41,488 nucleotides of DNA from Phycisphaerales bacterium (lineage in GTDB: Bacteria; Planctomycetota; Phycisphaerae; Phycisphaerales; UBA1924): NCBI GenBank assembly GCA_027083355.1, contig JALWOY010000197.1, positions 1-41,488 on the forward strand, read 5' to 3'. The notes under the pieces are model-generated. The model saw only the letters and a list, made by a program, of their open reading frames with translations. It was not told where the DNA came from and did no database searches. The translations under genes and the position numbers were made by a program. Below are positions 1 to 41,488 of this stretch, in pieces (the stretch's first letter is position 1; each line of letters begins with the position of its first letter).

Positions 1-2444
1 CGGTCGAACACCCCCCACCGGAACTGGGTGACGCACAGGGGCAATCGCTTCCCGACGAAAACGAGCCGACAGGCGAGGGCACCGCGGCTTCTGCCGCGTC
101 GCTCGATCGGATCTTTTCAACCGACGGCGTGTTCTTTATCTCCGCGGGCGACCGCGTCGCTGTCCAGCGCGGCGACGACGCCAACGCCGTCACACTCACC
201 GGCGGCGTCGTGCTGCAGTACGAGGGTGTCGACCGCGTGATGGAGATGACCGCCCGCCGGGCCGTGATCTTCCTCGACCCCGGCCCGCTGTCCGAATCCA
301 TCGGGCGTTTCGATGTCGCCGAGGTCCGGGGGATCTATCTCGAAGGGGGTGTGCGCGTCTCGGACGGTGAATACACCCTCCGCAGCCCGCGGGTGTACTA
401 CGACGTGCGCGCCGATCGGGCGATCCTGCTCGACGCGGTCTTCCGCGCCTACGACGCCCGGCACAGGATGCCGCTCTACATGCGTGCCAAGGTCATCCGC
501 CAGGAGGCCGCCGACCGGTTCTCGTCCGAGAAGGCCGTCTACGCCAACTCCGCATTCGCCACGCCCCACCTGTCCATCGGCACGTCGAAGATGACCATCA
601 CCGAGCGCACAAACCCCGACGGCGAAACATCGCGCATCGTCGACGCCCGCGGCATCACGCTCCGCGGCGGACGCGTCCCGTTCTTCTGGTGGCCCTGGCT
701 CAAGGGCGACCCCGAGCGGTTCCCCCTCCGCTCCGTCGGCCTGACCGACACGAACCGCACCGGCACCGTCTTCAGAACCTCGTGGGACCCGTTCACCCTG
801 CTCGGCATCAAACGACCCGACGGCCTCGGCGCGGATGTCGACCTCGACTATTACGCCGACCGCGGCATCGGACTCGGCACCCGGCTCGACTGGAACACCC
901 CCACCATGACCGGGGGCCTGTTCGCCTACATGCTCCCCGAAGACACCGGCACCGACGTCCTCCGCAACGGCGTCAAGGTCGCCCGCGACGGCGAGTTCCG
1001 CGGCATCGCCGCCTTCAAACACCGCTGGAACTTCCGCCCCGACTGGACCCTCTGGCTCAACGGGTTCACCGCCTCGGACGAATCGGTCATGCCCGCCCTG
1101 TTCCGCCGGATGGGCGAAAACAGCGAGGAATTCACCAACCGCGCGTACTTCCGCCGACTCAAGGGCAACTCATTCCTGACCCTCGAAGCCAAGGCCGCCG
1201 CCACCGATTTCGTCCCCAACGACAACATCGCCCAAGCCCCCGGCTACATGGTGGACAAACTCCCCGAAATCAGTGTCGGCCGGATCGGCGACGACCTGCT
1301 CGACCGATGGGCCCCCGGTTGGCTCACGCACACGTGGAACGCCACCCTCAGCCGGGTCCGCTTCCGACTGCCCGAGATCACCCCCCGCGACCTCGGTCTG
1401 AACCGTTCGAGCCGATCGCAGCGCGGGTTCGGGCTCGAGCCCGACGTCACGATCGGCGACGGGTTCCGGGCCGCGGGTCTGGATGAATCCTTCGTCACCC
1501 GGCTCGACACCCGGCAGGAGTTGTCCACCACGTTCGACGTGGGCCCGGTGCACGTCAACCCGTTCATCGTCGGGCGGGCCACCGCGTACGACTCGCGCTT
1601 CGAGAACTTCAGCCCCGACGAGAGCGACCGGTTGCGCCTGTGGGGGTCGGCCGGGGTGAACCTCACGACCTCGATCTACCGCGTCGACGATTCGGTGTCT
1701 TCGCGCATGTTCGACCTGAACCGGATGCGGCACATCATCGAGCCGGGCGTGACCATCTGGCACGCCGGCAGCACGATCGACGAGGCCAACCTGCCCGTGT
1801 TCGACGACGATGTCGAATCACTCGCCCAGGGCACGGGCATCCGCGCGGGGATCAACCAGACGTGGCAGACCAAACGCGGGGCCCCGGGCCGGTGGCGCAC
1901 GGTCGACGTGTTCACGCTCGACGCCGAGTATGTCTGGTTCTCGGATGACGCCAACCGCAGCACACCGATCGGCCGGTTCTTCTCGAGCCGACCCGAGCTG
2001 AGCGCCCCGGACGAGTTCGTCCGCGTCGCCGGCACGTGGCAGGTCACGGAGGTGCTGGGCCTCGCCGGCGAGACGATCTGGGACGCGGACACCCAGCGCG
2101 AGGACCGCAACTCGCTGGGCATGATCCTCCGCCACAGCGAGGACCTCTCCACCCGTTTCGAGCTGCGCCGCCTCGACGCACAGGACGACACTTTCGGCAG
2201 CGGCTCGCTCCGAGGCAGCTTCGGCGACAAATACCTTTATTCCGTCGTCGGCACCTACAACTTCCGTGTCGACGATTTCCAGTCCTTCACGTTCTCCCTC
2301 CTGCGACGCTTCCCCAACGGCCTGCTCGGTGGACGCGTCACCTACAACAACATCTCCGGCGAAACCACCCTCGGCATCTACATCCGGCCCAACGGCCTGC
2401 CCGAGGCGAGCCTCAGCGGCGGCGGCAGCGGTTCACGGTTCTGA
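1..2444 (+). CDS. lptD: LPS-assembly protein LptD (OstA family), 5' truncated by window edge
   Basis: The frame is open from base 3 to the TGA at 2442-2444 with no upstream stop, so the true start lies left of the window; the GTG at 129 is internal. About 813 residues are visible. The N-terminal third is an OstA-like beta-jellyroll region (TLTGGVVLQY, DVRADRAILL), followed by the family hallmark VPFFWWPWLKGD and then a long beta-barrel rich in alternating aromatic and polar residues, ending GSGSRF. LptD sits in the outer membrane and, with the lipoprotein LptE, inserts lipopolysaccharide into the outer leaflet. Its presence implies a true outer membrane, in line with the porin at 36.1 kb. It converges on mqnE, and its last 22 bases are duplicated at 2660-2681. 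Confidence 0.88.
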   Translation, partial: VEHPPPELGDAQGQSLPDENEPTGEGTAASAASLDRIFSTDGVFFISAGDRVAVQRGDDANAVTLTGGVVLQYEGVDRVMEMTARRAVIFLDPGPLSESIGRFDVAEVRGIYLEGGVRVSDGEYTLRSPRVYYDVRADRAILLDAVFRAYDARHRMPLYMRAKVIRQEAADRFSSEKAVYANSAFATPHLSIGTSKMTITERTNPDGETSRIVDARGITLRGGRVPFFWWPWLKGDPERFPLRSVGLTDTNRTGTVFRTSWDPFTLLGIKRPDGLGADVDLDYYADRGIGLGTRLDWNTPTMTGGLFAYMLPEDTGTDVLRNGVKVARDGEFRGIAAFKHRWNFRPDWTLWLNGFTASDESVMPALFRRMGENSEEFTNRAYFRRLKGNSFLTLEAKAAATDFVPNDNIAQAPGYMVDKLPEISVGRIGDDLLDRWAPGWLTHTWNATLSRVRFRLPEITPRDLGLNRSSRSQRGFGLEPDVTIGDGFRAAGLDESFVTRLDTRQELSTTFDVGPVHVNPFIVGRATAYDSRFENFSPDESDRLRLWGSAGVNLTTSIYRVDDSVSSRMFDLNRMRHIIEPGVTIWHAGSTIDEANLPVFDDDVESLAQGTGIRAGINQTWQTKRGAPGRWRTVDVFTLDAEYVWFSDDANRSTPIGRFFSSRPELSAPDEFVRVAGTWQVTEVLGLAGETIWDADTQREDRNSLGMILRHSEDLSTRFELRRLDAQDDTFGSGSLRGSFGDKYLYSVVGTYNFRVDDFQSFTFSLLRRFPNGLLGGRVTYNNISGETTLGIYIRPNGLPEASLSGGGSGSRF

Positions 2445-2681
2445 ATCAGAGCATCTTGTATGTGCCGGACGCCGACGCTGAGCCCGCGAAGCGTCGGATC
2501 GCGCCGGGGCGGTGCCTTTGCAAACCGCCCGGACCTCGGCCCCGCGCTCACGCTTGGGGCTCATTTCTTCACCCGGATCGACAGGTGCCGCGGGAACGCG
2601 CACGATATCCCGACGCATTCAGCCGACCGGCACCGGCAACGGGCCGCCCGCAGCAGACCGGCAGCGGCTCACGGTTCTGAA
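2424..2681. repeat. 22-bp direct repeat flanking a 214-bp intergenic insert
   Basis: Bases 2424-2445 and 2660-2681 are identical at 21 of 22 positions (core TCACGGTTCTGAA). The first copy carries the lptD stop codon; the second carries the mqnE stop codon on the other strand. The DNA between them (2446-2659) has no gene but includes the hairpin at 2468-2501. The layout looks like an insertion with target duplication, inferred from the repeats alone. Confidence 0.7.
2468..2501. repeat. Interspersed palindromic repeat, copy A
   Basis: A perfect 8-bp stem (CCGACGCT at 2472-2479, AGCGTCGG at 2490-2497) encloses a 10-nt loop. The 34-bp unit matches 14181-14214 at 30 of 34 positions. Both copies are intergenic, downstream of plus-strand genes. 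No run of T follows on either strand, so it is not a typical terminator. Confidence 0.6.
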
Positions 2682-4036
2682 CGCACCCGCCAGCGGTTCC
2701 CGTCGCGTTCCACACGCCGATACAGCGTGTCGCGCTCGACGGGTTCATAGCCCGCCTCGCGGATCGCCCGACGCAGCACCGGGACGGTGACCTCCTGGTG
2801 GGTGTCGCTCCCGCCGACCTTGGTGATGTCGTACCAGACCACGGTGCCGTCGATGTCGTCGGCGCCGGCGTCGAGCATGATCTGGGCCATCGGCAGCGTC
2901 TGCATGATCCAGAACGCCTTGACGTGCGGGAAGTTGTCCAGCATCAGCCGGGCGATGGCGATCGTGCGCATATTTTCCAGCCCCGAAGGCCCCGGCAAGT
3001 GCTCCAGCTCGGACCCGTCCGGGATGAACGGCAGCGGGGTGATGGTCTGGAAATAGCCGGAATGAGTTGAGGACGTCGACGCGTCGGATTGCTTCGGGGG
3101 CTCCGGAATCCGGCCGTTCGTCCTCGGGCTCACCGTCGGCGTCTGCGGTGTTCCCGGTCGCGTCAGCGTGATGACAGGGGCGTCGATCCCGGCGATCGCC
3201 GTGATCCCTTCCGTTTCTTCCCCCGCCTCTTGCCCCGCATAGCCCAACCTCGCCAGGGCCTGGTCCTGTGCCCTTCTGAGGATCTCCATATGCACGAGCC
3301 GTTCGCGGCGGTTGTCGACATGCCCATAGAGAATAGTCGAGTTGGTGTTCAGCCCCAGTTCGTGCGCAACCATGTGGACATCGAGCCACTCGTCGGAGCG
3401 AATCTTGCCCTTGTGCGTCTCGTCGTGCACGCGGTCGTCGAAGACCTCCGCCCCGCCGCCGGGCAGCGAACCGAGGCCCGCTTCCTTCAGCTCGGTCAGG
3501 ATGAGCCGGATGCTCTCGCGGCGGTTGTCTCGCTTGTACTTCTTCGCGATCTTGGCGAGGTGCACGATCTCGACAGCGGTGAACGCCTTGACGTGCAGAT
3601 CGGTGCCGTGCTCGGCGGCAACGCGCTTGATGGTGCGGATGAGGTCGGTGTAATAGTCGAACGGGAGGTATGGCTGGAGCCCGCCGACGACGTGGATCTC
3701 GGTGGCGCCGGATTCGCAGGCCTTTCGGGCCTCGTCGGCGATCGAATCCATGTCGTGGGTGTAGGCCCCGTCGTCGCCCTTCTTGCGGTAGAACTCGCAG
3801 AACTTGCACGACAGGGCGCAGATGTTCGAGTAGTTGAGGTGCCGGTTGATGTTGTAGTACGCGACGCCGGGGTGGAGGCGGTTGCGGACGATTCCGGCCA
3901 GCTCGAAGACCCCCCAGAGATCGGGCGTCTCGTAGAGCAGCATGCCGTCGTCGATGGAGAGCCGCTCGCCGGCGAGGACTTTCTCGCGGATGGCGTCGAG
4001 GCGGGCGTCGGCACGGGGAGGGGCGCAAGTGGGCAT
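2669..4036 (-). CDS. mqnE: Aminofutalosine synthase MqnE (radical SAM, menaquinone futalosine pathway)
   Basis: 455 aa from the ATG at 4036; the frame extends upstream to a GTG at 4159, but homology to the family begins just after the ATG. The radical SAM cluster is CALSCKFC (C73, C77, C80). The C-terminal region (VGGSDTHQEVTVPVLRRAIR, VERDTLYRRV) is characteristic of MqnE rather than MqnC. MqnE joins SAM-derived adenosyl to 3-[(1-carboxyvinyl)oxy]benzoate to give aminofutalosine, an early cytoplasmic step of menaquinone synthesis. A Pro/Thr/Ser-rich stretch at about residues 260-326 interrupts the barrel where relatives run directly from the HM(E)xLR helix into GxFQTxxPL. No other mqn gene is in the window. 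The stop codon lies inside the second copy of the 22-bp direct repeat. Confidence 0.88.
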   Translation of the reverse strand: MPTCAPPRADARLDAIREKVLAGERLSIDDGMLLYETPDLWGVFELAGIVRNRLHPGVAYYNINRHLNYSNICALSCKFCEFYRKKGDDGAYTHDMDSIADEARKACESGATEIHVVGGLQPYLPFDYYTDLIRTIKRVAAEHGTDLHVKAFTAVEIVHLAKIAKKYKRDNRRESIRLILTELKEAGLGSLPGGGAEVFDDRVHDETHKGKIRSDEWLDVHMVAHELGLNTNSTILYGHVDNRRERLVHMEILRRAQDQALARLGYAGQEAGEETEGITAIAGIDAPVITLTRPGTPQTPTVSPRTNGRIPEPPKQSDASTSSTHSGYFQTITPLPFIPDGSELEHLPGPSGLENMRTIAIARLMLDNFPHVKAFWIMQTLPMAQIMLDAGADDIDGTVVWYDITKVGGSDTHQEVTVPVLRRAIREAGYEPVERDTLYRRVERDGNRWRVRSEP

Positions 4037-4219
4037 GGGGGAGTGTATCGGTGCAGCACGGGCACGGGGGGCCGAAGCCCGGTCGGTCAGACACCCCGGC
4101 CGCCCCGCTTCTATCCCGGAATTCTCCCCCTGAAGAGGCCCGAGCGGAAGCGAGGTCACCCGGCGAAACGGCCCCCTGGGTTGTTTCTGCTTCCCTCTCG
4201 CCCCTCTTGCAGCAAGTCA

Positions 4220-4244
4220 AGACAGGCGGGATGCCGGTCCCACC
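4220..4244. repeat. Degenerate GACAGGCGGGA palindromic repeat
   Basis: The sequence starts AGACAGGCGGGATGCCGG and ends TCCCACC. It aligns with the three clustered copies at 34615-34715, with one palindrome arm decayed. It lies upstream of mqnE and dnaK, about 100 bp before the dnaK promoter. Confidence 0.55.
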
Positions 4245-4294
4245 CATTCCGGGCTCGACGTGCACGAGGGCCCAGACTGCCAAGTTGACAGCCC

Positions 4295-4341
4295 GGGATT
4301 GATCCCACGCCCGTTATCCCCGGAGAACCGGCCTTCCGGTT
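4295..4341. promoter_or_regulatory. Inverted repeats upstream of the dnaK promoter
   Basis: Two perfect inverted repeats are seen: GGGAT-TG-ATCCC at 4295-4306, and AACCGG-CCTT-CCGGTT at 4326-4341, which abuts the -24 box. They could bind a sigma-54 activator or another regulator; no known operator is recognised. The rest of the 378-bp gap between mqnE and dnaK (4037-4414) holds only the palindromic repeat at 4220. No CIRCE element is present. Confidence 0.35.
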
Positions 4342-4358
4342 TTGGCACGCGCGTTGCA
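4342..4358 (+). promoter_or_regulatory. Sigma-54 (RpoN) -24/-12 promoter of dnaK
   Basis: The sequence TTGGCACG-CGCG-TTGCA matches the sigma-54 consensus YTGGCACG-N4-TTGCW at every defined position, with the exact 4-bp gap. Transcription would begin near 4369, giving a leader of about 46 nt before the ATG at 4415. It is on the correct strand in the gap just before dnaK. Confidence 0.75.
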
Positions 4359-4414
4359 ACGACTTTCCCGCGTCGATCGCCCACAGGCGGTCGCCACAGA
4401 AAGGAAACCCAATC

Positions 4415-6331
<1,917 letters not shown>

Positions 6332-6355
6332 TCGGCTCAGCGATACGCGATACCG

Positions 6356-6380
6356 AGCGGCCCCGGACGGGGCCGCTTTT
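6356..6380 (+). terminator. Rho-independent terminator of dnaK
   Basis: GCGGCCCC-GGAC-GGGGCCGC forms a perfect 8-bp GC stem, extended by an A-T pair, followed by TTTT. It lies 25 bp after the dnaK stop codon. Confidence 0.88.
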
Positions 6381-6461
6381 CTGTGCGCCCACGAAAAAGG
6401 CCCGCGGTGAACGGGCCATTGATGCGTATCGGTTTGTTCTGTCGCGCGTCCGCGGACCGGA

Positions 6462-7160
6462 TCAGCGGCGGCGACGCGTGGCGAGCAGCCCGCCCAGGGC
6501 GAGCACCGAGGCGGCCCCCGGCGCGGGAACAAGGGTGAACGCCAGGTTGCTGTTGAAACGGAAGTTCAGGATGCCGTCGCCGTTGCCGAGCATGTCGGCG
6601 GCGGTCAACAGAGTCTTGACCTCGTCGAGCCCGGTGGCGGCGTCGATGCTGAGGTCGGCGTAGGCGTTGGCACCCAACGCGCCGGCCGCGGCGGTGTTGT
6701 CAAGGTCAACCCCGGTGACGGTGGCGCTGACGCCGGTGAACAGGATGCTCCCGCTGCCGCCGTAGGGCGTGGTGTCGAAAGAGAAGTCGGCGATCGGCAG
6801 GACGTACATCCCGGTCCACGAAGTGAAGAAGCCGGGAGAGGTCCAGCTGCTGTCGACGAGCACATTGTCGACCGAGAGGCTGGTCTCGAAAACATCATCA
6901 CCATCGAAATCGACGTCGATCGAGCCGTTCGCGAAGACTTGCCAGACCGTCCCGGCCGCAGGGATATCGAGGCTGTACGTGCCCGAGGCGGGGGTCAGCG
7001 TGTCGGTGGCCATGTTCAGGTTCACCGAGAGCGGGCCAGGGCCCGTGAAATTGCTCACCGTGGCCCGGCCGTGGTCGATCTGGATGGTCGAGGTATGCGT
7101 CGCGGCGGCGGCGAACCCCGCGGTCAAAGCGATAGCAGCGGCACTGATCACACTCTTCAT
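6462..7160 (-). CDS. Secreted protein with PEP-CTERM-like C-terminal anchor
   Basis: 232 aa. The ATG at 7160 has GGGAG about 9 bp upstream. The N-terminus is a Sec signal peptide (MKSVISAAAIALTAGFAAA, cleaved near residue 20). The body is acidic, beta-rich and of unknown function. The C-terminus reads VPAPGAASVLALGGLLATRRRR: a Pro-containing motif, one hydrophobic helix and a terminal Arg cluster. This is the layout of PEP-CTERM sorting signals, and the PAPGAA variant is common in Phycisphaerae. Such proteins are thought to be processed by an exosortase and placed at the cell surface or in the matrix. The 481-bp gap upstream contains an AT-rich box (TATACAAT on the minus strand, 7348-7355) that may be part of its promoter. 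Confidence 0.8.
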   Translation of the reverse strand: MKSVISAAAIALTAGFAAAATHTSTIQIDHGRATVSNFTGPGPLSVNLNMATDTLTPASGTYSLDIPAAGTVWQVFANGSIDVDFDGDDVFETSLSVDNVLVDSSWTSPGFFTSWTGMYVLPIADFSFDTTPYGGSGSILFTGVSATVTGVDLDNTAAAGALGANAYADLSIDAATGLDEVKTLLTAADMLGNGDGILNFRFNSNLAFTLVPAPGAASVLALGGLLATRRRR

Positions 7161-7423
7161 GATTCTTCTCCCTTGATCTCTCAGGGGACGGGGCAACTCG
7201 CGCGGCATCCGTCCCGTCTTGTCTCGATCCAGTCCACAAACAGACTGGCATCCATCCTCTATGAACGCTCGCCCCGGACCGGTACTCTTTCCCATGAAAA
7301 CCCGGCCATCGATGGCGATCTGGTGCATTCTACATCGACCGATCCAGATTGTATAGGGCGATCTGAAAAGTTCCGCGGCAAACTGACAACGCACCGACAC
7401 CCGACACACGCCGGAAGAGAAAA

Positions 7424-7450
7424 AGAATCGTTCAAAAAAATGACGATTCT
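7424..7450 (-). terminator. Possible terminator downstream of rdgB
   Basis: On the minus strand AGAATCGT pairs with ACGATTCT across an 11-nt T-rich loop and is followed by TTTTTCTCTT. The stem is perfect but AT-rich. It lies about 190 bp past the rdgB stop codon and could equally be an operator for the next minus-strand gene. Confidence 0.4.
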
Positions 7451-7562
7451 GTCACCGGATTACGAACGCAGGCCGGGCCGGCGTCGTATGGAGTGATGAA
7501 GGCGACTCGATGGCGACGACGAGCCTTCAGCAGTCTCTCTGATGACATGTTCTCTCTCCTCC

Positions 7563-7601
7563 ACGAAACCTCGGGCACTCCGGTGCCCGTGGTTTCGTTT
7601 T
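7563..7601 (+). terminator. Strong plus-strand hairpin terminator with no assigned gene
   Basis: The arms ACGAAACC-T-CGGGCAC and GTGCCCG-T-GGTTTCGT close on the loop TCCG, giving 15 pairs and one T-T mismatch, followed by TTT. T follows only on the plus strand, yet no recognised plus-strand gene ends here. The short frame from ATG 7496 (starting MKATRWRRRAF) reads through the hairpin and is unconvincing, so a small untranslated RNA starting in 7450-7500 is the other option. Confidence 0.55.
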
Positions 7602-7641
7602 GGGGATTCCGCGCCGGGCGGAGAACCCGTCCATTTTGCAA

Positions 7642-8274
7642 TCAAACAGGGTGTCGTCGAAGCCGATCCACAAGCCGACGGAGGGCTTCGCCTCGATGGC
7701 TCATCGCGTTTTTCTCGGACGGGGCCAGTTCCGCGCTCGTCCGCTCGAAATGGGGCGCGACGAGGAACAAGGGGTCGTAGCCGAACCCGTTGCTCCCCGC
7801 GGGCACCCGCGGGGGCTCACCGATGCGGCCCTCGAACGCGCCGCGGACCTGCTCGACAATCTGCCCATTGGGCCGGGCTAGACACAGCGAGCACACGAAC
7901 CGGGCCGACCGGTTCTCGGACGGCACACCGTCCAGTTCACCGAGCAGACGTTCGTTGTTGAGGCGGTCTCGCTCGAACCGGGGGAGATCGTCGTGTGTGC
8001 CGGCGTATCGGGCGCTGCGGACGCCGGGCCGACCGTCGAGCGCGTCGACCTCCAGCCCCGAATCATCCGCGAGACAGAGCCGGCCGGTCATCCGGGCATA
8101 GGCCACGGCTTTGATCGCCGCGTTTTCCTCGAATGTCGCGCCGTCCTCCTCCGGCTCATCGAAACCCGAGTCGAGTTGGTCCAGCCCGAAGCAATCCAGC
8201 CCCAACTCGCCGAGCACGGTTGCGATTTCTTCGACCTTGTGCGGGTTGCCGCTGGCGATCAGGAGTGCGGTCAT
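7642..8274 (-). CDS. rdgB: dITP/XTP pyrophosphatase (RdgB/HAM1 family)
   Basis: 210 aa, normal for the family. It begins LLIASGNPHKVEEI, the SGNxxK nucleotide-binding start. It also has LADDSGLEVDALDGRPGV around residue 70 and the C-terminal signatures GFGYDPLF and SHRGEALRRL. The enzyme hydrolyses non-canonical purine triphosphates (ITP, dITP, XTP) to monophosphates and pyrophosphate, keeping them out of DNA and RNA. The ATG is at 8274. The gene diverges from the TPR-sulfotransferase gene with a 77-bp gap that must hold both promoters. Some genomes pair rdgB with rph; no such neighbour is here. Confidence 0.95.
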   Translation of the reverse strand: MTALLIASGNPHKVEEIATVLGELGLDCFGLDQLDSGFDEPEEDGATFEENAAIKAVAYARMTGRLCLADDSGLEVDALDGRPGVRSARYAGTHDDLPRFERDRLNNERLLGELDGVPSENRSARFVCSLCLARPNGQIVEQVRGAFEGRIGEPPRVPAGSNGFGYDPLFLVAPHFERTSAELAPSEKNAMSHRGEALRRLVDRLRRHPV

Positions 8275-8351
8275 GGGTCGGTTCCGTGGGAATCGGGGGG
8301 ATCAGACGGGATGCGGGGGGACTCGGGCCGGTTGCGTGCGGACAATAGCCC

Positions 8352-9836
8352 ATGGCCAAGAAGACCGCCAAGGAACTGCTCGACGAGGCCGAGGCTCTGC
8401 TGCGGAAAGGCCGGCCCGACCTCGCGGCGCCGAAGTATCGCGAGACCATCGCCGCCCTCGGCAAACATCCATCGGCGGACAAGGTCCGGGCCCGGCTCGG
8501 GCTGGTGCTGCTCCGGCTCGGACGTTTCGACGAGGCCACGGGCGAACTCGAACGCGTCTGCCGCTCGGACCCGTCCGCGGAGAACCGGTATCGACTGGCC
8601 CAGGCCCACGCCTTCGCGGGCCGGCAGGAAGAAGCCTGCTCGCTGCTGGCCGGGGTGCTCGACGACGACCCCGACCATCAACCCGCGATCGCCCGCACCG
8701 CGGCGCTCTATCAATACATCGGGCGGGGCGACGAGGCGGTGGCGCTCATCAACGACGCGATCAGGCGGGGCCTGACCGGTCGCGAGATCGCACACGCCTT
8801 CGCGTCGTTCGCCATCAAGCACGGCCGGGCGGCCGACGCGATCGACCTGCTCACCCCCCACGCCGAGGATCAGACGCTCGCGCCAGACGTCCGCGGCGAG
8901 ATGCTCTTTTCGCTCGGGCGGCTGCTCGACGCGACGGGCGAGTTCGACCGGGCGTGGTCGGCGTATGAACAGGGCAACGCCCTGACCCGCCGGCCCTTCG
9001 ACGCCGACCGGCACGACGCGGTCATCGACGCCCTCATCGAGCGGTACACGCCCGAGACGCTCCGTGCGTTGGCCGAGGACGGCGAGGAGGGCAAACGCGC
9101 GATCCTCATCGTCGGCATGCCCCGCTCGGGCACCACGCTGGTCGAGCAGATCATCGCGGCCCACCCGGCGGTCGCGTCCGGCGGCGAACTCGCGGCGCTC
9201 AACACGGCCATCTCCGGCATCCCGGGCAGGAAGTCAGGCGAGATCCACCCGCCGCTCAACCGCGTCCGCGGGGCGTCGTTGCGGCGTGCCCGGCGGGCGT
9301 ACCTCGACGCGCTCGACGCCGTCTCGACCACAGCCGACCGTGTGACGGACAAGATGCCCAACAACTTCGTCCACCTCGGGCTGGTGCCCGCGATCCTGCC
9401 CGGGGCGGCCGTGGTGCACTGCCGGCGCGACGTGCGCGACACGGCGTTGTCGTGTTATTTCAGGAATTTCGTCACGGGCAACGCCTTCGCAGGCGATCTC
9501 GTCTCGATTGCCCGGTATATCAAGGCTTACCTGCGGCTGATGCGGCACTGGCGGGCGGTGCTGCCCGAGGCGTGCCCCGGCATGCCGTTCGTCGAGGTCG
9601 ATTACGAGGCGGTCTCCGCCGATCCCGAGCCGAACTCGAAGAAGGTGGTCGAGGGCATGCGTCTTCCCTGGGACCCCGCCTGTCTCGCGTTCGGTCGCGA
9701 CGGGAAGATGGCCCCCACTCTCGAACCCGATCAGGCAGGCCGGGGGGTCTACAACACCTCGATCGCGCGATGGAAACGGTACGAGAAGCAGCTCGCGCCG
9801 TTCGTCGAGGCGATGGGCGATGCGTTGGAGACATAA
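8352..9836 (+). CDS. TPR-repeat sulfotransferase
   Basis: 494 aa. Residues 1-230 are helical TPR-like repeats (for example RLGLVLLRLGRFDEATGELE). The second half is a PAPS-dependent sulfotransferase: the 5'-phosphosulfate loop is IVGMPRSGTTLVEQ (P-loop about 255-262), and the 3'-phosphate site is in CRRDVRDTALSCYFRNF. Such proteins transfer sulfate to a carbohydrate, protein or small-molecule acceptor; the acceptor here is unknown. TPR-sulfotransferase fusions are common in planctomycetes and other marine or sediment bacteria. There is no signal peptide, so it is probably cytoplasmic. The ATG at 8352 has no good ribosome binding site. The ALDH gene starts 79 bp downstream on the same strand, but a shared transcript is uncertain. 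Confidence 0.85.
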   Translation: MAKKTAKELLDEAEALLRKGRPDLAAPKYRETIAALGKHPSADKVRARLGLVLLRLGRFDEATGELERVCRSDPSAENRYRLAQAHAFAGRQEEACSLLAGVLDDDPDHQPAIARTAALYQYIGRGDEAVALINDAIRRGLTGREIAHAFASFAIKHGRAADAIDLLTPHAEDQTLAPDVRGEMLFSLGRLLDATGEFDRAWSAYEQGNALTRRPFDADRHDAVIDALIERYTPETLRALAEDGEEGKRAILIVGMPRSGTTLVEQIIAAHPAVASGGELAALNTAISGIPGRKSGEIHPPLNRVRGASLRRARRAYLDALDAVSTTADRVTDKMPNNFVHLGLVPAILPGAAVVHCRRDVRDTALSCYFRNFVTGNAFAGDLVSIARYIKAYLRLMRHWRAVLPEACPGMPFVEVDYEAVSADPEPNSKKVVEGMRLPWDPACLAFGRDGKMAPTLEPDQAGRGVYNTSIARWKRYEKQLAPFVEAMGDALET

Positions 9837-9915
9837 CAGTGCGCCGGGCACGCTTGTAGGCCTTTCCCGATACCCATCGGACCGAAGCGGCGGAGAGGTC
9901 GGCCTAGAATCGCCC

Positions 9916-11484
9916 ATGAGCACACAACTCCTCGACCGACTCGGCATCTGGGATGATCCCCGTGTTTCCAAGCCCACCGACGGCGCCCCTTCCGAGGGTG
10001 TCTGCGTCGTCGAGAACCCGGCCACGGGGACACCGATCGCGCAGATCAAACTCGACACTCGGGACGATCTCGAATCGCATCTCGAAGCACTGACCGAGTC
10101 GTTCAAGGCGTGGCGCCGCGTGCCCGCGCCCAAGCGGGGGCAGGTCGTCCGCGCCATCGGCGACGCGCTGCGCGAAAACCGCGAACCGCTCGGCGAACTG
10201 ATCGCCCTGGAGATGGGCAAGATCAAGGCCGAGGGCGTCGGCGAGGTGCAGGAATCCGTGGATATCGCAGACTTCGCCGTCGGCCTGTCGCGGCAGCTGC
10301 ACGGGATCACGATGCCGAGCGAACGGGCCGAGCACATCATGAAAGAGCAATGGCTCCCGCTCGGCCCCATCGGCATCATCACCGCGTTCAACTTCCCCAA
10401 CGCGGTCTGGGCCTGGAACGCGATGATCGCCGCGGTCTGCGGCGACACGATGCTCTGGAAGCCCAGCCTCCTCTCCCCGCTGACCGCGATCGCCACGAAC
10501 CGGCTGGCCGCCGAGGTCGCCGAATCCATGGGCCATCACGACATCTTCCGGCTCGTCATCGGGACGGATGCCGAAGTCGGCGAGCCCATGATCAACGACC
10601 GCCGGCTGCCGCTCATCAGCGCCACCGGGTCGTGCCGGATGGGCCGGCATGTCGGGGCGGCGGTGGCCTCCCGCCTCGGCAAGAGCCTGCTCGAGCTGGG
10701 CGGGAACAACGCCATCATCGTCGAGCCGGACGCGAATATCGACCTCGCCCTCAAGAGCATCGTGTTCGGCGCGATCGGCACCTGCGGGCAGCGGTGCACG
10801 AGCACCCGCCGGGCGATCATCCACGAGTCGATCGCCGACGGGTTCATCGGCAGCCTCGTCAACGCGTACAAGCAGGTGATCGAGGGCGGGCGAATCGGCG
10901 ACCCGCTCGACGAGAAAACACTCGTCGGGCCACTCATCAACGACAACGCCGCCGAAGCTTTCGAGAACGCGGTCGAGTCGGCCGTCGAACAGGGCGGCAA
11001 ACTGCTCGTGGGCGGGAAGCGGCTCGACCCGGCGGCGCTGGCCGGTGGTGCCGACGGCCCGCTGGCCGGGGGCTACTACGTCGAACCCACGATCATCCGC
11101 ATGCCCGACGGCGAACACCTGCCCGTCGCGCTCAACGAAACTTTCGCGCCCATCCTTTATGTCACGACATACAAAACGCTCGAAGAAGCCATCGAGCTGC
11201 ACAACGAGGTCGACCAGGGCCTGTCCAGCGCGATCTTCACCGACAGCGTCTCGGCGATGGGACGCTTCCTCGACCCGAGCGGCGCCGGCAGCGACTGCGG
11301 GCTGGCATACGTCAACCTCGGGACCAGCGGGGCCGAGATCGGCGGGGCGTTCGGCGGCGAAAAGGACACCGGCGGGGGCCGCGAGAGCGGCTCGGACGCA
11401 TGGAAGGCGTACATGAGGCGACAGACCTGCACCCTGCATTTCGGAGACAGCTTTGCTCTGGCACAAGGAATCCGCTTTGAGTGA
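9916..11484 (+). CDS. ALDH7-family aldehyde dehydrogenase, likely 2-aminoadipate-semialdehyde dehydrogenase
   Basis: 522 aa from the ATG at 9916. It resembles antiquitin (ALDH7A1) along its whole length, including EGVGEVQESVDIADFAVGLS, MPSERAEHIMKEQW, IGIITAFNFPNAVWAWN, the active site GTCGQRCTSTRR (nucleophile C294), catalytic E260 in LELGGNNA, GGAFGGEKDTGGGRESGSDA and the end LAQGIRFE. The Arg before the catalytic Cys and the VQE glutamate, which in human ALDH7A1 contact the substrate carboxylate, are both kept. The predicted reaction is NAD-dependent oxidation of 2-aminoadipate semialdehyde to 2-aminoadipate in the cytoplasm. This is the third step of the saccharopine lysine route, and candidate first and second steps lie at 33.2-35.9 kb. 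The last codons overlap the rpiA start. Confidence 0.85.
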   Translation: MSTQLLDRLGIWDDPRVSKPTDGAPSEGVCVVENPATGTPIAQIKLDTRDDLESHLEALTESFKAWRRVPAPKRGQVVRAIGDALRENREPLGELIALEMGKIKAEGVGEVQESVDIADFAVGLSRQLHGITMPSERAEHIMKEQWLPLGPIGIITAFNFPNAVWAWNAMIAAVCGDTMLWKPSLLSPLTAIATNRLAAEVAESMGHHDIFRLVIGTDAEVGEPMINDRRLPLISATGSCRMGRHVGAAVASRLGKSLLELGGNNAIIVEPDANIDLALKSIVFGAIGTCGQRCTSTRRAIIHESIADGFIGSLVNAYKQVIEGGRIGDPLDEKTLVGPLINDNAAEAFENAVESAVEQGGKLLVGGKRLDPAALAGGADGPLAGGYYVEPTIIRMPDGEHLPVALNETFAPILYVTTYKTLEEAIELHNEVDQGLSSAIFTDSVSAMGRFLDPSGAGSDCGLAYVNLGTSGAEIGGAFGGEKDTGGGRESGSDAWKAYMRRQTCTLHFGDSFALAQGIRFE

Positions 11485-12181
11485 GCGAGCGGCGGGCGAC
11501 GCGCTCGCCAGAACCGCGATCGAGGAAATCAGGCCCGGCATGTTCGTCGGGTTCGGGACCGGGCGGACCTCGTCCCGGGTCATCCAGGCTCTCGGGCTGA
11601 AGGTCCGCCAGGAGGATTTTCCCGTCCGGGTCGTCGCCGCCAGCGAGGCGACCGAGGCCCTCTGCCGGGAGGTCGGGCTGACCGTCGAGGATTTCGCCAC
11701 CGTCGAGCAGCTGGATCTGCTCATCGACGGGGCCGACGAGATCACCCGCGACATGAAGATGCTCAAGGGCGGCCGGGGAGCCGTGACCCGCGAGCGGATG
11801 CTCGCCTGGGCCAGCGGACGACGGATCTATATGGTCGTCGAAGAAAAAGTCAGTCCCTACCTCGGCACCAACAGCAGCCTGTCCATCGCCGTCATGCCGT
11901 TCGGGTTGGCCTCGACCCGGGCCTCGATCCGCCGACTCGGGCTCAACGGCGTGCTCCGGCGCGGGCTCGCGGGCGAGCTGTATGTCACGGACAACGCGAA
12001 TCTGATCCTCGACGTTTCGCTCGCCGAGAGCATGGACCTCGACGAGATCTCGGTGGAGCTGCACCGGATCCCGGGCGTCGTCGAACACGGGCTGTTCCTC
12101 GACGAAGCCGACGTCATCCTGGTCGATCACGGCGACGACGAAATCGAAAGAATTTCACGCGAACAGGACCATTCCGCGTGA
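11477..12181 (+). CDS. rpiA: Ribose-5-phosphate isomerase A
   Basis: 234 aa. I chose the TTG at 11477, which overlaps the aldehyde dehydrogenase stop codon by 8 bp and has AAGGA at 11465-11469; a further TTG at 11453 has no such site. Family motifs: VGFGTGRTSS for phosphate binding, AASEAT, LDLLIDGADEI containing the catalytic acid, LKGGRGAVTRERML with the conserved Lys, and a C-terminal DNANLILDV. The enzyme interconverts ribose 5-phosphate and ribulose 5-phosphate in the pentose phosphate pathway. Overlap with the upstream gene suggests translational coupling, although the two reactions are not in one pathway. Confidence 0.93.
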   Translation: MSERAAGDALARTAIEEIRPGMFVGFGTGRTSSRVIQALGLKVRQEDFPVRVVAASEATEALCREVGLTVEDFATVEQLDLLIDGADEITRDMKMLKGGRGAVTRERMLAWASGRRIYMVVEEKVSPYLGTNSSLSIAVMPFGLASTRASIRRLGLNGVLRRGLAGELYVTDNANLILDVSLAESMDLDEISVELHRIPGVVEHGLFLDEADVILVDHGDDEIERISREQDHSA

Positions 12182-12288
12182 GTCGCGTCGCCCGGCTCCG
12201 TTGCCAAATGACCAACATCGGTGCGCACCCGGAACGACAAACCGGGTGACATCGGATCGTCCGAGAAGTGGCAAGCATGGATAGTGCA

Positions 12289-12297
12289 TGCTAAAAT
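12289..12297 (+). promoter_or_regulatory. Extended -10 promoter candidate for the DUF11 lipoprotein gene
   Basis: TGCTAAAAT fits an extended -10 element (TGnTAnaaT). The -35 region is weak. Transcription would start near 12304, giving a leader of about 93 nt before the ATG at 12397, which has AAGGAG at 12383-12388. Confidence 0.4.
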
Positions 12298-12396
12298 AGT
12301 GTCCGACCGGAGCTGGACGCTCCGCGGGAAGACACACATCCGGGGTCGAGAAACCCCAGTCAACAGGATGTCAGAACGACACAAGGAGAAAAAAAG

Positions 12397-14067
12397 ATGA
12401 TCTCGTCCATGAAAGGTGCGAGGATGGCCGCGGCGATCCTTCTCGCGGGGATCGCCGGCGCCATGGGGGCCTGCGAAACAACCTCGTCCGGCGGTTCGAG
12501 CAATCTGCCCACCGGGGCCGGCTCGGGGTCGCCGAGCTTCCTCTACAAGCCCTCGCAGCGGGCGCCCAAGGCCGAGCGCACGCCCGAGCGCAAACCGGCT
12601 GTCAAGATCGCGACCGGCCCGGTTGAGAAGGTGGTCTACAAGAACGATTGCGGCTATGAGCCCAACCCCGGCCCGGGGATGACCGTCGTCGGGCTGCCGT
12701 TCCCGACGGGCGACCGCGCCACCAGCGCCCTGATGCTGCATCAGGTGATGCCCAAGCAGGTCCGCCGGGGCGCCGAGTTCAACTATCAGTACCACGTCAC
12801 GAACATCACGCGGGGCACGCTCCAGAACGTCGCACTGACGCTCGAGAGCCAGAGCAACCTCGACGTGATCAGCGCCAACCCGGCCCCGATGACCGGCCAG
12901 GGCGGGACCGTCTGGTCCATCGGCGAACTCGGCCCGTGCGAGACCCGCGTGATCGACGTCACCGCCGTGGCCGATTCGGTCGGCAGCGCCGGCGACTGCG
13001 TCAGCGTGTCGTACAACAACTCGCTGTGCGCCGTGCTGAACGTCGTCGACCCCGAGCTGACGATCGAGAAGCAGGTCACGCCGAAGGTGCTCAAGTGCGA
13101 CCCGATCACGATCACCTACAACGTGTGCAACCCGGGCACGGGCGTCGCCTCCGGCGTCGTCGTGCGTGACACCCTGCCCGCGGGCCTGACCGTCAACGGC
13201 AGCCGCAACGTCGAGCTGCCCGTCGGCGACCTCGCCGCGGGCGAATGCCGCGACGTCAGCGTCGTCGCGATGGCCTCCGGGACCGGCGAGTATTGCAGCC
13301 CCGCCAGCGCCGCCTCGGCCGGCGGGCTGACCGCCGAATCCGGCACACCCTGCACCGTCGTCGTGGCGCCGGACCTCGAAATCGCGTGCAACGCCCGCGA
13401 CAAGCAGTACATCAACCGCAACGCGCAGTATGACTTCACCGTGTCGAACGCGGGCGACGGCGTCGCCGCCAACACGGTCGTCAGCCTCAACCTCCCGGCC
13501 GGCGCCGAGGTGGTCAGCGCATCCGCCGGTGGTGTCCCGAGCCAGGGCGGCATGGCCTTCCAGCTCGGCGACCTCGCCCCGGGCGCCAGCCGTGACGTCT
13601 CCGTCACGCTCAAGTCCCGCGTCGCCGGCACCATCGGCGTCTCGGCCACCGCCACCGGGGCCTGCGCCGATCCGGTCAGCACCCAGTGCGAGACGCTCTA
13701 CCGCGGCATCCCGGCCATCCTCCTCGAGGTCGTCGACCTCGTCGACCCGGTCGAGGTCGGCCAGCAGACCACCTACCGCATCACCGTCACCAACCAGGGC
13801 TCGGCCGCCGACACCAACATCAGGGTCACCTGCATCCTGCCCGACGAGGAGCAGTTCGTCAGCGCCTCGGGTGCCACGAGCGAACGCGTCAACGGCCAGG
13901 AGATCACCTTCAGCCCCGTCGCCTCGCTCGCCCCGGGCGCGCAGGCCTCGTGGGATCTGGTCGTCAAGGCCACCGGCGAGAACGACGTCCGCTTCGCCGT
14001 CGAGATGACCAGCGATTCGTTCTCGCGGCCGATCCGCGAGACCGAGTCGACGAACCTCTACGAGTAA
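12397..14067 (+). CDS. DUF11-repeat lipoprotein
   Basis: 556 aa. The N-terminus is a lipoprotein-like signal (hydrophobic AAAILLAGIAGAMGAC, modified Cys at 26). A Ser/Gly/Pro-rich linker follows to about residue 110. Then come about four Ig-like DUF11 repeats, recognisable by turns such as YNVCNPGTGVASGVVVRDTL, YDFTVSNAGDGVAANTVVSL and YRITVTNQGSAADTNIRVTC, each ending with an L-APG-A/S-R-x-V strand. Paired cysteines recur between strands and may form disulfides. Proteins like this are usually cell-envelope structural or adhesive components; no enzymatic residues are seen. It has its own promoter candidate and a strong terminator, so it is probably transcribed alone. Confidence 0.82.
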   Translation: MISSMKGARMAAAILLAGIAGAMGACETTSSGGSSNLPTGAGSGSPSFLYKPSQRAPKAERTPERKPAVKIATGPVEKVVYKNDCGYEPNPGPGMTVVGLPFPTGDRATSALMLHQVMPKQVRRGAEFNYQYHVTNITRGTLQNVALTLESQSNLDVISANPAPMTGQGGTVWSIGELGPCETRVIDVTAVADSVGSAGDCVSVSYNNSLCAVLNVVDPELTIEKQVTPKVLKCDPITITYNVCNPGTGVASGVVVRDTLPAGLTVNGSRNVELPVGDLAAGECRDVSVVAMASGTGEYCSPASAASAGGLTAESGTPCTVVVAPDLEIACNARDKQYINRNAQYDFTVSNAGDGVAANTVVSLNLPAGAEVVSASAGGVPSQGGMAFQLGDLAPGASRDVSVTLKSRVAGTIGVSATATGACADPVSTQCETLYRGIPAILLEVVDLVDPVEVGQQTTYRITVTNQGSAADTNIRVTCILPDEEQFVSASGATSERVNGQEITFSPVASLAPGAQASWDLVVKATGENDVRFAVEMTSDSFSRPIRETESTNLYE

Positions 14068-14094
14068 CCCGCAGAGGCGTCATCTGATTCTTCG

Positions 14095-14129
14095 AACCGG
14101 TCGGCGGGGAACCGCCGGCCGGTTTTTTT
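14095..14129 (+). terminator. Rho-independent terminator of the DUF11 gene
   Basis: The arms AACCGG-T-CGGCGG and CCGCCG-G-CCGGTT close on a GGAA tetraloop, giving 13 pairs including one T-G wobble, followed by seven T. It lies 27 bp after the stop codon. Confidence 0.93.
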
Positions 14130-14180
14130 CCTGCGATCGCGGACCTGTGCCTGTAATCAAACTTGCATCGATTTCTTCCA

Positions 14181-14214
14181 GACGCCGACGCTGAGCACGT
14201 CAAGCGCCGGATCG
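14181..14214. repeat. Interspersed palindromic repeat, copy B
   Basis: 30 of 34 bases match copy A at 2468-2501. The stem CCGACGCT/AGCGCCGG has one mismatch. A further 7-bp inverted repeat (CGGATCG...CGATCCG) extends to about 14244. The surrounding gap 14068-14474 otherwise holds the DUF11 terminator and, presumably, the promoter of the sugar porter. Confidence 0.55.
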
Positions 14215-14474
14215 TGTTGCGGGATTCTGGACGCACTCGATCCGACACTTCATCCGGGCGCAAAGCCTCGGTGTCGGTGTCCAACACCACACCCCGACCG
14301 CATGAAACAGATGGGTGCGGGAGACCGACCACGCATTCTGTGCGCCACAACAAGCCGTGCCGAAGCGGCGTGTTCGAGATTCACCCATGCGACAAGGCGG
14401 GTGATTTGATATCATGGCCGACCTTCTGCACGCACCCACGCCCGCCGCCTCGGCGGCGCAATCTGGAGCAGTCC

Positions 14475-15932
14475 GTGAGCAACGAATCATCAGGCGCACA
14501 CCTCGGCTTCACTCTCGGGATCGTCACCGTCGCGGCGCTCGGCGGCTTCCTCTTCGGGTTCGACACCGCCGTGATCAACGGCGCCGTCCCCGTGCTCAAC
14601 GAGATGTTCATGGACCCGGACTCCGGCTTCGCCGCCGGGCTCACGATCAGCGAGACCTCTCGTGATCTGTGGGTGGGTCAATCCGTTGCCCTCGCCCTCA
14701 TCGGCGCCGCCATCGGCGCCTTCCTCGCCGGCCCCGTCACCAACCACATCGGCCGGAAAAAGTCGATGGTCATCGCCGCGGTGATGTTCTTCGCGTCGGC
14801 CGTCGGGTCCGGCCTCCCCTTCACGATCTTCGATTTCACCTTCTGGCGTTTCCTGGGCGGCATGGCGTTCGGCGCCGCCAGCGTCATCGCCCCGGCCTAC
14901 ATCGCCGAGGTTTCGCCCGCGAAATACCGGGGCCGGCTCGCGTCCATGCAGCAGCTCGCCATCGTCATCGGGATCTTCGTCGCCCTGATGAGCAACCTGC
15001 TCATCGCGAAAAACGCGGGCGGGGCCTCCGAGCCCTGGCTCGGCGGGTTCGCGGCATGGAAGTGGATGTTCTGGATCGAGGCCTTCCCCGCCGCCCTCTA
15101 CGGCATCCTCGCGCTAATGATCCCCGAATCGCCCCGCTACCTCGTGATCCAGGACCGCGACGCCGACGCCAGACGCGTGCTCGACAAGGTCCTCGGTTCG
15201 GACGCCGCCGATACCAAGATCAAGGAGATCCACGAGAGCCTCTCCAGCGAGCACAAGCCGAAACTCGCTGACATCCTCGGCCCGGCCGTCTTCAAGAAAA
15301 TCGTCTGGCTCGGCATCGGTCTGTCCGTCTTCCAGCAGTTCGTCGGCATCAATGTCGTCTTCTACTACTCCAACCTGCTCTGGCAGGCCGTCGGGCTGAC
15401 CGAGGAGGACGCGTTCATCAACACCGCCATCGGCGGCGCCACGAACGTCCTCACCACCTTCATCGCCATCGCGCTCGTCGACAAAATCGGCCGCAAGCCC
15501 CTGCTCATCTTCGGATCGCTCGGCATGATGATCTCGCTCGGCATCATGGCTTATGTCTTCCAGACATCCGTCGATCCCAACGGCGTGCTCGATCTCACCG
15601 GCGACAACGCGGTCAAGGGCAAGATCGCCCTCGTCGCCCTCAACCTGTTCATCGTTTCCTTCGGCGCCTCGTGGGGACCCATCGTCTGGGTCATGCTCGG
15701 CGAGATGTTCTCCAACCAGATCCGCGGCGCGGGGCTGGCCGTGGCGGCGTCGGCCCAATGGGGCGCCAACTACCTCATCAGCGCCACCTTCCCGCTCATG
15801 CTCGGCATCAGCCTCGGCTTCGCCTACGGCTTCTACGCCGTCAGCGCCCTGCTCAGCATGCTGTTCGTCATCTTCCTTATCCCCGAGACCAAGGGCAAGG
15901 AACTCGAAGCCATGGGCGAACTCGAAAACTGA
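14475..15932 (+). CDS. Sugar porter (MFS, XylE/GLUT type)
   Basis: 485 aa from a GTG at 14475 with TGGAG 7 bp upstream; the frame is open further 5' but that part shows no homology. About twelve membrane helices are seen, starting FTLGIVTVAALGGFLFGFDT. Sugar-porter signatures are present: GFDTAVINGAV, NHIGRKKS in the loop after helix 2, PESPRYLV before the central loop, QQFVGINVVFYYSNLLW in helix 7, VDKIGRKPLL, and the C-terminal PETKGKELE. It is an inner-membrane, probably proton-coupled, importer of a hexose or pentose; the exact sugar cannot be read from sequence. No sugar kinase or isomerase is adjacent. A 215-bp stretch without recognisable features separates it from convergent korB. Confidence 0.92.
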   Translation: MSNESSGAHLGFTLGIVTVAALGGFLFGFDTAVINGAVPVLNEMFMDPDSGFAAGLTISETSRDLWVGQSVALALIGAAIGAFLAGPVTNHIGRKKSMVIAAVMFFASAVGSGLPFTIFDFTFWRFLGGMAFGAASVIAPAYIAEVSPAKYRGRLASMQQLAIVIGIFVALMSNLLIAKNAGGASEPWLGGFAAWKWMFWIEAFPAALYGILALMIPESPRYLVIQDRDADARRVLDKVLGSDAADTKIKEIHESLSSEHKPKLADILGPAVFKKIVWLGIGLSVFQQFVGINVVFYYSNLLWQAVGLTEEDAFINTAIGGATNVLTTFIAIALVDKIGRKPLLIFGSLGMMISLGIMAYVFQTSVDPNGVLDLTGDNAVKGKIALVALNLFIVSFGASWGPIVWVMLGEMFSNQIRGAGLAVAASAQWGANYLISATFPLMLGISLGFAYGFYAVSALLSMLFVIFLIPETKGKELEAMGELEN

Positions 15933-16147
15933 ACACCGGGGCAGATCTCAAGAGAACGCCGCGTGCATCGACCCGATCCGGGTGCGGGCTCTTCATCCCG
16001 TGGGAACGTTTACGCCGGTCGCAACAGTCGCAACGAGCCGCGATCATCGGGGAGCGATCTTTTCACGAACAACCGCAGAGGAAACACCCGGGTCCCCCCC
16101 GAGCCTCATCCCCAACCGCACGAGAGGCTACCGGAAGCCGATCTCGA

Positions 16148-17182
16148 TCACCCCTCGACACGCCACGTCTTCTCGCCGAGAAGCAGGTCTTCGAGCGTCT
16201 TACCCTCGTTGATCCGCTCGGCCTGATCGATCTGCTCGGCGAACAGCTCGTCGTACGACGGCACGTCGGGGTTGGCGTAGATCACGCCCATCGGCTCGGG
16301 GAACTCGGGGTAGGTCATCTCGGCGAGCATGTGCGCCAACAGCGGGTTCGTCTCGTCGTGCACCAGCAACTCGTCCTCGGTGACGCCGCCGCCCAGCTCC
16401 ACAACCTCGATCCGCTCGCACTTGCGGCGGAGGCCCTTGTCCATGTTCTTGCCGAAGATCATGGGCTCGCCGTGGCGGAGCATCACGGTGTTCTCCGGCT
16501 TGGTGTCCTTCTGAGAGGCGTAGAAATAGGTCCCGTGGTTGAAAATGTTGCAGTCCTGGTAGACCTCGATGAACGCGCAGCCCTCGAACTTCAGCCCGCG
16601 GGTGTAGACCTCGTCGAAAAGTTTCAGATCGACGTCCAGCGTGCGCGCGATGAACTTGCACCCCGCGCCCAGCGCGAGCCCCAGCGGGTTGATCGGGAAA
16701 TCGAGCGAACCCAGCGGCGTGGACTTCGTCTTCTTCCCCGGCTCGCTCGTCGGTGAATACTGCCCCTTCGTCAGCCCGTAGATACGGTTGTTCAGCAGGA
16801 GAATCGTGATGTCCATGTTCCTGCGGATGGCGTGCATCGTGTGGTTGCCCCCGATCGAGAGCAGGTCGCCGTCGCCCGAGACCACGCAGACAGTCAGGTC
16901 CGGGTTGGCCAGCTTCACACCCGTCGCCACCGCGGGCGCACGCCCGTGGATGGTGTGCATCCCGTAGGTGTTCATGTAATAGGGGAACCTCGCGGCGCAC
17001 CCGATGCCGGAGATGAACACGAAGTCTTCCTTGCGCCGACCCAGCTTCGCGGCGGCCTTCTGGACACCCTTGAGCACCGCGTAATCGCCGCAGCCAGGGC
17101 ACCAACGCACCTCCTGATCGGACGCGAAATCCTTCGGCTTGTAGGTCGGCAGCGGAACGTCGTTGGTCTGTGTCGCGGTCAT
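16148..17182 (-). CDS. korB: 2-oxoacid:ferredoxin oxidoreductase, beta (TPP) subunit
   Basis: 344 aa. The beta-subunit start WCPGCGDYAVLKGV contributes two cluster cysteines (C28, C31). The thiamine diphosphate site is GDGDLLSIGGNH followed by LLLNNRIYGLTKGQYSPTS. The chain is longer at the C-terminus than many beta subunits. With KorA it oxidatively decarboxylates a 2-oxoacid, most likely 2-oxoglutarate, to the acyl-CoA and reduces ferredoxin; 2-oxoglutarate rather than pyruvate is inferred from the two-subunit form. The ATG lies 7 bp past the korA stop codon, so the pair is one operon. Confidence 0.92.
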   Translation of the reverse strand: MTATQTNDVPLPTYKPKDFASDQEVRWCPGCGDYAVLKGVQKAAAKLGRRKEDFVFISGIGCAARFPYYMNTYGMHTIHGRAPAVATGVKLANPDLTVCVVSGDGDLLSIGGNHTMHAIRRNMDITILLLNNRIYGLTKGQYSPTSEPGKKTKSTPLGSLDFPINPLGLALGAGCKFIARTLDVDLKLFDEVYTRGLKFEGCAFIEVYQDCNIFNHGTYFYASQKDTKPENTVMLRHGEPMIFGKNMDKGLRRKCERIEVVELGGGVTEDELLVHDETNPLLAHMLAEMTYPEFPEPMGVIYANPDVPSYDELFAEQIDQAERINEGKTLEDLLLGEKTWRVEG

Positions 17183-17189
17183 CTCGGGC

Positions 17190-19076
17190 TCACTCCTTGC
17201 TTTCGATGATGTCCAGCACGCTGCGGACGAGGTCGTCGACCTTGAAGGCGCGGCCCCTGATGTGATTGATGCCCTTCGCGTCGACGAGGTAACGCGCCCG
17301 GATCAGGGTGAGCAACTGCCCCATGTTGATCTCCGGGATGATCACACGGTCGAAACGCGCGAGGATGTCGCCCAGATCGGGCGGCAGCGGCGCGATGTGC
17401 CGGATGTGTGCGCTGCTCACGTCCTTGCCCATCCCACGGAGCCGATCCGTCGCCGTCGCGATCGCGCCGTACGTGCTCCCCCAACCGAGCAGCAGCGTCT
17501 CGCCTGATTCGGAACCACGGATCGGGGTCGGGCCGATGTCGGCGGCGGCACGCTGCACCTTCTCCGCACGGATCTTCACCATCTTCTCGTGGTTCATCGG
17601 GTCGTACGAGACGTTCCCCGTCAGGTCCTGTTTTTCGAGACTCCCGATGCGGTGCTCCAGCCCCGGCGTCCCGGGTAGCGCCCAAGGACGGGCCAGAGTC
17701 TCCGGGTCACGCTTGTAGCCCATGAACACTTCGCCGTTATCGCCCGGCTTCGCGAACGACACCTCGATCGGCTCGATCTCAGACAGATCCGGGATCTTCC
17801 ACGGCTCGGCCCCGTTGGCGATATACCCGTCGGAGAGCACCACCGCCGGGCACATGTGCTTGATCGAGAGCCTCGCGGCCTCGAGGGTCGTGTCGAAACA
17901 GTCCGCGGGGCTGCGGGCGGCCAGAACGAGGCACGGGCTCTCCCCGGGCCGGCCCCAGAGCGCCTGGAACAGATCCGCCTGCTCCGTTTTCGTCGGCATG
18001 CCCGTGGAAGGCCCGGCCCGCTGCACGTCGATCACGATCAACGGCAACTCATAGATGATCGCCATGCCCAACGCCTCGGTCTTCAGAGCGAGCCCCGGAC
18101 CGGACGTGCCCGTCACGCCGATCTGCCCCGCGAACGACGCCCCCACCGCGGCGCAGATCGCGGCGATCTCGTCCTCGGCCTGGAACGTGCGAACGCCGAG
18201 ATGCTTCAGGCCCGAGAGATCGTGCAGGATGTCCGAAGCGGGCGTGATCGGGTAACTCGCGTACAACAGGTTCACCCCGGACTTGTTGGCAACCGTCGCC
18301 AACGCCTTGACCACCGCCTGATTCCCGCTGATCTGGCGGTACACCCCCGGCTCCAGCTTCGCCGGCGAAACGTGATACCGCGCGGGGAACAACTCGGCGT
18401 TCTCGCCGAAGTAGTAACCCGCCTTGAGCGCCTTGACGTTCGCCTCGGCCACCTCGGGGCGGTTCTTGATTCTGCCGTAGTACTCGTTGATGTGGTCGAT
18501 CGTCGGGCCGAGATCGCGATCGAAAAGCCAATAGGCGATCCCGAGCGCGAACATGTTCCGGCATCGGTCGATCTCTTTGACGGTCATATCGGCGCCCTCG
18601 AGCGCCTCACGTGTCAGCCGGCTCATCGGCACGCCGACGATCTGGTATTGAGACGCGAGCTTCGCGTCTTCGAGCGGGTTGTACCCCTCCGGATAGCCGC
18701 ACTTGCGGAGGTTCACTTCGGTGAACTCGTCGGCGTTGGCGATGACGATGCCGCCGGCGACGACATCGTCGATATTCACCTTCAACCCCGCGGGGTTCAT
18801 CGCGATCAACGCGTTGACCATATCGCCGGGCGTGTTGATGTCCGTCGACGAGAACTGGAGCTGGAACCCCGAAACGCCGAACGTCGTGCCGCGCGGCGCC
18901 CGGATCTCCGCCGGGAAATCGGGGAACGTGGCGATGTCGTTGCCGAGGATCGCGCTGGTCGCGGCGAACTGACCGCCGGCGAGCTGCATCCCGTCGCCGG
19001 AATCGCCGCAGAATCGGATGACCACCGAATCGATCTCGGTCGGTTCGGGCTGATGGGTCTCGTGCGTTGTGGTCAT
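17190..19076 (-). CDS. korA: 2-oxoacid:ferredoxin oxidoreductase, fused gamma-alpha subunit
   Basis: 628 aa. Residues 1-200 are the gamma domain, starting VVIRFCGDSGDGMQLAGGQF. The alpha domain follows with YASYPITPASDILHDL, the conserved glutamate in TFQAEDEIAA, and GVTGTSGPGLALKTEALG. A C-terminal transketolase-like domain ends near LARFDRVIIPEINMGQL. This gamma-alpha fusion is the usual KorA form in many bacteria and archaea. The enzyme acts in the cytoplasm and could run oxidatively in the TCA cycle or reductively in carbon fixation; only the oxidative role is assumed here. The start is ATG at 19076. The KamA-like gene lies 148 bp upstream on the same strand. Confidence 0.92.
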   Translation of the reverse strand: MTTTHETHQPEPTEIDSVVIRFCGDSGDGMQLAGGQFAATSAILGNDIATFPDFPAEIRAPRGTTFGVSGFQLQFSSTDINTPGDMVNALIAMNPAGLKVNIDDVVAGGIVIANADEFTEVNLRKCGYPEGYNPLEDAKLASQYQIVGVPMSRLTREALEGADMTVKEIDRCRNMFALGIAYWLFDRDLGPTIDHINEYYGRIKNRPEVAEANVKALKAGYYFGENAELFPARYHVSPAKLEPGVYRQISGNQAVVKALATVANKSGVNLLYASYPITPASDILHDLSGLKHLGVRTFQAEDEIAAICAAVGASFAGQIGVTGTSGPGLALKTEALGMAIIYELPLIVIDVQRAGPSTGMPTKTEQADLFQALWGRPGESPCLVLAARSPADCFDTTLEAARLSIKHMCPAVVLSDGYIANGAEPWKIPDLSEIEPIEVSFAKPGDNGEVFMGYKRDPETLARPWALPGTPGLEHRIGSLEKQDLTGNVSYDPMNHEKMVKIRAEKVQRAAADIGPTPIRGSESGETLLLGWGSTYGAIATATDRLRGMGKDVSSAHIRHIAPLPPDLGDILARFDRVIIPEINMGQLLTLIRARYLVDAKGINHIRGRAFKVDDLVRSVLDIIESKE

Positions 19077-19121
19077 GATGACCTCCGAAGAAACGTCGTA
19101 TCGGGCCGATCATCGATCATA

Positions 19122-19137
19122 TGACCCCTGAGGGTCA
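19122..19137. promoter_or_regulatory. Perfect inverted repeat upstream of korA
   Basis: TGACCC-CTGA-GGGTCA lies 45 bp upstream of the korA start codon, between the KamA-like gene and korA. No T-run follows on the minus strand, so an operator is more likely than a terminator. No known regulator site is recognised. Confidence 0.35.
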
Positions 19138-19224
19138 AAATGAACAAAGGACCCCCGGAAGACGGTGCAAACACTCCCCCGGCGCCCCCCGAAGTTGTCC
19201 TCGATGGTTCAACCCCGCGCCCGC

Positions 19225-20625
19225 TCAGCGGCCACGCGACGACGCGTCGATCCTGACCGGGACGGTACCGGATGAGCCCGGCACAGACTCAGCCCCCCGG
19301 CCGGTCGCGGATTGTTCGTGCACAAAGAAAGGCTCATCCGCCGGCCCCAGCGGGCACAGATCGTCGTACCACGACGCCTTCGGGTCGTATTTCGCGAAAA
19401 ACGGCCGACGCACCAGGTCCGGCTCCCGGGCCTGCAGAAATTCGAGCACGAACACCTGTTCACGCCCGATGTCCGAAACACCGAGGATCAGACACTTGCC
19501 CGGGAAACACGACATGCTCGGCCCACGAACCGTCCGAGCCGTCCCTGGGATCTGCTGGTACGCGTTGCGGAAGATGTTCCAGCAACGGACCAGAGGCATC
19601 TGGAAATACCCCTTCGCCCCCGTGTCCCGCTCGACGAACATGTAGTACGGCACACACCCAAGCTGCGTACCCCGCGTCCACAGATCAACCCATACCCCCG
19701 CGTCGTCGTTCACATGACGGATCACCGGGCTCTGCATCCGGATCACCGCGCCGGCCGAGCGGATCCGGCTCACCGCGTGCCTCGCGATCGGCGTCGAAAG
19801 CTCCACGGCGTGCGAGAAATGCCCCATCAACGCGAGGTGCTTGCCCGCACCCACCACACGCTCGAACAGACGGAGCAGATCGTCCGCGTCCCGGTCGGTC
19901 ACATACCGCTGCGGCCAGTACGCGATGGATTTCGTCCCGATCCTGATCGTCCGCAGCGATTCGACCGAAAGCAACGGCTCGATATACCGTTCGAGCAGTT
20001 TCGTATTCATCACCATCGGGTCGCCGCCCGTCAGCAGCACGTCCGTCACACGCCTGTTGGCGCGCACATACCCGGCCAACCGATCCGCCTCCCGGCTGGC
20101 GAACTTCAGATCACCCTCCCCGATGAACTGCGCCCAGCGGAAACAGAACGTGCAATACGCGTGGCACGTCTGGCCCTGGCTCGGGAAAAACAGCACCGTC
20201 TCCCGGTACTTGTGCTGCATCCCCCGGACCGGCTCGCCGTCCAGCATCGGTACGTTGTGCGTCATCTGGCCCGCCGGGTGCGGGTTCAGCCGGGCACGGA
20301 TACGCGCGACCTCCGCCTCCAGCACCGCCCGATGTGCCGGGTCGGCCTCGGCACGCCCCATCAGATCGCGCACCCGGGTGTAATCTTCTTCCGCGAGCAT
20401 CCCACGCTGCGGGAATGTCAACTGGAACATCGGATCATCCGGCACCCGATCCCAGTCGATCAAAGATTCACAGACATATTCATTCGTCCTGAAGGGGAGC
20501 ACCAGCGACACCACGCGGACCGCCTCCCGCAGAGACGAATCCAACGCCCCCCACCACGGCATCGACTCCACGTTCGACCTCATGATCGCCCGGTACTTCG
20601 TGATGCTCGTCGCCCTCTGGATCAT
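19225..20625 (-). CDS. KamA-family radical SAM protein, substrate unknown
   Basis: 466 aa from the ATG at 20625, which has AGAAGGAG 6 bp upstream; the frame continues 5' without homology. The radical SAM cluster motif is CHAYCTFC (C154, C158, C161) and is followed by the SAM-binding LLTGGDPMV, both as in lysine 2,3-aminomutase. Unlike true aminomutases there is no PGGGGK motif for the PLP lysine; the corresponding C-terminal region reads GPSMSCFPGKCLILG, so PLP binding is uncertain. KamA enzymes shift an alpha-amino group to the beta carbon using SAM and PLP, but the substrate here cannot be assigned. Downstream, on the same strand, lie korA and korB, possibly a loose operon. Confidence 0.75.
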   Translation of the reverse strand: MIQRATSITKYRAIMRSNVESMPWWGALDSSLREAVRVVSLVLPFRTNEYVCESLIDWDRVPDDPMFQLTFPQRGMLAEEDYTRVRDLMGRAEADPAHRAVLEAEVARIRARLNPHPAGQMTHNVPMLDGEPVRGMQHKYRETVLFFPSQGQTCHAYCTFCFRWAQFIGEGDLKFASREADRLAGYVRANRRVTDVLLTGGDPMVMNTKLLERYIEPLLSVESLRTIRIGTKSIAYWPQRYVTDRDADDLLRLFERVVGAGKHLALMGHFSHAVELSTPIARHAVSRIRSAGAVIRMQSPVIRHVNDDAGVWVDLWTRGTQLGCVPYYMFVERDTGAKGYFQMPLVRCWNIFRNAYQQIPGTARTVRGPSMSCFPGKCLILGVSDIGREQVFVLEFLQAREPDLVRRPFFAKYDPKASWYDDLCPLGPADEPFFVHEQSATGRGAESVPGSSGTVPVRIDASSRGR

Positions 20626-20820
20626 CCATTCTCCTTCTGCCGTGGCCTCCCCGAGCCCGATGCGGCGAATCGGGCCGAGAAAAATATCCTGACACGTGAG
20701 CGGTGGTCGCCCCCGGCCTTTCGTTCGATCGCGGCCCGATGATCGGCCAGCCGCTCGACGCCGTGCTCTCTCTCCCACCCATGCCCCGATACAAGGCATG
20801 ATGCCCTGCCGATCGGGGCG

Positions 20821-20869
20821 AAAACCCCATCGTCGCGGGCCCTCCGATCTCCACCGGCCCGTGGGTTTT
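20821..20869. other. Long hairpin between the KamA-like and TIM-barrel genes
   Basis: The outer arms are AAAACCC (20821-20827) and GGGTTTT (20863-20869). The inner arms are CGGGCC (20836-20841) and GGCCCG (20856-20861), with a bulge. T follows on both strands, so it could stop transcription either way. It lies in the 383-bp divergent gap 20626-21008, which otherwise has an AT-rich stretch at 20885-20960 that is a likely promoter zone. Confidence 0.4.
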
Positions 20870-21008
20870 CTCTCGGTTCAGCATACCACAAATCGGCTCG
20901 TGATTCAATTCTTCCCAGCCTGTTTATTCATGTGTTGTTCGCATGTATCGTACAGGCCGCCACGCCTTGTAGACTGTTCCCGACGCAACAGCCGAGGAGG
21001 GGCGATCC

Positions 21009-21971
21009 ATGCTCGACACCCAATGCCGGACGTATTCACGTCGATCGATCATCGCCGCCGGAATCGTGGGAGGGCTTGCCGGCGGAGCCGCGATCATGTT
21101 CCCCACCCCGGCAATCGCCGCCCCGCTCCGCCAGAAAAGGAAAACGCCATTGTTCAACATCTCACTGGCCGAGTGGTCGCTGCACCGGGCCATCCGCGCC
21201 GGCGATCTCGATCACCTCGACTTCGCACGGGTGACACGCGAAAAGTACGGCCTGGACGCAGCGGAATATGTCTCCGGCTTCTTCAAGGACAAGGACGGGC
21301 CGTACATCGCCGAGATGAAAAAACGGGCCGACGACCACGGCGTGACGAGCCGGCTGATCATGGTCGACGGCGAAGGTGCGATCGGCCACCCCGACCCGGC
21401 CGAGCGGGCCAAGACCGTCGAAAACCACCGAAAATGGCTGCACGCCGCCAAGGAACTGGGCTGCGCCTCGATCCGTGTCAACGCCCAGAGCGAGGGCGGA
21501 TATCAAGAACAGCAAAGGCTCGCCGCCGACGGCCTCGCCCGGCTCGTCGCCCTCGCCGATCCGATGGGGCTGAACGTGCTCGTGGAAAACCACGGCGGGC
21601 TTTCCTCGAACGGGGCCTGGCTCGCGGGGGTCATGAAGCTGGTCGATCACCCGCGCTGCGGGACACTGCCCGATTTCGGCAACTTCTGTTTCGACTGGAG
21701 CCGAGCGGACGACCCCGACGCGTGGTACGACCGTTACAAGGGTGTCGCGGAAATGATGCCCTACGCCAAAGCGGTCAGCGCCAAGTCACGCGAGTTCAAC
21801 GACGCGGGCGACGAGGTGCAGACCGATTACCGCCGGATGATGAAGATCGTGCTCGACGCGGGCTACCACGACTACATCGGCATCGAGTGGGAAGGCGCCA
21901 GCATGAGTGAGCACGACGGGATCATGGCGACGAAACGACTGCTGTTGAAAATCCGGGATGAAATGAGTTGA
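21009..21971 (+). CDS. Exported TIM-barrel sugar isomerase/epimerase-like protein
   Basis: 320 aa. A twin-arginine-type signal is seen at the N-terminus ([20 protein letters not shown], cleavage near residue 40). The remainder is an AP-endonuclease-2-type TIM barrel as in xylose isomerase-like and hydroxypyruvate isomerase-like proteins. Likely metal-ligand segments are [19 protein letters not shown] and the terminal [11 protein letters not shown] 21009 has GAGGAGGGG 8 bp upstream. Planctomycetes carry many such exported barrels, often in polysaccharide or inositol breakdown, but the substrate here is unknown and no such genes adjoin. Confidence 0.78.
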
Positions 21972-22222
21972 GCCGCTTACTCCCACGAAATCCGGACAAG
22001 GAAAGAACGTCGATCAAGAAAAAGACCCGCACCTCGCACCCGGACTGGCCAACACGCACGACTTTTTCTTGGAATTCGAATCAAACAGAATCGACTCCGC
22101 GGCCCTCCGCGACCTCAGCGGTGAATTCTGAAACTACACGCCACGATCTCCACGAAAAAAACACGTCCGTGAAATGACCGTGATTCGTATGAAGTCGATG
22201 GAATCGGGGGCAAGGGGGTTGC

Positions 22223-22256
22223 AAAAACACAACCACCCTCCGATCGGAGGGTGGTT
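22223..22256 (-). terminator. Terminator of the 16S rRNA unit
   Basis: AACCACCCTCCGA/TCGGAGGGTGGTT (22231-22256) is a perfect 26-bp palindrome. On the minus strand it is followed by GTGTTTTTG, so it ends transcripts coming from the 16S gene. The 259 bases from 21972 to 22230 hold nothing else recognisable. Confidence 0.88.
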
Positions 22257-22263
22257 CGTGAGC

Positions 22264-22288
22264 CCTTGGCAGATGAACAGTTGGGTCC
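22264..22288 (-). other. 16S precursor processing stem, trailer half
   Basis: This 25-nt segment is complementary to 24292-24316 in the leader: 22 Watson-Crick pairs, one G-U and two A-C mismatches. Such a stem closes a loop around the 16S precursor and is the usual RNase III target. Confidence 0.85.
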
Positions 22289-22456
22289 AGCCTTTGCCGT
22301 GCGTCGCCGCACGGCTATCCGCCGACGACCGTTTCTCGCGAGAAAAACGGGCGTCCGTGGCGGGCGAGAACGAGTTCACTCGCCGGGTGCAGATCTCTCT
22401 GCGGCCCTGTGGTTATCTCCTTCGCGGAGCCAGGGCCATCCCGGTCTAAGGAAATC

Positions 22457-23936
<1,480 letters not shown>

Positions 23937-24067
23937 TTTTCGTCGACCGACGCACCTCGCGATGCGACGGATCGTGTCAATGAAGCGATCCGACTTGCCC
24001 CCGCAGCGGCCTCTCGTCGAGGGCACTGCGGGATCGGTCTGCCCCGGAATGAATCAATCCCGGGACA

Positions 24068-24122
24068 ACACCACAAAAGACCGAAGCCCTTGTGGTGTGC
24101 ATTTCTGGCTGTTCAAAGATCT
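24068..24122 (-). promoter_or_regulatory. boxA-like antitermination site and leader hairpin of 16S
   Basis: On the minus strand AGATCTTTGAACA (24110-24122) resembles rrn boxA (TGCTCTTTAACA). It is followed by a hairpin ACACCACAA...TTGTGGTGT (24068-24098). The order and position, in the leader before 16S, fit Nus-type antitermination. The rest of 23937-24292 shows nothing further. Confidence 0.5.
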
Positions 24123-24291
24123 TCCGACGAACAACCCGGCATCGCTGCCGGACCGCCCGCCGGGGGCTGATCTTGCACGAGAACGCCAGACGCCGGGGGG
24201 AAGTGACCCCCAACGGCCTCTTGATCGGAAACATCCGGCCCGGGCAGGGCCTCGGTCATGCACCGATGATGTCTCCGCACGTTCTCGCGGT

Positions 24292-24316
24292 GGACCCAAC
24301 TGTTCACTTGTCAAGG
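24292..24316 (-). other. 16S precursor processing stem, leader half
   Basis: This pairs with 22264-22288 across the whole 16S gene, forming a 25-bp helix (core GGACCCAACTGTTCA on the plus strand). It lies about 90 nt downstream of the predicted transcription start. Confidence 0.85.
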
Positions 24317-24412
24317 TGCTCGACCGGCACGGCCTCTCGCCTGATGCCGGTCCGTCTCCGGGTGCGTTGACGCCTCCAGAGACGAAGCGAGCCGCGTTCA
24401 GCGGCAAGGGAG

Positions 24413-24440
24413 AGAATAGCGCGCACCCGTTCATGGTCAA
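24413..24440 (-). promoter_or_regulatory. Sigma-70-type promoter of 16S rRNA
   Basis: On the minus strand -35 TTGACC (24435-24440) and -10 TATTCT (24413-24418) are 16 bp apart. An A/T-rich UP-like stretch (GAAAAATTGAAGGAGAATGA) lies upstream at about 24470-24490. The leader to 16S would be about 470 nt. Confidence 0.65.
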
Positions 24441-24526
24441 GTCTCTTCACCAAGAAAGTGTGTCGTTTTTCTCATTCTCCTTCAATTTTTCACCCGCCCC
24501 GGCCGACCGCGGACCGCCCGCCCCGT

Positions 24527-25414
24527 TCACCCCACGCCGACGGGTCGAAACCGCCGCAACACCAACCAGAAACAGGGGGGATCGCCCGCCCCCCGCTCGC
24601 CCAAACACGACCGAATCGCCCGGAAACACGCCGACGCCGTCGCACCCGTCGTCCGCACGTCATCGACCAGCACGACATGCCCGGCCCGAGGCGGGCGACG
24701 TCCACCACGCACACGGATCGTCCCGGCGACATTCCTCGCCCGGGCCGCCGCCGACAGACCCGCCTGATGAGGGGTGTGCCGGCGTTCGAGCAACCGGACG
24801 GGTACCGTGCCCATAGCCTTGGCCACCCGTTCCGCCAGGATCATCGTGTGGTCCAACCCGCCGTTCATGAGCCGACGCCGGGTCGTCGTCGGGACCGGCA
24901 CCACCATCACTCCCCCGCCCCGGACCCCGCACGCACCCAGGCGATCGGCCGCACGCTCGGCGAGCAACCGACCCAACGCCCGCCCCGCACCCCGATCCCG
25001 GTGGTATTTACAGGCCATGATCGCCCGGCGGAGGTCGCCGTCGTACACGCCGAGCCTGACCGTCTGCGTCCAGGCCAACCGCTTGCCGCGGCAGTTTGCA
25101 CACCCCGAGCCGTCCGATTCGCCGGGGCCGACCGGCCCGCCGCACCGGGAACAGATCCGATCCACAGGGTCCGGCTCCCAGCCCTTCAGATCCACACCCC
25201 CACCCCCGCCGAGCAGCGCCGCTTCGAGCGCAGCCCAGAACCCGAGCGGGTATCCCTGCCGGGAAACGTTTTCAGGATCGATTCCACCCCGCAGGGGGGA
25301 CATGCTCGTGTCTTCTGCCGCGGGAACACCCGCGGGCCCAAGGTCGATGACGACCGGGCCGTCCTGCAACGGGCCGGGGGGCCACTTGAATGGTCGGCCT
25401 TGGGCGCCCGGCAC
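24527..25414 (-). CDS. comF: ComF-family amidophosphoribosyltransferase-like protein
   Basis: 295 aa from a GTG at 25414, three bases after the mcsB stop codon. An ATG at 25303 is an alternative, since homology begins later. A zinc-finger-like pair CSRCGG...CANCRG is followed by YDGDLRRAIMACKYHRD, VVPVPTTTRRRLMNGGLDH, and the PRPP-binding loop HVVLVDDVRTTGATA near the C-terminus. ComF is needed for DNA uptake during transformation in Gram-positive and some Gram-negative bacteria; elsewhere its role is unclear. No other competence gene is here. It is the last gene of mcsA-mcsB-comF; the 16S promoter is about 90 bp downstream. Confidence 0.87.
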   Translation of the reverse strand: MPGAQGRPFKWPPGPLQDGPVVIDLGPAGVPAAEDTSMSPLRGGIDPENVSRQGYPLGFWAALEAALLGGGGGVDLKGWEPDPVDRICSRCGGPVGPGESDGSGCANCRGKRLAWTQTVRLGVYDGDLRRAIMACKYHRDRGAGRALGRLLAERAADRLGACGVRGGGVMVVPVPTTTRRRLMNGGLDHTMILAERVAKAMGTVPVRLLERRHTPHQAGLSAAARARNVAGTIRVRGGRRPPRAGHVVLVDDVRTTGATASACFRAIRSCLGERGAGDPPCFWLVLRRFRPVGVG

Positions 25415-25417
25415 GGC

Positions 25418-26542
25418 CTACTCGCCCCCGCCGGCCAGCGCCTCTCTGACAAGATCCGCCCTCGCGGCGTGCCGCTCGGCCGGCCCTGCCGGCCGGATCT
25501 GCTCCAGATGCGCGTTCTGGATCATCAACAGCAGCCGCCCCACGGCTTCGAGCTCCACATCGTCGATCAGCCGAAGCGTCACCCCGAGCCGCACGCGGCT
25601 GAGAAGGTTCATCGCTTCTTCGACCGACAGGAGCCTCGCAGAGCGCAGCGTGCCGAGCGCCCGGAAGATCTCGTCCTCGGCCCGTCGCCGACGTTTCCCG
25701 AGCAGGATGTCGCGTGCCCCCCGCTCATACTCGACCACCCGGGGCACGACCTCGTCCTGCATCTCTTCAAGCAGCTGCTGCTCGGTCCGGCCCAGCGTCA
25801 CCTGGTTGCTCAGTTGGAAGAAATCGCCAACGGCCTCGGAACCCTCGCCGTAGAACCCACGCACGGCCAACCCCATGTCGTCGGCGGCGTTCTTCACCTT
25901 CTCGAACTCACCCGTCATCACCAGCCCCGGCAGGTGCAGCATCACGCTGAAACGGGCGCCCGTCCCCACGTTCGTCGGGCAGGCCGTCAGATAACCGAAC
26001 CGCGGGCTGTAGGCGTATTCGATCCCGGCCTCGATCGCGTCGTCGGTGCGGTCGGCGATGCGGTATGCCTCGGACAGATCGAGACCCGACCTGATGACCT
26101 GGATGCGGAGATGATCCTCCTCGTTGACCGAGATCGCGATCTGCTCATCGGGCAACCCCACCGCGACCGCCCTCGGCTCACCCGACGAGCCACTCCCGTT
26201 CGAGAGCCTCCCCTTCGCGTGCGGCCGGCTGATCAGCTGCCGCTCGACGAGCAGATTCCGCTCGGCCTTGGACGCGGTATGCAGATCGATCCACATCAGC
26301 CGCGGGGCGATGCGGGCGGATTCGATCTGACGCCGGCACAGCCGGAGGATCTGTTCCCGGGCCGTGCGGTCCGCCTTGGGCATGAACGGGAACCCCGCCA
26401 GATTCCTCGCGAGCCGGACGCGCGACGACATCACCACGTCGCTCGAACCGCCCGCCCCGCGAAGCCATTCCGTGCGGTTGGCGCACAGGTCCTGGGGTCT
26501 CGTGCCGGCACTCTGATCCGGGATATCGTCGCCGGGCTTCAA
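25418..26542 (-). CDS. mcsB: Protein arginine kinase McsB
   Basis: 374 aa. The start is TTG at 26542, whose last two bases overlap the mcsA TGA, so the two are translationally coupled. Guanidino-kinase features: SSRVRLARNLAGFPF for ATP binding, ISVNEEDHLRIQVI, the catalytic loop ACPTNVGTG with the conserved Cys (C188), and EVVPRVVEYERGARDILL near the end. McsB phosphorylates arginines on proteins, marking them for ClpCP degradation in Gram-positive bacteria, and is activated by McsA. The usual repressor CtsR and clpC are not adjacent. Presence in a planctomycete agrees with known spread of the pair. Confidence 0.95.
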   Translation of the reverse strand: MKPGDDIPDQSAGTRPQDLCANRTEWLRGAGGSSDVVMSSRVRLARNLAGFPFMPKADRTAREQILRLCRRQIESARIAPRLMWIDLHTASKAERNLLVERQLISRPHAKGRLSNGSGSSGEPRAVAVGLPDEQIAISVNEEDHLRIQVIRSGLDLSEAYRIADRTDDAIEAGIEYAYSPRFGYLTACPTNVGTGARFSVMLHLPGLVMTGEFEKVKNAADDMGLAVRGFYGEGSEAVGDFFQLSNQVTLGRTEQQLLEEMQDEVVPRVVEYERGARDILLGKRRRRAEDEIFRALGTLRSARLLSVEEAMNLLSRVRLGVTLRLIDDVELEAVGRLLLMIQNAHLEQIRPAGPAERHAARADLVREALAGGGE

Positions 26543-27093
26543 GGCTCATCCTCCCGGCCTGCCTCCGGATCCGACAAGTGGTACAACTCGTCGCGGATCC
26601 TGGCCGCCTTCTCATACGCCTCCGCCCGCACCGCTTCGTCGAGCGCACGCCGGAGCGCCTCGATCCGCTCGGCGAGCGAAGGCCCTTCATCGATATCGTG
26701 CCCGGCCCGGCGCATCCGGCTGCTCGAAAGCGCCCGCCGGGGGACCTTGCCCCGATGCTGGATGCCGCCCTCGTGCGCACGCTCCAACAGCGGAATGAGC
26801 CGATGCTCGAACGCCTCGTAGCACCCGGCGCACCCCATCAGCCCGCTCCTACGGAACTCGGCGAAAGTCAGCCCGCAGTGCTCGCATCGCAGCGAGGCAG
26901 CCCTCGCCGCGCCCTGCACCGGGGCGAACAGGACACCCGGCGTGATCAGCCCGCTGATCACCCCCCCGTTGGCCGCGGAGACGCCCAACTCCTGTGCGCA
27001 CTGCTCGCAGAGATGCGTCTCGTGGACCTGGCCACCGCTGACGCCCGTGTCATGCACGGTCGCCTCACGCTCTCCGCAGCGATCACACAGCAT
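26539..27093 (-). CDS. mcsA: McsA, zinc-finger activator of McsB with UVR domain
   Basis: 184 aa. I chose the ATG at 27093, preceded by GGAGG 5 bp upstream; the frame extends to 27126. Four CxxC pairs (CDRC, CEQC, CEHC, CAGC) form two zinc-binding modules in the first 100 residues. A coiled UVR motif follows near the C-terminus (LRRALDEAVRAEAYEKAARI), as in UvrB and UvrC. McsA binds and activates the kinase encoded next. It is the first gene of the coupled mcsA-mcsB-comF set; rpmB ends 106 bp upstream. Confidence 0.93.
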   Translation of the reverse strand: MLCDRCGEREATVHDTGVSGGQVHETHLCEQCAQELGVSAANGGVISGLITPGVLFAPVQGAARAASLRCEHCGLTFAEFRRSGLMGCAGCYEAFEHRLIPLLERAHEGGIQHRGKVPRRALSSSRMRRAGHDIDEGPSLAERIEALRRALDEAVRAEAYEKAARIRDELYHLSDPEAGREDEP

Positions 27094-27199
27094 CGGCACC
27101 TCCGGCGTCCCCGCCCGACCAGACACGTATCGGCTTCATCTTATTGTAGAGACGCCGCGACCCGAACGGGGTTCGCGCCAAGAAGAGACAACCGGCGCT

Positions 27200-27484
27200 T
27201 CAGCCCTGCTTCTGCTGACGGGTATAGCCGTATTTGCGCTTCAGCGGCTTGACGACAAGACCGCTGCGGATCGCCCGAGTCGAGACCTTGATCCGCTTGG
27301 TCGTCTTGTTGCCCTTCGCGTCCTCGATCACGGCGTTGACCTTCTGCAGATTCGGCTTGAAGGTCCGGCGGGTGATCCCGGTGGGCTTGAGGCCGAAACC
27401 GCCCTTGGTGATCTTCTGACCACGCCAGGCGCGGCGCTTGCCGAAGGTCGTTTTCTTCCCTGTGAAATAGCAGACGTTTGGCAT
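27200..27484 (-). CDS. rpmB: 50S ribosomal protein L28
   Basis: 94 aa from the ATG at 27484, preceded by GAGGTG. It starts MPNVCYFTGKKTTFGKRR, the L28 signature, and keeps RTFKPNLQKV in the middle. It is rich in Lys and Arg throughout. L28 binds 23S rRNA near the E site. It is not beside rpmG (L33), its common partner. It may be cotranscribed with the upstream degT gene (89-bp gap) or have its own promoter. Confidence 0.95.
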   Translation of the reverse strand: MPNVCYFTGKKTTFGKRRAWRGQKITKGGFGLKPTGITRRTFKPNLQKVNAVIEDAKGNKTTKRIKVSTRAIRSGLVVKPLKRKYGYTRQQKQG

Positions 27485-27573
27485 GTGTTCACCTCGTGGC
27501 ACACCGATCCCGGGCCGCAAGCATAGGCCCCCAACCGCCCCCCGTCATCCCGACCGGGCGCGGAAATCCATAC

Positions 27574-28728
27574 TCACCGCCGCGAAAACGTGTTCCGGTC
27601 GAGCAGCAACTCGATCGTCTGGGCCACGAGATCGATCTCACGCTCGGTCAGCTGCCCGTGGAAAGGCAGGGCGATGGTCCGACTCGAGATCGACTCGGCG
27701 ATCGGGAACATCCCCGGGTGGGTCCCCAGACGCTCGCGGATGAACGGCATCAGGTGAATACACGGGAAATAGTCCGCGGCCCCGATCTCGTGCGTCTTGA
27801 GGCCCCGGATGATCTCGTCTCGCTCCTCCCGGCCGTAATCCACCCCGAGACGGGGGACGAACACGAACCACGACATCTCGGTGTCGCGGTCGACCGTCGG
27901 GAGCACGAGGTCCGTAATGGCGCTGAGGCGGGCGATGTAGCGCGACGCGACCATGGCACGCCGTTCGAGGATGATCTCGAGACGACGCATCTGCCCCACC
28001 CCGACGGCGGCCTGCAGCTCGCTGAGACGGAAGTTGTACCCGAGGCGTTCGTGCCCCAGCCAACGCTGCGCCCCCGTGGGATCAACCGGGCGACCCTGAT
28101 TGCGGATGGACCGGCACAGGGACGCGAGGCGATCGTCCGCGGTGACGATCATGCCCCCCTCCCCAGTCGTGATCTGCTTGTTGGGGTAAAACCCGAAGAC
28201 CCCCGCGATGCCGAACGAGCCGGCGGGACGGCCCCGGTGCCGGGTGCCGAGCGCCTCGCAGCTATCCTCGATCATCAGCAGCCCGTGCCGGGCGGCGATC
28301 GCCGCGTAGGTATCCATGTGCATCGGGTTGCCGAAGGTCTCGACGGCCAGAATCGCCCGTGTCCGCGGCGTGATCGCCCGCTCGACCAGGGCCGGGTCCA
28401 TGTTCAGGCTCACCGGCTCGATGTCCACGAAAACGGGCCTCGCCCCCGCGTGCAGGATGACGTTCGTCGAGGCCACGAACGAGAACGGGGTCGTGATCAC
28501 CTCGTCGCCCGGCCCGATCCCGAGGGCTGTCAGCACACTGAACAGGCCCGCGGTGCCGGAGCTGACGGCAATGGCGTGCGGCAAGCCCACCCGCGCCGCA
28601 ACGAGAGACTCGAACTCCTCGATCATCGGGCCCATCGCCAGACGCTCGTTGCGGACGGCTTCACACACGAGGCGTTCCTCGAGTGTCGAAAGATCGGGCC
28701 TGCTCAATGGGATTTCGAGACCGTCCAT
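27574..28728 (-). CDS. DegT/DnrJ/EryC1/StrS-type sugar aminotransferase
   Basis: 384 aa from the ATG at 28728, which has GGGAG 7 bp upstream. Motifs of this PLP fold-type I family: AVSSGTAGL for phosphate binding, ITTPFSFVASTN, DIEPVSLNMD, IEDSCEALG containing the PLP-ring aspartate, and FGFYPNKQITTGEGGM with the Schiff-base lysine. The C-terminal part has SWFVFVPRL and FIRERLG. These enzymes transaminate keto-sugar nucleotides for surface glycans or glycosylated metabolites. No sugar-nucleotide genes lie nearby, so the product is unknown. It starts 46 bp past dnaA on the same strand, probably cotranscribed. Confidence 0.9.
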   Translation of the reverse strand: MDGLEIPLSRPDLSTLEERLVCEAVRNERLAMGPMIEEFESLVAARVGLPHAIAVSSGTAGLFSVLTALGIGPGDEVITTPFSFVASTNVILHAGARPVFVDIEPVSLNMDPALVERAITPRTRAILAVETFGNPMHMDTYAAIAARHGLLMIEDSCEALGTRHRGRPAGSFGIAGVFGFYPNKQITTGEGGMIVTADDRLASLCRSIRNQGRPVDPTGAQRWLGHERLGYNFRLSELQAAVGVGQMRRLEIILERRAMVASRYIARLSAITDLVLPTVDRDTEMSWFVFVPRLGVDYGREERDEIIRGLKTHEIGAADYFPCIHLMPFIRERLGTHPGMFPIAESISSRTIALPFHGQLTEREIDLVAQTIELLLDRNTFSRR

Positions 28729-28774
28729 CGTGGCTCCCGAGGCGGGGGTCTCCCCTGACACGGCAGCATAGCCG

Positions 28775-30307
28775 TCATCCGCGGGATCTGAGCGCACGAT
28801 CGAGGCGATTGACGAGAATGGACAACGGGGTGCCGTCGATCTGGAGACCCGCATCGACCATATCGCCGCGTTCGATCCCGGCCTTCAGCCGGTTGTGCCC
28901 GGCGATGACCGCGGAATGGCTCTTGAGGCCGATCGCCTCGGCGATCTCGGGGTAACTCCGTTTGGTGAGACGCCGGGCGAGCAGGGCGATCAGAGAGCGC
29001 CCCAAGACAACGGCCTTGTGCCGACCGCGACCGCCCAGATCGGGCCTCGTCACCCCCACCGCTTCGCAGACCGCCGCGATGATGTGATCGATCGGCACGG
29101 GCCTGGCCGGCACTTCCATGTCGGGATCACCCAGTCGGAGAGCGGCCGACGCCGTGGCGGCATCGACGGCCCCCCCGCAATCGGGACGGGTGATGCGGAT
29201 GTAGGCCAGCAGACGGTTCACCGCGCCGAGCAGATCCCGCACCGAGGGTGCCGCGGCGTCCGGGCAGGCCGACTCGGCGACGATGCGGACGGCTTCATCA
29301 TCGAGGACAACGCCGTGACGGGACGCGAAATGGGCCACGAGGCGGGCCGCGGTCGCCCTGTCCGGGGGCTCGATCTCCACGAGCGATCCGGAGATGAATC
29401 TCGACACGAGGGCGGCATTGAGCTGCTTGATCTGCCGGGGGTGTGCATCGGAAGCGAGGACGATGCGGGCACCCCCGAGGTCGAGCGCGTCGAAGGTGTG
29501 CAGCAGCTCGTTCTGGGTCGCGGTCTTTTTCGTGAGATAGTGGACATCGTCGATGCACAGAAGCTTGATGCGCCGGTATTTCCGGTGGAACGATTCGATG
29601 GTGTTCGAACGAATCGCGGCGAAATACTCGTTTGTGAAAGACTCGGCGGTGAGACGGCGTGTGCGCGCGCCGGGGTGGTGTTCGCTGAATCTGGCGGCGA
29701 TCGCGGCGAGCAGGTGTGATTTGCCGACACCGCTGGTGCCGAACAGGAACAGCGGGCCCTGGAATCCCGCGTCGGCCCGGGCGAACCGCCTGGCCGTCTC
29801 GAACGCGAGGCGGTTGCAGCGTCCCACGATGAAGGATTCGAAGGTGTGCACAGGCCGACGCGATGGGCGCCGCGGGGCGGCGGCGGGCACAGCGGGCCCG
29901 GCGGACACAGGCTCGGACCGCCCCCCCGGGCGCGGGGCCTCACGACCGGACGGGGCGATCTCGATGCGGAGCGGCTCGGTTTCCGATCGCCCGCACGCCG
30001 AGAGTGCCCGGCGGATCGCCCCGGCGAACCGATCCTCGATCATGTCGGCGATGAAACGATTGGGGACGGTCATGCGGACGCCGTCGTCGTCGAGATGCAG
30101 CCCGCCGGAGCGTCCGAGGTAGCGGTTGAAAACATCATCGCCGATCTCGGCGCGGAGCGATGAGATGAACGGCCCCGTGTTCGGGGGTTGATTGCGGGGT
30201 CCGCCCGGGGGTCCGCCCTGGGGGCCGGGGCAGACGCGTCGTTCGGCGTGGGTATCGGCGTCGCGTCCGCCGACTCTTGCCTGTGTTGTCTCTGTCCGTC
30301 CCTGCAT
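28775..30307 (-). CDS. dnaA: Chromosomal replication initiator DnaA, divergent
   Basis: 510 aa from the ATG at 30307; an internal start is possible since domain I homology begins at about residue 45 (FISSLRAEIGDDVFNRYL). Walker A is GTSGVGKSHLL (190-200), Walker B LLCIDDVHYL, arginine-finger box LVSRF, and sensor II SVRDLLGAVNRLLAYI. Domain IV is unusual: the canonical PRQIAMYL is GRSLIALL, and the DNA-contacting DHTTV is SHSAV, although PEIAEAIG is kept. A tail of about 35 residues follows. DnaA binds DnaA boxes at oriC and opens DNA for replication. The usual neighbours dnaN, recF and rpmH are absent. The ribosome binding site is weak. A paralogue elsewhere cannot be excluded. Confidence 0.88.
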   Translation of the reverse strand: MQGRTETTQARVGGRDADTHAERRVCPGPQGGPPGGPRNQPPNTGPFISSLRAEIGDDVFNRYLGRSGGLHLDDDGVRMTVPNRFIADMIEDRFAGAIRRALSACGRSETEPLRIEIAPSGREAPRPGGRSEPVSAGPAVPAAAPRRPSRRPVHTFESFIVGRCNRLAFETARRFARADAGFQGPLFLFGTSGVGKSHLLAAIAARFSEHHPGARTRRLTAESFTNEYFAAIRSNTIESFHRKYRRIKLLCIDDVHYLTKKTATQNELLHTFDALDLGGARIVLASDAHPRQIKQLNAALVSRFISGSLVEIEPPDRATAARLVAHFASRHGVVLDDEAVRIVAESACPDAAAPSVRDLLGAVNRLLAYIRITRPDCGGAVDAATASAALRLGDPDMEVPARPVPIDHIIAAVCEAVGVTRPDLGGRGRHKAVVLGRSLIALLARRLTKRSYPEIAEAIGLKSHSAVIAGHNRLKAGIERGDMVDAGLQIDGTPLSILVNRLDRALRSRG

Positions 30308-30350
30308 TCGATTCTCGGTGGGTCTGGGTGTGCGCGAGTGATATCCGCCC

Positions 30351-30403
30351 GGCGCGGCCTAGCCGCGCCCCGCCCGGAAAACCGGGCAGATCAGAAAGGA
30401 GGT
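30351..30403. promoter_or_regulatory. Hairpins and 16S-tail-like sequence in the dnaA leader
   Basis: GGCGCGGC-CTA-GCCGCGCC (30351-30369) and GCCCGG-AAAA-CCGGGC (30372-30387) are two adjacent perfect inverted repeats. Beside them the plus strand reads AGAAAGGAGGT (30393-30403), fully complementary to the end of 16S, five bases before a TTG. On the dnaA strand the same bases read like the 16S tail itself. Confidence 0.4.
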
Positions 30404-30422
30404 TCCGTTGTCGCCGGGGGTC

Positions 30423-30566
30423 TCAGCCGCGGAGCAGCAGGAGACGGTCGGTCGGGGCAAGCCCAAAGTCTGCGTCGGTCGTGCGGCCGGACATAGTGTG
30501 TTCGCGATCGGCATTGGTGATCCGAAGAACCGGATATTCGCACACTTCTTTGTCCAGCACAAGCAT
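30423..30566 (-). CDS. Possible 47-aa small protein upstream of dnaA
   Basis: The ATG at 30566 has GGAGG 7 bp upstream. It starts MLVLDKEVCEYPVLRITN, faintly like the CsrA start (MLVLxRKxGE) but lacking the rest of CsrA, and ends RLLLLRG. Third-position GC is visibly lower than in neighbouring genes. It lies between the GNAT gene and dnaA on the same strand. A plus-strand frame (TTG 30408 to 30761) with a perfect ribosome binding site overlaps it; at most one is likely real. No function is assigned. Confidence 0.35.
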   Translation of the reverse strand: MLVLDKEVCEYPVLRITNADREHTMSGRTTDADFGLAPTDRLLLLRG

Positions 30567-30739
30567 CGCACATCCTCCGCGATGGGTGTTTTTGCGAATC
30601 CCAGAACGGCTCGGATGAATCGTCGCGGGCGTCGCCCGCGGGGCGTCCAACCTCCCCGTCGCGGCTCCCGCGCCGCGCAGGCAAGAGCATACACGACCGC
30701 GTCACATCGGGCAACAGGACGGGCGTTTCGAAACGCGTG

Positions 30740-30863
30740 CCGATCGCTCATTTCCCCCTGAAAAACAAGGGGTTATCGCGACTTGAAAAAAAGCGTGCAC
30801 ATTCTTTGCGGCGATGCAGAGAAGTTGTGAACAACTTCGTGGAAAACGCGCTCTTGACCCGGC
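30740..30863. other. AT-richer region with DnaA-box-like site, possible origin element
   Basis: TGTGAACAA (30826-30834) is the complement of TTGTTCACA, one base from the DnaA box TTWTNCACA. It sits in a perfect inverted repeat GAAGTTGT-GA-ACAACTTC (30821-30838). CGTGGAAAA follows at once (TTTTCCACG on the other strand). The region is AT-richer than its surroundings and lies in the 556-bp gap before dnaA. Only one good box is seen, so an origin is speculative. Confidence 0.25.
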
Positions 30864-31871
30864 TCATGCGGTGGGCGTACGCGTGGAATAAACGAACGCG
30901 ATCCGCCTTGCGAACTCGGAAAAGCCGAGCCCGGCGTAGAGCGCGCGGGCGGGCTCGTTGCGGTCGTCGACGGCGCAGGAAATATCCCGCAGACGGCACC
31001 GCTGCGCGCGCGCGATGGCGGCGCGCAGGATCTTCGCGCCCAACCCCCGGCCGCGGAGGTCGGGACCAAGCCCCATATAGACCAGTTCGAGGCTGTCCTG
31101 CTCGGGGCTGGGCGAGAGCAGGACGCACCCTTCGGGGCGTCCCTCGTGCTCGACGATCCACCAGAGCGACGGGTCGAACTGTCCCGCGGAGCGGTGGGAC
31201 TCGATGACATCGTCGAGGTCGCGCAGGTCGCACAAACCGGGGCAGTCCAGGGTGTCGATGTACGAGCGGGACAGCGCGGTGCGGAGGGCCGGGGCGTCGA
31301 GATGCTCTTCAAGCCCGCGGACCTGCCGAACGTGGACCCCCTCGGGCCAGGGTTCGTCGGCCCGACCCGTTCCGGGCATCGAGAGGGGGCGTTTGAGATA
31401 GGCGAGCTCCCCGAGGCGGGTCATGCCGGCACCCGCGAACGCCTCCGTGGCCCACCATTCCTCGGGGGCCGGGAGGGCCTGGAGCAGATGCAGGCGGTCG
31501 CCGAGGGTGGCCCGGACGTCGTCGAACGCCCGCCTGAGCAGGGCGACGCGGTCGGCGTGCTGCCGGTCGCGGTCGCCGCAGCGCGGGGTCGGCCCGACGC
31601 CGGAGAGGAAGATCATGGCGGTGCGTCCGGGCTGTGGGACGATAAGGGCGACCTGTCGGACCTGCCGCGATGGCCCGACGGCGGCCCAGAAGTAATCGAG
31701 ATCGATCCCGTGGTCGGCGGCGCGGTCGAGGAAGCGTTTGCCGGCGTCGCGGTCGTTGAGTTGAGCATCCACGAGCCGACCCGCGGCGGCGAGGCGCATC
31801 CGGGGGGGGACCCTGACGATCTCGGTATGGCCGGGTTGAGGGTTCATCGCGGTCCGATCGTGGCTTGGCAT
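30864..31871 (-). CDS. GNAT-family N-acetyltransferase
   Basis: 335 aa. ATG 31871 has AAGG 8 bp upstream; an ATG at 31847 is possible. The C-terminal third is a GNAT domain: LELVYMGLGPDLRGRGLGAKI contains the acetyl-CoA pyrophosphate loop (RGRGLG), followed by ARALYAGLGFSEFARR. The N-terminal 200 residues look like a weak second GNAT copy without the acetyl-CoA loop, as in tandem GNAT (mycothiol synthase-like) proteins. The acceptor is unknown. It diverges from the next gene with a 116-bp gap. Confidence 0.8.
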   Translation of the reverse strand: MPSHDRTAMNPQPGHTEIVRVPPRMRLAAAGRLVDAQLNDRDAGKRFLDRAADHGIDLDYFWAAVGPSRQVRQVALIVPQPGRTAMIFLSGVGPTPRCGDRDRQHADRVALLRRAFDDVRATLGDRLHLLQALPAPEEWWATEAFAGAGMTRLGELAYLKRPLSMPGTGRADEPWPEGVHVRQVRGLEEHLDAPALRTALSRSYIDTLDCPGLCDLRDLDDVIESHRSAGQFDPSLWWIVEHEGRPEGCVLLSPSPEQDSLELVYMGLGPDLRGRGLGAKILRAAIARAQRCRLRDISCAVDDRNEPARALYAGLGFSEFARRIAFVYSTRTPTA

Positions 31872-31987
31872 CTGCAGCGCCTTAGACTATCCTGCTGCGC
31901 GTCGCCCGGAGCGGAGGCCGAGCGGCGTTCGGGCATATCGGCGCTAAACTCTCGCGGAAAGCGTGTCGGGGAATTCTGGACGGGGCC

Positions 31988-32635
31988 ATGATGAGCAGAG
32001 ACGTTTTTACCGGAATCCGAGCGTGCTTCGCCCTTGCCTTGCTGATCGGGTCGGCCCTCGTGCCGACCGCATCGGCGGTCCCGGAGCCGAAGCCCGTGCC
32101 GGTCCGCTGGGAGTTCGATTTCCGCCCTGAGCCCCTCCGGTTCGTCCGGCTGGACGTCGAGGGCGAGGGCCCGGTGTGGTTCGCGTTCATGACGTACCGG
32201 GTGTCGAACCATTCCGGCGAGGACCGGATTCTGGCGCCGCTGTTCGAATTGACGACGGATCACGGGGCCGTGGTCCGGTCGGGCCGCGGGGTGCCGATGG
32301 ATGTCACCCGGCGGATCATGGCGATGCTGGACGACCCGCTGCTGCAGGATCAGCTGAATATCGTCAGCACCCTGCTTCAGGGTGTGGAGAACACCCGTCG
32401 CGGGGTTGTGATCTGGCGGGTGCCCGACACAGGGGCGAGCGACGAGCTGACCGTGTTCGCGTCCGGGTTCAGCGGGGAGAGCGAAGCGTTCTATACGGAA
32501 GACCCCGAAACGGGCGAGCGTGTGCGGCATGTGCTCCGTAAGACGCGGATGCTCCGGTATGCCCTGCCGGGGGCGTTGACGCGGCACAGCCCGCCGACGC
32601 CGGAGCTGATCGAGGCCCGCTGGGTGCTCCGATAA
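31988..32635 (+). CDS. Secreted protein of unknown function
   Basis: 215 aa. It has a clear signal peptide (ACFALALLIGSALVPTASA, cleavage near residue 30). The mature part starts with a Pro-rich stretch and a beta-rich region (VWFAFMTYRVSNHSGEDRIL), then a helical middle with the motif DDPLLQDQLNIVSTLLQGVE. The fold suggests a small periplasmic beta-sandwich, but I recognise no family. The start is GGGGCC-ATG with no strong ribosome binding site; the second codon is also ATG. It is 104 bp ahead of rpmA. Confidence 0.7.
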   Translation: MMSRDVFTGIRACFALALLIGSALVPTASAVPEPKPVPVRWEFDFRPEPLRFVRLDVEGEGPVWFAFMTYRVSNHSGEDRILAPLFELTTDHGAVVRSGRGVPMDVTRRIMAMLDDPLLQDQLNIVSTLLQGVENTRRGVVIWRVPDTGASDELTVFASGFSGESEAFYTEDPETGERVRHVLRKTRMLRYALPGALTRHSPPTPELIEARWVLR

Positions 32636-32739
32636 AGGATCGGGGCACCGGGGCTTGGTGGACACGGGCGCGTCCGCGGGCCTATCGTTGCGGCCCGGCA
32701 ACGGGCTGAACCGAACAAACGACGACGGAAGATACAGCC

Positions 32740-33045
32740 ATGGCGCATAAAAAGGGACAGGGCTCGTCGAAGAACGGGCGTGATTCGAACCCGCAGTACC
32801 GCGGGGTGAAGCTCTACGGCGGCGAGTTCGCCAAGCCGGGGGCGATCATCATCCGGCAATGCGGGACAAAGTTCCACCCCGGGTTCAATGTCCGCCGCGG
32901 CAAGGACGACACGCTGTTCAGCGTCGGCACCGGGCGGGTGGTGTTCCAAGGGCGGAAGGTGCACGTCGATCCGATCGAGGACGACGCGGTGCGGCCCGTG
33001 CCGTTGCAGCGCATCCGGGCGGCCCGGGCGGCGAAAACCGGCTGA
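32740..33045 (+). CDS. rpmA: 50S ribosomal protein L27
   Basis: 101 aa. It begins [20 protein letters not shown] and continues [19 protein letters not shown], the standard L27 signature. The N-terminal tail, which reaches the peptidyl transferase centre, has no extra cleavable extension. GGAAG lies 11 bp before the ATG. L21 (rplU) and obgE, its usual partners, are missing, so the gene stands alone with a terminator right after it. Confidence 0.97.
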
Positions 33046-33072
33046 TCCGCGATCCAAACCGGGCGAAAAGTG

Positions 33073-33098
33073 CCGGCCTTCCTGGGGCCGGTTTTTTT
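33073..33098 (+). terminator. Rho-independent terminator of rpmA
   Basis: CCGGCC and GGCCGG enclose a 7-nt loop and are followed by seven T. It lies 28 bp after the rpmA stop codon. Confidence 0.9.
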
Positions 33099-33241
33099 AC
33101 GATCGTCCCGGGCGGAGACGCATTATTGCGCACGGGCGGGGCTTCACGGGTCGTTGCCGATCCCGCGTCCGCCATACCATTCGTGACCCGGCAGGAGCGC
33201 GCCGGCGGGTCTGAAACCGAAATCCTGACGGGGAGCCATTC

Positions 33242-34585
33242 GTGAAGCATGTACTCGTTCTCGGGGCCGGGAAGTCGTCGCCTTATCTGATTCATCATCT
33301 GCTGCAGAACGCCGAGGCGGGCGGCTGGCGGGTGACGGTGGGCGACGTGGACGAGGGGCTGGCCCGCGAGCGTGTGGGCGATCATCCCCGCGGCGAGGCG
33401 ACCCGGTTCGACGTGAACAACGAGGCGACGCGTTCATCGCTGATTGAATCGGCGGACGTCGTGGTGAACATGCTCGGGCCGATGTATCAGGATCTGGTGG
33501 CGTGGGACTGTGTGTCGCACGGTCGGCACATGCTCAGCGTGTCGTACCGGGATCAGGCGGTGCGGGATCTGGCCGCGGACGCCGAGCGCAAGGGCGTGCT
33601 GCTGCTCTGCGAGCTGGGTCTGGACCCCGGGATCGACCACATGTCGGCGATGCAGATCATCGACAACGTGCGACGCGAGGGCGGCAAGATCACGGCGTTC
33701 CGCTCGTACGGCAGCGGTGTCCCCGCGCCGGGGCAGGAGACGAACCCGCTTCAGTACGTCATCACGTGGAACCCCCGCAACGTGGTGATGGCGGCCGAGA
33801 ACGGCGCACAGTACATGGAGGACGGGTCGATCAAGTGCGTGCCGTGGCACCACGTCTTCCATCACACCTGGCACGTGGACGTGGACGGGGTCGGTGAGAT
33901 GGAGGCGTACCCCAACCGTGATTCGCTGTCGTACATGCAGTCTTTCGGGCTCGAGGACGTCACGACGATGATCCGGGGGACGCTGCGGTACCCGGGGTGG
34001 TCGGAAACATGGGCACAGATCGTCCGGCTCGGGCTGCCGAACGAGCACCTGCGGATCACGGGTCTCGCCGAGCGGACGTACCGGGAAGTGATCGAGATGT
34101 TCCTGCCGCTGAACCACGCGGGCCCGCCGATCGAGTCGCGTCTGGCGCGGTACCTGGGGATCAGCCCGACGGGGCGGATCATGCAGAACCTGAAATGGCT
34201 CGGGCTGCTGAGCGATGAACCGACCGGGTGCCGGGGGGACACGGCCGCGGCGATGATGGTGGAACTGCTGGAAAAGAAGCTGCCGCTGGGCGAGGGTGTG
34301 CGTGACCTTGTGATCCTGCTGCATTCGATGGATGTGGAATATCCGGATCGGCCGGCCGAGCGGGTGACCTCGACATTCACTTCGGAGGGGCAGGCCGAGG
34401 GGTTCACGGCGATGGCGATCTCGGTTGGTCTGCCGACGGCGTTGGCGGTGCGTCTGTTGCTGGACGGCCGGCTGACGCTGCGGGGTTCGCAGATCCCGAC
34501 GGACCCCGAGATCTATGAGCCGATCCTGAAGGAGCTCGAGAAGGAAGGTCTGAAGTTCAAGGAAAAGGTGGAGGTGCTCGGGTAG
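33242..34585 (+). CDS. Saccharopine dehydrogenase (glutamate-forming, LYS9 type)
   Basis: 447 aa. The N-terminal NAD(P)-binding fold begins MKHVLVLGAGKSSPYLIHHLL. LGLDPGIDHMSAMQIID is the family hallmark, followed by FRSYGSGVPAPGQETNPLQY, and the C-terminal domain includes TSTFTSEGQAEGFTAMAISVGLPTA. Enzymes of this type oxidise saccharopine to glutamate plus 2-aminoadipate semialdehyde; in animals and plants this is the SDH half of the bifunctional LKR/SDH. The next gene fits the LKR half, so the two probably act together. The start is ATG or GTG at the 33242 region; GGGAG lies 5 bp upstream. Confidence 0.85.
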   Translation: MKHVLVLGAGKSSPYLIHHLLQNAEAGGWRVTVGDVDEGLARERVGDHPRGEATRFDVNNEATRSSLIESADVVVNMLGPMYQDLVAWDCVSHGRHMLSVSYRDQAVRDLAADAERKGVLLLCELGLDPGIDHMSAMQIIDNVRREGGKITAFRSYGSGVPAPGQETNPLQYVITWNPRNVVMAAENGAQYMEDGSIKCVPWHHVFHHTWHVDVDGVGEMEAYPNRDSLSYMQSFGLEDVTTMIRGTLRYPGWSETWAQIVRLGLPNEHLRITGLAERTYREVIEMFLPLNHAGPPIESRLARYLGISPTGRIMQNLKWLGLLSDEPTGCRGDTAAAMMVELLEKKLPLGEGVRDLVILLHSMDVEYPDRPAERVTSTFTSEGQAEGFTAMAISVGLPTALAVRLLLDGRLTLRGSQIPTDPEIYEPILKELEKEGLKFKEKVEVLG

Positions 34586-34614
34586 GGCACGCGGGGCGCC
34601 CGGGCCACTCACAG

Positions 34615-34715
34615 AGACAGGCGTGGCACCTGCCCCACCGGGGAGAGAGGGGATAGACAGGCGGGACGCCTGTCCCACCTGGGGATGGGGAGACAGGCGT
34701 GGGGCCTGCCCCACC
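34615..34715. repeat. Three GACAGGCGGGACGCCTGTC-type palindromic repeats
   Basis: 25-bp units lie at 34615-34639, 34655-34679 and 34691-34715, each beginning AGACAGGCG. The middle one has perfect arms GACAGGCG/CGCCTGTC; the others have decayed arms. A fourth relative is at 4220. Repeats of this type are widespread between genes in planctomycetes and related phyla. Here they fill the 162-bp gap between the two dehydrogenase genes. Confidence 0.8.
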
Positions 34716-34747
34716 ATCGGCAATGAACCGGATCGAGGAGGTGTCGG

Positions 34748-35872
34748 ATGTTGACGCTGGGTGTTGTCGGCTCGTCGAGAATGGAAAACGAGAACCGGGT
34801 GCCGCTGCATCCCGATCATTTCGATCAGATCCCGCCCGAAATCGCCGAGCGGCTGACCTTCGAAGCGGGGTACGGCGAGCGGTTCGGGATCTCGGACGAC
34901 GAGATCGCGTCGCGGTTCGGCCCGGTGGCGTCGCGGGACGCGCTGCTGAACGACCCCGACATCGTGCTGCTCCCGAAGCCGCTGGAATCGGACCTGCGCG
35001 ACATGCGCGAGGGCATGATCCACTGGGGCTGGCCGCACTGCGTGCAGCAGCGCGGGATCACGCAGGCGGCGATCGACCGGAAGCTGACGCTGCTGGCGTG
35101 GGAGGCGATGTTCGCGTGGCGGGGCGAGGTGCGCGACATCCACCTGTTCGCCCGGAACAACGAGATGGCCGGGTACTGCGGGGTCGATCACGCGATGACG
35201 CTGGCGGGGATCGACGGTTTCTTCGGCCCGCCGATGAAAGCGGTGGTGTTGAGTTTCGGGTCGGTCAGCCGGGGCGCGGTGCAGGCGTTGCTGGCCAAGG
35301 GTGTGCGCGACATCACGGTGTACACGCAGAGGCCCCCGGAGCGGGTGGCGAACATGATCCCGGGCGCCCGGCACGGGCGGATGGTCGTGGGCGACGCCGC
35401 GATCACGGTGATCGAAGAGGACGGGACGAGTCGGCCGCTGCGTGACGCGATCGCCGAATCGGACATCGTCGTCAACGGGATTCTTCAGGACACCGACGCG
35501 CCGCTGATGTACCTGCGTGAAGGCGAGGAGAACCTGCTGAAGCGCGGGGCGCTGATCGTGGACGTGAGCTGCGACGAGGGGATGGGGTTCCCGTTCGCGA
35601 GGCCGACGTCGTTCGAGGAGCCGGTGTTCGAGGCCGGCCCGGCGATTTATTACGCCGTGAACCACTCGCCGAGCTGGCACTGGCGCAGCGCTTCCTGGGA
35701 GCTGTCGCGCGTCGTGTTGACTTTCCTGCGGACTGTGATGGAGGGGCCCGAGGCGTGGGCCCGGGACGAGACGATCCGGCGTTGCATCGAGATCCGCGAG
35801 GGCGTGATCCAGAACCCGAAGATCCTGTCTTTCCAGGGACGATCCGCGGAATATCCGCACTTGCCGGTGTGA
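34748..35872 (+). CDS. Lysine-2-oxoglutarate reductase-like / N5-(carboxyethyl)ornithine synthase-family dehydrogenase
   Basis: 374 aa; ATG 34748 has GGAGG 6 bp upstream. It belongs to the alanine dehydrogenase/PNT superfamily: VVGSSRMENENRVPLHP is the substrate domain, AVVLSFGSVSRGAVQALLAKG the nucleotide site, and VDVSCDEGMGFPFARPTSFE a segment I recall from N5-(carboxyethyl)ornithine synthases. Those enzymes reductively join an amino acid side-chain amine to a 2-oxoacid, the same chemistry as saccharopine formation from lysine and 2-oxoglutarate. Because it follows a saccharopine dehydrogenase, the lysine-ketoglutarate reductase role is favoured; this is inference from context. Carboxyethyl-ornithine or -lysine formation remains possible. 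Confidence 0.75.
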   Translation: MLTLGVVGSSRMENENRVPLHPDHFDQIPPEIAERLTFEAGYGERFGISDDEIASRFGPVASRDALLNDPDIVLLPKPLESDLRDMREGMIHWGWPHCVQQRGITQAAIDRKLTLLAWEAMFAWRGEVRDIHLFARNNEMAGYCGVDHAMTLAGIDGFFGPPMKAVVLSFGSVSRGAVQALLAKGVRDITVYTQRPPERVANMIPGARHGRMVVGDAAITVIEEDGTSRPLRDAIAESDIVVNGILQDTDAPLMYLREGEENLLKRGALIVDVSCDEGMGFPFARPTSFEEPVFEAGPAIYYAVNHSPSWHWRSASWELSRVVLTFLRTVMEGPEAWARDETIRRCIEIREGVIQNPKILSFQGRSAEYPHLPV

Positions 35873-36048
35873 TCGCGGCCGAATCGCGATTCTCGTGTTT
35901 ATCTCGGCCCCTGTTTCGAACACGGCATGATCCCACGCGCACGGCACGGACACGCCGCGTTTGATGCCAAGATGCATCGTTTTGGCCTTGAATCCGTGCG
36001 ACACCAAGGGCCGGGGATGTCTGGGGGCCGAGAGAAGGCGCACAAAGA

Positions 36049-36076
36049 GCCGGCGGATTCCGGGGAAACCGCCGGC
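36049..36076 (-). terminator. Terminator of the porin gene
   Basis: GCCGGCGG and CCGCCGGC form a perfect 8-bp stem. On the minus strand TCTTTGTG follows, a weak T-tract. It lies 65 bp past the porin stop codon. Otherwise 35873-36141 shows nothing recognisable. Confidence 0.6.
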
Positions 36077-36141
36077 GTGTTGTGGTCCAGCCATGATCGC
36101 CGCAACGATCGGGCCGGGTTCGCGAAAAGATTCGGCGAGGT

Positions 36142-37374
36142 TCAGAACAGCAACTGGAACTGCGCCCGGACCGCGAACTCGTCGTCGTTGGTGCCGTTGC
36201 CCAGGTAGCCGATGCCGCTGTTCGCGGAGATCTGCCCGCCCGTTCCCGCGATGTCGTCGAGGTACCACTGGGCATCGAGCGAGAACTTCGCGGCGTGCCC
36301 GATGATGTAGTTGTTGACGCCGACGGAAACGGTGGCGAAGTCATCGCCGATGCCGTTGTCGTTGAAGAAATCATCGAATCGGCCGAAGAGCTCCCAGTTT
36401 TCGGTGATGTGGACACCGCCCTGGACGACGACGCCGTAGGTGTCGATGTCGACGCCCGAGACGCCGCCGGCATCGGTGACATCGCGTCCGACGAAGGCGG
36501 CGTAGGCGTTCCAGCCGTCGTCCTCGTATGAGAAATCGACGGTGTACGAGAAGGTCCCCTGCTCGGCGGCGCTGGGCATGTCGGGGGCCTTTTCGTAGTG
36601 GACCGCGGCGCCGAGCATCATGGCGCGTTCCGAGCCGCGGGGCGAGGTGAAGTCCTTGAATTGCTTCCAGTCGCCGGCGATGAGGAGTTCCCCGCGCGCG
36701 GTGAGCGACCAGTCCGCCGGCGAGGCCCCGAAGTTCGTGTTCTTCGAGTTGAACCCGTCGGAGAAGGAGCCGGTGATGTGGATGTTGTCGTTCTTGTAGT
36801 CGACCTCGACGGCCTGCGAATGGCCCTGGTTGAATTCCTCGTTCACCATGGAACGGTCGATGAGCAGCTGCTTCGAGCTGGAGACGAGTTCTTCGCGGAG
36901 GAAGCCCTCTTTGAACTGTCCCCAACGGATCTTCCAGTTGTCGTTGATCTTGTACCCGGCGTAGGCGTCTTCGAGATCAAAGGCACCGCCCGACTTGTCG
37001 AAGGCGCCCTTGATTTTGTAGAAGAACTTGTCGTGGATATGCCCCGAGAACCCGATCTTGGTGCGCCTCGCCTGGAACCCGATGGTGTAGTCGTCGTCGT
37101 TGGGAACGTTGTTGCGGTGGTTGACCATGTACCGGAACTGGATCTGGCCCTCGATCTTGAGATCGGCCTGCCCGTCGCCCGAGGTCAGAACGAAGTGCGA
37201 GCCGTGCCCGGCGGCGTCATTCCCGAGCAGGCTGGACCTCGCCTGGGCGTCGGCGAGCAGCTCGGCGGAATAGGCGCGTTCGATATCGAGGGCGCTGCTC
37301 ATCGGGGCGGCCCCGTAGACCGACGCCCCGGTGGCGGCCGCGGTCATCAGCATGATGGAAAGCCTGGTCTTCAT
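36142..37374 (-). CDS. OprP/OprO-type outer-membrane porin
   Basis: 410 aa with AGGAG 9 bp before the ATG. It has a signal peptide (about 22 residues), then a short helical stretch, then a 16-strand-like barrel. Typical pieces are LKIEGQIQFRYM, FQARRTKIGFSGHIHDKFFYKI, YKINDNWKIRWGQFKEGFLRE, and a C-terminal strand ending FQLLF with terminal Phe, as BAM substrates have. This is the phosphate-selective porin O/P fold, but many relatives are general anion channels. It is 194 bp downstream of the molybdoenzyme gene on the same strand; a functional link is not shown. Confidence 0.87.
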   Translation of the reverse strand: MKTRLSIMLMTAAATGASVYGAAPMSSALDIERAYSAELLADAQARSSLLGNDAAGHGSHFVLTSGDGQADLKIEGQIQFRYMVNHRNNVPNDDDYTIGFQARRTKIGFSGHIHDKFFYKIKGAFDKSGGAFDLEDAYAGYKINDNWKIRWGQFKEGFLREELVSSSKQLLIDRSMVNEEFNQGHSQAVEVDYKNDNIHITGSFSDGFNSKNTNFGASPADWSLTARGELLIAGDWKQFKDFTSPRGSERAMMLGAAVHYEKAPDMPSAAEQGTFSYTVDFSYEDDGWNAYAAFVGRDVTDAGGVSGVDIDTYGVVVQGGVHITENWELFGRFDDFFNDNGIGDDFATVSVGVNNYIIGHAAKFSLDAQWYLDDIAGTGGQISANSGIGYLGNGTNDDEFAVRAQFQLLF

Positions 37375-37568
37375 TTCTTTGTCTCCTGTGAATCGTGTGT
37401 GTCGGCGCAGATCCCGGATTGACGATTCAGCGATTGATGAGCGGCGCCGTGTTTCGCTTCCGATCGCTGGAGCACGCTTCGTCGAGTTTCACCCTTCCCG
37501 CCGGGCAGCCGGGCCGATCGAATCTCGGCCCTCCGGCTGCACCGGTTCGAAGGGGTGTGAGTTATGAA

Positions 37569-40500
37569 TCACGCCGGCTGCACCGCGACCATCGTGTCGT
37601 AGTACGAGGCGCTGCCGCCGATCGGATCGGTCAGGGAGACATCCCCGAGCACGGGGTCGGCGAGCATGACCGGGTTCGGGCACATGCCCGCGGCCCGCCG
37701 CCGGTCGCCCCGGATCGTCGTGCCGTCGATCTCGACATCGTTCGACCCGTAGGCCCAGTGCCCGTAGTGCCAGGACACGCCGATGACTCCCGGGCGGATC
37801 CCTTCGACGGCCTTGACCGGGCCCACGATGTCGATCACCCTCGAGTCGTCGACGCGGATGTTCCCCTCGTGATTCGATGCCGAGGTGAGCCGCACGCGCT
37901 GGCCGTCGGCAAGCCCCAGCCGTTCGACGTCGCGTTTGTGCATGACGACGTAGTTCTGGTTCTGCAGCGCGATGTTGGACCAGTAGTTGCCGATCGTGCG
38001 GCTCTGGCCGCCGAACGGGTCCTTGTAGGTGATGAGCCTGAAGGGATAGGTCCCCGAGCGGTCGAGCGGCTTGCCGGACGAGTCGAACTGCCCTCTGTAC
38101 GTCGGGATACCGGGGAAATACTCCCCGCTCATGCTGTTGCGCTGCGCCGCGACATCCTCCATGAACAGGTGGAACATCTTGCCGAGTTTCGATTTCATGT
38201 ACGGCCCGTCGTGTGCGCTCGAGGGCGGCGCAAACCGCCCGCCGCGGTTGAGCACATACACGACCTTCCGCCACAGCTCGGGCTTGACCGCGCTTTGCCA
38301 CTTGGCCTCGTCGAAGATGCTCTCGGGCAGGAACGACCGCGCTTCACGGAACACCCGGAGTTCCTCGTCGGTGGCATCGGGGACGGCTTCGCCGTGCTTA
38401 TCGCCCACGGCGATGTTCGCGACGAGCTTGAGATACCAGTCCTCCATGCGCTTGAAATCCATCCCGGGGCCGAAAGCGTCCTTGCCGAAACCGGGCAGGT
38501 TCAGCTTGTCGGCGACCGCCAGGAAGAATGCCTCGAGGCAGATCGGCATCGTTTCCCCGTTCACCACGACTTCCTCGGTCAGCGGTTTGGCGGCGGGCTG
38601 GCGGATCTTGCTCGTCTTGGACGTCACGTCGGGCGTGACGTGGGGGGTCCCCCACCGCTCGAGGTAACTCAGATCGGGCAGGATGTAGTCCGCGTACATG
38701 CTCGTCTCACCGATGACGATGTCGCTGGCGATGAACAGGGGCACGCGGTCGGGGTCCTTGAGCATGTCGATGAGCAGGTGGCCCGCGGGAGCCGCCAAGG
38801 CGGGCGTGCCCTTGTGCAGCAGCAGGATCTTGCCCGGATACGGATAACCCATCGCGAACGAGGGGATGATCTCCTGGTACACGTTGCTCGTGAACGGGAA
38901 CCACGGCCTGCGTGCGGGGTACCCGTTCTCGCGGAAGAGCGTCGAGTCCTCGTACCGCGCCTTCTCGCGGGTAATGCGGACGCCGAACGTTTTCAGCTTC
39001 GACGGGTGCATGCCGCCGATGTTGTAGACGCTGGCCTCCTTGCCGCCCGATTCGTGCCAGTGCCCGCCGCCTTTGCTCAGGCCGCCCTTCCAGTCGATGT
39101 TCCCGAGAAGGACGTTGAGCGTGACGACACTGGCGCCCGCGTAGAACCCGTCCGTGTGCTGCACGGGCCCGCGGTACATATCGACCGCGGCTTTCTTGCC
39201 GTGGCTGGTCAGCTCATTGACCACCGGTTCGAGCATGTCGAGGCTGATGCCCGTGATTTCCTCGTACTCGTCCCACGATCGGCTCATCGCCTCGTCACGC
39301 AGCATCTTCAGCGGCGTCATGACCCGGTGGCCGTTGAGCGTGGTGTCCACGAACAGATCACCCTCGACGGGGTTGTCCCGGCTGTATGGATCGAAGGCGA
39401 CGGGAACCCCGTCGCGGAGCACCACGGGTTGATCGCTCTCACCCAGACCGGCTTCCTTCGCGGTCAGAAGCCGGGCGCCCCGGCCGTCTTCGATGACGAC
39501 AAGATGCGTGGCGTTCGAGAAGGAGGGCTCGCCGTCGGCGTCGGCCGCGGCTCGGTTGGCGTTGGCCAGGAATCGGGCGTCGTACCGCCCCTTCTCGAAC
39601 ATCCACCGCATGAACATGTGCGCCAAGGCACCATCGGCGCCGGGCTTGACCGGGAGCCACCAGTCGGCCTTGCCCGCGTCGTTGGACAGGCGCGGATCGA
39701 CGACCGCGACCTTGAGGCCGCGCTCGACCCGCCCGCTCGTCACCTTCTCCGACATGGGGGTGAGGCCGAAGTTCGCCGTGTAGGCACCGGTCCCCCAGAA
39801 AAGCACGAACTCGCAGAAGGAGAGGTCGGGCTTCATGTGGTGGGTGGCGTGTCCGGTGAGCTCGCTGTAGGCGATGTGGTGCGATTGCTCGCAGATCGTG
39901 GTGTGTTCGTAGGCGTTGATGGAGCCGAAGCTGTCGTGGGTGAACCGCTTCATCAGCTCTTTTCGCCCGTGCTCGATCCGCCCCGCGTCGAAGACGAACC
40001 CGTTGTTCTTCGGGCCGAGATCGGGGTGGTCGGGATCGATGAGCGTGTCGAGATGTGCCGCGTGGGTTTTCTTGAACTCCGCCACCGACATCTCGCCCTT
40101 GGCGACCTTCTTGGCGTCCGCCGCCATGGCCGCCGCGACCTTCCGATCGCGCAGGGCGTACACCTCGTCGAACCCGGGGAAGTGCCGGGTCTCGCCGATG
40201 TCCTTGAACAGCTGTCCGCCCCGGACCACCTCGTCGATGAACTGGTCGAACGGGATCGCCCTCCACTTGTTCGACCCCCGCGGCCCGGCCCGCTTGAGGA
40301 CCCGCCGCACGCGGTACGGATCGGCGTAGGTCTGGATGCCGGACTGCCCCTTGGCGCACAGCTTGCCGTCCGCCTTGACCGCCTTTGCGGGTTCTGTCTC
40401 GTACGGGAGATGGGGCAGGTAGTTCTGCGGGCTGTAGGGGTTGCCCGAAAGCTTGGCCAGCACACCGTCCCAGTGCTTGGCCTTCACCTGGCAGTCCACG

Positions 40501-40748
40501 TGGCACTGCAGGCAGGTGGTGTAGATGACGCTTTCCGGTTTGGCCATCACGTATTCGGGGAACGCGCCGTCCGGCCCGGCGCCGGCGTGCCCGGCCGCCA
40601 TCTGCAACAGCCTGGGGCTTTCCAGCGCCAGAATCCCGGCGCCGCCGACGAGTGCGCTTGTCGCGAGGAATCCACGCCTCGTCAGCCCTTGTTCGTCCGG
40701 GCCGGTATCCGTCGGCAGGACGGTCAGTGTGTGGGGATCGTGTGACAT
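37569..40748 (-). CDS. Tat-exported molybdopterin oxidoreductase, TtrA-like
   Basis: 1059 aa. I chose the ATG at 40748, with AAAGGA 7 bp upstream, over the TTG at 40754. A twin-arginine signal TRRGFLAT (residues 23-30) sends the folded enzyme to the periplasm. A [4Fe-4S] site follows, CLQCHVDC...C (C79, C82, C86, C131). EHTTICEQSHHIAY supplies a candidate molybdenum ligand at C286, and the C-terminal bis-MGD domain has YWSNIALQNQNYVVMHKRD. Length and the gene order anchor-then-catalytic subunit resemble tetrathionate reductase (ttrBCA), though thiosulfate, polysulfide or arsenic reductases cannot be excluded. Its membrane partner next door is broken and no iron-sulfur B subunit is visible. 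Confidence 0.82.
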   Translation of the reverse strand: MSHDPHTLTVLPTDTGPDEQGLTRRGFLATSALVGGAGILALESPRLLQMAAGHAGAGPDGAFPEYVMAKPESVIYTTCLQCHVDCQVKAKHWDGVLAKLSGNPYSPQNYLPHLPYETEPAKAVKADGKLCAKGQSGIQTYADPYRVRRVLKRAGPRGSNKWRAIPFDQFIDEVVRGGQLFKDIGETRHFPGFDEVYALRDRKVAAAMAADAKKVAKGEMSVAEFKKTHAAHLDTLIDPDHPDLGPKNNGFVFDAGRIEHGRKELMKRFTHDSFGSINAYEHTTICEQSHHIAYSELTGHATHHMKPDLSFCEFVLFWGTGAYTANFGLTPMSEKVTSGRVERGLKVAVVDPRLSNDAGKADWWLPVKPGADGALAHMFMRWMFEKGRYDARFLANANRAAADADGEPSFSNATHLVVIEDGRGARLLTAKEAGLGESDQPVVLRDGVPVAFDPYSRDNPVEGDLFVDTTLNGHRVMTPLKMLRDEAMSRSWDEYEEITGISLDMLEPVVNELTSHGKKAAVDMYRGPVQHTDGFYAGASVVTLNVLLGNIDWKGGLSKGGGHWHESGGKEASVYNIGGMHPSKLKTFGVRITREKARYEDSTLFRENGYPARRPWFPFTSNVYQEIIPSFAMGYPYPGKILLLHKGTPALAAPAGHLLIDMLKDPDRVPLFIASDIVIGETSMYADYILPDLSYLERWGTPHVTPDVTSKTSKIRQPAAKPLTEEVVVNGETMPICLEAFFLAVADKLNLPGFGKDAFGPGMDFKRMEDWYLKLVANIAVGDKHGEAVPDATDEELRVFREARSFLPESIFDEAKWQSAVKPELWRKVVYVLNRGGRFAPPSSAHDGPYMKSKLGKMFHLFMEDVAAQRNSMSGEYFPGIPTYRGQFDSSGKPLDRSGTYPFRLITYKDPFGGQSRTIGNYWSNIALQNQNYVVMHKRDVERLGLADGQRVRLTSASNHEGNIRVDDSRVIDIVGPVKAVEGIRPGVIGVSWHYGHWAYGSNDVEIDGTTIRGDRRRAAGMCPNPVMLADPVLGDVSLTDPIGGSASYYDTMVAVQPA

Positions 40749-40766
40749 GGTCAATTCCTTTCTACT

Positions 40767-41249
40767 TCAGTCACGAACCGCGTCGTGCGTACGCAGCGGG
40801 AGGATGCGGTTGCCAAGAAGAAACAGACCGACCGCCAGCGCCACGATGAACGCCACGACGGACCACTCGAACATGCTCGGGACATATTCGAAATGGAGAC
40901 GGGGGTCGACGTACGCGGTCTCGAGCCCCTTCAGCTGCGGGGTCACCAGCCCCGGGATGACGAGGTTGAGCCTCACCGCCAGGAAAGTCACGGCGATAAG
41001 CCCGCCGGCCAGCGCCGCCCATGCGGGGGCGGCGGGCTTGCGGATGAGCAGCACGATCGGGATGAGCGAGCCCAGCAGGATATGGAAGACCCAGAAAACG
41101 TACCAGTATTGCCCGAAGAGCACCTCGTTCAGCAGGTCGTGCTCCGGGCCGACGCCGTACCACATCGGGATCGAGAACTCGGCCCACTCAAGAATGAGAT
41201 CGAAGACAAGCAGGCCGAGAACGATCTTCGAAACCTCTGAACTACCCCC
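40767..41249 (-). pseudogene. NrfD-type membrane subunit, C-terminal fragment
   Basis: About 160 residues in frame from after the TGA at 41250-41252. It starts within a helix (KIVLGLLVFDLILEWAEF) and continues YWYVFWVFHILLGSLIPIVL, WAALAGGLIAVTFLAVRLNL and WSVVAFIVALAVGLFLLG, the end of an NrfD/PsrC-type quinol-binding anchor. Intact homologues have about 8-10 helices and 300-400 residues, so more than half is missing at the N-terminus. A start at ATG 41165 would give only 132 aa. The break coincides with the IS end at about 41244. It lies 18 bp ahead of the molybdoenzyme gene. Confidence 0.78.
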
Positions 41250-41488
41250 TCATCGCGGATTTTCGTCCTGAGCGAGCGGATTTTCTTTGCATTGTCGAGG
41301 ATTGTGGGCTGGGCGATACTCCCCGCTGCCGATGTGTTCGGCTGTCGGCGGCTCGCTCTGTCCTGATCGGCTGGTTGTTCGGGCGATCGGCGGGCACGTC
41401 GCCGGCGCCCGCCCCGTCACCCGTCACCCGTCACCCGTCGCCGGCCAGGTGCACGCTGCGTTTGAGGTTGCACGCGATCAGAGCCATG
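41244..41488 (-). mobile_element. Insertion sequence end interrupting nrfD (cut by window edge)
   Basis: Homology to NrfD stops near 41244, and the next bases are CCCCCTCATCGCGGATTTTC. Another GCGGATTTTC occurs at 41276, giving a direct repeat near the end. After about 180 non-coding bases, containing a 7-bp tandem repeat (CCCGTCA three times, then CCCGTCG, at about 41413-41440), comes a transposase-like C-terminus. The far end and any target duplication are outside the window. Confidence 0.6.
41431..41488 (-). CDS. Transposase C-terminal end (partial)
   Basis: Only the last 18-19 codons are visible: MALIACNLKRSVHLAGDG then TGA. The (A)xNLKRxxxL ending is typical of DDE transposases of the IS1182/IS5-like groups; the family cannot be fixed from so little. 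The gene enters from the right edge. Confidence 0.55.
   Translation of the reverse strand, partial: MALIACNLKRSVHLAGDG

Follow-up and report, generated by a model that had tools for sequence, protein, structure and literature searches.

The window, meaning the whole stretch of 41,488 nt that was analysed, carries a dnaK gene, a divergently oriented neighbour and several recognisable elements in the DNA between them. These features are:

2669-4159, minus strand: radical SAM protein of the MqnE/MqnC/CofH group, divergent neighbour of dnaK
4277-4291, plus strand: enhancer-like palindrome CTGCCAAGTTGACAG, consensus CTGCCR-N3-YGGCAG, conserved in 39 of 39 dnaK regions
4326-4341, no strand assigned: inverted repeat AACCGG-CCTT-CCGGTT, perfect but not conserved
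4343-4358, plus strand: sigma-54 -24/-12 promoter TGGCACG-CGCG-TTGCA (TGGCACGCGCGTTGCA), exact consensus, found in 39 of 39 regions of the order
4367-4371, plus strand: predicted transcription start region, 12 nt past the -12 C at 4357
4400-4406, plus strand: ribosome-binding site AAAGGAA, read from the sequence
4415-6331, plus strand: dnaK, 638 aa, above the cut-off of the DnaK models TIGR02350/NF001413 (PF00012, E 2e-268)

The radical SAM protein scores just below the MqnE cut-off and has two matching stretches with an extra segment of about 70 residues between them. The promoter test used the consensus TGGCAYR-N4-TTGCW, with its GG and GC dinucleotides and a fixed -24/-12 spacing. TGGCACGCGCGTTGCA matches it at every defined base and the dnaK ATG (4415) lies 57 nt downstream, as the first-pass annotation had read it: an exact consensus on the right strand and in the right place. 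Judged by where the -12 element lies, the 5' untranslated region of dnaK is predicted to be about 46 nt long. The sigma factor itself is encoded in the same genome (rpoN; PF04552, E 5.7e-59, at G000:C102). How much weight can a single site of this kind bear? It is the sole exact match in the window. When up to three mismatches are allowed there are 29 matches, fewer than in shuffled sequence and at chance level, which makes a lone -24/-12 site weak evidence. A one-mismatch site on the minus strand, TGCCACGCGTATTGCA at 20151-20166, has the GG of its -24 box broken and is probably a chance match.

Conservation of the promoter and of the upstream palindrome

The dnaK gene was located in 40 related genomes, ranging from the same genus to the same order, and the upstream DNA was compared. 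Two genomes were left out (G002, masked; G023, at a contig end), giving 39 evaluable regions with the genome studied here included. All 39 have a -24/-12 box, which lies 27-151 nt upstream of the start codon; 200 dinucleotide shuffles gave 0.32 of 39 on average and never more than 3. GGC and TTG are invariant in every sequence and the final C is kept in 38. The site at 4343-4358 is therefore real. Such an alignment of relatives had been put forward in the first-pass annotation as a check on the two boxes, and they are kept throughout. That the resemblance arose by chance in GC-rich DNA has next to no probability: relaxed matches are common in the window, but the idea is refuted by the conservation in 39 of 39 regions against a shuffle mean of 0.3, and by the 51 against 0 matches of the paired pattern described below.

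The other conserved element, the palindrome at 4277-4291, had been missed at first pass. Its centre lies 60 bp before the -24 GG in the window. In each of the 39 evaluable dnaK regions of the order the best match agrees with 10-12 of the 12 defined positions, and the G, C and A core positions are nearly invariant. Palindrome and -24/-12 box occur as a pair in 28 of these regions and in none of 200 shuffles. The element singled out at first pass was the perfect inverted repeat just upstream of the promoter. The repeat does exist, at 4326-4341, but as a conserved element it fails: AACCGG-N4-CCGGTT is absent at the equivalent place in relatives, even in G001 of the same genus. It was rejected as a regulatory element and probably has no part in the sigma-54 system.

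The distance between the palindrome and the -24 GG varies from 59 to 153 bp, with clusters at about 60, 70, 80, 90, 100, 111, 122 and 133 bp. Across the 39 dnaK regions these distances have a period of 10.4 bp (R 0.75), and those before groEL are similarly phased; none of 2000 jittered sets was equally strong for dnaK and one of 2000 for groEL, in tests whose draws are not independent since the relatives share ancestry. The varied distances show repeated change by whole helical turns, the behaviour expected of an enhancer that is read through DNA looping. The palindrome is proposed to be the binding site of a sigma-54 activator. The claim of phasing is made within the order only, because it was not seen phylum-wide: the collection sample gave a best period of 8.7 and an R of 0.17 at 10.5 bp.

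Are the familiar regulators of dnaK found in these genomes as well? Bacterial heat shock is usually described in terms of RpoH, of repressors (HrcA, HspR, CtsR) or of RNA thermometers. HrcA was found in none of the 41 genomes, by a search in which the control genomes were positive. None of the fetched loci has a CIRCE element (TTAGCACTC-N9-GAGTGCTAA) at up to four mismatches, and the best in the window has six; the first-pass remark that CIRCE is missing holds for the window as it does for every locus fetched. No protein in the 41 genomes exceeds the TIGR02392 cut-off for RpoH. Control by HrcA/CIRCE and control by RpoH were both rejected on these counts. The earlier proposal of a sigma-54 promoter for dnaK is strongly supported: the site is conserved in all 39 regions, rpoN is present, HrcA and RpoH are absent, and a phased palindrome lies upstream.

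Genes that share the palindrome and promoter

A strict pattern joining palindrome and -24/-12 box was run over the 41 genomes, with the reversed pattern as control, and gave 51 matches against 0. They lie before dnaK (23), groEL (21), hsp20 (4), clpB (1), a receiver-groES-groEL operon (1) and an AAA ATPase gene (1). In the genome studied here, which was searched by pattern and by protein family, the strict matches are those of dnaK and of groEL (G000:C175). A weaker pair, CGGCATCCCGCTTGCA and CTGTCAATTTGGCAC (92 bp), precedes the receiver-groES-groEL operon on another contig:

G000:C171 (locus L392), about 576-1160: receiver gene
G000:C171, 1244-1555: groES
G000:C171, 1955-3556: groEL

This is a second groEL operon, whose gene order is the same in 20 of 20 genomes checked and which has a recognisable pair in 13. 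Its receiver protein has diverged: Pfam Response_reg matches only under the cut-off, the acidic pair near the N terminus has been lost, and a W-P motif (e.g. HYRNRWP) is conserved at the C terminus. The AAA_15 ATPase gene, in G022, is the only non-chaperone target of the pair in the order. A perfect palindrome with its -24/-12 box stands before it at L053 (G022:C1:120045-120147) and at L265, which are apparently one and the same contig, the length being 121919 in both cases.

Could sigma-54 nevertheless be an accessory route to dnaK transcription? Most of it might come from a vegetative or group-2 sigma-70 promoter that escaped recognition, with sigma-54 adding induction under another condition. 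DnaK is needed at a basal level in most bacteria, and distant sigma-70 relatives of RpoH do exist in genomes of the order (about 155 bits against the 323-bit cut-off). No sigma-70-like promoter was found in 4036-4420; the consensus scanned was that of E. coli and may miss a basal promoter. Yet near the start it is the -24/-12 box that stays invariant in all 39 genomes, and the targeting of chaperones at large speaks against a side role. We consider a main sigma-70 promoter unlikely and prefer the reading in which dnaK depends on sigma-54.

How far does the pair extend beyond the order? In Planctomycetota it was matched in 112 of 392 genomes, against 4 for the control. The genes downstream, at the phylum loci sampled, are mostly groEL, dnaK, groES, grpE, hsp20, clpB and clpC, with a single-domain receiver gene appearing repeatedly. 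The pattern is strict, and several genomes that have the activator described below gave no exact match. Among 84,980 named species scanned, at least 118 loci were found, most of them titled Planctomycetota, Phycisphaerae, Pirellulales or similar; of the listed loci with enough DNA, 88 of 110 have a heat-shock/chaperone or receiver gene within 700 nt. The control of dnaK by RpoN, which the first-pass annotation had called unusual, is supported by these data, but it is not peculiar to dnaK here, being general for the chaperone genes of the phylum. Among the matches listed, a few outside Planctomycetota also have the pair upstream of dnaK, hsp20-clpB or groESL: L249, L260, L267 and L321 in Gemmatimonadota, L270 in Calditrichota and L284 in Bacteroidales. 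No chaperone gene lies near L297 or near several matches in proteobacteria, which may be due to chance.

A candidate activator

Which protein would read the palindrome? The genome encodes five proteins with a strong Sigma54_activat domain, one of which stands out:

G000:C165:15971-17392: candidate activator, 474 aa, receiver + AAA+ (Sigma54_activat) + Fis HTH by Pfam architecture

An orthologue of this protein (C165 hereafter) is present in 40 of the 41 genomes of the order, in one of them as a fragment. Two genomes, G030 and G038, both 97% complete, have exactly one Sigma54_activat (PF00158) protein, the C165 orthologue, and in both of them dnaK as well as groEL keeps the palindrome and promoter pair. 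Sigma-54 promoters depend on an activator, so these genomes offer the best evidence for its identity, and the C165 protein is the most likely activator of the dnaK promoter. The other four candidates were rejected: C152, the second-best, whose full orthologue is absent in G012, G025, G030, G036 and G038; C39, which sits in an apparent flagellar locus; C157, which resembles RtcR-type activators; and C182, since the C165 orthologue is the sole Sigma54_activat protein of G030 and of G038.

In a maximum-likelihood tree the C165 members of the order and the phylum form one clade of 58 rows (support 100/99), apart from the paralogues. The recognition helix GERTLYRK hardly varies across the phylum, and the loop that contacts sigma-54 reads GA[FY]TGA. 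Among 56 signature-bearing members the GAFTGA loop and the Walker A and B motifs are conserved, and the phospho-acceptor Asp is present in 54. The C165 protein belongs to no named equivalog (AtoC, NtrC, ZraR, GlrR, NtrX), all of which score under their curated cut-offs, the best at 379 against 714 bits. In Phycisphaerales the gene is often found beside ruvC. Outside the order a short histidine kinase (about 250-290 aa) is usually encoded directly ahead of it (L349, L350, L357-L361, L365, L370-L373 and others); in two of these kinases Pfam matched HisKA and HATPase_c and no sensor domain. Autoregulation of the activator was rejected, as no palindrome and promoter pair lies near the C165-type gene.

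The link between the C165 protein and the palindrome rests on co-occurrence and conservation. Might the promoter and the palindrome both be real, with the palindrome bound by some other enhancer-binding protein or by a repressor? In G023 (91% complete) no C165 orthologue was detected and groEL has a near-consensus palindrome, CTGCCAAGCTGTCAG; that palindrome also led us to reject G023 as a natural loss of activator and site together. In two Gemmatimonadota genomes that carry the palindrome, the best-matching activators have recognition helices that differ from GERTLYRK. Against this stand G030 and G038, which have no further PF00158 protein to serve a promoter that needs one; the phasing over 59-153 bp, which fits a looping activator and not a simple repressor; and the recognition helix, nearly invariant in the phylum as the site is in the order. 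Another regulator at the palindrome is accordingly improbable in our judgement, and the C165 protein remains the preferred candidate.

The proposed scheme and its relation to known systems

Taken together, the data suggest that RNA polymerase with sigma-54 transcribes dnaK from 4343-4358 and that a dedicated enhancer-binding protein on the palindrome at 4277-4291 would switch the gene on. The same combination of site and promoter would control groEL, hsp20, clpB and the receiver-groES-groEL operon. Once phosphorylated, the activator is envisaged to bind the palindrome, loop the DNA, contact the sigma-54 polymerase through GA[FY]TGA and open the promoter. Protein-folding stress is the probable signal for its phosphorylation. 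Free chaperone might keep the kinase, which lacks a recognised sensor domain, switched off; the receiver transcribed with groES and groEL might drain phosphate or bind the activator, giving feedback.

We regard it as likely, and hold with good confidence, that these genes form a sigma-54 chaperone (heat-shock) regulon, run by a C165-type activator on the palindrome. In Phycisphaerales, and across the wider Planctomycetota, this regulon would stand in for RpoH and HrcA/CIRCE. Planctomycetes would then probably run their core heat-shock response by an activator-driven sigma-54 system and not by a heat-shock sigma factor or HrcA. The computed basis consists of the conserved promoter, the phased palindrome, the near-pure set of chaperone targets, the absence of HrcA and RpoH, and the profile and tree of the activator. 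A bolder version, offered tentatively and with more doubt than belief, sees an ancient sigma-54 two-component heat-shock system as master regulator of the cytoplasmic chaperones in Planctomycetota. It would have an enhancer code of its own, a kinase with no recognised sensor domain and feedback by the co-regulated receiver; it may have replaced RpoH and HrcA and may reach parts of Gemmatimonadota, Calditrichota and Bacteroidota.

If the regulon is as proposed, it would be a further scheme of heat-shock control, in which dnaK and groEL depend phylum-wide on sigma-54 and an ATP-driven enhancer-binding protein. Sigma-54 promoters are essentially inactive without their activator, so the basal supply of chaperones would need a constitutively active signal. 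The scheme also provides targets for tests: the 15-bp site, the activator gene and the kinase encoded next to it in most of the lineages sampled beyond the order. In Rhodopirellula baltica, heat shock induces ClpB, GroEL, DnaJ, GrpE, Hsp20 and DnaK, and the levels of rpoN and rpoH are unchanged (PMC2754498), which fits a signal carried by an activator and not by the level of a sigma factor. How planctomycetes such as R. baltica achieve this induction becomes a testable matter.

What had been anticipated? Part of the promoter class was. A promoter-matrix survey published in PLoS One in 2025 reports for Planctomycetota and Bacteroidota that sigma-54 promoters are enriched at the genes for GroEL, Hsp20, GroES, GrpE, DnaJ and DnaK, mainly in Planctomycetia and less in Phycisphaerae (PMC12316311). 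That weaker signal in Phycisphaerae differs from the 39 of 39 Phycisphaerales dnaK regions with a site in the present analysis. A text search of the survey found no upstream activating or enhancer site, and no activator named for the chaperone promoters. The additions made here, as far as could be checked, are the activator and the enhancer code with its phasing, together with the receiver-groES-groEL operon and the finding that the site is universal in Phycisphaerales. Studholme and Dixon (2004), whom the survey cites, reportedly dealt with Pirellula activators and could hold earlier predictions. The Desulfovibrio sigma-54 regulome was considered as a precedent, and its text contains no dnaK, Hsp20 or ClpB.

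The proposed scheme shares its target genes, dnaK and groEL, with HrcA/CIRCE. That system represses, whereas activation is proposed here, where HrcA is absent from 41 of 41 genomes and no CIRCE-like site was found in the fetched loci. With the RpoH (sigma-32) regulon it shares positive control of the same set of chaperones; the promoters, however, are of the -35/-10 type for RpoH and of the -24/-12 type here, where no RpoH scores above the cut-off in 41 genomes. The C165 group resembles the enhancer-binding proteins of the NtrC/AtoC type in combining receiver, Sigma54_activat and Fis HTH, and AtoC and NtrC are its best NCBIfam matches, both far below the cut-off. It differs from them in forming an orthologue group of its own, with a distinct recognition helix, putative chaperone targets and, usually, a short partner kinase. 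Sigma-54 has been tied to chaperone and heat-shock genes elsewhere: groESL3 of Bradyrhizobium is under NifA and sigma-54, and rpoH and ibpB of E. coli have sigma-54 promoters. Those are isolated genes for which sigma-54 is an extra input, whereas in the planctomycetes it would serve the whole chaperone set of a phylum.
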